Below, piece by piece: positions 1-64,000 of a stretch of DNA of 64,000 nucleotides; position 1 is the stretch's first letter, and the number at the start of each line of letters is the position of its first letter. Source of the stretch: an uncultured Alphaproteobacteria bacterium (GTDB lineage Bacteria > Pseudomonadota > Alphaproteobacteria > HIMB59). A program made the position numbers and the translations under genes. The notes beneath the pieces are model-generated. The model made no database searches and was not told the DNA's origin. It saw only the letters and a program-made list of their open reading frames with translations. Where the stretch lies: NCBI GenBank assembly GCA_902527545.1, contig CABZPR010000001.1, positions 180,848 to 244,847 on the forward strand, given 5' to 3'.

Positions 1-2
1 AT

Positions 3-350
3 CAAAGTTCATTTACAAAAATTAATAATGTCGAAGTTGAAATTAATAAACAAGGTTGGCATACACATACATTGAGTTGGATAGACTCAAATGTAATAAA
101 TTCATTAAATGGAAAAGTAATCCTTAAAAAAGATCTTTATGAAAATACCTTTGAAATATTAAGTTCAATCATACTTCATTTTATTCAATCGGGGGCAAAT
201 ATAAAATTGGATTATAATTTAATTAAAAGTTTTATAGATCAAAATCCAATAGAGAATATTTCAACAGACATTAAGATCTCTCAGAAAGAAAAAAAGTTTA
301 TTGATAACTATATTAGTAATATTTTTTCAAAATTTAATTTTGATGGATAA
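3..350 (+). CDS. C-terminal part of an unidentified protein (runs off window start)
   Basis: The frame is open from the first bases of the window, so the tracked TTG start is probably internal and the gene begins outside the window. The visible part is about 115 residues, lysine- and isoleucine-rich, with no signal peptide or membrane segment. It ends 6 bases before yggS, so it is probably co-transcribed with yggS, the LolA-like gene and the winged-helix gene. I do not recognise the family. Confidence 0.6.
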   Translation, partial: QSSFTKINNVEVEINKQGWHTHTLSWIDSNVINSLNGKVILKKDLYENTFEILSSIILHFIQSGANIKLDYNLIKSFIDQNPIENISTDIKISQKEKKFIDNYISNIFSKFNFDG

Positions 351-356
351 GTAAAA

Positions 357-989
357 TTGGAAATCAATTACTTAGAACTTAGAAGGATTATTGCTAATCT
401 GAAAAAATACCCTAAAGCATCTCTTCTTTTGGTTACAAAAAATAGGCCATTATATTTAATTAAATTATTGATAGAAAATGGCCACACATTGTTTGGTGAA
501 AATAGAGTTCAGGAGGCTATTGAAAAATTTTCCAAATTAAATTTAGACAATCTAGATCTTCATTTAATTGGTCCTCTTCAAACAAATAAAGTCAAATTGG
601 CACTATCTATATTCGACACAATACAAAGCGTCGACAGGCAAAAATTAGTAAAAGAAATATCAAAGCAAATTAATTCAAATAATAAGGTAAAGACAAAGAA
701 TTTTTTCATTCAAGTCAATATTGGAGAGGAACCTCAAAAAGCAGGTATTTCTATAAACGAAACCATAGACTTGTATAAGTATGCGGTATCTGAAAATCTA
801 AAGATATCTGGTTTAATGTGTATCCCACCTCTTGACAAAAGTCCTGATAATTATTTTAAAAAAATGATTGAATTAAGGGATTTTATTAATCCTAAGTTAA
901 TGCTAAGTATGGGAATGAGCAATGACTATGAGGTAGCATTATCTTTTCAATCTGATTTAATTAGAGTTGGTTCAAGAATTTTTAAGTGA
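357..989 (+). CDS. yggS: YggS family PLP-binding protein (PLP homeostasis)
   Basis: Alanine-racemase-like TIM-barrel protein that binds pyridoxal phosphate and helps PLP homeostasis in the cytoplasm. The sequence shows the family landmarks in order: the PLP-lysine region (LLVTKNRP, near residue 28), the GENRVQE motif, HLIGPLQTNK, QVNIGEEPQKAG, GLMCIPP, and a C-terminal LSMGMSNDYEVA followed by RVGSRIF. At 210 residues it is slightly shorter than the usual 220-230. The start is TTG, placed just after the stop of the upstream gene. The stop overlaps the GTG start of the next gene (GTGA), which indicates translational coupling. Family assignment is firm; the physiological role is known from homologues only. 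Confidence 0.93.
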   Translation: MEINYLELRRIIANLKKYPKASLLLVTKNRPLYLIKLLIENGHTLFGENRVQEAIEKFSKLNLDNLDLHLIGPLQTNKVKLALSIFDTIQSVDRQKLVKEISKQINSNNKVKTKNFFIQVNIGEEPQKAGISINETIDLYKYAVSENLKISGLMCIPPLDKSPDNYFKKMIELRDFINPKLMLSMGMSNDYEVALSFQSDLIRVGSRIFK

Positions 990-1462
990 AAAAAATACTT
1001 CTTATTTTCTTTTTGCAAATAAATGCTGCATTTGGTATTGAAGTTTCCTGCAATTTTGAAGAAGTTTATGGTAATGGTGAAGTTCAGCAAGGTTTTTTTT
1101 TCATAAAAAATCAAAGTCTTAGATACGAATACTTTGATAAAAATTTATTTACCATCATTGCAAAAGATGGGAATTTTTTTTTGATTAACCAAGCACATAA
1201 AAACAATGTTTCAAGAATTAACAATAATACAGAAATTTTAGAAATGATTATGAATATAGCAGCTGAGTACCCTAACTTAAAAAATAAATATAATTACAAC
1301 AATACAAATATTATTGTTGAAAAAAGTAGTAATAGTTTTATTAAAAGAGTCTCAATTAATTCAGAAAATTTAAATGTAAGTATCAACGTAATTAATTGTA
1401 AGTTTGAGACAATTCATAATAAGTATTTCAACCATTTTAATTTTGAAAAAGTTAGTAGGTAA
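986..1462 (+). CDS. LolA-like outer-membrane lipoprotein carrier family protein
   Basis: The protein starts with a hydrophobic stretch ending in an AFG-like site, so it is probably exported to the periplasm. The rest (158 residues total) has the beta-rich pattern of the LolA fold: a GxGxxQQGFFFI segment, a repeated sequence of the type RYEYFDKNLFTIIAKDG, then FFLINQ. LolA proteins ferry lipoproteins from the inner to the outer membrane. The GTG start overlaps the yggS stop. The weakly conserved sequence means it could be a LolA paralogue with another lipid-related role. The assignment rests on fold-like pattern and operon context, not on a clear motif. Confidence 0.6.
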   Translation: MKKILLIFFLQINAAFGIEVSCNFEEVYGNGEVQQGFFFIKNQSLRYEYFDKNLFTIIAKDGNFFLINQAHKNNVSRINNNTEILEMIMNIAAEYPNLKNKYNYNNTNIIVEKSSNSFIKRVSINSENLNVSINVINCKFETIHNKYFNHFNFEKVSR

Positions 1463-1464
1463 AT

Positions 1465-1989
1465 TTGATAAAAATTACGTGCAACGATAAGCTTCTACTC
1501 TCAGCCATTAACAAAATATTAGTCCAAAAGAATCTGATTAACGATATAAAACTAGATAATTATTATGCAGATATAAAAATATATATTAAAGATAACAATC
1601 TATATTTAGATTGCAACGGCACAAAAAAAAACCTGTCTTTGCCAATTGATATTAATTTTTTCTTCGGTCAAGTATTAAAAATTATTTCTGATATTAAGAT
1701 TTCAAAAGATGAATATGATTATTTCCCTTATCAAAGGGTCTTGCTAAAAAACTCTAGAAGATCTTTATTAAGTGATATTCAGAATATAATATTTTCAAAT
1801 TTAATTATCTCAAAAAAAGGTATTAACAAAGATAAACTGTACAGTTTAATTTGGAAAAAAGATAAAGATATTTCCATAAATAAATTAGATACACACCTTA
1901 CGAATTTAAAAAATCAACTAAAAAAAGACCTAGGTATAAATGCTATTTTTCAATCTCAAGATAAGAATCTTAAATTAATGATTAATTAA
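1465..1989 (+). CDS. Small protein with a C-terminal winged-helix (OmpR-type) domain
   Basis: 174 residues. The last about 80 residues resemble the DNA-binding winged helix of response regulators: a segment INKDKLYSLIWKK followed by LDTHLTNLKNQLKKDLG matches the recognition-helix pattern (V-D-x-H-I-x-x-L-R-x-K-L). The first half lacks the aspartate pocket of a receiver domain, so this is not a normal two-component regulator. The start is TTG, 3 bases after the previous stop. Its 3' end overlaps the 3' end of ftsK on the other strand by 15 bases. A role as an orphan regulator is inference. Confidence 0.5.
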   Translation: MIKITCNDKLLLSAINKILVQKNLINDIKLDNYYADIKIYIKDNNLYLDCNGTKKNLSLPIDINFFFGQVLKIISDIKISKDEYDYFPYQRVLLKNSRRSLLSDIQNIIFSNLIISKKGINKDKLYSLIWKKDKDISINKLDTHLTNLKNQLKKDLGINAIFQSQDKNLKLMIN

Positions 1990-4050
1990 AATATCCCTTT
2001 TACCAGCATGGTTAGGAGGAGATACCACTCCTCGTTGTTCAAGTGCTTCCATAATTCGTGCTGCTTTGTTATATCCTACTTGAAAATTTCTTTGTAAATA
2101 GCTAGTAGAGGCTTTATTGCTTGATTTAATAAGATCTATAGATTTACTAATTAACGCCTCGTCCTCATCACTTAATGTGTCAAAATGTTCATCATTATTT
2201 TTTATTATTTCATCTAGCTCTTCAAGATATTGGACTTTCTGACTTTTTTTTATCTCTTTAATTAACTTATTTACCTCGTTATCAGATATAAATGCAGATT
2301 GGTATCGAATTATATTTCCACCATTTTTAGACATAAGCATATCACCGTTACCAAGCAATTGTTCCGCGCCAATTTCACCAAGTACAGTCCTGCTGTCATA
2401 TTTACTAGCTACTTGAAAGCTAATTCTTGATGGAAAATTAGCTTTTATACTACCGGTAATTATATCTACACTGGGTCTTTGCGTAGCCATAACTAAATGT
2501 ATTCCACATGCTCTTGCCATTTGAGCTAGTCTTTGAACATAATGCTCAACCTCTTTACCAGCAGTCATCATTAAATCAGCCATTTCGTCAATAAATACAA
2601 CTATATAGGGAAGTTTTTCAATAGATTTTTGGTTATAACCTTCCAAGCTTCTAGTGTTTTCCTCATTCATAAGTGAGTATCTTCTCTCCATCTCTTTGCA
2701 AACCCATTTGAGTGCTAAAATTGCTTTTTTTGGTTCTGTGACAACTGGTGTTAATAAATGAGCAATATCATTGTACACACTAAGTTCTAACATTTTTGGA
2801 TCAATTAGTATCAAACGTAAATCTTCAGGAGAAAATTTATATAAAATACTTGCAAGTAAAGTATTTATGAATACTGATTTGCCTGAGCCAGTGGTGCCAG
2901 CCACTAATAAATGAGGAGTCTTACTTAAGTCAATAACCTCAATATTTCCAGATATATCTTTACCAATACAAATTGGTATCTTTGAGGTAGTATTTTTAAA
3001 ATTATTGTCACTTAGAAGTTCTTTAATCGTAACCGTTTCGCGCTTTTCATTAGGAACTTCTACTCCCAAATATTGAGTTCCATAAATTTGTGCTATTCTA
3101 ACTGCACCCACACCCATACTTCTTGAAATATCATCTGCTAAATTAATAATTGTATTTATTTTTATTCCAGCGGCTGGCAAAATTTCAAACAATGTCACCA
3201 CAGGTCCCAGTTTTACATTAACTACCTTAATATCAATATTAAAATCTTGAAAAACCCTTTCAAGTAGATCTGAATTTTCTTTTATATTTTCTTTATCAAG
3301 ACTTTTTTTGGACAGGGAATTATCTGCTTCTAATATTTCAAGAGATGGTGAAAAATATTTTGATTTTTGATTAGGTCTATCATTTTCATCGTAAATTTTA
3401 CTATAACTATCATTTGCAAAATTATCTTCAGGTATATTATTTATAATTGGTTCTTTTTTAATTTGACCATCAACTACATTATTTTGGTTATACGTTTTGA
3501 AAATGTTATTAACTTTGATTCTAGGAATTTTGAACAAAATAAAAATATTCTGTGAAAATAAGTAGATGCAAATACCCACAAAAGTTAAAAAATAACTTAA
3601 ATAATTTAATGCATACAAATCATATAACTGATTGGCAAAAATGCCCCATGTCTCAATTGAGTCAATAAATAATAATTCTACATTTAAATCAATTAGTGTC
3701 TGGGGAATTAATACTAGGCTTATAAAAAAAAATAGTAATCTAATAAACAGGTACTCAGGACTCTTTTTAAAAAACACTAATAATGAGTAAACTAAAAAGA
3801 AAATGATAATTAAGTAAGCAAAAATCCCAAATGTGTAAAAAAGAAAGCTAGCATAATATGAACCTAAATCTCCTAATAAATTCTCAGAGTTTTTACTTGT
3901 GCTTGTTAAAAAAGAATTATCATTGATACTAAATGTTATTAGTGCAAGAGCAGACAAAATAGACACTAAAAAAAGAAAGAAACCGTATAAGAAGCCTATA
4001 GTTTTTGAGATTTTTTCTTTTAAGATTTCAGGAATATAGTTATTCTTCAT
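1975..4050 (-). CDS. ftsK: DNA translocase FtsK
   Basis: Membrane-anchored ATPase that pumps DNA at the division septum and activates XerCD at dif. The order is a four-helix N-terminal membrane domain (about residues 15-170), a linker, the alpha/beta motor domain and a C-terminal gamma winged helix (YLQRNFQVGYNKAARIME, near residue 650). The Walker A motif is GTTGSGKS, and Walker B is VVFIDEMADLMM. The ATQRPSVDIITG motif is also present. At 691 residues it is on the short side because the linker is reduced. It converges with the upstream winged-helix gene and diverges from the UbiH-type gene. Confidence 0.97.
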   Translation of the reverse strand: MKNNYIPEILKEKISKTIGFLYGFFLFLVSILSALALITFSINDNSFLTSTSKNSENLLGDLGSYYASFLFYTFGIFAYLIIIFFLVYSLLVFFKKSPEYLFIRLLFFFISLVLIPQTLIDLNVELLFIDSIETWGIFANQLYDLYALNYLSYFLTFVGICIYLFSQNIFILFKIPRIKVNNIFKTYNQNNVVDGQIKKEPIINNIPEDNFANDSYSKIYDENDRPNQKSKYFSPSLEILEADNSLSKKSLDKENIKENSDLLERVFQDFNIDIKVVNVKLGPVVTLFEILPAAGIKINTIINLADDISRSMGVGAVRIAQIYGTQYLGVEVPNEKRETVTIKELLSDNNFKNTTSKIPICIGKDISGNIEVIDLSKTPHLLVAGTTGSGKSVFINTLLASILYKFSPEDLRLILIDPKMLELSVYNDIAHLLTPVVTEPKKAILALKWVCKEMERRYSLMNEENTRSLEGYNQKSIEKLPYIVVFIDEMADLMMTAGKEVEHYVQRLAQMARACGIHLVMATQRPSVDIITGSIKANFPSRISFQVASKYDSRTVLGEIGAEQLLGNGDMLMSKNGGNIIRYQSAFISDNEVNKLIKEIKKSQKVQYLEELDEIIKNNDEHFDTLSDEDEALISKSIDLIKSSNKASTSYLQRNFQVGYNKAARIMEALEQRGVVSPPNHAGKRDILINH

Positions 4051-4076
4051 TACTCTAAATAAATATATGCGTCTAA

Positions 4077-5198
4077 ATGAAAAATAAAATACATAAATAT
4101 GATTTTTTAATAGTAGGCGCTGGACTTATCGGGGCCATTGCTGCATTGGCTTTGATTAAAAAAAAATTTAAAGTCTTAGTAATAGACAAAAAAGATAGCG
4201 TATTTAGAGACGCTAGAACACTAGCAGTAAACGCGAACTCAATTGATTTTCTCAGGCAATTGGGAATTTGGAATAAACTTAAATCCAAACCACAACCAAT
4301 TGAAAAAATCATTATTAAAGATTACGTCAATATCAAACCACTAATATTTGAGAGTAACAATGAACACATGGGAGAAGTTATTTATAATAAAGAAGTATAC
4401 AAATTGGCAAGACAAAAACTAAAAAGTTATAAAGTTTTAAAAACTAATATTAATATAAAAAATAGTGAACTTTTGCCGAACAAAGAACTTTTTATAAGTA
4501 ATAAGAATTATATTTTTAAAAAAATTATTATCAGTATAGGAAAAAATGTTATTTCTAGTAGAGAACATAAAAGTATAATTTTTGATCAACAACATCACTC
4601 TTACGTTGGTTTCTTTAAACACAATAAAGACCATAGAAATACAGCATACGAGTATTTTACTGACAGAGGACCTTTAGCTATTTTACCTGCGCCAGGCGAC
4701 TCTCAAAAAAAATCTACATTTATTTATTCAACTAAAGACAAAATTACTAATACACAATTAAAAAAATTAATTAAAGGTAAAATTATAAAAACCTATGGTA
4801 AATTAATTTTTAATCAATCTATATTTAAATTTCCTATCAATCCTCATCTTATAAAAAGCAATAAAAATTTTATTTATATCGGTGATAGTTTAAAATCAAT
4901 ACACCCAGTTGCTGGGCAAGGATGGAACCTAGGAGTAAAGGATATTCAAACATTGTGCAAATTGTTAGAACAATATTCACTAGAAACAGAAAATTTTAAT
5001 TCACTATATTATGCGAGGAGAATAACAGAAAGTACAATTTATTTTACTTTTACTACTTTTCTTAATTTTTTATATGAAAACAAGAATTCATTTAATAATG
5101 CAATTATTAAAACAGGTTTTAACACACTAAAAAATATAAAATTTGCAAGAGACCTTTTTATAAAACAAGCTATGGGTAGAGTTAATTTAATTGATTAG
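4077..5198 (+). CDS. UbiH/UbiF-type FAD-dependent hydroxylase
   Basis: Flavin monooxygenase of the ubiquinone-ring hydroxylase family, acting at the inner membrane on ubiquinone precursors. The N-terminal dinucleotide fold is VGAGLIGAIAALAL. The second FAD motif, GDSLKSIHPVAGQGWNLG near residue 265, matches the GDAAHxxxPxxGQGxNxG signature. At 373 residues it is slightly shorter than the typical 390-400. Which ring position it hydroxylates cannot be told from sequence alone, so no specific ubi letter is given. The 3' end overlaps the convergent Lon-domain gene by 17 bases. Confidence 0.88.
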   Translation: MKNKIHKYDFLIVGAGLIGAIAALALIKKKFKVLVIDKKDSVFRDARTLAVNANSIDFLRQLGIWNKLKSKPQPIEKIIIKDYVNIKPLIFESNNEHMGEVIYNKEVYKLARQKLKSYKVLKTNINIKNSELLPNKELFISNKNYIFKKIIISIGKNVISSREHKSIIFDQQHHSYVGFFKHNKDHRNTAYEYFTDRGPLAILPAPGDSQKKSTFIYSTKDKITNTQLKKLIKGKIIKTYGKLIFNQSIFKFPINPHLIKSNKNFIYIGDSLKSIHPVAGQGWNLGVKDIQTLCKLLEQYSLETENFNSLYYARRITESTIYFTFTTFLNFLYENKNSFNNAIIKTGFNTLKNIKFARDLFIKQAMGRVNLID

Positions 5199-5841
5199 GA
5201 TTTTTTTTTCCAACTACTTGAAAAGTATTTAGATCAAGAATTGAATTTATAGTATTGAACCTTGAAGCAATATTCGGCGATTCAAGTATTGCTTGTTTAT
5301 CTATCTTGTTAAATGGGGCTAGCATAGCTAGTGTCGATAAAAGTTGTAAATTTGACGTTTCAGCGAGGACATCCTTATCAATAGCTAATTTTTTCATCTT
5401 AAAAAAATTATTGTACTTTTGAATTAAACCTGATCTGTCAATGCTGGGTTCCATATTGTTCAAATCATCCAGGTAATCTTGACAATCAATATTTGCTTGA
5501 TAATAACCTTTTGGAGTAAGATTTCTGTCATGCAAGACAAATCTGCAAATACCCTCAAGGTTTAAAACTAATCTGTAGTCGGGTGTTTCAATGTACGAGG
5601 TTATTTTCCCAATACAACCCATTTGAAACAATTCATTATTATTATTCTTAGGTTGAATAATACCAATCATTCTGTGACTTTTAAGACTATCTAATGTCAT
5701 TTCAATATATCTTTCTTCAAATATATTTAGAGGTAGTTTTCCAAAAGGAAGTAGTAAAACGTTATCCAAAGGGAATATGGGTATAGAATTTGGAATCTTT
5801 TTTGAGTCGATTTCAAAAAGTTTTTTTATAGAATCTTCCAT
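5182..5841 (-). CDS. LON N-terminal (PUA-like) substrate-binding domain protein
   Basis: A stand-alone Lon N-domain protein of 219 residues without the ATPase or protease parts. Family landmarks are IPIFPLDNVLLLPFGKLPLNIFEERY near the N-terminus, then MIGIIQP, GCIGKITS and the LNLEGICRF segment. In alphaproteobacteria this family commonly sits directly downstream of the thioredoxin-TPR gene, as here. The start codon shares a base with that gene's stop, so the two are translationally coupled. A role in protein quality control is inferred from context; the biochemical function is not established. Confidence 0.9.
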   Translation of the reverse strand: MEDSIKKLFEIDSKKIPNSIPIFPLDNVLLLPFGKLPLNIFEERYIEMTLDSLKSHRMIGIIQPKNNNNELFQMGCIGKITSYIETPDYRLVLNLEGICRFVLHDRNLTPKGYYQANIDCQDYLDDLNNMEPSIDRSGLIQKYNNFFKMKKLAIDKDVLAETSNLQLLSTLAMLAPFNKIDKQAILESPNIASRFNTINSILDLNTFQVVGKKNPNQLN

Positions 5842-6710
5842 TATTTAAACATCATACTCGATAACTTCTTACGAGTTTCCATTACATTTGTATCATTAAA
5901 ACCTAGTAGATCAAAATATTCCAAAAGTTTTTTTTTTGCAGCCTCTTCATTCCATTTTGGATTTTGGTCAAATATTAACAAAAGTTGATCAAAACCTTTT
6001 TTGGTTTCGCTTGATGAAAGATAGTAATTCGCTAGTTTAAATCTGTGTTCCATATTTTTTGGATCTGCATTGATCTCTTTCAATAAGTCTTTTTCAGATA
6101 CATCTAAATTACTTTGACTAGTTGTTTCTAAGAGCTTTTTAATTTTTAAAATATCTTCATCTTTCAAAATACTTTCATCAAATGATTCGAACATTTCATT
6201 TGCATCCTCAAATCTTTTGAGTTGCAATAAACATCTTAGCATTCCAGCAATAATTTTGGGGTTTCCTGGATCCATTCCAATAAGTCCCTCAAATAGTTTT
6301 AAAGCATCCTCAAATTTCTGTTCACCAAATAATTTATCAGCTTGTTCAATAAGTTTTGGAACTTCATTTCCTGGAGTGGCTTCAATCATTTTATTCACCA
6401 TTATTTCAATTTTACTCTCAGGCTGTGCACCTTGGAAGGCGTCAACAGGTTTTCCATTTACAAACCCGTATACTGTAGGAATTGATTGAACATTCAATTG
6501 AGATGCAATTCCTTGGTTTTCGTCTACATTTATTTTTACAAGATATACTTTACCATTTTTCTTAGTGACGACTTTTTCTAATATTGGAGTTAATTGTTTA
6601 CAAGGTCCACACCAAGGAGCCCAAAAATCAACTAGCACTGGAGTAGTCTTTGATTTTTCAACTACTTCTTCTAAAAATTGATCTTGAAGTATATCTTTTA
6701 TAAATGTCAT
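5841..6710 (-). CDS. ybbN: Thioredoxin-TPR chaperedoxin (YbbN/CnoX family)
   Basis: Residues 1-110 form a thioredoxin domain with an intact WCGPC redox motif (Cys34, Cys37) and the cis-proline region QSIPTVYGF. Residues 120-289 carry TPR-like helices. This is the layout of YbbN/CnoX, which protects unfolded proteins and makes mixed disulfides under oxidative stress. Because the CxxC is complete, this version may be an active reductase, unlike the redox-dead SXXC form of E. coli. There is no signal peptide, so it is cytoplasmic. It is the first gene of a two-gene minus-strand unit with the Lon-domain gene. Confidence 0.92.
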   Translation of the reverse strand: MTFIKDILQDQFLEEVVEKSKTTPVLVDFWAPWCGPCKQLTPILEKVVTKKNGKVYLVKINVDENQGIASQLNVQSIPTVYGFVNGKPVDAFQGAQPESKIEIMVNKMIEATPGNEVPKLIEQADKLFGEQKFEDALKLFEGLIGMDPGNPKIIAGMLRCLLQLKRFEDANEMFESFDESILKDEDILKIKKLLETTSQSNLDVSEKDLLKEINADPKNMEHRFKLANYYLSSSETKKGFDQLLLIFDQNPKWNEEAAKKKLLEYFDLLGFNDTNVMETRKKLSSMMFK

Positions 6711-6785
6711 AAATTATAAATAGTGTTAAAAATAAAATTTACAATGAGTGTATTATCTTATCGTTAAGTATAATATCCTATTAAA

Positions 6786-7484
6786 ATGAAAATTCCTCGT
6801 ATTAATAATTTATTTAATAAAGAAAAAAAACATAGAGTTTTTGACGGAAAGTTAGTCTACGGATTAGAAAAAAACAATATAAACTATTTTATTGATGTTG
6901 GTGCTAACTTCGGTCAAACAGCTTTAGAAATTATTAAGTGGGGCTATGAAGGAGAAATAGTTTCAATCGAACCTGTGTTAGAATGCCATAACTATATTTC
7001 TAGTCTCTCCAAGAATTACAAGAATTGGACCATTCTTGATAGAATGGCTGTTGGAGATTTTAATGGTTCTACAAACATAAATGTTTCTGAGGCATCTGAT
7101 CTCAGTAGTATTCTTAACCCAACTGAATTATTGAACAACTCATACTCTAATGTAAAAAAGAAGCACACGGAGAATGTTGATATTTTTAAAATTGACTCTA
7201 TAAAAATTTTTGATGAAATTCAGGACAAAAATATTTTTCTTAAAATTGATGCTCAAGGTTATGATTATAAAGTCCTTAAAGGTGCAAAAAAACTCATTAA
7301 ACGTTTATCTGGTATAATGATTGAGGCCTCTCTAGAGCCATTGTATGATAATCAAGAAACCTATTTTGAAATCATAAAATTTCTTCATGATCTTGGTATG
7401 AAACCTCACATGATTTCCGAAAGATCATTTAGTAGGAGGAGCAAACAACAATTACAAGTAGATTTAGTATATTTTAGAAAATAA
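6786..7484 (+). CDS. FkbM family SAM-dependent methyltransferase
   Basis: 232-residue methyltransferase. Residues 34-44 (IDVGANFGQTA) are motif I for S-adenosylmethionine. IVSIEPV follows as the acidic end of strand beta 2. FLKIDAQGYDYKVLKGA near residue 155 is the hallmark FkbM signature (KIDxxGxExxVLxGA). Members methylate sugars of surface polysaccharides or natural products. It stands alone between the ybbN unit and the tRNA-bounded island; a surface-glycan role fits the carbohydrate genes further right but is inference. Confidence 0.88.
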   Translation: MKIPRINNLFNKEKKHRVFDGKLVYGLEKNNINYFIDVGANFGQTALEIIKWGYEGEIVSIEPVLECHNYISSLSKNYKNWTILDRMAVGDFNGSTNINVSEASDLSSILNPTELLNNSYSNVKKKHTENVDIFKIDSIKIFDEIQDKNIFLKIDAQGYDYKVLKGAKKLIKRLSGIMIEASLEPLYDNQETYFEIIKFLHDLGMKPHMISERSFSRRSKQQLQVDLVYFRK

Positions 7485-7567
7485 TTGTGTGATGCAACTA
7501 ATCTTTTACTTGATACCGTAAAGGTCTACGTTTATAAATATCAATTCCAATAAAAAATTAATAAGGC

Positions 7568-7590
7568 TTATGCATTAAACATATGCATAA
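7568..7590. repeat. Perfect 8-bp inverted repeat upstream of tRNA-Gly copy 1
   Basis: TTATGCAT and ATGCATAA are separated by 7 bases. It lies on the chromosomal side of the left island end, 25 bases before the tRNA. No T-run follows on the plus strand, so it is not an obvious terminator. It may be an operator-like site or chance in AT-rich DNA. Confidence 0.4.
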
Positions 7591-7614
7591 ATACAAAAAG
7601 ATAATTAACGCTTA

Positions 7615-7689
7615 GCGGGCGTAGCTCAGGGGTAGAGCGCAACCTTGCCAAGGTTGAAGTCGAGGGTTCGAATCCCTTCGCCCGCTCCA
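7615..7689 (+). tRNA. tRNA-Gly (GCC), left copy with encoded CCA
   Basis: The 75-nt cloverleaf is complete: acceptor stem GCGGGCG/CGCCCGC, anticodon stem CAACC/GGTTG around loop TTGCCAA (anticodon GCC), T-loop GGTTCGAATCC, discriminator T and an encoded CCA. It is identical to the second copy 5,857 bases downstream. A GATAAT element about 14 bases upstream is a plausible -10 box. This copy forms the left boundary of the integrated island. Confidence 0.97.
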
Positions 7690-7755
7690 AAACGCAATCG
7701 TTTTCAACTCTCTTGTCGGTTTTATTTTCTCCAAGACTGTAACATATTTCCAAAT

Positions 7756-7777
7756 GATTGTGACAGGATTGTGACAG
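7756..7777 (+). repeat. Left-end arm-type repeats: 2 x GATTGTGACAG
   Basis: Two perfect tandem copies of an 11-base unit lie 66 bases inside the left tRNA copy. The TTGTGACA core recurs twice, with the same 11-base spacing and orientation, inside the right end (13421-13440). One helical turn between copies and symmetry across the element ends suggest integrase arm-binding sites. This role is inference from position. Confidence 0.6.
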
Positions 7778-7905
7778 CTTTTTTTTCATACACATAATAA
7801 TCTTAACCCCACCCCTGATAAATCTAAAAACCTAATAACATCCATAAGTGTGAAGTGAATTTTCTTGATAGCAGTATACATAAGGTATTAAATAAAAATT
7901 TATAA

Positions 7906-8061
7906 ATGGAAGAAATTCTTTCGTATGTTTTCGGATTTATTGCTGTATGGGGCTTAATGCCTTTGTTTACTCAAGAGGGTGGAAGTATATCTAGATATTG
8001 TATAGGAGCAGTCTGTGCTTATACTGCGATTAAAGCATACGGAGATGCAGGATATCGTTAG
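7906..8061 (+). CDS. Short membrane peptide, first gene of the island (51 aa)
   Basis: A 51-codon frame, below the cut-off of the ORF track, starts with ATG after an A-rich leader and ends with TAG just before the next gene's promoter. The product starts MEEILSYVFGF and is hydrophobic for much of its length, with one probable membrane segment and a second weaker one near CIGAVCAYTAI. No family is recognised. Codon use is like the neighbouring island genes. It could be a small membrane protein or a chance frame. Confidence 0.45.
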   Translation: MEEILSYVFGFIAVWGLMPLFTQEGGSISRYCIGAVCAYTAIKAYGDAGYR

Positions 8062-8066
8062 TAGGA

Positions 8067-8072
8067 TATAAT
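8067..8072 (+). promoter_or_regulatory. Promoter -10 box TATAAT for the 8084 gene
   Basis: A consensus TATAAT sits 11 bases before the start codon, implying a very short or absent leader. The surrounding segment GTAGGATATAATTATT recurs almost exactly at 14002-14017 before another small gene. No clear -35 box is visible. Confidence 0.5.
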
Positions 8073-8083
8073 TATTTAAATAA

Positions 8084-8434
8084 ATGCAAAAAAAATTATT
8101 AATTGTCTTATTATTTATACCAAGTTTACTTATGGCAGACTACAAAGTTACTGGTCCCATTAAAGGTAATGTTTGTTCATTTGGTTTGATATGTTCTTTT
8201 GAAGAACTACATGCTGTAAAAAAAGATGGAAAATATTATTCAATACAAAAAAGTTATTCTCGAGTATCTGATTATAGAGATGGTCGATGTTGGATTAACA
8301 TCAAGTCTAAAGATTGGGGGGTTTTCTCACATGGTATTAACTTGTTTAAAGGGGCTTTTTATCAAAAACAATCAAATGGTAACTTCAAAAAATTTAAACC
8401 TGAATATATAACTTTTCCATGTAGAAAATATTAA
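8084..8434 (+). CDS. Small secreted protein of unknown function (island)
   Basis: 116 residues with a short signal peptide (KKLLIVLLFIPSLLMA, cleavage after LMA near residue 18), so the product is exported. The mature part has four cysteines that could form disulfides (VCSFGLICSF, RCWIN and a C-terminal PCRKY) and several aromatic residues. No family is recognised. A TATAAT box lies just upstream. The next gene begins one base after its stop, so the two are probably co-expressed. The signal peptide resembles those of other island genes (11784, 12351). Confidence 0.65.
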   Translation: MQKKLLIVLLFIPSLLMADYKVTGPIKGNVCSFGLICSFEELHAVKKDGKYYSIQKSYSRVSDYRDGRCWINIKSKDWGVFSHGINLFKGAFYQKQSNGNFKKFKPEYITFPCRKY

Positions 8435-8797
8435 ATGAGTAAAGCAATAGACAATATTTACAGGATGTTTGATTATTTTACGGGTCGTTTTGAACCTGAA
8501 GATAGAGAGGAATACCTCGATGCGTTAAGTAGTTGTTTTAATCTCCAGTTACCATGGAGAATTGACGAGGATTTCAAAAAAAACAAAGAGCTCGACCAAG
8601 AGACACCCATGAAGTTTAAGAAGTGGCTCTGTGAGAAGCTTATTGAAGAGGATGGAGAGGTACAAATAGGAAAAAAATTTTACGGCAATACCGAACCATT
8701 TAAAAACTTACCTGAAAAATATTTCTATGACGATTCCTCCTTCATGGATGCTATTAAAAAAATTGCCGAAGCCCAGGCAAAAGATAAATTAAATTAA
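8435..8797 (+). CDS. Acidic cytoplasmic protein of unknown function (island)
   Basis: 120 residues, without signal peptide or membrane segment, rich in Glu, Asp and Lys and predicted mainly helical. It directly abuts the upstream secreted-protein gene. A C-terminal run, IKKIAEAQAKDKLN, looks like an amphipathic helix. No domain is recognised. Convergent with the 8809 minus-strand gene. Confidence 0.6.
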   Translation: MSKAIDNIYRMFDYFTGRFEPEDREEYLDALSSCFNLQLPWRIDEDFKKNKELDQETPMKFKKWLCEKLIEEDGEVQIGKKFYGNTEPFKNLPEKYFYDDSSFMDAIKKIAEAQAKDKLN

Positions 8798-8808
8798 ATT
8801 TTTAATAC

Positions 8809-9324
8809 TTAATTCTTTTGGACTTTATGGTTCTTACAGATTTCGTAGCTTCCCTTGACCTTATAAGTAAATCTTTCAGAGTATATGATGTCATCTACCC
8901 TTATTTTTAATACATTTGTACTAGATGGTTCAATATTTACTCCACTTCCAGCTTGAATGAAGTCTTTATCATCGGTTGAACCAGGTTTTGCATAATAAAA
9001 TTTTACCCATGCTCTGTGTGTGCTTTTGTTAGTTACAGGGACAATTACATTTTGAATGTAATTATCGTCCCACACTAAATCTCCCATATCGAGATTTGCA
9101 TTATACGTTGTACAAATCTCTTTATAATAATATTGCGTTTCATTACTTTTTTTTTCATTTTTTTTGTGCTTGTTATAGCAGGCTCTTGCAATAGCATTTG
9201 CAGCAGAGTCACTAGTTACACCTTTCATGTTTTTTATAATGCAATCATCATATGCATCCGAATATAAAGGATGAGAAATCAAAGATATTATTAATAAAAA
9301 AATCCCAAAAAAATATTTCATCAA
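8809..9324 (-). CDS. Secreted protein of unknown function (island, minus strand)
   Basis: 171 residues with an N-terminal hydrophobic segment (FFGIFLLIISLISHPLYS) that looks like a cleavable signal peptide. The mature protein has paired cysteines (DDCIIKN, RACYNKH, EICTTYN and a C-terminal YEICKNHK) and a beta-rich second half. No family is recognised. Its start abuts the stop of the 9325 gene, forming a two-gene minus-strand unit inside the island. Confidence 0.6.
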   Translation of the reverse strand: MMKYFFGIFLLIISLISHPLYSDAYDDCIIKNMKGVTSDSAANAIARACYNKHKKNEKKSNETQYYYKEICTTYNANLDMGDLVWDDNYIQNVIVPVTNKSTHRAWVKFYYAKPGSTDDKDFIQAGSGVNIEPSSTNVLKIRVDDIIYSERFTYKVKGSYEICKNHKVQKN

Positions 9325-9684
9325 TTATATGTTTCTCTTAAAAAATTGTTCTTCGTAGTCCTTTATCGTTGCCATTGGGTCTCCATGATAAAATGTAGCT
9401 TTGGTTTTGAAATAGCCGAACATACTTATCTCTACTATATTGTGGTAGTTGCAACCAGCTTTACTAAATACAAACTTACCAAACCTCATTTGTCTTAGAA
9501 CGTATGTTGCAATTGGGGAGTAACTTACATTTCTCAGCTCGGGTCCATCTTTCCAAAAAAATTCATGCTTCTCTCCACAGCCACACTTGTATCTATGTCC
9601 GTCAAAATTGGATATATCCATTTGAGGAGGCTTACCACCTTTTGTAGCTAAAAAAAAATCTTCTAAAGTTTCTATAATTTTCAT
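9325..9684 (-). CDS. Small protein with Cys/His cluster (island, minus strand)
   Basis: 119 residues without signal peptide. The segment HRYKCGCGEKHEFFW, with CxC and two histidines, and a later AGCNYHN could bind a metal, possibly zinc. No known family is recognised. It is the first gene of a two-gene unit transcribed away from the island's non-coding centre. Function unknown. Confidence 0.6.
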   Translation of the reverse strand: MKIIETLEDFFLATKGGKPPQMDISNFDGHRYKCGCGEKHEFFWKDGPELRNVSYSPIATYVLRQMRFGKFVFSKAGCNYHNIVEISMFGYFKTKATFYHGDPMATIKDYEEQFFKRNI

Positions 9685-9763
9685 AAAACAAAGCTTCTCA
9701 TAAGATAAAATTATAAGATATCTTACTAAAATTTGAACCCGATTAATTAAAAATCCTAACTAA

Positions 9764-9785
9764 TTTGATGGCAGTTTGATAGCAG
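9764..9785 (+). repeat. Internal tandem 11-bp repeat TTTGATGGCAG/TTTGATAGCAG
   Basis: Two copies differ at one base and have the same 11-base period as the arm-type repeats at the island ends, but a different sequence. They lie in the 326-base gene-free centre (9685-10010). They could be binding sites for the island's regulator or a relic of another element's end. Confidence 0.5.
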
Positions 9786-9820
9786 CTGTAAATATTTTTA
9801 ATTGGTGCTTTTCTTTACAT

Positions 9821-9999
9821 CGCCCCAACAATCAGTAACCTTAAAGTTCGATTCCCAGCAGAGGGAAGACGCTATCTTGGTTAGGCGGCACCAAGACAGC
9901 CCGAAGGGGCGTCAAATCACTAACATACTCTGGGTTATCACTCCCATTGAGAAAGTCCTTTGTTAATTATTTATTTTGTTAAGTTCTCTGCTGCTTAAC
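9821..9999 (+). other. Foldable non-coding segment before the HTH gene (leader, origin or small RNA)
   Basis: In the gene-free stretch 9685-10010 a three-way fold can be drawn: outer stem GACGC (9868-9872)/GCGTC (9909-9913), inner hairpin TCTTGGT/ACCAAGA (9875-9881/9890-9896), and a CCC-GAA-GGG hairpin (9900-9908). CGCCCC at 9821-9826 could pair instead with GGGGCG at 9906-9911, giving a second state. A separate GTTAAG/CTTAAC inverted repeat sits at 9978-9999, just before the start codon. The segment is visibly richer in G+C than its surroundings. It could be a structured mRNA leader, a small RNA or a replication origin. Confidence 0.45.
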
Positions 10000-10010
10000 G
10001 GAGACAGACA

Positions 10011-10541
10011 ATGGCAACCCATTACTTCGACCCCCTAAAGAAAATTCAATCCCTAGATACTATAATTTTAAGAGACTTAACTGATAGAGCTTACAGAGTT
10101 TTTAGTTTTTTAGTTTTCAGATACAACAGTCACAGTGAGCAGTGTAATCCCAGTGTTAACTACATGGCAGCTCAAATGAATAAATCACCAAGTTATGTGA
10201 AGAGAGGGCTCAAAGAATTAAGAGATAAGCAAATAATTAGTAACACAAGAGGCTCAATTACAACGGGGTCAAATATGTACCGCTTGAGTGGAACACTGAG
10301 AGGCATCACATATTATCAGGGCTCAGATATGTCAGAACAGGAGGTCAAATCTGTATCTTTAATGGGGTCAGATGTGACCCGTAAAACTATTAAGGAATAC
10401 ATTAAAGAAGATAATAACACTGAAAATCCTGTTGAACCTGAGCTAACTAAGGGCTCTGGTTCAAAGGTCATTGAAGAAAAAGAATGGGAAAAAGCTGGCA
10501 AAATTATTTCTCAAATCATTAAGGGTAAAGTGCTAAAGTAA
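10011..10541 (+). CDS. Helix-turn-helix protein, replication-initiator/regulator type (island)
   Basis: 176 residues. Residues 20-95 match the HTH_36-type winged helix often found in plasmid or phage replication and regulatory proteins: LTDRAYRVFSFLVFRYN, then NPSVNYMAAQMNKSPSYVKRGLKELRDKQII, followed by a turn and strand. The C-terminal half is polar and probably disordered. The start is preceded by GGAGA and by the foldable segment. Likely the island's main DNA-binding protein; whether it acts in replication, excision or regulation is not visible. Confidence 0.7.
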   Translation: MATHYFDPLKKIQSLDTIILRDLTDRAYRVFSFLVFRYNSHSEQCNPSVNYMAAQMNKSPSYVKRGLKELRDKQIISNTRGSITTGSNMYRLSGTLRGITYYQGSDMSEQEVKSVSLMGSDVTRKTIKEYIKEDNNTENPVEPELTKGSGSKVIEEKEWEKAGKIISQIIKGKVLK

Positions 10542-10551
10542 ATATAAGGAA

Positions 10552-11205
10552 ATGGCAGATAAATATACATCAGACAATCTCTATGTAGATGAAATCATAA
10601 ACTTTGAATATGTAGTTAATCCAGATAAAGATGATGACTTGGATTTGTATGAATATGCAAAAGAACTAAGAAATACAAAATTTAAGCAAGTGTTAATACC
10701 TTTTAAATTTAATATGGGGCAAGAGGGAGGTATTGACGACTACTTTGTTTTCACAAAGGAATACGATAATGAAAATCAGATGAATTTACATCCTCATAAG
10801 AAACACTACCTCTATTTAACAAATTTAGAAAAAGATTACGCTTTAATGGTTTGGAAATTGCATTATGGAGAAAAGTATAAAACCGTTGCATATGAGGACT
10901 TTATAAACTCAACTAGATTTGACCTAACAGTTGAAACGATGAAGCTCAAAAAAGATAACCAGCCTTTTGATTACAGATATGTGGGCATAGTAAGCATGGT
11001 ATATGATACTCCCTCTTCAATGAGTGTAATCCTTGGGTGTATTAGGGGTCTCTCATGCGAAACATTGTGGACGCACTTTAATAAGTTTTTGTTAAATGAA
11101 AGCACTTTAGACTCAGATATTAAAGAAGCATATGACAAGGATTTAAAAAATATAGATTATGAAATAGAGTACATGAAAAGAAGTGATTGCGTATTTCCAT
11201 TTTAG
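10552..11205 (+). CDS. Acidic protein of unknown function (island)
   Basis: 217 residues, strongly acidic at the N-terminus (NPDKDDDLDLYEYAKEL) and aromatic-rich in the middle, with no signal peptide or membrane segment. It begins 10 bases after the HTH gene with an AAGGAA ribosome site, so it is in the same transcription unit. No family is recognised. Confidence 0.6.
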   Translation: MADKYTSDNLYVDEIINFEYVVNPDKDDDLDLYEYAKELRNTKFKQVLIPFKFNMGQEGGIDDYFVFTKEYDNENQMNLHPHKKHYLYLTNLEKDYALMVWKLHYGEKYKTVAYEDFINSTRFDLTVETMKLKKDNQPFDYRYVGIVSMVYDTPSSMSVILGCIRGLSCETLWTHFNKFLLNESTLDSDIKEAYDKDLKNIDYEIEYMKRSDCVFPF

Positions 11206-11226
11206 TAAAGTGTTAAAGGCTGTGTC

Positions 11227-11784
11227 ATGAGCTTAGAAGAAGTAAAACTTAAAGAAAATCTCCACGAAACTTTATTTAACACTTTTGCGCCAATTAAAGT
11301 TCTTATTAGTTCTAAGGAGCTTCCCAAAAGTCTTTGGGAGGACGATTTTCTCTTTGGCTTTTTTTTTACATTTATATCTGACCACATAAGAATTGGATAT
11401 TCCACTATAGGAAAATTTAGTGACTTTAATGAGATTCAAACTGAGCTCATGCAAAAGATTGACCCAATTAATTATGGATACATATTATCCAAAGCCCAGT
11501 ATTTTGCCTTTAACAGTAGTTCAGAGATGACTAGAGGAGGAGATATCAGCGAAAAACTCCTGTATTTATATTTCAACAAAAATAATCAGCTATTTCCAAA
11601 TGTAAAAGATGATGATGAGTTAATTTTAAATGCCGAAAAAAAAGTAAATGTTACTAGGGATTTATTTAACAAAGCTGAAGTTAACCAAGGTGATATTACC
11701 TCTTTAAATGACAATGTGATAGCGTCGTATGCACTGTTTGAGTCGGAAATCATCTCCTATGTAAGACAAAAATATAATGTGTAA
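11227..11784 (+). CDS. Unknown cytoplasmic protein (island)
   Basis: 185 residues, mixed alpha/beta in appearance with an FFFTFISDHIRIGYSTIG hydrophobic core segment and a helical acidic C-terminus. No signal peptide is visible. It lies 21 bases after the 10552 gene, and its TAA stop overlaps the ATG of the next gene. No family is recognised; the genomic setting suggests island cargo. Confidence 0.6.
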   Translation: MSLEEVKLKENLHETLFNTFAPIKVLISSKELPKSLWEDDFLFGFFFTFISDHIRIGYSTIGKFSDFNEIQTELMQKIDPINYGYILSKAQYFAFNSSSEMTRGGDISEKLLYLYFNKNNQLFPNVKDDDELILNAEKKVNVTRDLFNKAEVNQGDITSLNDNVIASYALFESEIISYVRQKYNV

Positions 11785-12350
11785 TGGTTAGAATTCTCCT
11801 AGCTCTATTATTATTAATCCCTAATTTGAGTTTGGGGGAGCACAACCCTGTTGCTGTGGAATTGAGAGCAAAAATAGAAAAAGAATTTAGAGAGGCAGGT
11901 TACTACATCAGAACTAAATTTGAAGAGCATATGTATCAATCGGAATTAAAAAAAATTGAAACTCAAAAAAGCCTTAATAGCCCTCTTACTGAGGTAAGTG
12001 AGCAAATGTTTAAGGAAAAAGAGGAATATAGAATATTTAATATTACTAAGAAAATCTTAGAAAATAATTATTTTAAAATTAAAGATGAATTAGCAAATAC
12101 TAATGATTTAGAAAATAAAAAATTATTGGAAGAAAAATTAAAAGAAGCAAAAAAAATATTTACGCTTTATGCTTTCGGAGATGAATATGAATTGGCTGAA
12201 TGTTGGGAAAATCGCAATTGTAAACCTACCACAGGAGTTTCATCTAATTTGAAACTAAAATTACCAGATAATCATATTTTTGTAGAACCGCCAAATGTAG
12301 ATATATTTATTAATGTTCAACCGAGCTTAGACAGATATATTATTGATTAA
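11784..12350 (+). CDS. Secreted helical protein, shared island signal peptide
   Basis: 188 residues. The N-terminus VRILLALLLLIPNLSLG is a clear signal peptide. The mature chain is highly charged and helical (many Lys/Glu, coiled-coil-like between residues 50 and 125), with two cysteines in ECWENRNCKP. Its signal-peptide DNA is closely similar to that of the next gene although the mature parts are unrelated, which suggests module exchange or duplication. It overlaps the upstream stop (TAATG) and abuts the downstream ATG. Confidence 0.65.
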   Translation: MVRILLALLLLIPNLSLGEHNPVAVELRAKIEKEFREAGYYIRTKFEEHMYQSELKKIETQKSLNSPLTEVSEQMFKEKEEYRIFNITKKILENNYFKIKDELANTNDLENKKLLEEKLKEAKKIFTLYAFGDEYELAECWENRNCKPTTGVSSNLKLKLPDNHIFVEPPNVDIFINVQPSLDRYIID

Positions 12351-12776
12351 ATGAAAACCCTCTTAGCCCTATTGTTATTAATCCCTAGTTTGAGTTGGGG
12401 AAACAATATGAAGTACTTGCTTTGTTATAATAACTTGTATGAATTACAAAGTATTGGTTTGAAACTCAACACAAATACTAAATTGTTTACTTCTTATCAT
12501 ATTAAACAGGCTGATGGAGAGTATTTCTTAAATAGTTATACTAGCTCAGATAATAGATACTTTGAGTCAGCTGATTATCTCAGATTCAAAATAAAAAGTT
12601 TTTTTGGTTTTAGAACTTGGGGTGTGGACAGAAAAGACTTATCTTGGGGCGAAATATTCAGCGGTTCAATTAGACCAAATGGGCTGGGTAAATGTAAAAT
12701 AATTGATACTGAACAAAATTTAATTAGCAGTCTGGAAACAATGATAGAGGACAATTTAAAAAGAAATAAAATATAA
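12351..12776 (+). CDS. Secreted small protein, shared island signal peptide
   Basis: 141 residues with signal peptide KTLLALLLLIPSLSWG, then a mature domain of about 122 residues with two cysteines (LLCYNN and GKCKIID) and many Tyr, Phe and Trp. It begins immediately after the previous stop codon. The first 50 bases are strongly similar to the start of the 11784 gene. Mature function is not recognised. Confidence 0.65.
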   Translation: MKTLLALLLLIPSLSWGNNMKYLLCYNNLYELQSIGLKLNTNTKLFTSYHIKQADGEYFLNSYTSSDNRYFESADYLRFKIKSFFGFRTWGVDRKDLSWGEIFSGSIRPNGLGKCKIIDTEQNLISSLETMIEDNLKRNKI

Positions 12777-12780
12777 AAAT

Positions 12781-13299
12781 ATGATTAATTTTTTAAAAGA
12801 GGTTTCCGCAGTATTAATAATTGGTGGAAGTCTTTTATCAGCTATATTCCTTTGGGTTTTTTTTCCTGATTATGCTTGGATACCGTTATCATTTTTGGGT
12901 GTCTTAATATTTATGGGTTGGTATCGAAGTGAACCTGGTTCAGGTCAATTTCTTGCAATCTCTTTCTTATGGATGTGTGCCTGTGTTTGCTCTTTTTATA
13001 TTTTAAGATATTTAGTAGAAGAACATTTATTTCTATATCTATCTTATGAAACAGAAAGTACTTTAATTTTTCTTGGAACTGCAGCTATGGGTACATTTGT
13101 AACTTGGTATGCTTATACTTCAGTGTGGAATGAAGCAAGAGAAAGATATGAGGAAAAGAGGAAATATTGGGACCCAAAGACAGAATATTGGGATGAAGTA
13201 GCGAATAGAGCATATAAAAAACCTAAAAATGTTATTAAGAAAAAGAAAATTGCAAAGAAAAAAGTGGTAAAAAAGAAAACTACAAAAAAAAGAAGATGA
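12781..13299 (+). CDS. Membrane protein with lysine-rich tail (island)
   Basis: 172 residues. Three to four hydrophobic segments cover residues 8-110. A charged region follows (ERYEEKRKYWDPKTEYWDE) and then a tail of alternating lysines (VIKKKKIAKKKVVKKKTTKKRR) that would lie in the cytoplasm and could touch nucleic acid or phospholipid. The last gene of the island's plus-strand run. Its stop overlaps the next start (ATGA). No family recognised. Confidence 0.6.
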   Translation: MINFLKEVSAVLIIGGSLLSAIFLWVFFPDYAWIPLSFLGVLIFMGWYRSEPGSGQFLAISFLWMCACVCSFYILRYLVEEHLFLYLSYETESTLIFLGTAAMGTFVTWYAYTSVWNEARERYEEKRKYWDPKTEYWDEVANRAYKKPKNVIKKKKIAKKKVVKKKTTKKRR

Positions 13300-13481
13300 C
13301 CAAAATAATTCAATTTAAACAACCAGAACCAAAGAAAAAGAAACCAAGAAAACACAGCCCTTCTAACTTGAACTTGCCATTTGTTGTTTCTTCTTCTGAA
13401 TGTTGCCATTTCATCTCTCCTTGTGACACAGTTGTGACAGAGAGAGTTAAACGTGCTAGAAGTGGCTTACTGCGGGCGTAG
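13296..13481 (+). CDS. Chimeric short ORF at the island's right junction (probably truncated)
   Basis: 61 codons. The ATG overlaps the upstream stop as a coupled gene would, and the first 20 residues (ending PKKKKPRKH) look like a genuine N-terminus. From about base 13356 onward the frame reads antisense through an integrase 5' stub, the arm-type repeats and finally into the tRNA, where it stops. I read this as a gene cut by a deletion and fused by chance to non-coding DNA. Confidence 0.35.
   Translation: MTKIIQFKQPEPKKKKPRKHSPSNLNLPFVVSSSECCHFISPCDTVVTERVKRARSGLLRA
13356..13409 (-). pseudogene. 5' stub of a tyrosine-recombinase (integrase) gene
   Basis: On the minus strand an ATG preceded by GGAGAGATGA opens 18 codons reading MATFRRRNNKWQVQVRRA. 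This is the typical start of phage-type integrases with an arm-DNA-binding domain. After that the frame turns into phenylalanine- and tryptophan-rich nonsense (antisense of a lysine-rich gene). The stub lies between the island cargo and the right-end arm repeats, where the integrase gene of such elements normally starts. The remainder has been deleted, with the junction near 13355. Confidence 0.65.
13421..13440 (+). repeat. Right-end arm-type repeats: TTGTGACA twice, 11-bp period
   Basis: TTGTGACA at 13421-13428 and 13432-13439 mirrors the left-end pair in sequence, spacing and orientation. It lies directly upstream of the integrase stub's start and 32 bases before the right tRNA copy. In the excised circle both pairs would flank the tRNA core. 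Confidence 0.6.
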
Positions 13482-13546
13482 CTCAGGGGTAGAGCGCAAC
13501 CTTGCCAAGGTTGAAGTCGAGGGTTCGAATCCCTTCGCCCGCTCCA
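13472..13546 (+). tRNA. tRNA-Gly (GCC), right copy with encoded CCA
   Basis: Identical over all 75 bases to the left copy, with the same GCC anticodon and encoded CCA; identity continues 3 bases beyond and stops abruptly on both sides. Upstream, TTGTGA (13432) and a GCTAGA about 17 bases later could act as a weak promoter. Both copies look functional. Confidence 0.97.
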
Positions 13547-13581
13547 AAAACATTGTAATCACTTAATTTTCTGAAAATCTT

Positions 13582-13610
13582 TTCAATACAGTTCAATACA
13601 GTTTTGTATT
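13582..13610. repeat. Tandem 2 x TTCAATACAG followed by palindrome AATACA-N4-TGTATT
   Basis: Two perfect 10-base copies lie 35 bases outside the right tRNA copy; the second copy is part of a perfect 6-bp inverted repeat. The site is just upstream of the next small gene, so it could be an operator. By position it could also be the arm site of a different element that once used the same tRNA. Confidence 0.45.
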
Positions 13611-13613
13611 ATT

Positions 13614-13997
13614 ATGATATATATGAAAATTCTTCTTACAATTCTTTTTTTAATAATTCCCAATTATATTTTTGCCAAAGACTATATTTGTACTGAAGAA
13701 AAAAATACCGGTTTTGATCCATCAAATAATTTTAAAATTACGTCAGTTAAAAATATTAGTTTTCCATTAGTAATTAATTTTGAAGACTATGATATGTATT
13801 CTGCGGAAATTTTTATGATGTCTAATGTAAAATGCATTTATGAAGAATTTAATGGAACTCTTTACTGTTTAAGTAACTATGGAACTTCTTTAGCATTTTT
13901 TCCAGAAGAAAATTATTTTGCAATGAGTAATCTCTTTATAGACACTAACTATGAAGACTCTATATTAGTTTCATATGGTTACTGCAGAGAAAAATGA
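13614..13997 (+). CDS. Small secreted cysteine-containing protein
   Basis: 127 residues from the first ATG; a second in-frame ATG at 13623 gives the better signal peptide (MKILLTILFLIIPNYIFA, cleavage near AKDYIC). The mature chain carries four cysteines (YICTEE, VKCIYEE, LYCLSN and GYCREK) and a pattern TEEKNTGFDPSNNFK that I associate with short secreted proteins of marine alphaproteobacteria, without known function. It lies just outside the right tRNA copy but matches the island genes in style. Confidence 0.65.
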   Translation: MIYMKILLTILFLIIPNYIFAKDYICTEEKNTGFDPSNNFKITSVKNISFPLVINFEDYDMYSAEIFMMSNVKCIYEEFNGTLYCLSNYGTSLAFFPEENYFAMSNLFIDTNYEDSILVSYGYCREK

Positions 13998-14009
13998 TCG
14001 TTGGTAGGA

Positions 14010-14015
14010 TATAAT
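14010..14015 (+). promoter_or_regulatory. Promoter -10 box TATAAT for the 14049 gene
   Basis: The segment GGTAGGATATAATTATT is nearly identical to the one at 8061-8077 inside the island. A ribosome site (TTAGGAAA) and ATG follow 33 bases later. No good -35 is seen. Confidence 0.5.
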
Positions 14016-14048
14016 TATTATAATAAAATAAAAAATTAGGAAATAATC

Positions 14049-14462
14049 ATGAGTATACAAGAGTTAGTTGAAAAGGTTAAAGATGAATGGGAAGGAATAT
14101 TTATTGAACAAGAAGATAATATTAGAAATATTTTTTTGAGTAATTTAGAAGTATCAATATCTATGGGCATTAGCTTAGAAGTTATATCTATTGAAGAAAC
14201 AAACTATCTAGCAGGAAAATTAAACCTTATATGTGAAGGAGAAGATGAAAAACCTATTGGGTGGTCTGACGTAGGTATTAATGAAAATATGTTTGAAGGT
14301 ATGGCTGATTTTTTATCTGAAGCATTTACTGAATGGGCTGAGAAAGGCGCTGACAACGGCTCACTTAATTTCCCAGAGGAGATATCTAAAATAATTAAAC
14401 AAGAGGGAGAAATAGAATTTTACGGAGTAAATGTATTTTGGAATAATGAGTCAGTGCATTAA
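14049..14462 (+). CDS. Acidic protein of unknown function
   Basis: 137 residues, very acidic (many Glu), without signal peptide. Helical stretches at both ends surround a segment of the form GWSDVGINENMFEGMADFLSEAF. Preceded by an AGGAAA ribosome site and a TATAAT box shared with an island gene. No family is recognised. It may belong to a second, decayed island next to the tRNA. Confidence 0.6.
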   Translation: MSIQELVEKVKDEWEGIFIEQEDNIRNIFLSNLEVSISMGISLEVISIEETNYLAGKLNLICEGEDEKPIGWSDVGINENMFEGMADFLSEAFTEWAEKGADNGSLNFPEEISKIIKQEGEIEFYGVNVFWNNESVH

Positions 14463-14515
14463 TAAGTGAGTAAAGCATTAAAATTTTTTTGCTAGGTAAA
14501 GATTACATTACTATT

Positions 14516-15391
14516 TTAATCAACAAATTTTAGATCAGGGTTAACGTTGATATCTACATCTTCAATAGAATTGCCCCTTCTCACCTCATCATAATATACA
14601 ATTTGAGTTGGTGTTTCTCCTTTAAATGATGTGTAGTTACTAATAAATGACTGATATATACCGTGTTTAAAGTAAATTGACTCTGGCTCAAAAAATATTG
14701 GCGATTTTAAAATTTTAACAACATTATTCCCATCAACCCAGGCATCTATTCTCTTTTTTTCAAAATCTAAGCATAAAGAGATATCTGTCCAAACCCCTCT
14801 CATGCTTTTTAATGTTTTTAATTTATAATATTTAGATTCATCCTTAACATTGTCTCTTGATCCACTTAGTTTATGCCAATTTAAATATAAATTTCCTTTT
14901 CTAGCATCAATTTGAATCAATGGTGGGTAGGAAGATAAACTATTTGCTTTTCCAGATGGACCGCCCTTTTGGTGTATCTGACCTAATGTTGTGCTAACTC
15001 CCCTAATATCAGTAAAACTATTAGATAGTTTTATACTGTAACCATAACACTGTCTCCCAGATATTGGTTGATTTGGTTCTGATGAAAGTTCAATCCTTTG
15101 TCTATCATTATCACAATCATTCCAATTTTCATCACCAAAACAATCGCCATATCTAAGTTCAAACTTTTGATAATAATTTCCACTCCGTGATTTTAAATTG
15201 TTCTCTATATAACTAAAATTATGTTTATTTTGGCTCATATAATTTTTATGAAACTTAAAACCGCTATTTGATGTTTCGATATATAATTTATTATTTTTAT
15301 CAACAAGGTAATTGTTAGCCAAAATATTAAATTTGAATATTAATAAAAAAAATATTACGTTAAAAATTCTACTGATTGATAATTTAAGCAT
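14516..15391 (-). CDS. Secreted polysaccharide lyase-like protein (heparin lyase I fold)
   Basis: 291 residues with an N-terminal hydrophobic signal (FNVIFFLLIFKFNILA). The mature protein matches the jelly-roll polysaccharide lyase pattern (Polysacc_lyase, PF14099 type): RIELSS, CYGYSIKLSNSF, LGQIHQKGG, PPLIQIDARKGNLYLNW, RGVWTDISLCLDF, RIDAWVDG and YFKHGIYQSF. Such enzymes cleave uronic-acid polysaccharides in the periplasm or outside the cell by beta-elimination; the substrate cannot be told from sequence. Neighbours are a sulfotransferase and an alpha/alpha-barrel protein, so the locus may build or trim a sulfated, uronate-containing glycan. Confidence 0.75.
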   Translation of the reverse strand: MLKLSISRIFNVIFFLLIFKFNILANNYLVDKNNKLYIETSNSGFKFHKNYMSQNKHNFSYIENNLKSRSGNYYQKFELRYGDCFGDENWNDCDNDRQRIELSSEPNQPISGRQCYGYSIKLSNSFTDIRGVSTTLGQIHQKGGPSGKANSLSSYPPLIQIDARKGNLYLNWHKLSGSRDNVKDESKYYKLKTLKSMRGVWTDISLCLDFEKKRIDAWVDGNNVVKILKSPIFFEPESIYFKHGIYQSFISNYTSFKGETPTQIVYYDEVRRGNSIEDVDINVNPDLKFVD

Positions 15392-15429
15392 TTTCTATTA
15401 AATGATCGTAAAATAAATTTTAATTACCA

Positions 15430-16149
15430 CTATAATAAATTACCCTTTATTGCTTTTATGAATTCATAATCTTTTTTATAAATGTATCTTAATTCATTAC
15501 TAAATTTTGATACTTCTTCTATTGAAATTGGGTTTTCCCCATGATTAGTTTGTAATTTTTTTATTTTAAAATTTTTTCCAAAAAACTGATTTATAAAATC
15601 TACTAATCCATCAATAGATGGCATTTTAGTTAAATAATTAAAATAATTTGGATCATTGCCGAGAAAAAAGGTTTGAGGCAAAAAATGTTGATTATCAAAA
15701 CTTTTCCTTTTGAGTTTCTCTATGACATCTTTAATCGACAAATTATTAAAATTAATATCTTTGTGCCAAATCACTCTGTTATTATAAGCAGATAAAAATC
15801 TTTCTATGGGATCCCTGACAACAGCTATTTTTATTGCATTAAGAGAAGAGGGCATAACGGTAAACTTTGGTTTTGGAGGTAAAAATGACCAAAGCCATAA
15901 ATTTTTATTTGAATTTGATTTGTACTCTTCCTTTTGATACATAGGTATTTCATCATCTAAAAATAAATAATCTTTTTCAATTGAGAGAAGTTCAACAAAG
16001 AGTTTTTTAAAAGAGGAATTCGCATTTTTTGGGACAGGATAAAATACTAAATTTTTACCATCAGATCTTTGAAAAATTCTATAAGCAGAAATAACAGTTT
16101 TATTATCCTGACCAAGAAATTTTATAACTCTTGACTCAACTTTATACAT
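15430..16149 (-). CDS. Sulfotransferase (carbohydrate sulfotransferase type)
   Basis: 239 residues. YPVPKNANSSFKKLF near residue 37 is the 5'-phosphosulfate-binding loop of the Sulfotransfer_2 family. IAVVRDPIERFLSAYNN near residue 108 is the 3'-phosphate-binding motif (RDPxxRxxS). It would transfer sulfate from PAPS to a sugar, probably of a surface polysaccharide. It has no signal peptide. It is encoded between the lyase and the divergent alpha/alpha-barrel gene. Confidence 0.85.
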   Translation of the reverse strand: MYKVESRVIKFLGQDNKTVISAYRIFQRSDGKNLVFYPVPKNANSSFKKLFVELLSIEKDYLFLDDEIPMYQKEEYKSNSNKNLWLWSFLPPKPKFTVMPSSLNAIKIAVVRDPIERFLSAYNNRVIWHKDINFNNLSIKDVIEKLKRKSFDNQHFLPQTFFLGNDPNYFNYLTKMPSIDGLVDFINQFFGKNFKIKKLQTNHGENPISIEEVSKFSNELRYIYKKDYEFIKAIKGNLL

Positions 16150-16247
16150 ACTTAATAGTCAGAAAAATTATTCTTTGATAGAAAATTTACTATTAAATTT
16201 AAACTAGTCAACTTATAGAAAAATCATCTATAATTATAAAATCAAAA

Positions 16248-17780
16248 ATGAGGGTTTTATTCGAGTCCGCTTTTAGCATTAATAGAAATATAAATAAACT
16301 GGTAAACCAAGAGGCGATTAACAGTTTTGGAAAGACTTTATATCAAGGTGACAATGCAAATTATTGTATATCGTTATTTCAAAATTATTTAATTGAGCCA
16401 AATGAAAAAGTTAAAATATTTTTACAACATTTGGGACGAGCCCTTATAAATTGGGCAAAAAATAATATCGATAATGGTTACTTTGGAATGGTTGATGTTC
16501 ATCACGGCACAGAACTATTTCTTGGTTTTTTACCTAGATATATAGATATTTTTCCAGATGATCAAAATGCAAAAAATTTAATTTTAGACGTTGCCGAGCA
16601 TATAGGTAATTGGAGCAACAATACTAATGACTGGTTTGATTATAGTAATAATAATTTTAAAAGTTGGTATTTTGGCACGAATGGGATACATCAAAATGCC
16701 TCTTATAATTATAACACAGCTGATCATTTAAGATTTGTACATATAGCATTAATAGCTTGGGAAATTAGTTCAGATAAAAAATTTTTAGAGTGGGCGCATG
16801 AATATTCTAGTGAATTTGCTAAGAGAATTGTACTAGCCGAAAAAAATATACCTGTAGCATGGAATAGAGAATGGAAAGAATTTTTCCATGAAGACATGAC
16901 TTCAAAAGAGGAGAGATTTCTTTCTGCTAATCATCATCATTTGTCTGAAAATCCTATTTCAGGAATAGAGAATTTATTAGCATCAGGTGCAATTTACATA
17001 TTTGGATATCTTTACAATAAAAATAAGGACAAAATATTTAAAGATGCAGCTAAAGTAATTCTAAATAATCTTATGCCATATTTGACTAATCCTTACTCTG
17101 ATACAATAGGTGTGGTTTTAAATTATTATAGATTTACTTTTAATGATTATTCTTACGACCAAACAATATTAGATTATCTTCAAAAAATACCACCAGAGAA
17201 TAATAATGAAATAATGCTGGGCTTTCCAGAAAACGAAAATGTAAGACTAAAGGGTATTGGAAACAGAAAAGATATGATTTATTGGTACTATTTGGAAAAA
17301 TTAGAAGCAAAGCACACAGATGAACCGCCCACTTCTTTTTTCACGTTAGCATACAACATTACAGGCAAAATTGAATTTGCAGAAAGAGCGTTAAAAACAG
17401 CATCAAGAAAAATAAAAATAGCATCGTCAATTTTAAGAAGTGGACACGAACATTCAGACTCAGGAAAACTTTATAGTTCAGTTATTTCAGGGCATGGTAG
17501 AAATTGGGGTGTTGGCTCTATAACAGGGTGCTATCCAAGTTTATTTATTGGCAGTGACGAAAACCTTGGTATCTTCAATTACAAATTTAAGTTCTTATCA
17601 AAAACACTATCAAGTGGATGTTTACCAGTGGTTCGAAGTCTTTTAGATTATAAAACTGAACTCTTGTTTTATAATTTTTCAAATACCAAACAAAATATTA
17701 AATTTATTCATAAAAACAATTCGGAGCAAGTAAATCTAGAATTGAAGCCTAACTCTTTTATTAAGAAGATTTTTAATTAA
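16248..17780 (+). CDS. Probable (alpha/alpha) toroid glycan-active protein
   Basis: 510 residues, no signal peptide. The chain is a series of helical hairpins with conserved-looking aromatic and His clusters (VDVHHGTELFLGF, YNYNTADHLRFVHIALIAWE, SANHHHLSENPISGIENLL, RSGHEHSDSGKLY), followed by a short beta C-terminus. This is the look of (alpha/alpha)6-barrel glycosidases, lyases or uronyl epimerases, but I cannot place the exact family. A TATAAT box at 16229-16234 gives a short leader. It diverges from the sulfotransferase gene, which supports a role in glycan processing. Confidence 0.55.
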   Translation: MRVLFESAFSINRNINKLVNQEAINSFGKTLYQGDNANYCISLFQNYLIEPNEKVKIFLQHLGRALINWAKNNIDNGYFGMVDVHHGTELFLGFLPRYIDIFPDDQNAKNLILDVAEHIGNWSNNTNDWFDYSNNNFKSWYFGTNGIHQNASYNYNTADHLRFVHIALIAWEISSDKKFLEWAHEYSSEFAKRIVLAEKNIPVAWNREWKEFFHEDMTSKEERFLSANHHHLSENPISGIENLLASGAIYIFGYLYNKNKDKIFKDAAKVILNNLMPYLTNPYSDTIGVVLNYYRFTFNDYSYDQTILDYLQKIPPENNNEIMLGFPENENVRLKGIGNRKDMIYWYYLEKLEAKHTDEPPTSFFTLAYNITGKIEFAERALKTASRKIKIASSILRSGHEHSDSGKLYSSVISGHGRNWGVGSITGCYPSLFIGSDENLGIFNYKFKFLSKTLSSGCLPVVRSLLDYKTELLFYNFSNTKQNIKFIHKNNSEQVNLELKPNSFIKKIFN

Positions 17781-17800
17781 TAAATAGAAGTTCTAAGAAG

Positions 17801-18487
17801 TTAATTTTTTAAATTCATCATTTCAAATAAATTTTTTTTCCATATGTCATGATAATCACAAAAACGATATTCTGGAAACCAGGGCCCACCTTCTGTATAA
17901 TGAATAGCTTTAGGGTGTCCATCTTTAGGTTCATCGTACCATCCAACTAACCAATTCCATTCATGACTTATCTTCCCTATTTCGTTATCTTTTAGCCAAC
18001 TAAATCTATGAAGGTATTTACCAGTAGTCTCAGGATCATTAATTAATTTAGTTGTGATATTTTTATTTGACGGATGCTCACAATTCCACAAAACAACTGA
18101 ACTCCAATTTTTTCTTGGATAAATGGATTGCAACCTCCCATCCATTTTTGTATTTCCTTTAGGGTTGTAATCATGTTGCGCGCACATGACAGCATATTTA
18201 TCATCAATTAGAGAAAATAATTCTTCAATCGGGTTTAAAAATAATAGATCACAATCACAAAATAATGCCCAACCCTTGTATTCGTTAAGTATTGGAACTA
18301 AAAACCTTGAAAATGTAAATTCAGTTGAGCCAAGTTTATCCTCTCCTCGTGTATAGTAACCTTTTTCTTTCAAGTCATTAAGCTTCAAAGGATGAATATT
18401 TGCAGAGCCTGATTTTGATTTAATGCTATGGCTACAGACTTGATATGCTAAATCTTCTCTACTATCGTAACCAATATAAATATCCAT
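17801..18487 (-). CDS. Glycosyltransferase (GT8-like, DxD type)
   Basis: 228 residues starting MDIYIGYDSRED. GWALFCDCDLLFLNPIEELF carries a DxD motif (here DCD) for nucleotide-sugar and metal binding, and the C-terminal part has a KAIHYTEGGPW segment like the HxxG-type end of retaining glycosyltransferases. It probably adds a sugar to a surface glycan in the cytoplasm. It lies 28 bases downstream of the TPR glycosyltransferase-like gene on the same strand. Confidence 0.75.
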   Translation of the reverse strand: MDIYIGYDSREDLAYQVCSHSIKSKSGSANIHPLKLNDLKEKGYYTRGEDKLGSTEFTFSRFLVPILNEYKGWALFCDCDLLFLNPIEELFSLIDDKYAVMCAQHDYNPKGNTKMDGRLQSIYPRKNWSSVVLWNCEHPSNKNITTKLINDPETTGKYLHRFSWLKDNEIGKISHEWNWLVGWYDEPKDGHPKAIHYTEGGPWFPEYRFCDYHDIWKKNLFEMMNLKN

Positions 18488-18515
18488 TAAACAAACCTAG
18501 TGATGTTAGTCTTAT

Positions 18516-20174
18516 TTACAAGTAATTTTCAAATTCCTTATACAGCTTTTCTAAACAACTGTTCCAGTTATTCGAACTTTCTTGCCTAATAGGTAATATA
18601 GATGGATACCAAACAATATCTTTGTCATTATTTAATCCCCAATACCAAAGTTTACCGTCATTAAATGGGAGTAGCAAAAATGTTTTCACGCCTAACTTTC
18701 CTGATATATGGGCATTTGAGTTACTAACTGTAACTACAAAATCACAAGACTTTATTAAACTTGCAACCCCATCGATATCATTAAAACAATCTATTTGATG
18801 TTCTGTAAAAATTTTTTTATTAAGATTTTTTTCTATTTGGTTTATTTCTTTGGTTTCATCAGAATATTGGAGATTTATAAACTCTATATTTTCATTTGAT
18901 AAAATGTTTTTAAGACTCTCTAGCTCAATGGATTTCTTGTTCCCAAAGATTTTATTTGTACTTTTCCAAGATATGCCACATCGGAATTTTTTTATTTTAC
19001 TAGGGATTTTCGAGTCTAAAGAATATGAGATTTTTTTTTGTAAGTTATTTTGATTGATATTTTTTTGAAAATATAATCCCATTGACCCCATAGGTAAATG
19101 ATAATCATATTCAACATACTCAAAAATACTTTTATAATTAATGATTTTAGTGTCTGGGTAAATTTTTTTAAAAAAAGGAATTAATTTCTCTGTTACAGCA
19201 ATAGTTGAATTTACAAATTGGTCTTTTATCGTCTCAAAAAATTGAGAATATATTATTTGCTCACCAATCCCTTGTTCACCATAAAACAGAACATTTTTTT
19301 TGGGTCTACCTAAATCCCATTTAGGCTTTTCAAAACTATCATTGATTTGTTTCAACAAAACTAAATTTTGTAAATCGTATCTTGACTCATGGAAAATCCA
19401 AGCTTTGTCATATTCTTTCGTAAATAGATAACATTGTGAGATATTATAAGATGCATCGATGTTTTTTGGATCTTTTTCCAAAATATCTTGATTAATTTTT
19501 ATTGCCTTTTCAAATTCTCCTTTTGATTTTAAAATATTTCCAATCATTATTTTTGCAGATATCAAAATTTGATCATTATTATTAGATTTTATTATTTCAT
19601 CTAACAATTTTGATGCTTGATCATAATTACCATTGTCTATTTCCAAATTTGCAATAGATAGTTTCGATTGGGTAAACTCTTTATTTACGCTTATAGATTT
19701 TTCAAAAGATTTTCTAGCTTCTTCCAATTGACCATTTTCTCTATATACATTACCTAAAACATAAAGAGATTTTGCATTGAGAGAAATTTCTAGAGCCTTA
19801 TTTAAATATATTATCGAGTCCTCGTATTCCCTCAGTTGTCTATAGCAGACTCCTATCTGATGATAGGGTTCAAATTTATTTACGTCTATTTTCGAGCAAT
19901 TTTTATAAGATTCTATAGCTTTATCAAAAATCAAAAGACCTTGATAACATCCGGCCATATTAAAATTTGAGTCATAATGGTTTCGGTCGGATAATAAAAC
20001 TCTCTCAAAAAAAGGTATTGCCTCTTTATATCTTCTATCGTTGGCTAAAATGAGACCATAATAAAATTTATAAGTTAAATTTTCTCTTTCTGACTTTAAA
20101 AGATTTTCTATTAATTCTTTTGCTTTAATAAATTTATTGTTTTTCAATAAATTTAATATTTCTTGCTCGCTCAT
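18516..20174 (-). CDS. TPR-repeat protein with glycosyltransferase-like C-terminal domain
   Basis: 552 residues. About seven TPR units cover residues 1-260 (for example AIPFFERVLLSDRNHYDSNFNMAG). Residues 270-550 resemble the GT9/GT41-like domain often fused to TPRs in marine alphaproteobacteria: PKWDLGRPKKNVLFYGEQGIGEQI, FRCGISWKS, FINLQYSD, and VVTVSNSNAHISGKLGVKTFLLLP. It probably glycosylates proteins or surface structures in the cytoplasm. It lies in one minus-strand run with LysE-type and HAD genes. Confidence 0.8.
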   Translation of the reverse strand: MSEQEILNLLKNNKFIKAKELIENLLKSERENLTYKFYYGLILANDRRYKEAIPFFERVLLSDRNHYDSNFNMAGCYQGLLIFDKAIESYKNCSKIDVNKFEPYHQIGVCYRQLREYEDSIIYLNKALEISLNAKSLYVLGNVYRENGQLEEARKSFEKSISVNKEFTQSKLSIANLEIDNGNYDQASKLLDEIIKSNNNDQILISAKIMIGNILKSKGEFEKAIKINQDILEKDPKNIDASYNISQCYLFTKEYDKAWIFHESRYDLQNLVLLKQINDSFEKPKWDLGRPKKNVLFYGEQGIGEQIIYSQFFETIKDQFVNSTIAVTEKLIPFFKKIYPDTKIINYKSIFEYVEYDYHLPMGSMGLYFQKNINQNNLQKKISYSLDSKIPSKIKKFRCGISWKSTNKIFGNKKSIELESLKNILSNENIEFINLQYSDETKEINQIEKNLNKKIFTEHQIDCFNDIDGVASLIKSCDFVVTVSNSNAHISGKLGVKTFLLLPFNDGKLWYWGLNNDKDIVWYPSILPIRQESSNNWNSCLEKLYKEFENYL

Positions 20175-20178
20175 TATG

Positions 20179-20793
20179 TTAAATCAAAACTTCCACAAGT
20201 AGGAACGCTGATATTAAAATTAACAAATAACCAACAATAATTTGTATGATCCCTGATTTTTTTTTAATTTGATCTAGAATAACCTTTGAGGTAACTAAGT
20301 TCACTAAAAGTATGTACCATAAGGAGTCAACTGTTCCTGCAATCAGTACTAACGCCACATTCAAAAACATATCATTATCATAAGACATAAATTGCGAATA
20401 AATTGCTAAAAACCAAATAAAAATCTTTGGATTTAATATTGATATTAAAAAACCTTGGGAAAACGATTTTGTAACACTTAAATTCTGGTTTCCACCAAAC
20501 TCGATTTTATTTCTACTTCTGATTGTTTGAATTCCTAAATAAAGTAAAAAGAATATTGATAATAATTTCAGTAAATTAAAAACAAATATATTTGTTTGTA
20601 AAATTAAACCAATTCCAATAACTGCACAAAGAGCGTAGATGCTAATTCCAATACCATGGCCAATTGCAGTTAATATGCCACTAAACTTACTTTTGAAAAT
20701 TGCATTATTCACTACCACAACCATGCTAGGGCCTGGGGACATGGCCCCTAATAAACAAACTATAAAAATTTGAGAAAATAATAAAATTGTCAT
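20179..20793 (-). CDS. LysE/RhtB family amino-acid exporter
   Basis: 204 residues with six hydrophobic segments. The N-terminal LLGAMSPGPSMVVVVNNAI is the LysE/RhtB signature (MxPGP), followed by GHGIGISIYALCAVIGIGLI, and LGIQTIRSR before the central loop. Members export amino acids such as homoserine, threonine or lysine across the inner membrane; the substrate is unknown here. It is 5 bases from the TPR gene start and 3 bases from the HAD gene stop. Confidence 0.9.
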   Translation of the reverse strand: MTILLFSQIFIVCLLGAMSPGPSMVVVVNNAIFKSKFSGILTAIGHGIGISIYALCAVIGIGLILQTNIFVFNLLKLLSIFFLLYLGIQTIRSRNKIEFGGNQNLSVTKSFSQGFLISILNPKIFIWFLAIYSQFMSYDNDMFLNVALVLIAGTVDSLWYILLVNLVTSKVILDQIKKKSGIIQIIVGYLLILISAFLLVEVLI

Positions 20794-20795
20794 AA

Positions 20796-21350
20796 TTAAT
20801 TAAATTTTTCTTTTACTTCGAATTTATCTAATTCAGACATATCTATAATTTTTTTTAAATCATTTGATACATTTGTATAAATAATTCTTTTGGTATGTTT
20901 CCAAATTGGCAAATCTTGATTGCTATTTCCTAAATAGTCAAAACTGAAAATTTTTAACTCATCATTTATAAACTTAACTTTATTTATACCTACCATATTA
21001 AAGTTTTTTTTTGTACCAAATGACTCGAAGAAAATTTTTAAATGCTGATCTATTTGATCTACTAATAACTGATGACTTCCAGATATTAGATATACCACTC
21101 TATGATGATTCTTAACTTGTTTTATGTATTCAAGACATGCTTGGTTAAATTTCAATTTCTTAATTGGCACCTCAAAACCTGTTGATATTTTTTCTTTAAG
21201 AAAAGATTTTCCTTTGAACAAAAAAATGAACAAATAAAAGAAAAGCAAAATAGGTTTTTTCTTTAAAAAATCAATAAAAGCTAAATTTGATAAGTCTTCT
21301 TTGATTAAAGTTCCATCTAGATCAACAAATAAAATTCTATTATCATTCAT
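20796..21350 (-). CDS. HAD-superfamily phosphatase (stand-alone, UbiA-fusion type)
   Basis: 184 residues. LFVDLDGTLIKEDLSN is HAD motif I (DxDGT). VVYLISGSHQLLV carries motif II. SFDYLGNSNQDLPIWKHTKRIIYTN matches the motif III/IV segment of HAD domains usually fused to UbiA-type prenyltransferases. Here the domain stands alone with no prenyltransferase downstream. The substrate is unknown. Overlaps the upstream 102-residue gene by 8 bases. Confidence 0.8.
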   Translation of the reverse strand: MNDNRILFVDLDGTLIKEDLSNLAFIDFLKKKPILLFFYLFIFLFKGKSFLKEKISTGFEVPIKKLKFNQACLEYIKQVKNHHRVVYLISGSHQLLVDQIDQHLKIFFESFGTKKNFNMVGINKVKFINDELKIFSFDYLGNSNQDLPIWKHTKRIIYTNVSNDLKKIIDMSELDKFEVKEKFN

Positions 21351-21651
21351 TTTTTCTGAAAAAGGACACTGTAATCATAATTTTTTCTTTTGATACATTT
21401 TCTTTTATTGAACCAATACAGTCTGCTTTTATTGCGATAGCTTTTTGAAAAATCTCCTCATATATCAAGGCCTTTACATTTTGAACTTCTTTTTTTTTAA
21501 AATTCTTCCTTCCTCTTTTTTCTTCAGGATATTCTTTAAAAAAATCATAAACAATATCCAAACTATACTTCTTTATAAACGTCTTATTTTGATATCTTTT
21601 AAGTATTTTATAATCTCTTTTGGGAGGTTTATTTTTGAATATATCTATCAA
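21343..21651 (-). CDS. Small basic protein of unknown function downstream of purH
   Basis: 102 residues, lysine-rich (KRGRKNFKKKE), without signal peptide. The end has a beta-like EKIMITVSFFRK. It overlaps the purH stop by 4 bases and the HAD gene by 8 bases, so it is probably translated within this operon. No family is recognised. Confidence 0.5.
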   Translation of the reverse strand: MIDIFKNKPPKRDYKILKRYQNKTFIKKYSLDIVYDFFKEYPEEKRGRKNFKKKEVQNVKALIYEEIFQKAIAIKADCIGSIKENVSKEKIMITVSFFRKNE

Positions 21652-23111
21652 TGTTTAAAATGACGGTCACTCAACTTAAAGAATTTTAATTTATGCTTCT
21701 TTACATAATTACAAATTTTTGAGTCATTCTTGGATCCCATTGGCGCATAAATATCAATGTTAATTCTTTGCCTTTTAATTATTGATAGTGAGTCTGTGAA
21801 TGGAAAAAATGCATCTGAAAATAAAAATAAGTTTTTATTTTTGTTTGCGTCATTTTGATATTTAAACTTTCTGAGACAGATCTCTAATGCATCAACCCTA
21901 GAAGTTTGGCCCCCTGTTTGGGATAATAGGCTATCTTGATCAAACAAAGCAATAGCATTAGATTTTATATTTTTTAAGACATTTACAAAAAACCCTAATT
22001 TTTCTTTATCTAATTTATTTTTTCCATTTATTGTCTCCACTGAAGAGTTTTTAGTATTTACATCTTGTATCAAAGTCCCTCCAAAAAAAGATTTTTTTTC
22101 GACATTTTTTAAACCTTTTTTCACTTTAATAACCCTTAAATTTTTCTTCTCTCTAAGCAATTTAAGTGCTCCTTTTTCAAATTCGGGCGCAGTTACTACT
22201 TCGTAGAAATTATTTATCAATAGTTTAGCAGTCTGTTTTTTTAATATTTGATTAAAAGCAACGACCCCACCAAAAGAACTTAGAGGATCACCTGCTAGTG
22301 CTTTAAGGTAACTTTCGGCTTGATTTTTTTTTAATGATGCACCGCAAGGATTGCCATGTTTTATTATTGTGCAAATATTACCTTTTGTTTTAAAACCATA
22401 CGTTAGTTGTACCCCCGCATCTATATCTAAAAGATTATTGTAACTAAGTTTTTTATCACCACTGATTTGAGAAAATTTATTGTTATCAATTATAGCAGAT
22501 GCTTTTTGTTGAGGATTCTCACCATATCTCAACGGATATATAGTTGATGACTTACCTTTGAACCAATTTGAAATTTCTAAATCATATTTTGTAATATGAT
22601 CAATTGCTTTTATTGCAAATTTTTTCTTTAATATGGGTTTTAAGGGAAAATTTTTTATAAAATAATCATAATCTCTTGGGTTAATAAGGGGTATGGTTCT
22701 CTTATAGTTTTTAACGGCAGCTCTAATTAAACTATGGCCACCAATATCAATCATTTCTATGATTTTTGACTTAGTTTTTGTATTTTTAACTGTTTCTTCG
22801 AACGGATACAAATTTACTACCAATAGATCAAATTCGACAATCTTCTGCTTTTTCAGATCATCTTTATGATCTTTGGCATTCGTCCCTAAAAGGCCTCCAA
22901 AGATTTTTGGATGAAGGGTTTTAACACGTCCGCCCAGTATTTCTTTTTGCTTTGTATATTTAGTAATTTCTTTATGTGGGATATTTATTTTTTTTAGAAA
23001 ATTTGAAGTACCTCCTGTTGAATAAATTGTATATTTTTTTGTAACTAGAAATTTTGCTATGACATCTAAATTAGATTTATCATAAACAGAAATAATTACA
23101 TTCTTACCCAT
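21648..23111 (-). CDS. purH: Bifunctional AICAR formyltransferase/IMP cyclohydrolase
   Basis: Catalyses the last two steps of IMP synthesis in the cytoplasm. The N-terminal cyclohydrolase domain has YSTGGTSNFLKK, GGRVKTLHPKIFGG and DLLVVNLYPFEETV. The transferase domain has LRYGENPQQKA, the active-site IIKHGNPCGAS, DPLSSFGGVVAFN, and a C-terminal SDAFFPFTDS followed by MGSKNDSKICNY. At 487 residues it is somewhat shorter than the usual 510-530, with streamlined loops. It follows rpe with a one-base overlap. Confidence 0.97.
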   Translation of the reverse strand: MGKNVIISVYDKSNLDVIAKFLVTKKYTIYSTGGTSNFLKKINIPHKEITKYTKQKEILGGRVKTLHPKIFGGLLGTNAKDHKDDLKKQKIVEFDLLVVNLYPFEETVKNTKTKSKIIEMIDIGGHSLIRAAVKNYKRTIPLINPRDYDYFIKNFPLKPILKKKFAIKAIDHITKYDLEISNWFKGKSSTIYPLRYGENPQQKASAIIDNNKFSQISGDKKLSYNNLLDIDAGVQLTYGFKTKGNICTIIKHGNPCGASLKKNQAESYLKALAGDPLSSFGGVVAFNQILKKQTAKLLINNFYEVVTAPEFEKGALKLLREKKNLRVIKVKKGLKNVEKKSFFGGTLIQDVNTKNSSVETINGKNKLDKEKLGFFVNVLKNIKSNAIALFDQDSLLSQTGGQTSRVDALEICLRKFKYQNDANKNKNLFLFSDAFFPFTDSLSIIKRQRINIDIYAPMGSKNDSKICNYVKKHKLKFFKLSDRHFKH

Positions 23112-23767
23112 TAATTTAATGCATCAAAAAGAGAGTTAGTGGCTTTTACAAGATCTGCTTGTTTGAATAAAAATGAACCAGCTACTAAGATATCTGCTCC
23201 AACTTCTATGCAGGTTTTGCCAGTCTCATAATTTATCCCACCATCAATTTCTATTTTAACATCCAAATTTTCAGATTTAATGTATTCAGATATATTTTTT
23301 ATCTTATTAATTTGATCGTTCAAAAAGAGTTGCCCTCCAAATCCGGGCTCTACTGTCATTACAATAACTTGATCAATATCATTTAAGTAAGGTTGAATTT
23401 TATTCCATGGGGTTAAGGGTTTAATAGCAATCCCACATTTAATATTGTTTTTTTTAATTCTAGATATGAGACTTTCTATATCTTCCTCGATTTCAATATG
23501 AAAAGAAATTATATCTGATCCAGCTTCGATATAATTATCAATAAATCTTTCAACTCTATTTATCATTAGATGAACATCAAATACTTTGTTAGAGTATGAT
23601 CTCAAATTAGATATAAACTGTGGACCAAATGTTAAATTAGGTACAAAATCTCCATCCATAACATCGAAGTGAATGTATTCAGCTTTAGAGTCGTTGATTT
23701 CTAAAATAGTTTTTTCCATATTAGAGAATGAACCACCTAAAATTGATGGGGAAATAATTATTGCCAT
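23111..23767 (-). CDS. rpe: Ribulose-phosphate 3-epimerase
   Basis: TIM-barrel enzyme of the pentose phosphate pathway interconverting ribulose-5-phosphate and xylulose-5-phosphate. Signature segments: ISPSILGGSFSNM, the metal and acid-base region YIHFDVMDGDFVPNLTFGP, DVHLMI, VMTVEPGFGGQLF, and the phosphate-binding EIDGGINYET and VAGSFLF. 218 residues, normal for the family. It sits between rsmB and purH with one-base overlaps on both sides, so the three are one operon. Confidence 0.97.
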   Translation of the reverse strand: MAIIISPSILGGSFSNMEKTILEINDSKAEYIHFDVMDGDFVPNLTFGPQFISNLRSYSNKVFDVHLMINRVERFIDNYIEAGSDIISFHIEIEEDIESLISRIKKNNIKCGIAIKPLTPWNKIQPYLNDIDQVIVMTVEPGFGGQLFLNDQINKIKNISEYIKSENLDVKIEIDGGINYETGKTCIEVGADILVAGSFLFKQADLVKATNSLFDALN

Positions 23768-24939
23768 TATTTTTTCTCTAAAACTGATACGAAAAAAACA
23801 TCAGAACCCCCAGTATTCTTAAACTTTAATGGATTAATAAAATATCCATTTTTTCTTTTTATCATTTTTTCAGAGTTAATACTGTGTATTTTAATATTGT
23901 TATGTTTTTGTGAAATTTTATCAATGACATCGATTGTCTCAAAAGGATGAAATGAGCATACTACATATATCAAAAACCCATTTTTTTTCAATATTTTCAA
24001 TGATTTTTCAAGTATTTCTATTTGAGTTTTTTGATGTTTCTTAATTTGAGCTTGATCGACTTTTGTAGTTACATCAGGGTTCCTTTTAAAAGTTCCCAGA
24101 GCACTGCAGGGAGCATCCAAAAGTATTGAGTTGTATTTATCTAAAAATTTTTCTTTTAAAAAATCAATTTTTTTAATATTTATTTTAAGGTTTAATCGTC
24201 TTAAATTCTCATAAAATTTATTTATTTGAATTTGTGACTTATCAATTGCACTTACTTTAAACCCATAAGATTGCAACAATATACTTTTTCCACCAGGGGC
24301 TGCACATATATCTAATATATCTGAATCATGATAAAAAGATTTCGTTGATCTAATAATCTCAAAATTCCCTATGTCTTGAACAAAACAGTTTGACTTTAAT
24401 TTTTTTTTTAATAAGAAAACTCTTTTTTCGTAGATAGCATCTTCTTTATCTACAAGACTTACTTGGTAATTAATAGGTTTTTCAAAAAGGGTTTGATAAA
24501 TATATTCTCTAATAGATTTGCTAGAAAAAATTTTATCAAGTACTTTTTTAAATTCAGGGTAAATATATTTTCCAAATTTTATATTATCTTTGTCTTGTAA
24601 TACCTTTCTTAATACTGCATTTACTAATGCGCCTTTCTTAAATTCTTTGCTAGCTTCAACTGCATCATTAACAATAGCATAATAGGGTTTATTTGAAAAA
24701 AAAATAAGCACCAAACTAATTTTTAAAAGTGTTAAAGTTTTTTTTGGTGTTCTATTATGTGTATATTTTAAAAGTATTTGATTTAAATTTTCATAGTTTC
24801 TGTAATACTCTTGGATTATAAAAAAAAGGAAATTTCTCTTTAACCTAGGGTAACTATTTAAAACATTATCGATGCTACTCCCTTGATCAATTCTTTTGAT
24901 TGAGTTAAATAAATTTGTGATATCTGATAAGTTAGATAT
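23767..24939 (-). CDS. rsmB: 16S rRNA m5C967 methyltransferase RsmB (start uncertain)
   Basis: Methylates C967 of 16S rRNA. The C-terminal domain has [14 protein letters not shown] (SAM motif I), [18 protein letters not shown] with the catalytic Cys region, and [11 protein letters not shown] with the second Cys. The tracked TTG start at 24714 would delete most of the NusB-like N-terminal domain. The frame stays open upstream to 24951 and encodes typical NusB-like sequence ([28 protein letters not shown] leading to [13 protein letters not shown]). No ATG, GTG or TTG exists in that extension. The feature end given (an ATA just inside the acs stop) is my estimate of an unusual start or of a lost start codon. 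Confidence 0.85.
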
Positions 24940-26857
24940 TTTTAGATCCGTCTATTAAAGATTGTACTACATTTGGGTCAGCCAATGTTGATGTATCACC
25001 AAGTTGATCTTCTTCTTTTGAGGCAATCTTTCTCAAAATTCTTCTCATTATTTTACCAGACCTAGTTTTTGGAAGTCCGGCAGAAAATTGTAATTTATCA
25101 GGAGTTGCTATGGGGCCTATTTTTTTTCTTATCCATTGAATTAACTCTTTTTTCAAGTCATCACTAACTTCGACACCTGTATTGGTAGTAACATAAGCGT
25201 ATATTCCTTGCCCTTTAATGTCGTGCGGATATCCTACTACAGCGGCTTCAGAAACAAGTTCATGTTCAACGAAAGCACTTTCAATTTCTGCTGTCCCAAG
25301 CAGATGACCTGATACATTAATACAATCATCAACCCTTCCAGTAATCCAATAGAATCCATCTTTGTCTCTTCGACATCCGTCGCCTGTAAAATATTTTCCT
25401 TTATATTGGCTAAAATAAGTATCAATAAAACGCTTGTGATCACCGTAAACAGTTCTCATCTGCCCTGGCCAACTATCTAATATACAAAGTTTGCCTTCAC
25501 ACTCACCTTCTAAAATATTTCCACTATCATCTACTATTGCAGCTTCAATTCCAAAATATGGTTTAGTTGCACTACCAGGTTTGAGTTTTGACACCCCAGG
25601 TATTGGAGATATTAAATGTCCCCCTGTTTCTGTTTGCCACCACGTATCTATAACAGGACATTTATCCTTACCTACTACTGTTGAATACCAACTCCAAGCC
25701 TCAGGATTAATTGGCTCACCAACAGTCCCCAAAATTCTTAAAGAACTTAAATCACATTTTTCAATATATGAATTACCCTCTTTCATCAAAGATCTTAAAA
25801 CAGTAGGTGCTGTGTAAAAAATATTAACTTTGTATTTATCACAAACCTCCCAAAAGCGAGAAAAGTCTGGATAGTTAGGAACGCCTTCGAACAATAATGT
25901 TTTACCACCGTTTGCGAGCGGGCCATAAACGGAATAAGAGTGTCCTGTAATCCATCCAGCATCAGCGGTGCACCAATAAACATCACCTGGATGATAGTCA
26001 AAAGAATACTTATGCGTAAATGAGGCATAAACTAAATATCCTCCTGTAGTATGAAGAACACCTTTTGGCTTACCAGTAGAACCAGATGTATATAAAATGA
26101 AAAGAGGGTCTTCCGCATTCATTGATACACATTCACATTGATCATCTACTTCTTTAATTAATTCATCATAATAAAAATTATTATCTTTATGTAATTCGCC
26201 TTGAGTATTCGTATATCGAATAACAAGAGTTTTTATGGAACTATCACAACTTTCCAAAGCTGTATTAATATATTTTTTTAGTGGAATTATTTTTCCACCT
26301 CGAACACCTTCGTCAGCAGTAATTACAAATTGAGATTTACAATCTTTAATTCGTCCTGCTATTGACTCTGGTGCAAAGCCTCCAAATATTACTGAATGTA
26401 TGGCGCCTATTCTTGCACAAGCCAACATAGCAAATGCAACTTCAGGAATCATAGTTAAATAAATTGTTACTACATCACCTTTTCGTACACCAAGTTTTTT
26501 AAGTACATTTGCAAATTTACTTACTTCTGACTTTAGTTCTTTATAAGTGTAGGTTTTATTTTTACTAGTGTCATCTCCCTCCCAAATAACTGCTATTTCA
26601 TTTGGTTGTGTTTCAGCATGTCTATCTACGCAGTTATAACAAACGTTCAATTCACCATCCTCAAACCATTTGATTGATACGTCACCGTCGTAGTTGGTAT
26701 TTTTAACTTTAGTGAAATCTTTAGACCACGTTAGTTGAGATTTTGCCACTTTAGACCAGAATTGCTCTTTGTCATTAAAAGACTCTGTATACATCTCTTC
26801 ATATTGTTCTTTTGATAACAGTGGATTAGATAATTTAAATTCTCTCATTTTTTTCAC
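24932..26857 (-). CDS. acs: Acetyl-CoA synthetase
   Basis: AMP-forming enzyme that turns acetate, ATP and CoA into acetyl-CoA. 641 residues, close to the usual 650. Visible motifs are the P-loop-like [75 protein letters not shown], and the acetylation site region [15 protein letters not shown] with the catalytic lysine. A second ATG three codons in (MREFKL) may be the true start. It overlaps the EVE-domain gene upstream by 23 bases and meets the rsmB frame at its 3' end. Confidence 0.97.
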
Positions 26858-27263
26858 TCATATTAATTAATTTCTTCCATTGCTTCAATGTTACAGGCAT
26901 TACACTTAATCTGGCTTGTTTTACTAGCGGAAAATCTTGGAAAAATGGGTCTGCTTTTATCTCTGATAAGTAAACTTCATTTAAATCTTTGACATAGGTT
27001 ACGTCAACCATTCCAAATATTCCTTTTTTATCTGTGTGATCTGGATAATATTCTTTAGAAACCCTCACTATTCCTTTAATAGCTTTTTCTGTTACTGAGT
27101 GATAAAATAGACACTCATCCCCTTTTTTCATCTTTTTCATATTATTTGCTGCCTGATAATTTCTAACACCATCCCAATGTTCAGTTTTTTTATTTTTTTG
27201 TTGATCCCATGACCAAGAACTAGGCTCTGATTTTAGGAGCCAATAATTTTTAGAAGTGTTCAT
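26835..27263 (-). CDS. EVE domain protein (PUA-like)
   Basis: 142 residues, almost the whole length one EVE domain: [15 protein letters not shown] at the start, [27 protein letters not shown], and a C-terminal [19 protein letters not shown] domains bind modified nucleotides in RNA or DNA; the natural ligand of this subfamily is not established. It sits between tsaD and acs with overlapping ends, which is compatible with a link to RNA modification via its tsaD neighbour. Confidence 0.92.
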
Positions 27264-28266
27264 GAATTAGTATATTAGGTGTTGGTCTAACATTGTAATT
27301 ATTATTTCTAATTTTTCTACTTTTCATAATTTCAATAGCATTCCAACCAATCATTGCAGCATTATCAGTACATAAAGATAAAGGCACCTGATGATAATTG
27401 AGTTTCTTTGTTGAAATAAGTTTTTGAAGTTCAGTATTTAAATATTTATTTGCCGCTACTCCACCACAGATAGAAAAATCATTAATCTTTATATTTTTTT
27501 TTTGTAAGAGTGTAATACTGTTTATTATTTTAATTTCCAACACTTTAAAAACAGTATGTTGAAATGAAGCCGAAAAGTCTTTCATAAATACTCTCGTTTT
27601 TTTATTATTTTTGATGGTATTTAACGCTGCTGTTTTTAAGCCTGAAAAGGAAAATTCACAATTATTTTTCTTTGTTAAAGGCATTGGGAGTTTAAACTTC
27701 TCAATATTACCACCTAAAGCTAGACGTTCTATTTCTGGTCCACCAGGGTACTTTAACCCTAATCCTTTAGCCACTTTATCAAAACACTCACCTGCTGAGT
27801 CATCAATTGTTGATCCAAGTGTGATAAAACTTTTTGAATTTTTAACCAATACCAATGCTGTATTTCCTCCAGAGACTAGTAAGCATAAATATGGAAATTT
27901 AATTTCAGATACAAGTCGAGGTGATAACAAATGTGCTTGCAAATGATTAATGGGAATAAGTTTGATATTTTTAGATATTGACAAACCTTTTGCAAATGAT
28001 GAACCCACAATTAACCCACCGATGAGACCAGGTCCAAATGTTGCAGCAATTGCTGCAATCTCTGAAAAGTTTATTCTCTTGATAGATTTACTTAATAGAT
28101 CCAAGATTTCCAAATGTTGTCTTGCTGCCATTTCTGGTATCACACCACCATGATCTTTATGAAATTTTCTGTGATTAATAGTTTCAAGAAACTCAACGTT
28201 TTTATTAGAATTTACGACGGATAGTGATGTATCATCACAAGAACTTTCTATTGCTAAAACTTTCAT
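27250..28266 (-). CDS. tsaD: tRNA N6-threonylcarbamoyladenosine synthase TsaD
   Basis: Transfers the threonylcarbamoyl group to A37 of ANN-decoding tRNAs. The start is moved 32 codons inside the tracked ORF, to MKVLAIESSCDDTS, the universal family N-terminus. Metal-binding HLQAH lies near residue 110. The ATP-binding YLCLLVSGGNTALV, FDKVAKGLGLKYPGGP and CGGVAANKYLN motifs follow, and a late CTDNAAMIGWNA. 338 residues is normal. It diverges from the mic60-like gene with 29 bases between starts. Confidence 0.97.
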   Translation of the reverse strand: MKVLAIESSCDDTSLSVVNSNKNVEFLETINHRKFHKDHGGVIPEMAARQHLEILDLLSKSIKRINFSEIAAIAATFGPGLIGGLIVGSSFAKGLSISKNIKLIPINHLQAHLLSPRLVSEIKFPYLCLLVSGGNTALVLVKNSKSFITLGSTIDDSAGECFDKVAKGLGLKYPGGPEIERLALGGNIEKFKLPMPLTKKNNCEFSFSGLKTAALNTIKNNKKTRVFMKDFSASFQHTVFKVLEIKIINSITLLQKKNIKINDFSICGGVAANKYLNTELQKLISTKKLNYHQVPLSLCTDNAAMIGWNAIEIMKSRKIRNNNYNVRPTPNILIHEHF

Positions 28267-28295
28267 TATTATAAAAAAATATAGATTCTTATTGA

Positions 28296-29093
28296 ATGTC
28301 TGAAAATCAAAAAAATGATAGTAAAAAAAATTTTCTTCAACGAAATCTTTTCCCAATAGCAATATTTTTAATTATTATTACCATTGCAGGAGGTTACCTG
28401 TACCGAAACAACGGTTTAATATTTGATGAAGTTAAATACATTAAATCAGACCAAGAAATTCAAACACCAACTCTTAAAAATGAGGCAACCCCTGTCAATA
28501 ACTTAAAAAATAAAGAACTTGAAGACAAAGTAGATCGACTCGAGTCTTTAATATTAGAGTTGTCAAAAAATATTCAAGAAATACCCCAGGCTACTGTTGT
28601 TCAGTCTGAGCCAGAGATACAACAAATTACTTTATCTAATGATGAGGCATACGAATTAATTTTGTCGATAAATCAGATAATAGTTAATATTGATCAACAA
28701 CAAATACGAAACAAAAATATTCAAAAACTTCAAAATCAATATTTGTTTTTTAATAAAGAAAAATTTCAAGAATTGCTCACAATACCAGATTACACATATT
28801 TAGTGCAGCAAATACAAATCAATGAAAATACATATGTACAAAAAGAGTTTATGAAACAGAATAATTTTCAATGGCTAAAAAGAATTATTGAAAATATATT
28901 CGAAATTCAAATAACAAAAAATTCTTCAGAACCTTTACCATTGTTTATTAATGCGATGTACAATCGTCAATATGCAAAAGCAATTATTGAATACGACAAA
29001 TTAAATTCCAACCAAAAAATATTTTTTAAATCTTCTTATGATCTTGCTAAAATTTACAATGATAATCAAAATTTTCTAGAGAATATGATATAA
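28296..29093 (+). CDS. Mic60/mitofilin-like inner-membrane protein
   Basis: 265 residues: a cytoplasmic N-terminus, one membrane helix (FPIAIFLIIITIAGGYLY), a proline/glutamate linker, a coiled coil around residues 70-95 (ELEDKVDRLESLILELSKNIQEI) and a helical periplasmic C-terminus. This is the layout of alphaproteobacterial Mic60 homologues, which shape the inner membrane. The next gene encodes a HemY-type protein, as in the hemC-hemD-mic60-hemY cluster of many alphaproteobacteria. Here hemC and hemD are absent and the gene directly faces tsaD. Sequence conservation is low, so the call leans on layout and context. Confidence 0.65.
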   Translation: MSENQKNDSKKNFLQRNLFPIAIFLIIITIAGGYLYRNNGLIFDEVKYIKSDQEIQTPTLKNEATPVNNLKNKELEDKVDRLESLILELSKNIQEIPQATVVQSEPEIQQITLSNDEAYELILSINQIIVNIDQQQIRNKNIQKLQNQYLFFNKEKFQELLTIPDYTYLVQQIQINENTYVQKEFMKQNNFQWLKRIIENIFEIQITKNSSEPLPLFINAMYNRQYAKAIIEYDKLNSNQKIFFKSSYDLAKIYNDNQNFLENMI

Positions 29094-29524
29094 TGATAAG
29101 GCTACTGATAATTTTAATTATTTTTGTAGGTGGCTATGGCGCTCTCTTTTATTTATTTAATAATGCCGGTAATTTGTCACTCGTATTAGGTATTTGGCAA
29201 TTAAGTATTCCTATTGTCCAATTTCTTTTTATTTTGATTACATTTTTAATTCTTTTAATTTTATTTTCCTATGCTTTTACAAAACTCTTTATTTATCCAC
29301 GTGCTGCTTATATGCGCTACAAATCCTCAAATGAGCAAAAAGGCCTTGAGCACTTAAGAGATGCTTTAGTCGCAATAACTGAAGGCAATACAGATGAAGC
29401 TACTAAAAGCCAGAAAAAATTTAAAAAATACCTAGGAAAAGATCCTTTAAACAAAATATTACAAACGCAAATTAAAAAGACAAAAGACTTAAAAATTGTG
29501 AATGTTGAGAAAGGTTCGGATTAA
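29093..29524 (+). CDS. HemY N-terminal domain protein (short form)
   Basis: 143 residues with two membrane helices (LLIILIIFVGGYGALFYLF and FLFILITFLILLILFSYAF) and a following FIYPRAAYMRYKSSNEQKGLEHLRDALVAITEG segment, as in the N-terminal domain of the HemY-like family. Typical members continue with TPRs to about 400 residues; here the protein stops after one repeat-like helix pair. It starts at the stop of the mic60-like gene (ATGATA overlap). The function of the family is unsettled despite the name. Confidence 0.65.
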   Translation: MIRLLIILIIFVGGYGALFYLFNNAGNLSLVLGIWQLSIPIVQFLFILITFLILLILFSYAFTKLFIYPRAAYMRYKSSNEQKGLEHLRDALVAITEGNTDEATKSQKKFKKYLGKDPLNKILQTQIKKTKDLKIVNVEKGSD

Positions 29525-30405
29525 CTTAAAAAAATAATCCCCGCCCCAAAACAAGTTAATGTAGCGCCTATTGCTGCTAAATGCCCTGCATAATTTTTAG
29601 TAACAATCCACAATATAGGAATTATCATAATTGGCATTGTGCTAGATAAAGTTGAAATAATTCCCGGATCACCAGTTTTAAGAGCAATTATTAACATAGT
29701 CATACCAACACCCATTCCCATAAAACCAAGAAAAATACTATAAAAAGTTTTTTTAAAATCTTTCATTCTTTCTAAAAGATTATTATTTTTCAAAAATCCT
29801 AAGCTGAAAAACATCAATATTGCTGCGATGAAAACTCTTAAATAGGATACGATAATAGGATCTGTTACCTCAAGCGCAGGCTTCATAAGAATAATCCCGA
29901 TAGCCTGACACAGTGCTAAACCTACACCAGCAATAAGTCCAATATATTTGTTTCCTTGAATATTTTCCAAGTCATCATCAGGAATTGTTCTATTAAATTG
30001 TATTGCAACTATGATGCCAAAAAAAATCAAAAAGCATCCAAAAAGTTCGAACATAGAGGGAAGAGTTTGTAAAAATATTTTTGCTAAAATAATTGTAAAT
30101 GGTATTTGTAAAGAGAATAATAAAGCTTGCCTTCTAGGTCCAAGTCTTTTGAGACAAACAAATAAAAACGTATCTCCTATTATAATGCCAATTACAGAAG
30201 ATAAAAATATTGATATGAATATTGATTTATTAAAATAAACTGGATCCCAGTTAACTACAACGTAAGGTAAGAAAAGTACTATTATTCCTATTAGCCTTAA
30301 AATGTTATAATTATAACTTCCAAAATATCTGACAATTCTAGTTGCTGATAAAGCAACCATAGACCAAATAGCTGCAGCGCCAATTGCTAAGATGTATCCA
30401 ATCAC
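29521..30405 (-). CDS. EamA family (DMT) transporter
   Basis: 294 residues with ten hydrophobic segments arranged as two EamA repeats: residues 1-135 and 155-294. Loops contain FLFVCLKRLGPRRQALLFSL and the equivalent ALKTGDPGIISTLSSTMPIMIIPI in the second repeat. Members export or import small metabolites across the inner membrane; the substrate is unknown. It converges with the HemY-type gene, overlapping by 4 bases at the 3' ends. Confidence 0.88.
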   Translation of the reverse strand: MIGYILAIGAAAIWSMVALSATRIVRYFGSYNYNILRLIGIIVLFLPYVVVNWDPVYFNKSIFISIFLSSVIGIIIGDTFLFVCLKRLGPRRQALLFSLQIPFTIILAKIFLQTLPSMFELFGCFLIFFGIIVAIQFNRTIPDDDLENIQGNKYIGLIAGVGLALCQAIGIILMKPALEVTDPIIVSYLRVFIAAILMFFSLGFLKNNNLLERMKDFKKTFYSIFLGFMGMGVGMTMLIIALKTGDPGIISTLSSTMPIMIIPILWIVTKNYAGHLAAIGATLTCFGAGIIFLS

Positions 30406-30448
30406 GCGAGGATATTAATGACTAATTAAAAAGATTGATATGTTAATT

Positions 30449-30478
30449 TAAAAAAAAAGGGGCCAATAATGACCCCTT
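30449..30478 (-). terminator. Rho-independent terminator after the BI-1 gene
   Basis: On the minus strand AAGGGG-N10-CCCCTT forms a hairpin followed by an uninterrupted run of Ts. It lies 22 bases after the stop of the Bax-inhibitor gene. Confidence 0.85.
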
Positions 30479-30499
30479 ATAATTTAATTTGAAATTTAT

Positions 30500-31207
30500 T
30501 TATCTTCTTTGACCAAATAATTGCATCAACATTATGAATAGGTTTATAAAGTCTAAGTATAATGTAAGTGCACCCATGATCGCAGCTTTTCCTGCAAAAG
30601 CAGTTCCAGCAACTTGATAATAAGTTGATTTAATTCTTTGAGTATCGTAAGCAGTTAAACCCACAAACACTAAAACACCCACACAAGAAATGACAAAGTG
30701 CATTGCTGAACTTTGCATGAAGATGTTTACGATACTTGCAAGAATAATACCGATTAAACCCATGATTAAAAAAGAGCCAAACTTTGTTAAGTCCCTTTTA
30801 GTGGTATAACCATAGATGCTCATCGCTGCAAAGGTACTACATGTAATTAAAAACACTCTTGCAACACTTAAACCTGTAAAAGCGTATAAAATTGAAGATA
30901 ATGATATTCCCATCACAGCCGCAAATGCCCAAAAAGTCATCTGAGCTGCCGACAGGGACATTTTCTGTAATCTTGCGCCTAAGAAGAAAATAAATCCAAG
31001 AGGTGCAAGCATAACAATCCATTGTAAGCCCGATCCGAAAACGGCTTGCATTAAAGTATCAGAGCTTGCGAATGCCCATGCCACTAAACCACTGATCGCT
31101 AGACCAGATGTCATGTAGTTATAGACTTTCATCATATACTCTCTTAAACCCGCATCGATGGCCGTCGATTGCGACTGAGTATATGCATTTTGTTTTAATT
31201 CAACCAT
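30500..31207 (-). CDS. Bax inhibitor-1 (YccA/TMBIM) family membrane protein
   Basis: 235 residues with seven hydrophobic segments. N-terminal LREYMMKVYNYMTSGLAISG and the motif GLTAYDTQRIKSTYY near residue 190 are family marks, as is the C-terminal TLYLDFINLFIMLMQLFG. Members act as proton-sensitive calcium leak channels or regulators of membrane proteases. Codon use is visibly less AT-rich than neighbours, consistent with high expression. A strong ribosome site (AAGGAGAAACA) precedes the ATG and a hairpin terminator ends the unit. Confidence 0.93.
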   Translation of the reverse strand: MVELKQNAYTQSQSTAIDAGLREYMMKVYNYMTSGLAISGLVAWAFASSDTLMQAVFGSGLQWIVMLAPLGFIFFLGARLQKMSLSAAQMTFWAFAAVMGISLSSILYAFTGLSVARVFLITCSTFAAMSIYGYTTKRDLTKFGSFLIMGLIGIILASIVNIFMQSSAMHFVISCVGVLVFVGLTAYDTQRIKSTYYQVAGTAFAGKAAIMGALTLYLDFINLFIMLMQLFGQRR

Positions 31208-31278
31208 TGTTTCTCCTTGTATTATATTAATATGGCGATGAACTTGATTTTTTTCAAGTAAAACCGTATGAATCTTTT

Positions 31279-32316
31279 ATGAAATTCAAACCCTTAGGAA
31301 ATACTGACTTAAAAGTAAGCCTTATTTGCCTTGGTACAATGACTTGGGGTGAGCAAAATACAGAAAATGAGGCGTTTGAGCAAATGGATTATTCTTTGGA
31401 AAAAGGGGTCAATTTCTTTGATACTGCGGAATATTATTCAGTTAAAGGGAAAGAAAAAACATATGGTGCCACTGAAAAAATAATTGGTAATTGGTTTAAA
31501 CAGAAAAATAATAGAGAGAGAGTAATATTAGCATCAAAAGTCGCAGGCCCTGATGTAAGATGGATTAGAGGAGGTGGCCTACAATTTAATGAGAAACATT
31601 TCACCGAAGCATTAGAGGGAAGTCTAAAAAGATTACAAACAGATTACATTGATCTTTATCAACTACATTGGCCAGAGAGAAAAACAAATTTTTTTGGAAG
31701 GCTAGGATATAAAAATTATAAAGAAGAAAAAGAATGGACTCCCTTTGAAGAAATTTTAGAGACAGCAAAAAAATTTATCGATCAAGGTAAGATTAGATAT
31801 CTAGGCTTGTCTAATGAAACTCCTTATGGCTTGTCTAATTACATCAACTTATCCAAATATAAAAATCTACCAAGAGTCATGTCTGTTCAAAATCCATATA
31901 GTTTATTAAACAGAACTTATGAAGTAGGCATGTCTGAAATATCCATTAGAGATCAGGTGGGTTTATTAGCTTATTCTCCTTTAGCTTGTGGTGTGTTAAC
32001 TGGAAAATACAGAAACTCAAAAAAACCCGATGGTGCTCGATTAACAATTTGGGAGGATTGGACAAGGTACACCAATGAGAGATCAGTTGTTGCAACAGAG
32101 CAATACTGTAAAATTGCAGAGGATAATGGACTAACCCCTACCGAATTGTCTCTTGCATTTGTTAATCAACAAGACTTTGTTACAAGTAATATTATTGGTG
32201 CAACAAAAATGGATCAGTTGAAAGAAAATATAAATTCAGTAGATATAGAATTATCAAAAGAAATTATTGATAAAATTAATGATATTCATGAAAATAATCC
32301 ATCACCCGCACCTTAA
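31279..32316 (+). CDS. Aldo/keto reductase (Tas-like)
   Basis: 345-residue TIM-barrel NADPH-dependent oxidoreductase. FFDTAEYYS carries the catalytic Asp and Tyr, ILASKVAGP the catalytic Lys, and DLYQLHWPER the His. LLAYSPLACGVLTGKY and a C-terminal NIIGATKMDQLKENI form the cofactor site. Closest in appearance to the Tas/YghZ type. The physiological substrate is unknown. It is followed after 3 bases by the pterin dehydratase gene. Confidence 0.92.
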   Translation: MKFKPLGNTDLKVSLICLGTMTWGEQNTENEAFEQMDYSLEKGVNFFDTAEYYSVKGKEKTYGATEKIIGNWFKQKNNRERVILASKVAGPDVRWIRGGGLQFNEKHFTEALEGSLKRLQTDYIDLYQLHWPERKTNFFGRLGYKNYKEEKEWTPFEEILETAKKFIDQGKIRYLGLSNETPYGLSNYINLSKYKNLPRVMSVQNPYSLLNRTYEVGMSEISIRDQVGLLAYSPLACGVLTGKYRNSKKPDGARLTIWEDWTRYTNERSVVATEQYCKIAEDNGLTPTELSLAFVNQQDFVTSNIIGATKMDQLKENINSVDIELSKEIIDKINDIHENNPSPAP

Positions 32317-32319
32317 GAT

Positions 32320-32562
32320 ATGACTGAATGGCCAAGAGATAATGAGGGTAGATTAAAAAAAACTTTCGAATTTAAAAATTACAGAAAAAGCTTTGCTTTT
32401 ACTAGCCAAGTGGCGATGTTGTCTGAAAAAAAAAATCATCATCCCCAAATTACTTTAGATTATGGAACTGTTACCATATCTATTATTTCTCACGATGTTC
32501 AGAAAGTTACACAAAGAGATCTAGATTTAGCAGAGCAAATCGATAAACTTTATCAAGAATGA
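32320..32562 (+). CDS. phhB: 4a-hydroxytetrahydrobiopterin dehydratase (PCD/DCoH)
   Basis: 80 residues. The family motif is complete: SEKKNHHPQ with the catalytic His pair, aromatic Y in LDYGTV, and SHDVQKVTQRDLDLAEQID with the third His and Asp. PCD recycles pterin cofactor after aromatic hydroxylation, and homologues also have other pterin-related roles. It is shorter at the N-terminus than the common 95-110 residues. No phenylalanine hydroxylase is encoded in the window, so a pterin-related side role is possible. It overlaps the DUF3429 gene by 4 bases. Confidence 0.9.
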   Translation: MTEWPRDNEGRLKKTFEFKNYRKSFAFTSQVAMLSEKKNHHPQITLDYGTVTISIISHDVQKVTQRDLDLAEQIDKLYQE

Positions 32563-32957
32563 TTTACCTTATAGGTATTCCTGGTTTAATTCCTTTTTAT
32601 CTTTGTTTTTACAATATTGACTTAATATTTCTTGATTTTAATAAAGATATGTTTGTTTATTACTCCGCAGTAATAATGTCATTTTTAGGTGCCGTTTATT
32701 GGGGTGTTTACCTTCAATCAAAAAATAATATTGCAATTTTATTTAGTGTTTGCCCAGCTGTTTATGCATTTCTGGTTTTAGCATTTGATTTAAAATTTGA
32801 TGAAACTATTGGATTTTTTATAGCAGGCTATTTCATAGTTTTATGCTTTGATTTCTTTTTTTATTTTAAAGAAAAAATAATTCAAACCGATTATTTTATT
32901 CTAAGGTTGATGCTAACTGCAGGGATTGCTCCCGCCCATATCCTATATATTTTATAA
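32559..32957 (+). CDS. DUF3429 family membrane protein
   Basis: 132 residues with four to five hydrophobic segments. The motif SFLGAVYWGVYL near residue 45 matches the FLGGxxWG signature of DUF3429. Function unknown; the family is common in proteobacteria with photooxidative-stress genes nearby. Here it sits between phhB and the convergent chrR-rpoE pair. Confidence 0.8.
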   Translation: MIYLIGIPGLIPFYLCFYNIDLIFLDFNKDMFVYYSAVIMSFLGAVYWGVYLQSKNNIAILFSVCPAVYAFLVLAFDLKFDETIGFFIAGYFIVLCFDFFFYFKEKIIQTDYFILRLMLTAGIAPAHILYIL

Positions 32958-32963
32958 TAAAAA

Positions 32964-33578
32964 TTAGTTAGCTATTAAATTTAATAACTTACCAAACTTA
33001 CCAGAGAATTTGATTTTGCCATGAGTGTAAGCTAATCCGATACAACCAGTTTGAGCATGACCAACTGGAGTATGATTATGGTTGTCACTTCTTACTTGAA
33101 CAGAGCCTTGGTTATAATTTCCATACTCATCACTATAAGAACCGTGCAAAACTAAAAAACTTTCATTGCCCTCGTGCGTGTGTTGAGGAATTTTTGCACC
33201 AGGCATTACATGGATGAGTTCTAATTTTTCATTATTATCTTTAGGAAGTATAGAAGCAACTTTAACGTCTTTAAAAGATTTCCATTTTATATTTTTATTT
33301 CTTAAGTGGGATCTCAAAGTAAGTGGCAATTGACTTAACAAAGGATCATGCTCTTCATTAATTTGTGGCGCTGATTTTTCATTATTAGTTTGATCTAAAA
33401 CTCTATTCCATAGGTCTTTAGATAAAGGAGATGTCTCAGCCTTATCTAAAAAATATCCACCCACCTCGTTGATAGCAGAGTTAAGAGATTTATTATCAGG
33501 ATCAACTTCAACTAAGCACTGTTGGAAAAGAAGACTTGCTGGAGAATTTACAGGTGTACTTAAAATTTCATATGTCAT
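32964..33578 (-). CDS. chrR: ChrR-type cupin anti-sigma factor
   Basis: 204 residues. The N-terminal region occupies the place of the ChrR anti-sigma domain and ends in INEVGGYFL, but the HxxxCxxC zinc ligands of that domain are missing. The C-terminal cupin keeps its metal site: IPQHTHEGNESFLVL plus NHNHTPVGH. In Rhodobacter, ChrR holds RpoE inactive until singlet oxygen appears. The start overlaps the stop of the sigma-factor gene, so the pair is co-translated. Loss of zinc ligands means binding to sigma may be zinc-independent. Confidence 0.85.
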   Translation of the reverse strand: MTYEILSTPVNSPASLLFQQCLVEVDPDNKSLNSAINEVGGYFLDKAETSPLSKDLWNRVLDQTNNEKSAPQINEEHDPLLSQLPLTLRSHLRNKNIKWKSFKDVKVASILPKDNNEKLELIHVMPGAKIPQHTHEGNESFLVLHGSYSDEYGNYNQGSVQVRSDNHNHTPVGHAQTGCIGLAYTHGKIKFSGKFGKLLNLIAN

Positions 33579-34174
33579 CAGTTAACCATACTTCCGCTGT
33601 CATTATTTAGATTAACCATATTTCCGTCTTGTTCCAATTTGCCGCGGATCTTCTCCAATGCTAAACGAATTCTTGATTTTACCGTGCCTAAAGGGATTTT
33701 GGTTATCTCGGCAATTTCTCCATGAGATTTCTCCTCAAAGAAATTCATTTTTAACAGATCTAGTTGATCCTTTGGAAGATTATCTAAATATTTTGCCACC
33801 ATTTCAAATTTTTGGTCATGTTCAATATTTTCGTCTGCTTTAGACTCAACGGGAGGTAAAATAGCAGTCTCTATGTCCTCCAAGACCGCTTTTCTGGTTT
33901 TTCTTAAAATATCAATTTTCTTGTTACGAGCGATAGTATAAATCCAAGTGCTTGGTGAAGCCACAGACGAGTCATAATAATCAGCTTTGGTCCAAATAAT
34001 AGTCATGGTTTCTTGAATGATTTCCTCTGCAACAGCCTCGTCCGCACCTGACTTCATTAAAAAAGACTTTAGCCTAGGACCAAAATAATCAAAAATTTTT
34101 TTAAAACTTCCAATATCCTGCCTCTCAGCAATATTCTGAAGTGCTTCTACAAAGGGATTTTTAACTTTTACCAT
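33578..34174 (-). CDS. rpoE: ECF RNA polymerase sigma factor (RpoE/ECF11-like)
   Basis: About 198 residues from MVKVKNP, the start supported by a strong GGAGGAATTG ribosome site; the tracked ORF begins 15 codons earlier. Region 2 includes DEAVAEEIIQETMTIIWTKADYYD and TWIYTIARNKKIDILRK. Region 4 includes LPKDQLDLLKMNFFEEKSHGEIAEITKIPLGTVKSRIRLALEKIR. Paired with a ChrR-type anti-sigma, it probably controls the response to singlet oxygen or related stress. TGAT and TAAGA elements upstream resemble its expected promoter but the spacing (16) is off. Confidence 0.92.
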   Translation of the reverse strand: MVKVKNPFVEALQNIAERQDIGSFKKIFDYFGPRLKSFLMKSGADEAVAEEIIQETMTIIWTKADYYDSSVASPSTWIYTIARNKKIDILRKTRKAVLEDIETAILPPVESKADENIEHDQKFEMVAKYLDNLPKDQLDLLKMNFFEEKSHGEIAEITKIPLGTVKSRIRLALEKIRGKLEQDGNMVNLNNDSGSMVN

Positions 34175-34253
34175 CAATTCCTCCAAGTACATCTTTCCAT
34201 TTATTATTTTAAAAATCAATCTTAATTGGTATATTCTCTGACATCAAATCACC

Positions 34254-34730
34254 ATGTTTAAAAAAAAATTATCACTGCTAAGTTTGTTTTTATGTTTTTT
34301 AATGAGCAGTTTGTTTGCTAGTCACTCTATTGACTTTGAGCATGGCAAGTGGTCTTTCAAAAAAATAAACAATAAAACATGTTCAATTTTTCAAGTGCCT
34401 ACACAAGAAAAAGGTGACTACACAAATAGAGGAGCGGTAATTTTTTATGTATTTAAGGAAGGTGCGGCTGAATACGTAAGAATTGATGCTGGCTATCCAT
34501 ATGACTCACAAAAATATGTTAAAGTTTCTATTGACTCAAAAAATTATCAATTTTTTGGAGAAGACGACTCTGCTTGGTCAATGGCAGATGACACTGTCAT
34601 CATTAAAGCGTTAAAAGCTGGAAAAAAAATGACAGTTGTTGGATATTCTAAAAGAGGTACAGAAACAACGGATACGTATACGTTAATAGGTTTTACTAAC
34701 GCATATAATTCTCTTCAACAAGACTGCTAA
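34254..34730 (+). CDS. IalB-family (invasion-associated locus B) periplasmic protein
   Basis: 158 residues with a signal peptide ([15 protein letters not shown]). The mature part matches the IalB fold: [17 protein letters not shown], the paired Cys at the C-terminus (QQDC), [44 protein letters not shown]. The family is widespread in alphaproteobacteria, not only in pathogens, and its biochemical role is unknown. It diverges from rpoE and is followed by argG after 4 bases. Confidence 0.85.
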
Positions 34731-34734
34731 GAAT

Positions 34735-35928
34735 ATGAAAAATAAAATTGTTTTAGCCTACTCAGGCGGATTGGACACAAGTGTCATATTAAAATGGCTG
34801 CAAACAGAATATAACGCAGATGTCATTGCCTACGCAGCAGATCTTGGTCAAGGTGCAGAATTAACTGAAGCGAAAATCAAAGCAAAAAAACTTGGTGCAA
34901 AGAAAATATACGTTGAAAATTTAAAAGAGGAATTTGTTCGTGATTATGTTTTTCCTATGTTTCGTTGTAATACAATATATGAGGGTGAGTATCTTTTAGG
35001 CACATCAATTGCTAGACCATTAATTGCAAAGAGACAAATTGAAATTGCAAAAAAAGAAAAAGCAAATGCTGTTTCGCATGGAGCAACAGGTAAAGGAAAC
35101 GATCAAGTACGATTTGAATTTTCTTATTATGCTTTAGAGCCTAAAATAAAAGTAATTGCACCTTGGAGAGAGTGGGACTTGTCATCAAGAACTAAACTTT
35201 TGGAATTTGCAGCTAAAAATAAAATTCCTATCATGAAACATAATAAAAAAGACTCTCCTTACAGCGTAGATGCAAATGTTCTTCATCGATCTGCAGAGGG
35301 AAAAATTCTTGAAGATCCATGGAAAAGACCTCCTGAAAATGTATTTGGAATTTCTAAAAGCCCGCAGTCGGCCCCAAATAAAGAGATAGTTATTACTATC
35401 CAATTTAAAAATGGTGACCCGATTGCTATCAATGGAAAAAAAATGTCCCCATTTAATTTATTAGAAAAGTTGAATAAATTAGGAGCATCTAATGGAATTG
35501 GAAGAGTGGATATTGTAGAAAACAGATATGTAGGAATTAAATCTCGCGGCGTCTATGAAACACCGGGTGGTACAATTCTTCTCAAAGCACATCGTGCAAT
35601 GGAAAGCATAACTCTTGATAGAGAAGAGGTTTTTACGAAAGACGAGATCATGCCAAAGTATGCAAGATTAGTTTATAATGGATATTGGTTTGCTCCAGAA
35701 AGAGTGATGATGCAAAAAGCTATTGATGCCACTCAGAAAAGAGTAAATGGCCAAGTAAAACTTGCACTCTATAAAGGCAATGTGATTGTAATTGGAAGGC
35801 AGTCACCTAATAGCCTGTATGACGAAGATCTTGCAACGTTTGAAAGTTCTAATTACGATCAACGTGATGCAGAGGGTTTTATAAAACTTAATGCTTTGAG
35901 ATTAAAAAAAAATAAACTTAAATTTTAG
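34735..35928 (+). CDS. argG: Argininosuccinate synthase
   Basis: Joins citrulline and aspartate with ATP in arginine synthesis. 397 residues, normal. Visible motifs are the PP-loop [59 protein letters not shown] and the C-terminal [17 protein letters not shown]. It lies 4 bases downstream of the IalB-like gene and converges with the SnoaL-like gene, overlapping by 11 bases. Confidence 0.98.
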
Positions 35929-36304
35929 GGCCCACATTGCCTTCTGCTAGGTGAAGTGTATCGATGCGATCTTCAACTTTAAAAATTTTTCCATTTTCAT
36001 TATAGTGAGCAATTTGTATATCCCAAATATTTGTAATTGTTGAAGAATTACCTCTTGAAATAATAATTAAAATTCTTTTTTCCTTATCATGATAAACCTC
36101 ATCAATGGTTTCTTTCCAGTTTGGAAAAGATTTAGCAAGGTGTTCAAAAAGATCGTTGATGCTTTTTTTATCATAAACACCTGCTGCTACATGTTTTGGG
36201 TGCAATATAAATTTTATATCGTCAGTACAATATTCTAAAAATTTATCTAAATTATGATCTTTTAGAAGTAAATCAAAAATCTCTCTTGCTTTAATCTCAT
36301 TCAA
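35918..36304 (-). CDS. SnoaL-like/NTF2-fold protein
   Basis: 128 residues with the cone-shaped NTF2-like pattern: an N-terminal helix ([27 protein letters not shown]), [20 protein letters not shown] in the middle and beta strands ending [14 protein letters not shown]. Members are small enzymes or ligand-binding proteins; specific function unknown. It lies 7 bases downstream of the TolC-type gene and may be its operon partner. Confidence 0.75.
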
Positions 36305-36311
36305 TTTTTAT

Positions 36312-38720
36312 TTATCCTTGTGTCAAAAAATAATCTGATATGCCCAACTCCATAATATCTGCTATAACATTTATAATTTGATCTTTATGTTCTGGGCCAA
36401 CTAAAATTCTATACATTACAGGGTCAGACACCATCGTAGGTCTAACTTCAACACGCGTTCCAATTTTTTTTGATATGTCGTCAGCTACAATTTGAGAGAC
36501 TTTTTCTTTTTTAAAAGCACCAACTTGAATAAATGCTGATTGATTAGGGTTATAGGATGTCATTGACTCAATTTGATCTCCAAGACTATCGTTAAGTGCA
36601 GCAATCAATACATTTTTATTTGGTTTAGGCTTAGATTTAATTTTAAAACTTGAGTCGAGGATAATATCTAGGTCCTCTAAATCTTTATCCTCTTTAAAAC
36701 TGATTGCAGCAATTAGTGAATCTAACATCTCTTCATTTACTTCTTCTTTAGTTGTAATAACTTCTTCTATCTTTTTTTCCAAAGCTTTGTTGAGTGCATT
36801 TAATTGCTCCTCATTAACAGTTTCTTCTTCAATTGTTTTTAGTTCAGGAACCGTTTTAGGATTTTGATTATTAATATCCCAAGATAACGTAAATGTATCT
36901 GATATATTTGTTATATCATTGCTTGCTTCTATTGTTAGATTCAATGAGCCAGTAGCAAATGGTGGGTTGCCGACAAATGTATATTGCGATGGAAGGAAGA
37001 CTAACCATGATGGTAAGGCGTCCCCATTAGCCATCTTTACATTGTATCTAGTTTTTCCACTACCCTCCAAATAAAAGGATTTTTCATCAAACTTAAATAT
37101 AAAATCAACGAAATTATAATTTGATAAATTAACATTATCTTCAACGATTTTGGTTGTTTGAACGAGCACAGGGTTTTGATCATTTAATGGAATTGCAACA
37201 AATGAATTATATTTTTTTGTCCAACGATTTAAGTTTTCTTTTAGGGCTAATGCAAGTTCGCTATCACCAATCTGTGATAAATTTTCTGGTGTAAAGTTCA
37301 TACCTACAGATGAATACAATGTGCCCAGACTATATTGTAATTCAGCGTAGGCTATGTCGTTTCTTAAACGAGAAACAAGTAGACTTGCTTCTTCTCTAAT
37401 CATTTCTAATTCTCCAAAACGAGAAATTTTTTGAGCATTAGATATTAAATCGTTAATTCTTTGGGCAACATTCAGATAATGTTTGGCGTTACTGTATTCT
37501 CTTAAACTTTGTGCATAGTTGATATTAGCAATGTGGACTTGAGATAAAACAGCCATTGAAACTGCCAATCTTTGTTCTTCGATGAGTTTTTCATTAATTT
37601 TATTAATATCATTAATATTACCAGCTTGGAAAATATTCAATAAATTAGCGCCGAAAACAGCACCGTACTCTACATTATCTTTATTTAACAAATACTTATT
37701 AGAGTCATAAGTCCATGTAGCGTTAAACTGAAGGGAAGGAAATAATGAAAGCATTGATGCTTTTGCTTCTTGTGCAGAAACTTTTTCTTGGTATCTAACT
37801 TCTAGTAATTCAGGTCTTGAAAATAATGCTGCTTCTTCTTGCTCTTCTAGAGACATATTTAACTCCGTTAGAGGCTGTTCTGTTTTTACTAAAATGTATT
37901 CCTGATCCGGCAAAAGTCCCATTAATTTAGATAACTGCGCGCGCGAGTCCATTAAAGCTCGACGCTGTGTATTTAAAATTTGCAAAACATCAAGTAATTC
38001 TTTTTGGTATAATAAAGCATCCATAGGCGAACTAATTAAAAGTTCTTCAATATATTCATAGTCATCTAATGCAGCATTAACTCTGTCCATTAAAGGATTT
38101 ATTTGACTTAATAACTCATCAGCAGAAAGTGTCTTCCAATAAGCATAAATAACTTCTTTTGTTAAATTATGAATGGCCTTTCGCTCTAACTCTTTTGAAA
38201 TTAAATATTTGTTAGCTTGCTGACCTGCTCTAACATAAGACAGACCAAAGTCTAATGCATTCCAAGTGAAACCTATATCATACGAATTTGACGGTGTTTG
38301 TTGTGAAAGTGTATAAGTAGGGCTATCAGCTATAGCTTCTGCCGCTACATTTTCTTCTCCATCAGTAATATCAGTAGTCATATTTACGCTAGTTGATGCT
38401 GGATGCTTTTCTAAAACTTTGTAACCAGCATTCACAGATAATTTTGGTAACATATCAAACTTAACCACATCTATTTGACCCTGACTTAATGCGGAGTCCA
38501 TAAGGTTCAATCGTAAATCACGGTTATTCTTAATTGCGATCGCAATAGCCTGGTAAAGATCAATTTCTAAAGGTGCATTTTCAGATGTTTGTTTGAGATA
38601 CTCTAAATCCTCTTGGGATGAAAGTTGGACTTCTTCTTTTACAATTGGCATGGGTGTCTTAGAACACCCCCAAATGAATATTGATGCAATTAATACAACA
38701 AAAACCTTATAATTAGCCAT
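36312..38720 (-). CDS. TolC-family outer-membrane lipoprotein with cadherin-like and SPOR domains
   Basis: The start is set at MANYKVFV (ribosome site GGGGAAAGA), giving 802 residues; the tracked ORF starts 12 codons earlier. Residues 1-19 are a lipoprotein signal ending IWGC. Residues 40-480 form the duplicated TolC/OMF helical barrel (YAYWKTLSADELLSQINPL, GLLPDQEYILVKTEQPL, long coiled coils). Residues about 510-620 form an Ig/cadherin-like domain with ALPSWLVFLP and TFVGNPP. Residues about 725-802 form a SPOR domain (SAFIQVGAFKKEKVSQ). TolC forms the outer-membrane exit duct; SPOR binds denuded peptidoglycan, typically at the septum. It diverges from the giant adhesin and is probably its exit channel. 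Confidence 0.88.
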   Translation of the reverse strand: MANYKVFVVLIASIFIWGCSKTPMPIVKEEVQLSSQEDLEYLKQTSENAPLEIDLYQAIAIAIKNNRDLRLNLMDSALSQGQIDVVKFDMLPKLSVNAGYKVLEKHPASTSVNMTTDITDGEENVAAEAIADSPTYTLSQQTPSNSYDIGFTWNALDFGLSYVRAGQQANKYLISKELERKAIHNLTKEVIYAYWKTLSADELLSQINPLMDRVNAALDDYEYIEELLISSPMDALLYQKELLDVLQILNTQRRALMDSRAQLSKLMGLLPDQEYILVKTEQPLTELNMSLEEQEEAALFSRPELLEVRYQEKVSAQEAKASMLSLFPSLQFNATWTYDSNKYLLNKDNVEYGAVFGANLLNIFQAGNINDINKINEKLIEEQRLAVSMAVLSQVHIANINYAQSLREYSNAKHYLNVAQRINDLISNAQKISRFGELEMIREEASLLVSRLRNDIAYAELQYSLGTLYSSVGMNFTPENLSQIGDSELALALKENLNRWTKKYNSFVAIPLNDQNPVLVQTTKIVEDNVNLSNYNFVDFIFKFDEKSFYLEGSGKTRYNVKMANGDALPSWLVFLPSQYTFVGNPPFATGSLNLTIEASNDITNISDTFTLSWDINNQNPKTVPELKTIEEETVNEEQLNALNKALEKKIEEVITTKEEVNEEMLDSLIAAISFKEDKDLEDLDIILDSSFKIKSKPKPNKNVLIAALNDSLGDQIESMTSYNPNQSAFIQVGAFKKEKVSQIVADDISKKIGTRVEVRPTMVSDPVMYRILVGPEHKDQIINVIADIMELGISDYFLTQG

Positions 38721-38755
38721 TCTTTCCCCGTCAAAAATAACAGCATAAAATCTCA

Positions 38756-38778
38756 TAGTTGTGGATAAAAAACAACTA
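38756..38778. promoter_or_regulatory. 7-bp perfect inverted repeat between TolC and adhesin genes
   Basis: TAGTTGT and ACAACTA are separated by 9 bases, in the 149-base divergent promoter region. A TATATT about 50 bases further right could be the -10 of the adhesin promoter. A shared operator for both directions is plausible but not demonstrated. Confidence 0.4.
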
Positions 38779-38869
38779 CGAAATGTCTATATATTTTTAC
38801 AAATTAAATGAAAATCCATTGAATCTATTGTATATTTCTGGGCTGGAGAGATAAGAGGAGAGTAAATAA

Positions 38870-41800
38870 GTGGCTGATAAACAGAAAACTTATCCACATT
38901 TTAGCATTCAAATGCTGGAACCGAGAATCATGTTTGATGGTGCTGCTGTTTATGCTGCTAGTGAAGCCATTGAAGCTGTAGAAGACCAAATTCAAAACAA
39001 CTCTCTTAGCGAAAGCGATCTTTCAACTAATTTAAAAGCGATTACACACAACAATGACTCGAGAAAAGAAATTGTCTTCATAGACAAGGGTGTTGATGAT
39101 TATCAAACAATCATAAACTCCATCGATGACACAAAATCTATCTATTTAATTGACTCTAATGAAAACGGCTTTGCAAAAATGCAAAGTATTTTGCAAGATC
39201 AAAGTGACATCGATGCAGTACATATTATAGGACACGCAAGTACTGGTCAGGTAGTACTTGGAAATTCAATATTAAATTCGGAAACGATCAATTCTTTTAG
39301 CACTGCACTTCAATCAATTGGTGCCTCGTTAACTCAAGATGGTGACTTATTATTTTATGGTTGTAATTTGGCACAAGGTGAACAAGGAAAATTACTTATT
39401 CAACAAATTGGAAATATTTCTCAAGCAGATATCGCAGCCTCTGATGATATTACAGGTAAGGGTGGTGACTGGGACTTAGAAAAAAAATACGGTATTGTTG
39501 AAACTAATGGAATTAGTGTTGTTGATTACAAACACTCTCTTCTTCAAAATGGAATTTCATCATTAGATGGTTTTGTAGAAAATACGGGAACAAATTTAAA
39601 AGCGGGTAATAATGATGCTGGAACTGCTGCCTCTGCCTCTAATCACACTGATGGCAACAAACCCTTTGTTATTACCTTAGAGAGAGAAGATATAAACACA
39701 GGCTCATTTGCTTTTTATAAGACTACAAATTTAGGCACTGGATATGAAGAAAATAATAGCGGTGTCCGAACTAGAGGTCCTGACATAACATCAGGCACTA
39801 CTACTGTTGATGCTTCATCAACGCCTATGAATTCATATTACGTTTATGCTACAGAAAACTCAGGAAGAAATGATGTGCGGTCAGTAGTTTTTGAAAATGA
39901 AATACTAGGTGTTTGGTTCAATATGAATAATATCATTGCATATTCGGGAGTTGATAAAAGTGGAGCGACTTATCACACAATAAACCAACACGGTAGTGGC
40001 GGCAATAATGCTTTTAGTACAGAGAAATTAAAGTGGACTTGGAGCACAAGTGTTACAGACTCTAGTAAACCTTCAGGCCATAAAAGTGACTGGTTTGGTG
40101 TCGATACTGACTCAAATACACTTTATGTGGGATTTAATAATGGTGCACAGCATGGTGACATCATAAGAGTTTTTACAAAAGCAGGTAATCAAGCACCTGA
40201 TGCAGTAAATGATACTGACAGCGTTAATGAGGATGCTACGGTTACCAAAACAGGATCTCAAAATGATGTGCTTAACGACGACAGTGACGCTGATGGAGAT
40301 ACAATCACTGTAACAAAAATTAATTTTGACAGCGGCACAGACTCTAATGTCTCCTCAGGAAGTACATATAATAGTAGCGGCACATCAGTCACTGGAACAT
40401 ACGGAACTTTAACCATTGGAGCTGACGGTTCTTATACTTACGTCGCTGATCAAGATGCAGCAGATGATCTGGATGCGGGTGATCAAGTAACAGATGTTTT
40501 CGTTTACACTATTTCAGATGGTGCACTAACAGATACTGCCAACTTAACTATTACAGTTACAGGTATTAATGATGCCCCTGTTGCTGTTGATGATACAGAT
40601 ACAGTTGCGGAAGATGCTACCGTTACAAAGACAGCTTCGCAAGACGATGTAATGAATGACGACTCTGATCCAGATGATAGTGCGAGCCTAAGCGTATCAA
40701 ATATAGCGCATACAAATGGTAATTCTGGATCTGTTTCTTCAGGCTCGACTTATGAAAGTAGCGGTACACAAATAGTTGGTACTTATGGTACTTTGACAAT
40801 TGGCGCAGATGGCTCTTATACATACACAGCTGATCAAACAGCTGCTGATGCTTTAGACGTTGGAGACAGCATAGATGATGTCTTTACTTACACATTGTCA
40901 GATGGTACGGACACTGACACTGCAACTTTAACAATAACTGTAACGGGAGTGAACGATACACCGAGTGCCCAGAATGATGTGGGTGTGATTGATGAGGGTG
41001 AAACATTGACAGTTACAAATGGGGCAAATGCCAACGAAACCAATGACTCTGGTAGCACATTTAATGCAACAGGAGAACATTCAGGTGACATAATTAATAC
41101 CAGTTCAAGCTCTCATGTTGACAGTGACCCTGACGCATCTCCTACATTAAGAATTTCAGCAATTCAACCTAGTGGTGGTTCATCTTCATCTGTTACTAAT
41201 AATACCTCCTATGACAGCAATGGTACTTCAGTAACAGGAACTTATGGTACTCTTACCATTGGATCAGACGGTTCATATAAATATGTTGCTAGAGACAGCA
41301 TATCAGGATTTAGTGCTAGTAGCTCTAACCTAACTGACACCTTTACTTATACTCTATCAGATGAACACGACGCAACAGATACCGCAACTCTGACGATTAC
41401 ACTTATTGGTAAAGACAATGAGAACCCAAGTGCAACCGATAACACTAATGCAGTAGATGAAGATGACTCAGTGACTGTTACTGATGGAACGACTGGCGTC
41501 ACAGGAGATGTTCTTATAAATGACACTGATCCTGAAGGAGATACTCTTAGTGTTTCAAAAATAAAAAAGAACGGAGGAGATTTCTCTAATGTTACATCAA
41601 GCAGTACACATTTAAGTAATTTTACAACAGTTACCGGAACTTACGGTACTTTAAAAATTGGTGCTGACGGATCTTATATATATACAGCAGACCAAAGTTT
41701 GGCCGACGACTTGGATGCAGGCGATGTAGTTACAGATGTTTTTGTCTATGAAGTCTCTGATGGTAATACCGGATCAGATACTGCAAATATAACAATTACT

Positions 41801-44800
41801 GTCACAGGTATAAACGACCCGGTTGTTGCTACCGATGACACTGATGCCGTTAACGAGGACGCTTCAGTGACAAAAACTGGAGCACAAGATGATGTATTAA
41901 ATGACGATACAGATGCGGATGACTCAGCAACTTTAAGTGTGTCGAAAATCAAACATAGCACTGATAGCGGATACACTTCTGTTACATCAAGCAGTACACA
42001 TTTAAGTAATTTTACAACAGTTACCGGAACTTACGGTACTTTAAAAATTGGTGCTGACGGTTCTTATATATACACAGCTGATCAAACAGCAGCTGATGCT
42101 TTAGACGCAGGTGATACAGAAACCGATGAGTTTACATATGAAGCCACTGACGGCTCACTTACAGCTACCGCAACTTTAACAATAACTGTAACGGGAGTGA
42201 ACGATGCTCCTGTTGCACAAAATGATACAGGGACCATTAATGAAGATGGAACTTTGACTGTTATCAATAGCAGTAATGATAATACTGTAACACCCGCATC
42301 TCTTGATACTGGTTCTCCATATGCAACTACAGATACAACTCGTTCTGTAGCATTTAATCATGATGGGACTAAAATGTTTGTTCTTCATCATAGCAATTCA
42401 CCAGATATCTCTGTACATACTTTAACAACTGCTTTTGATATAAATACTGCTACTCAAAGTAGTACAACAGACATTTCTTCTCACGCAGGTAATCCACGTG
42501 GTATAAGATTTAATAATGATGGTACGAAGCTGTATATAAGCAATGGCTCAGGAGCTAATAAAAAGATTCATGAATTTGCTTTATCTACAGCCTATGATAT
42601 TTCCTCATTACCAACACCTACTTCAACTGTTATAAGCGGTCAAGACGGCAACCCTAGAGGTTTTACTTTTAATACTGATGGAACTAAAATGTTTTTACTG
42701 GGAGATATTAATGATGCTGTTTATGAATATTCTCTATCAACCGCTTTTGATTCCTCAACAATTTCATACACAAGTAGAAGTTTAGATTTTAGTGCAAAAG
42801 AAGGTACACCAAGGGGAATTTCATTTAACGCAACAGGCACAAAATTGTTTATCACAGGTCAGGCAAATAAGGATATTTTAGAATATGATCTTAGTACCGG
42901 TTTTAACTTATCTACAGCAACATTTAATGGTGCATTTGATGTGAGTAGCTATGCAGATAACCCAACTGATATTATATTTAATAATGATGGATCCAAAGCA
43001 TTTTTAGCTCGAGCATCAAGTAACGGAATCCAATCTTTTTCACTTTCAAGTCCATATAGTTTTGTAGACATCACCGGCGAATATACCGGTGATGTAATAG
43101 ATACAACCTCAAGTTCAAACAAGGACTCTGATCTTGACGCTAGTGCTTCTTTGAGAGTTTCAGCAATTCAACATAGCTCAGCAGGCTCTTCCACAGCTGT
43201 AAGCAATAATACTACTTACGGTGCTTCTGGAACTACCGCGGGCACAACTGTTAGCGGAACTTATGGTCAACTAACCATTGGTTCAGACGGCTCATATAAA
43301 TACGTTGCTAATGACTCTGATGCGGACGCTCTTGATGCAGGCGATATAGTTACAGACGTATTTACTTACACATTGACTGACGGGACTGCAACAGACACCG
43401 CAACAATTACTATCACAGTTATTGGTATAAACGATACTCCTACCGCACAAGACGATGAAGGTGCAATAACAGAAGATCTCACTTTGACTGTTACAAACGG
43501 ATCAAATTCCAACATTTCTGGTTCTCTTGACACAACAGGAGAAAATTCAGGTGATGTTTTAGACACCTCCTCAAGCTCTCATAAAGATACTGATTTAGAT
43601 ACATCAGCTTCTTTAAGCGTAAAGCTCATTAGAAAAAATCTTGGCACAGATTCTTCTGTTCAACCAGGAAGTTCTTATAATAGTAGCGGTACCTCCGTAA
43701 CAGGAACTTATGGTACTTTAACAATTGGTGCAGACGGATCGTATAGTTATGCTGCTGATCAGGCAGCTGCAGACTCCATTGCAGCTGGAGAGAGTCAGAA
43801 TGATGTGTTTGTTTACACCATAACGGATGGCACGCAAGATAACACAGCAAATATTACTATTAAAGTATTAGGGGCAAACGATAACCCATCAGCACAAAAT
43901 GATGTCGGCGTCGTGAATGAAGGGTCTACACTAACTGTTCAAAATAGTGCAAATGCAAATGTTGACGGCAGTTTTGATGCAAACGGTGAACACTCAGGTG
44001 ATGTCATCCATACGACTTCAAGTTCACATAAAGACAGTGATCTTGACACAAACGATACTCTCAGAATTACTCAGATTAAAAAAAGTGGTGGTGATAATTC
44101 TAGTGTTTCTTCAGGGAGCTCCTATAACAGTAGTGGTACATCTGTAACGGGCTCTTATGGTACTTTGACAATTGGCGCAGATGGTTCTTACACATATGTA
44201 GCAAGTTCTGATATTTCAGGATTAAGCGATGGTGCTACAGTATCTGATACCTTTACATACACTTTATTCGATGGAACAGCAACAACCACGGCAGATCTCG
44301 TACTGACTGTCATTGGAGGTGCAGCAGGCAATGAAAGCCCAGACGCTGTTAACGATACAGATAGTGTGAATGAAAATGCATCTGTAACTAAAACTGGTGC
44401 TCAAAATGATGTCTTAAATGATGATAGTGATCCAGATGGAGATACAATTAGAGTTGATCAAATTCAACATAGCAGTGCAGCCTCAGGCACATCAGTGAGT
44501 AATAACACAACTTACGGTGCAAGTGGAACCACCACGGGCACAACTGTTACTGGAACTTATGGTCAACTAACTATTGGTTCAGACGGCTCATATGTATACT
44601 CAGCAAATCAAACAGCTGCTGAAGCACTTGCTGCAGGGGCTCAAGAGGATGATGTTTTTACCTATAGAATTACTGATGGTTCTGCAACCGACACAGCAAC
44701 ACTAACAATTACAGTTACAGGCGTGAATGACGCCCCTGTAGCTGTTGATGACACTGATAGTGTAAACGAAAATGAAACTGTTACTAAAACAGGTTCTCAA

Positions 44801-47800
44801 AATGATGTTTTAAATGACGATACAGACACTGATACAGGCGCTTCTCTTTCAGTATCAAATATAGCGCATACAAATGGTAATTCTGGATCAGTCTCTTCAA
44901 GTTCAACTTATAATAGCAGTGGTACACAAATAGTTGGTACCTACGGTACTTTGACAATTGGTGCAGATGGCTCTTATACATACACAGCTGATCAAACAGC
45001 AGCTGATGCCTTAGACGTTGGAGATAGTGATGATGATGTATTTACTTACACATTGACGGATGGCACAGACACTGATACTGCAACACTAACAATTACAGTT
45101 TCAGGAAAGAACGATACACCTGCGGGTGTAGACGACACCGATAGTGTAAATGAAGATGCTACTGTTACTAAAACAGGATCTGAGGACGATGTATTAAATG
45201 ACGATACAGATGCTGATACAGATGCTTCGCTAACAGTTACTAATATATCACATACAAACGGTAACTCTGGAACTGTTTCTTCGGGTTCGACTTATAGCAG
45301 TAGTGGTACACAAATAGTTGGCACATATGGTACCTTAACAATCGGAGCCGATGGATCTTACACTTATACAGCTGATCAAACTGCAGCTGATGATTTAGAT
45401 GCTAATGATCCTGCAACTGATGTTTTTACTTATACGCTAACCGATGAAAATTCTGCAACTGCAACAGCAACATTGACAATTACTGTTACTGGTGTAAATG
45501 ACGCCCCAGTAGCTGTTAACGATACAGATAGTGTTAATGAAGATGCAACTGTCTCTAAAACTGCAGTGCAAGATGATGTTTTAAATGATGATACAGATGC
45601 AGATGACTCAGCATCTCTTACAGTCTCAGCAATTAGAACTGGAGCTGAAGACGGTACAGGAAATAGTGGCACTGTTGGATCAGCTTTAACAGGTACTTAT
45701 GGAACACTAACTCTTAATTCAAATGGATCTTATACTTATACAGCTGATCAAAGTGCAGCTGATGATTTAGACGCAGGTGATACGGCAAACGACGTCTTCA
45801 CCTATACAGTTTCTGATGGAACAGCAACTGATACAGCAACATTGACAATCACTGTAACAGGTGTCAATGACACCCCTGTAGCTGTTGATGACACCGATAG
45901 TGTTGATGAGGACTCGAGCGTCACTAAGTTGGCTATTCAAGATGATGTTTTAAATGATGATACAGATGCTGACGACTCCGCTGATTTAACCGTTACAAAA
46001 ATTCAACCTGGCTCTGGATCAGAGTCAAATGTTTCATCTAGTACCACACATCTTAACGGCACATCTGTGACTGGCACTTATGGTACGTTGGTGATTGGAT
46101 CTAATGGAGCATATAAATACACGGCAGATCAAACAGCAACTGATGCCTTAGATGCTGGTGATACAGAAACTGACGTCTTCACCTATACAGTTTCTGATGG
46201 AACAGCAACTGATACAGCAACATTGACAATTACAGTAACTGGTATTAACGATGATCCAGTCGGTGTAAATGATACGGACTCTGTGCTTGAGGACAAAACT
46301 ATTACAAAAACTGCAGCTCAGGATGATTTATTAAATGATGATACTGACGCTGATGATTCATCTTCACTGACATTAACTAATATATCTCACTCAAATGGCA
46401 ATTCAGGTACTGTTGCCTCAAGCTCAACTTATCAAAGTAATGGTACTCAAATAGTTGGTACTTATGGAACATTAACTGTTGGTGCAGATGGATCTTACAC
46501 TTACACTGCTGATCAAGCTGCAGCTGATAATATAGCCGATGGCTCCACTGAGACAGATGTGTTTACTTATACTGTATCCGACGGAACAGCATCTGATACT
46601 GCAACAATTACCATTACAGTTACCGGTCAAGATAATGAAGTTGTTGGAAATAACGATGCCGGAAGTGTTACAGATGGTAATACTCTGAGTGTTGGAAATA
46701 AAGCTTCAGGGTTATTATCAAATGATACAAACGCAGGTAATGATGCAGATGAGACCGCTGATGCTGTTGTTTCTGCTGTAAGAACTGGAAGAGAGGCTGG
46801 CTCTGGCACTAGTGGCACTGTGGGATCTTCTTTAAAAGGTACTTACGGAACACTAACACTCAACTCAGACGGTACTTATTCATATGTTGCAGACCAAGAT
46901 GGCGCAGACATTCTTACTCCAGATACAACTGCAATAGATTATTTTACATATACTATTTCTAATGGATCCAGTACTGATACAGCACAATTAGCTGTCACAG
47001 TTACTGGTATCAACGATGCTCCTACTTCCACAAAAGCACCTACATTTAGAGGTGCTGAAAATAATAGAATTGTCATTCAATCAAAACTTTTCTTTGATGA
47101 TCCAGATCCAGGCACCAGCACATACGGACAACTAACATATAGTTATGGTGGTTTACCATCAGGTCTGACTGTTAACGATGCAGGAAGAATTAGAGGTCGT
47201 CTACCTGAGGGTACATATACTTTTACAGTAACGGCTACAGACGGAGGTAACCTATCTACACAACAAACATTTACAATAATTATTGGAAAGCCTGGAAAGC
47301 CTGGTGATGCACCACCACCACCACTAATTGTTAAGCAAAAAACATTAGAAGCGGCGATTGCTGATAAGACAGTGACATTTGAAACACCTAAAGTTAACGA
47401 CCAAATAGCCGATCTTGCGGTGAGAGGAAATTTAGGCTCCTTAGTCAAGGAATATACATTCAATGGCGGTATGAAGGTAATCGATGTTGCTGTTGAGGAT
47501 TTAAATATTGATCAAAGTGGAAGACCTGGAATAAATGAAAATACTTTATTGGGATTTGCTATTGGAGATGATTATAGACTTAATGTAAAACAGTATACAG
47601 GAACTTTAGAGGATGGTTCTTCTCTTCCAAGCTGGATACGTGTTGATCCATCAACAGGTCAAACGATCGTTCAATTTCCTCAAAATATTTACTCAATCGA
47701 TGTCAAGGTGATTGCAATCGACAATGATAATAGCACAAGAGAAATTAATGTTACTCTGAATAGAAACTCTGTTAGCCAGGACAAAGCCTTAAAACGTGAC

Positions 47801-48172
47801 CTCGAGCCTTTCATAGACCGAAGTGCAGCTTTAAAAACCGAAGTTACTGTTGATGAAAAAGGACAAATGTTACTTAATACAAAAAATGATTTAGAAGATG
47901 GGTCTAATATAAATAATAATCTTAACCCGAATGACTCAGACAATAATGAAAACCAAACACCAAACACAGACGATCAGTCAAGTCTTATTGATATACCAAC
48001 TATACCAGGAGAAATTGATGAGGCAATTCCTGAAGATGCTATTGTTTTGAATACACAAAATTTTGAAACAGATGAAAAACTTATTAAATTTGCAACTCTT
48101 CAAGAGCAATTAGACTTACAGTATGAGGGTCATGAAAATTACGGAGATAAACTTGTTAAAGTTTCTGGTTAA
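38870..48172 (+). CDS. Giant repetitive surface adhesin (LEPR motif, DUF4347, VCBS/cadherin-like repeats)
   Basis: 3100 residues. GTG start, supported by the ribosome site AGGAGAG. There is no Sec signal; residues 15-26 carry the LEPR motif MLEPRIMFDGAA. Residues about 65-225 are a DUF4347 domain with HIIGHAS (His122) and FYGCNLAQG (Cys165). Residues 225-440 form an unassigned beta domain. From about 444 to 2710 there are some 15 repeats of about 100 residues with NDTDSVNEDATVTKTG, GTYGTLTIGADGSYTY and TLTITVTGVNDAP, the VCBS/Big_9 pattern with acidic calcium-like ligands. A five-unit beta-propeller lies inside repeat 6. Near the end come a He_PIG-like domain and an Ig/cadherin-like domain with SLPSWI (about 2917). 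The tail is Asn/Asp-rich and there is no RTX nonapeptide. Likely secreted and cell-attached. It is visibly richer in G+C than its flanks. Confidence 0.92.
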   Translation: MADKQKTYPHFSIQMLEPRIMFDGAAVYAASEAIEAVEDQIQNNSLSESDLSTNLKAITHNNDSRKEIVFIDKGVDDYQTIINSIDDTKSIYLIDSNENGFAKMQSILQDQSDIDAVHIIGHASTGQVVLGNSILNSETINSFSTALQSIGASLTQDGDLLFYGCNLAQGEQGKLLIQQIGNISQADIAASDDITGKGGDWDLEKKYGIVETNGISVVDYKHSLLQNGISSLDGFVENTGTNLKAGNNDAGTAASASNHTDGNKPFVITLEREDINTGSFAFYKTTNLGTGYEENNSGVRTRGPDITSGTTTVDASSTPMNSYYVYATENSGRNDVRSVVFENEILGVWFNMNNIIAYSGVDKSGATYHTINQHGSGGNNAFSTEKLKWTWSTSVTDSSKPSGHKSDWFGVDTDSNTLYVGFNNGAQHGDIIRVFTKAGNQAPDAVNDTDSVNEDATVTKTGSQNDVLNDDSDADGDTITVTKINFDSGTDSNVSSGSTYNSSGTSVTGTYGTLTIGADGSYTYVADQDAADDLDAGDQVTDVFVYTISDGALTDTANLTITVTGINDAPVAVDDTDTVAEDATVTKTASQDDVMNDDSDPDDSASLSVSNIAHTNGNSGSVSSGSTYESSGTQIVGTYGTLTIGADGSYTYTADQTAADALDVGDSIDDVFTYTLSDGTDTDTATLTITVTGVNDTPSAQNDVGVIDEGETLTVTNGANANETNDSGSTFNATGEHSGDIINTSSSSHVDSDPDASPTLRISAIQPSGGSSSSVTNNTSYDSNGTSVTGTYGTLTIGSDGSYKYVARDSISGFSASSSNLTDTFTYTLSDEHDATDTATLTITLIGKDNENPSATDNTNAVDEDDSVTVTDGTTGVTGDVLINDTDPEGDTLSVSKIKKNGGDFSNVTSSSTHLSNFTTVTGTYGTLKIGADGSYIYTADQSLADDLDAGDVVTDVFVYEVSDGNTGSDTANITITVTGINDPVVATDDTDAVNEDASVTKTGAQDDVLNDDTDADDSATLSVSKIKHSTDSGYTSVTSSSTHLSNFTTVTGTYGTLKIGADGSYIYTADQTAADALDAGDTETDEFTYEATDGSLTATATLTITVTGVNDAPVAQNDTGTINEDGTLTVINSSNDNTVTPASLDTGSPYATTDTTRSVAFNHDGTKMFVLHHSNSPDISVHTLTTAFDINTATQSSTTDISSHAGNPRGIRFNNDGTKLYISNGSGANKKIHEFALSTAYDISSLPTPTSTVISGQDGNPRGFTFNTDGTKMFLLGDINDAVYEYSLSTAFDSSTISYTSRSLDFSAKEGTPRGISFNATGTKLFITGQANKDILEYDLSTGFNLSTATFNGAFDVSSYADNPTDIIFNNDGSKAFLARASSNGIQSFSLSSPYSFVDITGEYTGDVIDTTSSSNKDSDLDASASLRVSAIQHSSAGSSTAVSNNTTYGASGTTAGTTVSGTYGQLTIGSDGSYKYVANDSDADALDAGDIVTDVFTYTLTDGTATDTATITITVIGINDTPTAQDDEGAITEDLTLTVTNGSNSNISGSLDTTGENSGDVLDTSSSSHKDTDLDTSASLSVKLIRKNLGTDSSVQPGSSYNSSGTSVTGTYGTLTIGADGSYSYAADQAAADSIAAGESQNDVFVYTITDGTQDNTANITIKVLGANDNPSAQNDVGVVNEGSTLTVQNSANANVDGSFDANGEHSGDVIHTTSSSHKDSDLDTNDTLRITQIKKSGGDNSSVSSGSSYNSSGTSVTGSYGTLTIGADGSYTYVASSDISGLSDGATVSDTFTYTLFDGTATTTADLVLTVIGGAAGNESPDAVNDTDSVNENASVTKTGAQNDVLNDDSDPDGDTIRVDQIQHSSAASGTSVSNNTTYGASGTTTGTTVTGTYGQLTIGSDGSYVYSANQTAAEALAAGAQEDDVFTYRITDGSATDTATLTITVTGVNDAPVAVDDTDSVNENETVTKTGSQNDVLNDDTDTDTGASLSVSNIAHTNGNSGSVSSSSTYNSSGTQIVGTYGTLTIGADGSYTYTADQTAADALDVGDSDDDVFTYTLTDGTDTDTATLTITVSGKNDTPAGVDDTDSVNEDATVTKTGSEDDVLNDDTDADTDASLTVTNISHTNGNSGTVSSGSTYSSSGTQIVGTYGTLTIGADGSYTYTADQTAADDLDANDPATDVFTYTLTDENSATATATLTITVTGVNDAPVAVNDTDSVNEDATVSKTAVQDDVLNDDTDADDSASLTVSAIRTGAEDGTGNSGTVGSALTGTYGTLTLNSNGSYTYTADQSAADDLDAGDTANDVFTYTVSDGTATDTATLTITVTGVNDTPVAVDDTDSVDEDSSVTKLAIQDDVLNDDTDADDSADLTVTKIQPGSGSESNVSSSTTHLNGTSVTGTYGTLVIGSNGAYKYTADQTATDALDAGDTETDVFTYTVSDGTATDTATLTITVTGINDDPVGVNDTDSVLEDKTITKTAAQDDLLNDDTDADDSSSLTLTNISHSNGNSGTVASSSTYQSNGTQIVGTYGTLTVGADGSYTYTADQAAADNIADGSTETDVFTYTVSDGTASDTATITITVTGQDNEVVGNNDAGSVTDGNTLSVGNKASGLLSNDTNAGNDADETADAVVSAVRTGREAGSGTSGTVGSSLKGTYGTLTLNSDGTYSYVADQDGADILTPDTTAIDYFTYTISNGSSTDTAQLAVTVTGINDAPTSTKAPTFRGAENNRIVIQSKLFFDDPDPGTSTYGQLTYSYGGLPSGLTVNDAGRIRGRLPEGTYTFTVTATDGGNLSTQQTFTIIIGKPGKPGDAPPPPLIVKQKTLEAAIADKTVTFETPKVNDQIADLAVRGNLGSLVKEYTFNGGMKVIDVAVEDLNIDQSGRPGINENTLLGFAIGDDYRLNVKQYTGTLEDGSSLPSWIRVDPSTGQTIVQFPQNIYSIDVKVIAIDNDNSTREINVTLNRNSVSQDKALKRDLEPFIDRSAALKTEVTVDEKGQMLLNTKNDLEDGSNINNNLNPNDSDNNENQTPNTDDQSSLIDIPTIPGEIDEAIPEDAIVLNTQNFETDEKLIKFATLQEQLDLQYEGHENYGDKLVKVSG
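41591..42060 (+). repeat. Exact 80-bp duplication between adjacent adhesin repeats
   Basis: Bases 41591-41670 and 41981-42060 are identical, 390 bases apart, in a gene where the other repeats have diverged at synonymous sites. A further 59-bp identical pair lies at 45791-45849 and 46172-46230. This indicates recent conversion or slippage among repeats. Confidence 0.85.
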
Positions 48173-48869
48173 AATAATAATTTTATCTCTCCTATTTACT
48201 GTTTCCTCTAAAGCAGAAGTTAGGGAGTCAAGAGCTTTGGTGGTTGCATCTCAAGAAGCTGTTCTTTCCAGTGAATTGGCCGCTCGTATTACTAGTATTT
48301 CTGTTAAAGAAATGGAAAGATTTAAAAAAGGAGATTTACTCATTCAATTCGATTGTAGTTTGTATGAAGCACAAAAAGATGTAGTTAGAGCCAATGAAAA
48401 TAGCGCATTGATCAAACTAAAAAGTGATGAACAGATGTTACAGATGAGATCTATTGGAAAATATGAACTTGAACTCTCTATATCAGAGTATGAGAAGGCA
48501 AAATCAGAATTACGTATTGCTGAACTAAATGTAGAGAGATGTGAAATTAGAGCGCCTTTTGATGGTGCAGTTGAGGAAGTTGTTGTAAACGCATTTGAGT
48601 CGATACAGCCCCAAGTTGAATTAATGAAGATTATAAAAACTGATGTTCTTGAATTAGAAATGGTAGTATCTAGTGAATGGGTTTCTTGGTTAACAATAGG
48701 CCACCCAATCACTGTTTATATTGATGAAATACAAGAAGAATTCAATGCTTCTATAAGTGGAATTGGTGCAAATGTTGATGCTGTTAGCCAAACAATCCAA
48801 CTAAAAGGTACAATTACAAACGCTAGCTCTGCCCTTTTGCCTGGAATGAGTGGGCGAGTTGTATTTTGA
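48123..48869 (+). CDS. HlyD-like periplasmic adaptor (membrane fusion protein)
   Basis: 248 residues. The N-terminus (LLKFLVKIIILSLLFTVSSKA) is a signal peptide, so unlike classical HlyD it would be periplasmic or loosely anchored. Lipoyl half-motifs ARITSISVKEMERFKKGDLLIQFDCS and ERCEIRAPFDGAVEEVVVN flank a short coiled coil. A beta-barrel domain follows and the end has ALLPGMSGRVVF. It overlaps the adhesin gene by 50 bases, and a second ATG at 48132 is an alternative start. It would bridge the inner membrane complex to TolC. Confidence 0.88.
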   Translation: MRVMKITEINLLKFLVKIIILSLLFTVSSKAEVRESRALVVASQEAVLSSELAARITSISVKEMERFKKGDLLIQFDCSLYEAQKDVVRANENSALIKLKSDEQMLQMRSIGKYELELSISEYEKAKSELRIAELNVERCEIRAPFDGAVEEVVVNAFESIQPQVELMKIIKTDVLELEMVVSSEWVSWLTIGHPITVYIDEIQEEFNASISGIGANVDAVSQTIQLKGTITNASSALLPGMSGRVVF

Positions 48870-50200
48870 GCCAAGACCAATTAAATCGTTTAGCAAGGAT
48901 TTTCACGTTTGAAAAAAAATTACGTGAAGCAAAATCTTTTGTAGAAATCAGATATACAGTTACGAACGAACTAAGAAACATAACCCCTTTTGTCTTTGCT
49001 TTTTTTGGAGAATGGGCAAACCCAAATAAATTTAAGATTGATGCTATTTCTGATATAGCAGTTGTAGAACAAACTTCTTCGACAACTATATTAGCTCAGA
49101 AAATAATAAGAGAAAAATTAAAAGAAGGATCACCTGAGACCCACCCATTTACAATCGAAAAAGACTCGTTAATCCCTGCTAAAGGTGAAAATCCAATTCC
49201 AGATAAACTTTTATGGGTTCCTTGTTTTTCAAATCAAAAAGGCCCTCAAGCAGCATTGCTTCTTGCAAGAGATGAAAATTGGGCAGAGCAAGATATCGAA
49301 TACATTAGGCACCTGAGTTCATCTATTGGACACGCGATGGGATCACTCAAAGAAAATAATTTTTTTGAAAGCTCAATTAAAGTTTTTAAAAATACATGGT
49401 TTCAATTTTTAATTATAGCAGGACTTATTGCTAGTATGTTCATTCCAATTTCTCTTTCAACAGTTGGCAAATCAGAAATTGTTCCAAAAGACCCCTATGT
49501 TATAAATGCTCCTATTGAAGGCGTCATACAAGAAGTTTTTATTCAAAATAATGATGATGTTGATATTGGAACTACATTAATATCTTTTGAAAAAACAGAT
49601 TTACAAAACGATTACGATTTAGTTTTTCAAGAATTAAAAGTAATTGAAACCGAATTACTTCAGGCAAAACAGTCATCTTTTCAAAGTAAAGAGGACAAAG
49701 CGATGGTCAGTCAACTTCAGAGTAAAATTAAACTTGTAGAACAAACCTTAAGTTATCAGAAATATCTATTAGAAGAGTCTACGATCAATTCTCCTGCTGA
49801 TGGAATTGCAGTTATAAAGGATAAATCACTTCTTATAGGCAAGCCCTTTAAGGTTGGAGAGACAATAATGGTTATCGCTGACCCATCGAATGTTGTTGTC
49901 GAGATAATGATGCCGGTAAAAGATGCTATAACAGTAAAAAAAGATGCAGAAATAAACGTTTTTTTAGACTCTGATCCACTAAATGTTATTCCTGCAAAGG
50001 TTTCAAAATTTTCTTATGAGCCTGAACTCACCAGTGAGAACACTCTAGCCTACCGGGTAACAGCGGAAATTCTTATGACTGAAAACTCACCAAGAATTGG
50101 ACTCAGAGGAACTGCAAAAATTTTTGGTGATGAGGTAAAACTATTTTTTTACTTATTTAGAAAACCAATTATTTTTGTTCGACAAACACTTGGTATCTAA
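48866..50200 (+). CDS. GAF-like domain, membrane helix and HlyD-like adaptor fusion
   Basis: 444 residues with a TTG start overlapping the previous stop (TTGA). Residues 10-160 have the GAF-like pattern (FTFEKKLREAKSFVEIRYTVTNEL, LLWVPCFSNQKGPQAALLLAR, DIEYIRHLSSSIGHAMG) and would be cytoplasmic. One helix follows (FQFLIIAGLIASMFIPI, about 172-190). The periplasmic part has lipoyl halves NAPIEGVIQEVFIQNNDDVDIG and ESTINSPADGIAVIK around a coiled coil, then a barrel domain. A sensor domain on an adaptor suggests cytoplasmic control of export. Ligand unknown. Confidence 0.82.
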   Translation: MSQDQLNRLARIFTFEKKLREAKSFVEIRYTVTNELRNITPFVFAFFGEWANPNKFKIDAISDIAVVEQTSSTTILAQKIIREKLKEGSPETHPFTIEKDSLIPAKGENPIPDKLLWVPCFSNQKGPQAALLLARDENWAEQDIEYIRHLSSSIGHAMGSLKENNFFESSIKVFKNTWFQFLIIAGLIASMFIPISLSTVGKSEIVPKDPYVINAPIEGVIQEVFIQNNDDVDIGTTLISFEKTDLQNDYDLVFQELKVIETELLQAKQSSFQSKEDKAMVSQLQSKIKLVEQTLSYQKYLLEESTINSPADGIAVIKDKSLLIGKPFKVGETIMVIADPSNVVVEIMMPVKDAITVKKDAEINVFLDSDPLNVIPAKVSKFSYEPELTSENTLAYRVTAEILMTENSPRIGLRGTAKIFGDEVKLFFYLFRKPIIFVRQTLGI

Positions 50201-52303
50201 ATGATTACTCCATCAATAAGACAAGACCTTCAACTTTTACCAGGAACTCCTATGGAGGACGGTTCTCCATCATGGCTGATTTATGATAATTTAAGAAACA
50301 AATATTTTACATTAGGTTTAAATGCTTTTCGAATACTGAGACATTGGATTGCAGGAGTAGACTCGAAACAGTTTATTGAAAAGGTAGAAGCCAAGGGGGT
50401 TACTATCGAAGAAGAGGAGTTAGATGATTTTATAAATTTTTTAAAAGTCAATAGTCTAATAATTCACTCAAGTTCAGAAGATGTTAAACTATTACTCGCT
50501 CAACATCAGGCTAAAAAAAAGCATTGGTTTTTAAATTTAATACATAACTATCTTTTCTTCAAAATACCTTTAATTAAACCAGATCCTTTTTTGGACAGAA
50601 CAATAAATATAGCTAAGTTTTTTGGAAAAAAACTTTTTAGATCAATAATCTACTTTTTTGGAATTATTGGAATTTATTTTGTTATTCAAAGTTGGGATGA
50701 ATTTTTATCTACTTTTTTGTATTTCTTCAATTTTAATGGTTTAATCTTTTACGCAATTGCATTAGTTGGTGTAAAAGCAATTCATGAATTAGGCCATGCT
50801 TACACAGCTAAGAATTTTGGATGCAATGTCAATTCAATGGGAATAGCGTTTTTAGTTTTTTTTCCTTTTTTATACACTGATAATACTAATGCTTGGAGAC
50901 TTAGAGATCATAAGAAAAGACTGATAATAAATTTTGCTGGAATCTCGACAGAGTTACACTTAGCTTTGTTGGCTACTTTTGTTTGGGGAGTGTCTGATCC
51001 AGGAATTTTGAAAAGTGGCGCTTTTTTCGTTGCTACGACAGGATGGATTTCTTCACTTCTTATTAATATTAGCCCATTTATGAGGTTTGATGGATATTAC
51101 GTATTTGCTGATTTTATAAAAATAGACAACCTTCAGCCCAGAGCATTTGCGATTGCAAAATGGAAATTGCGAAATTGGTTGTTTGGGTTGAGCCTTAGCC
51201 CTCCTGAGTATATGAGCCAACAACGCCAAAATTTAATTACTATTTATGCCTGGTCGACTTGGATATACAGGTTCTTCTTATTTATAGGAATAGCTTTATT
51301 GGTTTATTTTTTTGCATTCAAAATTTTAGGAATATTTCTTTTTGTAGTAGAAATTATTTGGTTTATAGCACTGCCTATTTTAAAAGAATTAAGAGAATGG
51401 TGGAAATTACGCTCTAGCTTTTTTTTAAATATTCGTATAATTAGAACAATTTTAATTTTAGGTGCTCTATCATTTATTTTATTTTACCCTTGGAAAAATA
51501 CACAGTCTATTCCAGCAATTTATCAATCAGAAGAATACATTACAATTTACCCAACAATAAATTCTCAAGTTTCAGATATATACGTTAAAGAGAATCAATC
51601 TGTTCAATTAGGAACAGATTTAATAAAATTAAATTCGCCATCACTTAATTCTGATATACAAAAACTAATTGAAGAAAAAAAATTAATTTCAATTCAAATT
51701 AACAATGCTTTAGAGGGCGATCAAAATAAATCAGATTTATTGATAATGAAAAGTGAAGAAAAAAAAATTATAACTAATATTAATAATTTAGAAAAAATTA
51801 AATCATCTTTAAATATCACCGCACCATTTAAAGGAGAGATTGTAAGTTTAATTGAATTAAAAAAAAATCAATGGCTAAACAAAGATGATCCAATTATGTC
51901 AATTGTAAATAAAGAGTCATTTCAAGTCATAGCTTTTTTATCTGAAAATGATATTTCAAAGGTTAAAGAGTTTAAAAATAGTTTTTTTGTTCCTAATTCA
52001 ATTGAAATGCCAAAGGTTGATTTAGAAGTAATTTCTATAAGTAAATCACCAGTAGACGATTTTAGTCTTTATCCCTCGGTTACCTCTATATTTAACGGCC
52101 CGATAGCTGCAAGAGAAAAACCTGGTGGAGGAATACAATCCGAAAGGTCTTATTATAAAGTAATTTTAAAATTGTCAGAAAATATAATCTTTTCTGATAA
52201 GAAAGTATTAGGTGTTGCAAATGTAGGTATTCAGTCACAGAGCTATTTTGATAAAATATTAAATTTAATATCTGCAACCCTAATAAGAGAAATAAGTTTT
52301 TGA
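50201..52303 (+). CDS. M50-type zinc protease membrane protein with PqqD-like N-terminus and HlyD-like C-terminus
   Basis: 700 residues. Residues about 20-95 look like a PqqD/RRE winged helix (SWLIYDNLRNKYFTLGLNAFRIL, then EEELDDFINFLKVNSLI). The membrane core has HELGH at residues 195-199 and MRFDGYYVFAD with Asp297, the two metal-site motifs of M50 site-2 proteases, so catalysis appears intact. About eight helices are visible. From residue 440 a periplasmic HlyD-like part follows (YPTINSQVSDIYVKENQSVQLG, ITAPFKGEIVSLI). It begins one base after the GAF-HlyD stop and occupies the place where an ABC ATPase gene would be expected. A role in processing or passage of the adhesin is inference. 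Confidence 0.85.
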   Translation: MITPSIRQDLQLLPGTPMEDGSPSWLIYDNLRNKYFTLGLNAFRILRHWIAGVDSKQFIEKVEAKGVTIEEEELDDFINFLKVNSLIIHSSSEDVKLLLAQHQAKKKHWFLNLIHNYLFFKIPLIKPDPFLDRTINIAKFFGKKLFRSIIYFFGIIGIYFVIQSWDEFLSTFLYFFNFNGLIFYAIALVGVKAIHELGHAYTAKNFGCNVNSMGIAFLVFFPFLYTDNTNAWRLRDHKKRLIINFAGISTELHLALLATFVWGVSDPGILKSGAFFVATTGWISSLLINISPFMRFDGYYVFADFIKIDNLQPRAFAIAKWKLRNWLFGLSLSPPEYMSQQRQNLITIYAWSTWIYRFFLFIGIALLVYFFAFKILGIFLFVVEIIWFIALPILKELREWWKLRSSFFLNIRIIRTILILGALSFILFYPWKNTQSIPAIYQSEEYITIYPTINSQVSDIYVKENQSVQLGTDLIKLNSPSLNSDIQKLIEEKKLISIQINNALEGDQNKSDLLIMKSEEKKIITNINNLEKIKSSLNITAPFKGEIVSLIELKKNQWLNKDDPIMSIVNKESFQVIAFLSENDISKVKEFKNSFFVPNSIEMPKVDLEVISISKSPVDDFSLYPSVTSIFNGPIAAREKPGGGIQSERSYYKVILKLSENIIFSDKKVLGVANVGIQSQSYFDKILNLISATLIREISF

Positions 52304-52351
52304 GTATGAAAATTATGATGTTTTCATTTGATAATTTTAATAGTATCAACT

Positions 52352-52696
52352 ATGGCTAAATTTTTGAGTGTCGTGCGTTTCAAGGTTAAACCTGGTAATG
52401 AAGAATCCTTTATTGACTCAATGAAGAAGTTTTCAAATCCCGATGGAGTTATTACCCGCAAAGTTATAAAGACAGGTGAGAGGTCCTATTGTAGCGTTGT
52501 CGAGTGGGTGGATGAAAATAGTCTTGCGAATGCTCGCCAACAAATGATCGCATATCTTGACACTATAAGAGATATTTTAGAGGAGTTCAGTTCAGAATTG
52601 GGAGTAACTGATCCAGTCTCCGGTCCAGTAATTGTTGATGAGCAAGGAAATGTCGTAACATCTGGATCAAGTATTTCAGGAAAAATAAAAACTTAA
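52352..52696 (+). CDS. Antibiotic biosynthesis monooxygenase-like (dimeric ferredoxin-like) protein
   Basis: The start is set at MAKFLSVVRFKVKPGNEE, 8 codons inside the tracked TTG frame, giving 114 residues. The pattern FLSVVRFKVKPGNEESFIDSMKKF and YCSVVEWVDENSLANARQQM fits the small ABM/dimeric alpha-beta barrel fold. No specific enzyme activity can be assigned. It follows the M50 gene by 48 bases and converges with folD. Confidence 0.65.
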   Translation: MAKFLSVVRFKVKPGNEESFIDSMKKFSNPDGVITRKVIKTGERSYCSVVEWVDENSLANARQQMIAYLDTIRDILEEFSSELGVTDPVSGPVIVDEQGNVVTSGSSISGKIKT

Positions 52697-52698
52697 TT

Positions 52699-53607
52699 TT
52701 AATTTAATCTTGGGTCCTTAAGACCAGCATGACGATAAGCTGATGTTACAGTGTTTCTTAGTAGACATGCTATAGTCATCGGTCCAACACCACCTGGTAC
52801 AGGAGTAATTTTTGAGGCTTTCTTGGAGGCACTTTCAAAGTCTACGTCACCCACTATCTTAGTTCCTTTGCTCCCGTCCTCTTTTGTAATATCTATTCTG
52901 TTAATACCAACATCAATTACAACTGCTCCATCCTTTAACCATTTTGAGTCAATCATCTCAGCCCTTCCTATAGCGGCAACGATAATATCTGCCTGTGAGC
53001 AAACTTTTTCAATTTCTTTGGTTTTGGAGTGTACCACTGTAACAGTACATGACTCTTCAATTAAAAGTTGAGACATGGGCTTACCGACAATATTTGATCT
53101 ACCAATCACAACAGCACTTTTACCTTTTAAATCATCTATTTGGTCTTTCAATAGGAGTAAAGATCCTAATGGTGTGCAAGGGATAAACGCTTTCTTTAAC
53201 ATATCCCCGCCTATTGAAAGTCTACCAGCATTAATCGCATGAAAACCATCAACATCTTTCTCCACCACGATGGCATCTATCACTTTTCTCTCATCAATCT
53301 GTTTGGGTAGAGGTAACTGCACTAATATACCATGAACAGACTCATCATTGTTCAGGTCATCTATCAATTTTAATAATGTCTCTTGATCTGTACTTGAATC
53401 TAATTTGTAATCTTTAGTTTTTATATTGCATTCTGCAGCCATTTTTGTCTTTTGACCCACATAAACCTTACTAGCTGGATTTTCTCCTACTAGCACCACT
53501 GCTAGACATGGATCTACTTGTTTTTGAGAGATTAATTTATCTGAGTCCTCTTTAACCTCAGCTCTAATTTTTGCAGCAAAAGCTTTTCCATCAATTATAT
53601 CTGCCAT
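52699..53607 (-). CDS. folD: Bifunctional methylene-THF dehydrogenase/cyclohydrolase
   Basis: Interconverts 5,10-methylene-THF and 10-formyl-THF in one-carbon metabolism. The start is set at MADIIDGKAFA behind a clear AAGGAG site; the tracked ORF begins 14 codons earlier inside yggT. Motifs: VGENPASKVYVGQKTKMA with the catalytic Lys, QLPLPKQIDERKV, DVDGFHAIN, VVIGRSNIVGKPMSQLL (cofactor loop) and PVPGGVGPMTIA. About 302 residues, slightly longer than average. Confidence 0.97.
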   Translation of the reverse strand: MADIIDGKAFAAKIRAEVKEDSDKLISQKQVDPCLAVVLVGENPASKVYVGQKTKMAAECNIKTKDYKLDSSTDQETLLKLIDDLNNDESVHGILVQLPLPKQIDERKVIDAIVVEKDVDGFHAINAGRLSIGGDMLKKAFIPCTPLGSLLLLKDQIDDLKGKSAVVIGRSNIVGKPMSQLLIEESCTVTVVHSKTKEIEKVCSQADIIVAAIGRAEMIDSKWLKDGAVVIDVGINRIDITKEDGSKGTKIVGDVDFESASKKASKITPVPGGVGPMTIACLLRNTVTSAYRHAGLKDPRLN

Positions 53608-53626
53608 TTTTTTATTCTCCTTATCA

Positions 53627-53911
53627 TCATCCCCTTGGCCAATACTCAATCAGTAAATCTTTAAATAAGTATATTATTAGTATTAAAAGCACTGGAGAAA
53701 TATCTAACCCACCTAAGTTTGGTAAATATCTTCTTATATAATTTAAGGGAGGATCAGTTAGTTTTTTTAAACTTTCAAAAACTCGCCACAAAAAAATATT
53801 TTGACTATTTAATATGTTAAAATGAAATAACCAAGACACAACTACATAAAAAAACACAATTAGTGTGTAAAAGTCTAATAGTCTTACCAAGAATAGTAGT
53901 AATGAATTCAC
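53627..53911 (-). CDS. YggT family membrane protein
   Basis: 94 residues with two hydrophobic regions separated by the family motif (FESLKKLTDPPLNYIRRYLPNLGGLDISPVLLILIIY). YggT proteins are small inner-membrane proteins linked by context to cell division, osmotic stress and shape, without firm biochemical role. It is upstream of folD, 19 bases apart. Confidence 0.88.
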   Translation of the reverse strand: MNSLLLFLVRLLDFYTLIVFFYVVVSWLFHFNILNSQNIFLWRVFESLKKLTDPPLNYIRRYLPNLGGLDISPVLLILIIYLFKDLLIEYWPRG

Positions 53912-53933
53912 TGTGATAAATTATAAAAATTTA

Positions 53934-54698
53934 TTATTCGCGTCTATTAAATAAGAAATTCCTACAACGCTCTGACTGGGGATTTGTGAAAACTGTGTCA
54001 GGATGTCCTTCCTCTTCCACAAGACCATCGTGAAGAAAAATAACATTATTTGAAACTTTTCGTGCAAACTCCATCTCATGAGTTACAACTAACATTGTCT
54101 TTCCCTGTTCAGCTAAATTACGTATAACAGACAGGACTTCATCAACCAACTCTGGATCAAGAGATGACGTTGGTTCATCAAATAATAATATTTCTGGTGA
54201 AATGGCGAGCGCTCTAGCTATTGCTGCCCTTTGTTGTTGCCCTCCTGATAGATGAGAAGGATACTCTTTTGCTTTATCCGCAATACCAACTTTTTGTAAT
54301 AGTGTCATTGCCTCTTCTTCAGCAACTACTTTATCTATTCCTAAAACATTTACCGGAGCCTCAGTAATGTTATCTAAGATATTCATATGAGACCAAAGAT
54401 TGAAACTTTGAAAAACCATACCCAATTTTTTTCTAATTGAAGTAATTTTCAATTGCAAATTTTTATTAGGTTTTTTTAGATTCTCATCGCTACAGTTTAT
54501 AATTTCACCACAAACATTTATGGTACCACTATCAGGTGTTTCAAGGAAATTTACACAGCGAAGCATAGTACTTTTTCCTGACCCAGAACTTCCTATAATA
54601 CTTACAACATCTCCTCTATTAGCTACAAGGTTAATGCCCTTTAAAACTTTATTTTCACCAAATTTTTTCTCTAAATGGTTTAACTCAAGTATTTTCAT
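53934..54698 (-). CDS. Polar amino-acid ABC transporter ATPase (HisP/GlnQ type)
   Basis: 254 residues with all nucleotide-binding motifs: Walker A GSSGSGKS, Q-loop MVFQSFNLWSHM, signature LSGGQQQR, Walker B ILLFDEPTSSLDPE and the switch His in VVTHEMEFA. The subfamily matches ATPases for histidine, arginine or lysine/octopine uptake. The matching binding protein and two permeases lie 1-5 kb away on the other strand, with bactofilin genes in between, so the ATPase is divergently transcribed. Confidence 0.95.
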   Translation of the reverse strand: MKILELNHLEKKFGENKVLKGINLVANRGDVVSIIGSSGSGKSTMLRCVNFLETPDSGTINVCGEIINCSDENLKKPNKNLQLKITSIRKKLGMVFQSFNLWSHMNILDNITEAPVNVLGIDKVVAEEEAMTLLQKVGIADKAKEYPSHLSGGQQQRAAIARALAISPEILLFDEPTSSLDPELVDEVLSVIRNLAEQGKTMLVVTHEMEFARKVSNNVIFLHDGLVEEEGHPDTVFTNPQSERCRNFLFNRRE

Positions 54699-54806
54699 AA
54701 TTTAATAATATTTCATTTTTTCGATTTCAAAGATATTGCTAAAAAAAGCAAATCTTAAAGTTAATATGTTAAATTATATTAAATTTATAATAATCTTAGT
54801 AATTAG

Positions 54807-54840
54807 TTCTAAAAACCTAATCAATTCAATGTTTTTAGAA
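54807..54840. promoter_or_regulatory. 10-bp perfect inverted repeat between ABC ATPase and bactofilin genes
   Basis: TTCTAAAAAC and GTTTTTAGAA are separated by 14 bases in the 188-base divergent intergenic region. Neither strand has a gene ending here, so a terminator is unlikely. An operator for a dimeric regulator is the simplest reading. Confidence 0.45.
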
Positions 54841-54886
54841 AATAATTTAGATTTTATGAATATTTAGATTGTGTTAGGATAATAAA

Positions 54887-55360
54887 ATGGACGGGAATAA
54901 TACTGAGATGGATGAAAATAATACTGAACTATCAGGTGATGAAATACAATCTAATCCTATAGATAATGATGCTAAAGCTGTAAACATAGGTTCTGGTGTT
55001 AGAGTTGACGGACGAATAGAGGGAGCAGAAACTTCAGATATTTCTGGAACTCTTACAGGAACTCTAAAATCTTCAAATATAAATATCAACAGTAAGGGTG
55101 CTTTTAGTGGTGACATGTCAGGTCAGGAAATAACTATCTCTGGGAGCGTTGATGGTGAGATAAATTCAGAGGATTATTTGATCGTTAATAACTCTGCAAA
55201 CATTAAAGGAGTAATTGAATACGCTTCATTACAAGTAAGTTATGGTGCAAGAATTCAAGGCACACTAAGACATAGAGGTACTGTCCAATCTTATACACCA
55301 ATTTCTACTGATGAAGTTAAAGAAGATGAGATTAGTGAAAACCAGGAGGTTGATCAATAA
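54887..55360 (+). CDS. Bactofilin family protein 1
   Basis: 157 residues: an acidic disordered N-terminus (DGNNTEMDENNTELSGDE), then the bactofilin beta-helix from about residue 30 to 135 (VRVDGRIEGAETSDISGTLTGTLKSSNININSKGAFSGDMSG, then VDGEINSEDYLIVNNSANIKGVI), and a short acidic tail. Bactofilins polymerise without nucleotide into membrane-associated filaments that place cell-wall enzymes. Its stop overlaps the next bactofilin start, so both subunits are made together and may co-polymerise. Confidence 0.9.
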   Translation: MDGNNTEMDENNTELSGDEIQSNPIDNDAKAVNIGSGVRVDGRIEGAETSDISGTLTGTLKSSNININSKGAFSGDMSGQEITISGSVDGEINSEDYLIVNNSANIKGVIEYASLQVSYGARIQGTLRHRGTVQSYTPISTDEVKEDEISENQEVDQ

Positions 55361-55740
55361 TGGCGTTGTTTGGATCTAGTGAAAAAAAATCTGAAGTAAA
55401 AACTGAATTTATGTTTGAAACTGACAGTATTGTCAACCAATCAACTTTAGCGAAAGATATAAAAATTAATGGCTCTCTTGAGTCCACTGATTATATAGAT
55501 TTTTCTGGACATTTAACTGGTACTATAAAGTCATCAACCATTAATTTAAAACCAGGTTCTTACGTTAATGGAACCGTTACTGCTGATACCGTAACTGTTG
55601 AGGGAGAAGTTGACGGAGATATTCAAGCTAAAGATATCTATATTAAGTCAACAGCAAAAATTAAGGGAAATATTCGCTATCATAACATTGATATTCAAAA
55701 CGGTAGCATAATCAACGCAGATTTGTTCTATTCATCATAA
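55360..55740 (+). CDS. Bactofilin family protein 2
   Basis: 126 residues with a shorter N-terminal extension. The beta-helix runs from about residue 22 (SIVNQSTLAKDIKINGSLESTDYIDFSGHLTGTIKSS) through VEGEVDGDIQAKDIYIKSTAKIKGNIRYHNIDI to the end. It follows bactofilin 1 with a one-base overlap and ribosome site AGGAGG. No peptidase partner is encoded nearby, unlike the bactofilin-M23 pairs in many bacteria. Confidence 0.92.
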   Translation: MALFGSSEKKSEVKTEFMFETDSIVNQSTLAKDIKINGSLESTDYIDFSGHLTGTIKSSTINLKPGSYVNGTVTADTVTVEGEVDGDIQAKDIYIKSTAKIKGNIRYHNIDIQNGSIINADLFYSS

Positions 55741-55852
55741 TTTATCAAATATTCATAGCGTTTTTATAAAAAGTTTATCTATTTACTCTATTTTAGTTTA
55801 TATTTCAGTAAGTATTTATTCAAAGTAATAGAGGAAGAACAAGGAGAAAATT

Positions 55853-56576
55853 ATGAAAAAAATAATACTAACATCATTTGCTGCGCTTTTTTTTATTTGG
55901 TTCTGCTTTTGCAGAAACAGTAAGAATGGGCACAGAGGGTGCTTATCCTCCATATAATTTTATTAACGATAATGGCGAAGTTGATGGATTTGAAAAAGAT
56001 GTTGGCGACATGCTTTGTATTCGAGCAAATCTAGATTGCGTTTGGGTTATAAACGAATGGGATTCTATCATTCCTAATTTAGTTTCAGGTAACTACGATA
56101 CAATTATTGCTGGTATGTCAATTACTGCAGAACGTGATGAGGTGATTGACTTTACACAAGATTATTTTCCACCATCTCCATCAGTATACATGGGAATGAG
56201 CGGTGCAGACATTGACGTAGATAGCGCTGTTATTGCAGCTCAAACTGCAACTATTCAGGCAGGTTATGTTGCTGAAAGCGGAGCAACTTTAGTTGAATTT
56301 GCCACAGCAGAAGAAACAATATCTGCCGTGCAAAATGGTGAAGCCGACGCTGTTTTAGCAGATGGTGATTACCTTGCATCTATTATTGCAGAATCAAACG
56401 GTGAATTTGCAAATATAGGAGAAGTCTCTATCGGCGGCGGTGTTGGAATGGGTATCCGTGAATCTGATACAGAGTTAAAAGCCAAAATGAATGCAGCTAT
56501 TAGTTCCATGAAAGACGACGGATCACTAAATGCACTTATTAAAAAGTGGTTTGGTTTTGAAGCCGCAACTTTTTAA
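55853..56576 (+). CDS. Polar amino-acid ABC transporter substrate-binding protein (frameshift in signal peptide)
   Basis: The mature protein is a HisJ/GlnH-type binding protein: TVRMGTEGAYPPYNFINDNG, GFEKDVGDMLCIRANL, WDSIIPNLVSGNYDTIIAGMSIT, DEVIDFTQDYF and NALIKKWFGF. A strong ribosome site (AAGGAG) precedes an ATG at 55853 that opens a signal peptide MKKIILTSFAALF. That frame is broken by a run of eight Ts (55887-55894). With seven Ts the frames join perfectly as a normal signal peptide ending GSAFA. The tracked TTG start at 55878 lacks a ribosome site. Sequencing error is the first explanation; a real slippage site is the alternative. Confidence 0.88.
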
Positions 56577-56601
56577 GATTATTTAATTTAAATTACTGAA
56601 C

Positions 56602-56631
56602 AAGAGGACGGGATATCCGTCCTCTTTTTTT
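56602..56631 (+). terminator. Rho-independent terminator after the binding-protein gene
   Basis: A GAGGACGG/CCGTCCTC stem with a 5-base loop is followed by a run of Ts. It separates the highly expressed binding-protein gene from the oxidase and permease genes. Confidence 0.9.
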
Positions 56632-56685
56632 CTTTGTAATATTTACTCAAGAAACATAGAAACATAATATAAAATCCATTTTCAA

Positions 56686-57780
56686 ATGATTATAGTTGGG
56701 GCAGGAATTGTAGGTGCATCCTTTGCCTACCATGCTTACCAAAATGGTGTGGATAAGATAACTGTTTTATCATCACATTTACCTGGTGATAAAAACCAAG
56801 CCACATCAAATACTTGGGGTTGGGTGAATGGATATGCTAATAACGATAAAAGCTATGCTACTTTTCGTTTGGCTAATATGAATTACTGGCCAAAATTAAT
56901 AAATTATATTTCAAGTTTAAATTATACATCTAAAGGTGCATTTATTTGGGATCAAGGAGATAAAGAACTTCAAAATACTATAAAGCAGCATCAAAGTTGG
57001 GGGCAATCGGTAAAAATATCAACTAAATCTGAACTAAAAAAACATTTACCTTATTTAAATAATATTCCAACTATGGCCGGCTTTGGTGTTGATGACTTGG
57101 CTATTGATGGTGTTAGGGCAACTAAAGAACTTTTCAAAGCTAGTGGATCGAAAATATTAAAAACTAAAGTAAAAAAGATAATATGTGATAGCAACAATGT
57201 TACTGGTGTCAAAACCGATGATGAAATTATTAATGATAATGAGGTAATTTTAACTGCTGGACTTGGCGTTCCAAAATTATTATCAACAATTAATATTCCT
57301 TTTGAAATGCACTCAAGTTTAGGTTTATTAGTTTATACAAAACCATTGCCCAAGTTATTAAATTACCCAATCACAGGTTTTAATTTCCATGCAAGACAGG
57401 ATGACAAAGGAAGACTAATAATAGGTGGAAAATTTGATGATGACTCAAGCCAAGAGGAAAATATTAAAGGTACTGCAAAAAAACTTATCCAAGACATGGC
57501 AACTAGGCTCAACTATAATGGAAATATGATTTTAGATAACTTTACACTTGGCAAACGACCATTACCAGTTGATGGAAGACCAAAAATTGGACGTCTAATA
57601 AATCAAAAAGGTGAAAAATTAAATGGTATTTATTTAGCAGTCATGCATTCAGGTATAACTAATGCACCTTTAGCTGGCAAGTTCGGGATAGATGAGGTTT
57701 TAACAGGAAAAAGAAATAATTTAATTCGAGACTTTATCCCTCAGAAAACAGTTAAACAAGTGGAATATAAAAATGTTTAG
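56686..57780 (+). CDS. DadA-like FAD-dependent amino-acid oxidoreductase
   Basis: 364 residues beginning directly with the FAD fold (IIVGAGIVGASFAYHAYQNG). Further DAO-family marks are SNTWGWVNGY, ILTAGLGVPKLL, GRLIIGGKFDDDS and the C-terminal RPLPVDGRPKIGR with IYLAVMHSGITNAPLAGK. It would oxidise an amino acid or related amine. Its position between the binding protein and permease genes suggests it degrades the imported substrate. It overlaps the next gene by 8 bases. Confidence 0.87.
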   Translation: MIIVGAGIVGASFAYHAYQNGVDKITVLSSHLPGDKNQATSNTWGWVNGYANNDKSYATFRLANMNYWPKLINYISSLNYTSKGAFIWDQGDKELQNTIKQHQSWGQSVKISTKSELKKHLPYLNNIPTMAGFGVDDLAIDGVRATKELFKASGSKILKTKVKKIICDSNNVTGVKTDDEIINDNEVILTAGLGVPKLLSTINIPFEMHSSLGLLVYTKPLPKLLNYPITGFNFHARQDDKGRLIIGGKFDDDSSQEENIKGTAKKLIQDMATRLNYNGNMILDNFTLGKRPLPVDGRPKIGRLINQKGEKLNGIYLAVMHSGITNAPLAGKFGIDEVLTGKRNNLIRDFIPQKTVKQVEYKNV

Positions 57781-58639
57781 TTATTGTGTAGACCCTAAAT
57801 CCATAGAAGGATTAATGTGGTTATCGTGTTATGTCACTACAGCAAAGCATATGTCATTTTATTTTTCCTTTTTAGTTGTTATGGGTTTGCTTTCTTTGGC
57901 TGCTCCATTGGCAATGGCATTCGGTTTCGCAGGCGCAACTGCTTCAAGATCCACCTTTAGAATTATTCGCTCTTTAGGAAAAGGTTATCTTGCGATGATA
58001 AGAGGTATTCCAGATATTGTTTTCTTTTTATTTATTCCAATAGCACTTGATCAAGCATTTGAATATTTGCGTCATAAAGTTTTATGTTCTGATGTTACTG
58101 AGCCAATAAGGCAAGGTAATGATTTTGTCGTTTGTGCAGCTGCGAAACTTCCTTTAAATACAGCTGGAGAGTGGGTGCACGATATTTATGGATTTTCTCT
58201 AGCTTTACTTGCTTTTGGCTTTGTTTTCGGAGCTTTTGCCGGCAACGTTTTGTCTGGGGCTATGGCTGCAGTTCCAAAATCTCAAATAGAAACAGGGGAG
58301 GCTTACGGCTTTTCTCAAAGTCAAATCTTTAGAAGAATTCTCATACCACAAATGTGGATTTATGCGTTACCAGGTCTGTCCAATTTGTGGATGATTTTAA
58401 TTAAAGCAACCCCACTCCTATTTCTTCTAGGCATTGAAGATATAGTCTATTGGGCTAAAGAACTAGGTGGCATTAAAACTGGTGTATATGAGTACCCTCA
58501 TCCTGATTGGCGAGCTTGGTATTTTGGAGTACTAATGATTTTTTATTTATCATTAACTTACTTGTCACAATCTTTATTAGACAAAATATCAGCTCGTCTC
58601 TCTCAAGGACAAGCCACCATGGCAGGCAAGGCTGGCTAA
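57773..58639 (+). CDS. Polar amino-acid ABC transporter permease 1 (HisQ type)
   Basis: 288 residues. The membrane part resembles HisQ/GltJ-type permeases: GKGYLAMIRGIPDIVFFLFIP near residue 70 and the EAA loop MAAVPKSQIETGEAYGFSQSQIFRRILIPQ. There is an extra loop with several cysteines between helices. It starts inside the oxidase gene end and its TAA overlaps the next ATG (TAATG), so the two permeases are made together and form the channel. Confidence 0.92.
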   Translation: MFSYCVDPKSIEGLMWLSCYVTTAKHMSFYFSFLVVMGLLSLAAPLAMAFGFAGATASRSTFRIIRSLGKGYLAMIRGIPDIVFFLFIPIALDQAFEYLRHKVLCSDVTEPIRQGNDFVVCAAAKLPLNTAGEWVHDIYGFSLALLAFGFVFGAFAGNVLSGAMAAVPKSQIETGEAYGFSQSQIFRRILIPQMWIYALPGLSNLWMILIKATPLLFLLGIEDIVYWAKELGGIKTGVYEYPHPDWRAWYFGVLMIFYLSLTYLSQSLLDKISARLSQGQATMAGKAG

Positions 58640-59484
58640 TGTCGAGTTGTTTTCAAACACTATCTGATTATGGCCTGAGATCTATAGGTTATGGAGAGAG
58701 ACTTTTACCAAAAACTGACATAACACTTTGTGAGCAATTTGTATTAATTGGTTCTGGAATGATTTGGAACATATATTTTGCCGTTTTGGCATTATTCCTT
58801 GGATTTTTCTTTGCAACAGTTCTGGCTTTAGGTAAAAATTCAAATCTACCTCTATTTAGCGCTCCTTGTAGATTATTTATTTTTATTTTTAGAGGTTCTC
58901 CTTTATTTATTCAATTTTTCTTTGCATATGATTTATTTGTTCTTTTACCAAGATTAGGATTTGATATTGATCTAGGATTTCTTGTTGTTACAGTTGAAAC
59001 GCGTTGGTTTACCAAAGCTTGGTTAGGAGCTTTAATTGTTTTATTTTTTAATACATCTGCTTACGCAGGTGAGATTTTTTACGGAGCCTTGCGTGCTGTC
59101 CCAAGTCAAGATTTAGAGTCAGCAGATGCGTTTGGTTTTACAGGGATTAAAAAATTCAGACGTATTATATGGCCAACAATGCTCCGCCTGGCATGGCCCT
59201 CTTACACAAATGAAGCAATTTTTATGTTTCATGCAACAACATTGGTGTTTTTTACTGGTTTTCCAGCGTGGCAACAAAAAGGAGATGCGATTTATTATGC
59301 CAGTTATTTCGCTGATAAAACCTTTAATCCTTTTATTCCTTATCCAATTGTTGGCTTTTACTTTATTTTTTTAACATTATTGATAATTGGTTTATTTGGC
59401 TTAATAAATAGAAGATTGAATAAACATTTACCAACTAACGAGAGAAAAAGATTGAGGTTTAATAAGTACAATTTAATAAGATAA
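58639..59484 (+). CDS. Polar amino-acid ABC transporter permease 2 (HisM type)
   Basis: The tracked ORF starts 132 bases too early; the true start is MSSCFQTLSDYG at the TAATG overlap, giving 281 residues. Permease motifs are LFIFIFRGSPLFIQFFFAYD and the EAA loop GALRAVPSQDLESADAFGFTGIKKFRRIIWP. It pairs with the upstream permease; the ATPase is encoded at 53934. It ends the plus-strand transport unit. Confidence 0.92.
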   Translation: MSSCFQTLSDYGLRSIGYGERLLPKTDITLCEQFVLIGSGMIWNIYFAVLALFLGFFFATVLALGKNSNLPLFSAPCRLFIFIFRGSPLFIQFFFAYDLFVLLPRLGFDIDLGFLVVTVETRWFTKAWLGALIVLFFNTSAYAGEIFYGALRAVPSQDLESADAFGFTGIKKFRRIIWPTMLRLAWPSYTNEAIFMFHATTLVFFTGFPAWQQKGDAIYYASYFADKTFNPFIPYPIVGFYFIFLTLLIIGLFGLINRRLNKHLPTNERKRLRFNKYNLIR

Positions 59485-59503
59485 GTCGTTCAAATAACTC
59501 ATT

Positions 59504-59875
59504 TTATACTCTTTTAAAAAATCTAATTTTTTTTCTAACAAATATAAAAATAATTATTAGCACAATCAAAGGAGTCCCCCAAAGTAGTATGTGATTTTTA
59601 GGTGGACTAAAAGATATTTCTTCACCATAAATTTTGATTAGTTCTTGATTAATTTCCTCAATGGATATTCCAGAGGTATATTTTTTTTGGATTTGCTCTT
59701 TTAAATTTATCGCAAACTCTGTATCAGACTCTTGAATGCTCTGACCCTCACAAACTAGACATCTGATTGTTTTGTAATAATCACTTAGTTCATTTACACC
59801 TGCAAAGCTAATTACAGATATATGAATTATTAAAAATGGTATAATTAGTTTATAAATACTTTTCGACATCTTCAT
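59504..59875 (-). CDS. ccmH: Cytochrome c maturation protein CcmH (short form)
   Basis: About 123 residues from MKMSKS; the tracked ORF starts 23 codons earlier inside ccmG. A signal-type helix is followed by YYKTIRCLVCEGQSIQESDTEFA, with the CxxC that reduces apocytochrome c, and a C-terminal membrane helix (LLWGTPLIVLIIIFIFV). No CcmI-type TPR extension follows, so heme ligation relies on CcmF and possibly a distant CcmI. It overlaps ccmG by about 26 bases. Confidence 0.92.
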   Translation of the reverse strand: MKMSKSIYKLIIPFLIIHISVISFAGVNELSDYYKTIRCLVCEGQSIQESDTEFAINLKEQIQKKYTSGISIEEINQELIKIYGEEISFSPPKNHILLWGTPLIVLIIIFIFVRKKIRFFKRV

Positions 59876-60332
59876 AAAATAAAGGCCCTTGTATCTTTTT
59901 TTGAGTAATTTTATTAAAAATAAAGAACGTCTCTGGAACACCAATTAAACCCATCTCGTAAGCGATGGTGCCATCATCTCTTAAAATGTATTCAAAAGGA
60001 TTTCCATGTTCATTAATCCACTCCTTAAAATTCTCTTCATCGTCTCGAAAATTAATACCAATAATTTTTACGCCTTTTTTTTTCATTTCCATTAACAAAG
60101 GGTGTTCCAATAAGCATGGCTTACACCAAGAAGCAAAAAAATTAACAATGTAAAATTCACCTAATGTATTTTCGTTAATTAACTTATTGTTGAAGAAGTC
60201 TGGTGTTTCAAATATTAAACTCGATACCTCATCTCTTGAATTATTTTTGTTGGTTGATTGATTAAAGTAAAATAACACACTTACGACTAACACCACCAAT
60301 CCAACTATAGGTAATAAAAAATGCCCCTTCAT
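59850..60332 (-). CDS. ccmG: Thiol:disulfide interchange protein CcmG/DsbE
   Basis: 160 residues with an N-terminal membrane anchor (LLPIVGLVVLVVSVLFYF) and a periplasmic thioredoxin fold: VNFFASWCKPCLLEHPLL with the active CxxC, and LIGVPETFFIFN with the cis-proline. It keeps apocytochrome c thiols reduced for heme attachment. The start overlaps the ccmF stop by 4 bases. Confidence 0.95.
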   Translation of the reverse strand: MKGHFLLPIVGLVVLVVSVLFYFNQSTNKNNSRDEVSSLIFETPDFFNNKLINENTLGEFYIVNFFASWCKPCLLEHPLLMEMKKKGVKIIGINFRDDEENFKEWINEHGNPFEYILRDDGTIAYEMGLIGVPETFFIFNKITQKKIQGPLFYEDVEKYL

Positions 60333-62161
60333 CTTTTTTTAACAATTGATAAAAATATTGAAAAAACAAGCATAATTGTACTCAACCATAATAAATTTAT
60401 AAATGGTTTATATACTAAATTGATACCTACCTTATCGCTCTCAATTGTTGATATTGTAGCATAATATTGACTAAAAAATTTATTTGTAGTACTAACCTCA
60501 TTTGTAACTTGCCCTGAGGGTTGGTAGATATTTTTTGAAGGTGAGAGTTCTTTTTCTTTTTCTCCATCTAAAATTAATAAGTCCACTGATATTTTTTGAT
60601 AATTTTGGAAATCCTCATCTTTAATATTTTTAATTATTGCGGTTTTATTATTTTTTAGTTTTATTTCACTGGAAGTTTCTTTTTCAAATAGTAGATTTTC
60701 TTGATAGTCAAATTGTTCTGTATATACAGCTGCGATTATAAAAAAACCAATACTTAAGTGTGCTAGCCATTGAGAGTAAAAACTTATATTTTTATTAAAA
60801 TTTGTTTTTAAAACTAAAATACTTTTTAAAAATAATGGACTTGTAATAAAAACACTAAGCGCAAAATAAAAATTATTAAAAAAATAAAATGATACTAAGG
60901 ATATTAATAATGATAAAGTCATTATAAATGGTAATTGTTTATCCTTTTTTTCATGCTTTCCCCAATTTATCTGTGGTGCAAATGCCATAAATAAAATTAA
61001 TGGTGCTAGTAATAAATTAAATGCAAAATTATAATAAGGTGCGCCCACTGAAACTGATGTTTTAAGTATCATTTCGCTAAACAACGGATAAACTGTCCCA
61101 ATAAAAACAACTAGTGCAGAACAAATAAAAAATATATTATTTAATAAAAGAAAACTCTCTCTGCTAAGTATATTAAAAGAGTCCTCATTAAAATTTGAAA
61201 TACTTTTTATGTTTAATCTTACCGTCATGGTTAGCAAATATGTTATTATTATAATCAAAAATAATCCTCTAAGTGGGTCTGTTGCAAAACTATGCACAGA
61301 TACAATTAAATTTGAACGTACTAAAAATGTGCCAAACACTGATGCAATAAAACAGTAAAGCCCTAAATTTAAGCTCCATAATTTTAGTTGGTTATTTTTG
61401 ATAGAAACTTGAAGTGAATGTATCAAGGCAGTATTTAATAGCCATGGAATTAATGAGATATTTTCTACTGGATCCCAAAACCACCAACCTCCCCATCCTA
61501 GTTCTGAATATGCCCAATAAGATCCTAAAACTATCCCTCCAGTTAAAAAAAACCATGAAATTTTTGACCAAATTAACATCTCTTCAAATAATTTTTCTGA
61601 GAAAGTTTTATTCACCAGCATATGTGCAGATATCACAAAGGGTATAATTAGACCAATATATCCCAAAAACAGTGTTGGTGGATGAATTACAAATAAAAAA
61701 TGTTGCAAGATTGGATTCAAACCTAAGCCTAAAATATTCTCATTTGCCTCTACATAAGTAAATGGATTTGAACTAATTACTACATAAAGAATAAATAAAG
61801 TTGATATAAATAATATGTTTTTATGTATCTCAACAGTTTGGTTTTTGTATAGAAAAAAAACTCCAAATAAGTTGATTAAAAAAACCCATAACAAAATTGA
61901 GCCCTCATGACTACCCCAAGCAGATGTCACTTTATAAAAAATGGGATCATCAACATAAGAGTTTTTGACTACATTTAATAAAGTGAAATCTGAAATTGAA
62001 AATGCATATACCAAAAGACCAAAGGGAATAAGGTTTATAAAATAAATTAATTTTAAAGATAAAATGGTTGAGGGAATTATTTTTTTTAATAAATTCAGAT
62101 AGAATAAAATAGTAATTATTAATGAAAAATAAATAATGATATTACCTAAATAAGATATCAA
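60329..62161 (-). CDS. ccmF: Heme lyase CcmF
   Basis: 610 residues with about fifteen membrane helices. The tryptophan-rich heme-handling motif is WGGWWFWDPVENISL. The surrounding GSYWAYSELG and SAWGSHEGSILLW are also conserved in CcmF. It attaches heme from CcmE to apocytochrome c in the periplasm. Immediately downstream of ccmE. Confidence 0.96.
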   Translation of the reverse strand: MISYLGNIIIYFSLIITILFYLNLLKKIIPSTILSLKLIYFINLIPFGLLVYAFSISDFTLLNVVKNSYVDDPIFYKVTSAWGSHEGSILLWVFLINLFGVFFLYKNQTVEIHKNILFISTLFILYVVISSNPFTYVEANENILGLGLNPILQHFLFVIHPPTLFLGYIGLIIPFVISAHMLVNKTFSEKLFEEMLIWSKISWFFLTGGIVLGSYWAYSELGWGGWWFWDPVENISLIPWLLNTALIHSLQVSIKNNQLKLWSLNLGLYCFIASVFGTFLVRSNLIVSVHSFATDPLRGLFLIIIITYLLTMTVRLNIKSISNFNEDSFNILSRESFLLLNNIFFICSALVVFIGTVYPLFSEMILKTSVSVGAPYYNFAFNLLLAPLILFMAFAPQINWGKHEKKDKQLPFIMTLSLLISLVSFYFFNNFYFALSVFITSPLFLKSILVLKTNFNKNISFYSQWLAHLSIGFFIIAAVYTEQFDYQENLLFEKETSSEIKLKNNKTAIIKNIKDEDFQNYQKISVDLLILDGEKEKELSPSKNIYQPSGQVTNEVSTTNKFFSQYYATISTIESDKVGINLVYKPFINLLWLSTIMLVFSIFLSIVKKR

Positions 62162-62611
62162 TTAATCTCCTCTCCATTTTCCCTCTTCTTTTAATTTGTC
62201 TATAGCACTTTGGGGCATATAATTTTCATCGTGTTTGGCTAAAACTATCTCTGCAATAAAAATATTATCAATAAATTTTCCCTCTACAATAATCCCTTTA
62301 TTTTCCTCTACCAAATTTGGAAGAGTTTTTGAAAATACAACGTTTACAGAATTTTTATTTTGATCAATAACTTCAAAAATCCAATTTCCATCAGTAAATT
62401 TTAAACTATTTGCTTTAACAAGCCCCCCAACTCTTAAATACTTATTCTCTATCCCATCCATACTTTTTAGATCAGTCGGTTCAACAAAATATGCAATTTG
62501 ATCTTTCAAAGAATAGCCTATTAAAAATATAGATGCAGAAAAGCAAACGAATATTATTAATAAAAAAATAAATCGCTTTTTTATTTGTTTATTTAATTTG
62601 ATTATGCGCAC
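62162..62611 (-). CDS. ccmE: Heme chaperone CcmE
   Basis: 149 residues: cytoplasmic start, one membrane anchor (FIFLLIIFVCFSASIFLIGYSL), then an OB-fold periplasmic domain (KYLRVGGLVKANSL, VVFSKTLPNLVEENKGIIVEG). The C-terminal LAKHDENYMP contains the histidine that covalently holds heme. Overlaps ccmD by 23 bases. Confidence 0.96.
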   Translation of the reverse strand: MRIIKLNKQIKKRFIFLLIIFVCFSASIFLIGYSLKDQIAYFVEPTDLKSMDGIENKYLRVGGLVKANSLKFTDGNWIFEVIDQNKNSVNVVFSKTLPNLVEENKGIIVEGKFIDNIFIAEIVLAKHDENYMPQSAIDKLKEEGKWRGD

Positions 62612-62720
62612 TAACCATATTAAAGACTTTTTTCTTAAGCAGCATAATTATAATCGTTGTCACAGCACAGATGACCCCAAAAAATCCATAGCAAATTAAA
62701 ACGAATTCTAAACTAGTCAT
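62589..62720 (-). CDS. ccmD: Heme exporter subunit CcmD
   Basis: 43 residues, too short for the ORF track. It reads MTSLEFVLICYGFFGVICAV and continues with a basic segment (LLKKKVF), the single-helix layout of CcmD. The ATG overlaps the ccmC stop (ATGACTAG) and the 3' end overlaps ccmE. CcmD links CcmC and CcmE and helps release holo-CcmE from the CcmABC complex. Confidence 0.85.
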   Translation of the reverse strand: MTSLEFVLICYGFFGVICAVTTIIIMLLKKKVFNMVSAHNQIK

Positions 62721-63420
62721 TTAGTAATTTAGATCTCTCCATTTTCCTTTTTTCAACAATTATATAAAAAATGTTAGAAAACCAAAATATTGTAAGCATA
62801 AAAATACCAAAAAAACTCACCAATAATGTTATTAAATAGTCATTAGTCATACTGGGCCCTCCCATTCTTAAAACACTACTTTCCTGATGAAGAGTAGTCC
62901 ACCAATCAACTGAAAATTTAACAATAGGCAGATTTATTAGACCTATTATTGCCAAAATTGAGGCTGCAAAATCTGCTTTTTGGAAGTGTTCAAATGAATA
63001 TAAAAGAAGAATGTGGCCTAAGTAAATAAATGCTAAAATCAACATTGAAGTTAACCTTGCATCCCATACCCAATATGCTCCCCAAGTCAAATTTCCCCAT
63101 ATCGACCCAGTAACTAGAACGATAATGCTCATTATCAATCCTATCGGAGATAGAGATCTAGCAACTGTGAATGCTGTTGGGGATTTGAATATTAAGCCAA
63201 TGATACTGCTAATTCCCATCACTAGAAAAATTGCCAATGATAACCAAGCAGTAGGCACATGGATAAACATTATTTTGAATGAGATGCCTTGATAATAATC
63301 ATTTTCTAAAAAAATAATCAAAAAAATAGAAACACTTATTAATACAAGGGATAATAAAATAAAATATCTAGATAGAGAGATCATAAAATTAGCGAGTGTA
63401 TTTGGAGTTATAGCAAACAT
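62713..63420 (-). CDS. ccmC: Heme exporter protein CcmC
   Basis: 235 residues with six membrane helices. The WGAYWVWDARLTSMLILAFIYLG segment is the tryptophan-rich motif of CcmC; HVPTAWLSL and WWTTLHQESSVLRMGGPS carry the two conserved histidines. It loads heme onto CcmE. One-base overlap with ccmB. Confidence 0.96.
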   Translation of the reverse strand: MFAITPNTLANFMISLSRYFILLSLVLISVSIFLIIFLENDYYQGISFKIMFIHVPTAWLSLAIFLVMGISSIIGLIFKSPTAFTVARSLSPIGLIMSIIVLVTGSIWGNLTWGAYWVWDARLTSMLILAFIYLGHILLLYSFEHFQKADFAASILAIIGLINLPIVKFSVDWWTTLHQESSVLRMGGPSMTNDYLITLLVSFFGIFMLTIFWFSNIFYIIVEKRKMERSKLLND

Positions 63421-64000
63421 TAGACAGATAATTTTTTTAGTGCAAAACTAGTTAGCAAAGGAGAGAAGGCTAAATTTAATAAAAAATAAGCCACAAAAAA
63501 TAAATACATTCTGCCTGTATTAAAATCAATTAAATCAGTTATTGCCATAGAAAATATAAGAATAGGGACAAAAAGAGGCAATGTTAAAATACTTGTAAGT
63601 GAGAGTCTATTATTTTTAGAGATTGTTATAGATGCAGTCATTGAAGCTATAAAAATAATACTTAAAAGTGAGAGCGCCAGAAGAATATTTATCTTTAACA
63701 AATAAGTTAGATCGATATTTAAAATAATCAAAATTAGTGGTGAGAATATAAAGAAGAAAATAATTAAATTAAAATAGATCATCATATTTTTAATGAATAC
63801 GATTATTTCTAGAGAAAAAGGAGAAAGTAGATACTGATGAAGTTTTGCTTCATCAAAATCTTGACCATAAATTTTTTCAACTTTAAATAATGAGATAAAA
63901 AAAATCATTACATATAAGAAAGATAATGGAGTATTAATTCCCATTGACTGATGTTTTAATGATAATGCGAAAATAGCACATGAAATAATCAATAAACAAT
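63420..64000 (-). CDS. ccmB: Heme exporter protein CcmB (N-terminus outside window)
   Basis: About 190 residues visible with five membrane helices. The segment LSFLYVMIFFISLFKVEKIYGQDF and the following LLSPFSLEIIVFIKNM match the CcmB membrane subunit of the CcmAB ABC complex. The frame is open to the window end, so the start and ccmA lie beyond it. Confidence 0.88.
   Translation of the reverse strand, partial: CLLIISCAIFALSLKHQSMGINTPLSFLYVMIFFISLFKVEKIYGQDFDEAKLHQYLLSPFSLEIIVFIKNMMIYFNLIIFFFIFSPLILIILNIDLTYLLKINILLALSLLSIIFIASMTASITISKNNRLSLTSILTLPLFVPILIFSMAITDLIDFNTGRMYLFFVAYFLLNLAFSPLLTSFALKKLSV

Follow-up and report, generated by a model that had tools for sequence, protein, structure and literature searches.

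A TolC-family outer-membrane channel with a cadherin-like and SPOR tail, encoded beside a giant adhesin in an HIMB59-lineage alphaproteobacterium

Giant adhesins of the LapA and BapA type are secreted by type I systems made of an ABC ATPase, an HlyD adaptor and a TolC channel. The stretch of 64,000 nucleotides analyzed here (the window), from an uncultured alphaproteobacterium of the HIMB59 lineage, resembles those systems in that genes for TolC and HlyD stand next to one for a giant repeat adhesin, but its operon has an M50 metalloprotease-HlyD fusion and a second HlyD instead of an ABC ATPase, and no RTX domain was detected in its cargo (no HemolysinCabind match in Pfam). LEPR/DUF4347 systems with these five gene families are present in Azospirillum, Burkholderia anthina and Kosakonia cowanii, on E. 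coli plasmids and in many members of the class. The TolCs of those systems usually end without a dystroglycan-type cadherin (CADG/He_PIG) domain or a SPOR domain, and, unlike in the Azospirillum, Burkholderia, Kosakonia and plasmid systems, tolC in the window is divergent from the cargo gene.

The window TolC has the OEP repeats, lipoprotein signal and matches to OprM chains of TolC/OprM outer-membrane factors (Pfam OEP), from which it differs by an extra tail of about 300 aa holding CADG and SPOR. Its CADG domain shares with others of the type an LPxW motif and Foldseek matches to alpha-dystroglycan, but has FLPSQ where they have FDxxTG. Its SPOR domain has the conserved Q and R seen in RlpA, FtsN and DamX, and is here fused to an outer-membrane channel. 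We found no TolC with a CADG-SPOR tail in the open-access literature searched, where it is apparently undescribed. The most likely reading, which we consider probable, is that a five-gene system exports one giant adhesin, that this TolC is the outer-membrane channel of the system, and that its periplasmic tail tethers the channel to peptidoglycan.

The channel protein and its relatives

The 814-aa frame on the reverse strand encodes a TolC-family outer-membrane lipoprotein in which the OEP core is followed first by an LPSW-containing CADG domain, then by a helical linker and finally by SPOR (Table 1). This is the order originally predicted, and all three domains exceed the curated Pfam cut-offs: OEP at 87.5 bits against 22, He_PIG (residues 554-625) at 28.7 against 24, and SPOR, a marginal match when this protein is taken alone, at 21.6 against 21. 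LPSW lies at residue 581 (positions 37005-37016). The protein is not a member of the NCBIfam type I secretion TolC subfamily TIGR01844, for which it scores 28.3 bits against a cut-off of 225. Residue M13 (position 38720, the start originally given) is probably the true start, since the lipoprotein signal MANYKVFVVLIASIFIWGC begins there; M13 is nearly invariant and C31 invariant among relatives, a pattern that fits an OprM-like lipoprotein.

Table 1. Coordinates of the channel, cargo and exporter features in the window
Feature	Position	Strand	Basis or remark
TolC-CADG-SPOR protein	36312..38756	(-)	814 aa, probable start 38720
Lipoprotein signal peptide, M13 to C31	38664..38720	(-)	Prediction; M13 and C31 conservation
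OEP/TolC core, residues 68-500	37257..38555	(-)	Pfam OEP, E 1.3e-24
CADG/He_PIG domain with LPSW	36882..37106	(-)	Pfam, genome scan, AlphaFold2 strands, Foldseek
SPOR domain, residues 740-808	36333..36539	(-)	Pfam and conserved motifs
Giant cargo/adhesin, 3100 aa	38870..48172	(+)	LEPR/DUF4347/VCBS; divergent from tolC
LEPRIMFDGAA N-terminal motif	38915..38947	(+)	Sequence; NCBIfam LEPR-8K match below threshold
DUF4347	39071..39508	(+)	Pfam 2.6e-45
VCBS/Cadherin_4 repeats	40187..46999	(+)	Approximate limits
Cargo He_PIG domain, distinct from LPSW domain	47048..47284	(+)	Genome Pfam scan
Cargo C-terminal CADG-like LPSW domain (C1)	47498..47791	(+)	Profile comparison and structure prediction
C-terminal motif LQEQL...YGDKL, candidate export signal	48098..48169	(+)	
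HlyD1, RND_mfp-like periplasmic adaptor	48123..48869	(+)	Overlaps 3' end of cargo gene
HlyD2, adaptor with ~180-aa N-terminal extension	48866..50200	(+)	
M50 metalloprotease-HlyD fusion	50201..52303	(+)	HELGH, MRFDGYY
Small conserved protein, end of island	52328..52696	(+)	No family

Relatives of this TolC were found in the window genus, in another family of the same order (f2) and in SAR11/Pelagibacteraceae (about 45% identity), and none on the viral contigs searched. Among 51 genome-contig loci with a long TolC ORF, the giant cargo gene lies directly beside tolC in all 47 that have intact flanks, the remaining 4 being cut near contig ends, so the expected pairing of channel and adhesin is borne out among the relatives. 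The f2 locus L102 has the operon as far as its contig piece extends, and the order HlyD1-HlyD2-M50 after the cargo gene recurs in relatives. SAR11, in which the exporter also occurs, ranks among the most abundant groups of marine bacteria. A 5-9.5 kb "autotransporter adhesin" has been described from coastal SAR11 (PMC12636525); the SAR11 cargo genes found here (L108-L125) may be the same gene; if so, the adhesin would be misnamed as an autotransporter.

The LPSW domains of channel and cargo

A second LPSW domain had been predicted at the adhesin C-terminus, and a CADG-like domain is indeed present there, with the single LPSW of the adhesin at residue 2919. Pfam He_PIG has no match in the LPSW domain of the window cargo, whose homology emerges from profile-profile comparison and from AlphaFold2 and Foldseek. 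With hhalign, the TolC CADG matched the C-terminal domains of the cargo (98%, E about 1e-12), and its match to the CADG tails on other TolCs was stronger (99.5%, E about 1e-21); other cargo repeats gave no match to it. The TolC CADG profile scored the window-lineage cargo domain at 24.8 bits. CADGs of unrelated proteins, used as a control, scored 43-50 bits, and the tails of other TolCs reached 70-90 bits when nearest and 20-40 when more distant. With the cargo-domain profile, too, other CADGs outscored those of TolC. Because the cargo domain falls below unrelated CADGs and the nearest other TolC tails, these comparisons make the two LPSW domains remote homologues within a common superfamily rather than a recently shared or swapped module, and the idea of a module specially common to channel and cargo is not supported.

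AlphaFold2 gave Ig/cadherin-like strands in the same order in both LPSW regions, with pLDDT of about 70-88 over the strands of the TolC CADG. In Foldseek, the TolC domain came out close to alpha-dystroglycan, which is the CADG archetype, and the cargo domain close to Rib and E-cadherin, although most E-values were above 0.001 and mean model confidence was low (58.8 and 49.8). The predictions are weakly consistent with an Ig/cadherin-like fold for both regions, as first proposed, and do not point to different folds.

A possible role for such a pair of domains, in our view an unlikely one, is docking: the periplasmic TolC CADG would bind the C-terminal CADG of the cargo and hold the adhesin end in the channel mouth, giving surface retention by analogy with LapA. 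The remote homology speaks for it, and so does the presence of the cargo domain in all family members whose TolC bears CADG and whose cargo end can be read; in f1, f2 and SAR11, an LPxW domain stands at every readable cargo end. Homophilic and heterophilic binding has also been reported for the bacterial cadherin-like proteins CabC and CabD (cited in PMC12153261). Against docking, the resemblance between the two domains does not exceed their resemblance to unrelated CADGs, five loci (L131, L132, L141, L144 and L167) pair a cargo LPxW domain with a TolC that has no CADG, and CADG-tailed TolCs of families f74 and f48 have no cargo nearby. Eight further loci (L126, L129, L130, L138, L146 and L164-L166) have neither domain, and the association between cargo CADG and channel CADG is not tight. 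The confinement of Pfam He_PIG in this genome to TolC and the adhesin could be counted in favor of docking, but the cargo match is to a He_PIG domain upstream of the LPSW domain, and we rejected the notion that CADG is common only to channel and cargo. Of the proposed docking or retention through a common domain, the homology is supported and the special sharing is not. No LapG-like neighbor appeared in Pfam scans of the locus surroundings.

The C-terminus is among the best-conserved parts of the cargo, a further point on the side of docking. A motif [FL]xxQ[LVF] lies 23-37 residues from the cargo C-terminus in 12 of 13 lineages, where shuffled sequences would give 0.96, a contrast that is optimistic because the motif was picked after viewing the same sequences (the window, 48098-48169; L117; L126-L167). 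Together with the CADG domain, this end of the protein is a candidate export or retention signal.

Tail exchange and the SPOR domain

The part of TolC that follows the core takes five forms among the proteins compared. The window genus has CADG and SPOR; f2, two other families and genome G108 have CADG alone; SAR11 has CADG followed by a long charged coiled coil; eight TolCs have SPOR alone, two of them (L149 and L150) assigned by sequence inspection with no Pfam match; and the fifth form is a Pro-rich or short tail. On a tree of the TolC core, built by a quick search and leaving several forks open, CADG changes twice and SPOR five times. Family f2 is placed inside the CADG+SPOR clade, and it would therefore most simply have lost SPOR. 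This exchange of tails marks the C-termini of TolC proteins as adaptors in evolution.

TolC-SPOR fusions found mostly without such adhesins were named at the outset as evidence against the original proposal, and outside the window lineage this is the pattern: an adhesin is in view for one of the eight SPOR-only TolCs, although the cargo side of two is cut by contig ends. Those two are L135, within an M50-HlyD operon, and L133, with HlyD1 after it. Another two, L153 and L155, lie beside ABC-HlyD exporters, the former also with an RTX-cadherin protein. The remaining four belong to one family and show no exporter genes of this sort nearby, though L149 has a more distant HlyD-like gene. As part of the tether reading as a whole, we regard the tail as probably a tether or spacer that can be replaced, taking the form of SPOR, a coiled coil or a Pro-rich stretch or being absent, and not a cargo-derived module.

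In TolC structures both termini are periplasmic and lie at the equatorial domain, next to the peptidoglycan. The tail should therefore sit at the entrance of the channel, and the original placement of adhesin retention at the exit has the wrong side. After the core, the chain would stay in the periplasm, with CADG beside the channel entrance and the adaptors and with the helical linker carrying SPOR, which would hold the channel on peptidoglycan, preferentially where septal or new-pole glycan is denuded. If so, the tail offers a testable way to fix a channel on the cell wall. Counted against the tether are the dispensability of SPOR in f2 and its absence from SAR11.

The SPOR match is not due to chance, since Pfam SPOR is above cut-off in most same-genus genomes with this TolC and all 42 intact copies from the genus have the motifs FIQVGAF (742) and MYRILVGP (781). 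Denuded glycan at the septum is what SPOR domains bind, through contact residues that in SPOR-RlpA include Q270, A273, F274 and R309 (PMC6895207). The Q, A and F of FIQVGAF and the R of MYRILVGP match these four, a correspondence established for these residues out of a set with two further basic-patch arginines, and their conservation makes binding of denuded glycan by the TolC SPOR plausible. The AlphaFold2 model is poor over this domain (pLDDT about 50).

Whether SPOR also confines the display of the adhesin to the septum or the new pole, tying attachment to cell division, is a separate matter. The conserved contact residues and the septal preference of SPOR domains make this possible, but f2, which has lost SPOR, and SAR11, with its coiled coil, keep the same kind of adhesin operon, so SPOR is not needed for display and we consider a link to division rather doubtful. 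Moreover, SPOR need not mark a special site for the TolC channel, because the genome has a second SPOR protein, DacA-like with a diverged SPOR end. The Pfam result that had made the TolC SPOR the sole one in the genome was set aside, as this protein aligns full-length to DacA-SPOR of relatives. The TolC SPOR might also have been captured from DacA-SPOR proteins of the order, but no evidence for this was found, and on visual comparison the two are sequences of different types.

A plainer alternative, tentative but with a real chance of being right, is that CADG is a mere spacer or stabilizer of the channel trimer, its likeness to cargo reflecting how common CADGs are, and that SPOR anchors the protein to the wall in a general way, unconnected with division. 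Tails have been exchanged often, and the nearest matches of the CADG tails are those of other TolCs, cargo-less ones included. Yet CADG is kept in f1, f2 and SAR11 while the part that follows varies, and it may act more specifically than the rest of the tail.

The island and the ABC ATPase

On the tether reading, the adhesin would leave through this channel. The five-gene operon appears to be a widespread giant-protein exporter, seemingly uncharacterised, in which the ABC ATPase usual in type I systems is missing: Pfam and NCBIfam scans found no gene for one in the operon. A survey of PF00664, a family whose scope leaves MacB-type exporters outside, found a single ORF, 580 aa long, in the genome, which is 87% complete, and one or two matches in each of eleven relatives, with no ORF exceeding 603 aa. 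At its most specific, an ABC-less exporter can be imagined in which the M50-HlyD protein and two adaptors feed TolC while the CADG-SPOR tail catches the C-terminal CADG of the cargo and pins it at the septal wall, a combination that we think very unlikely.

The island is flanked by argG and folD, which adjoin each other in genomes G028 and G014, where it is absent. At that very site G028 keeps 70 residues left over from the SPOR end, interrupted by stops (L040), and the island has therefore been lost at least once.

Three observations concern the island and its neighbors. The M50 part resembles, below the NCBIfam cut-off, an intramembrane protease of daptide RiPP maturation, with HELGH and FDGYY kept; a PqqD-like recognition domain suspected at its N-terminus received no support from a search. 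Just past argG, positions 32964-34219 encode an ECF sigma factor and a ChrR-type anti-sigma factor, and two neighboring bactofilin genes lie downstream of the island at 54887-55740.
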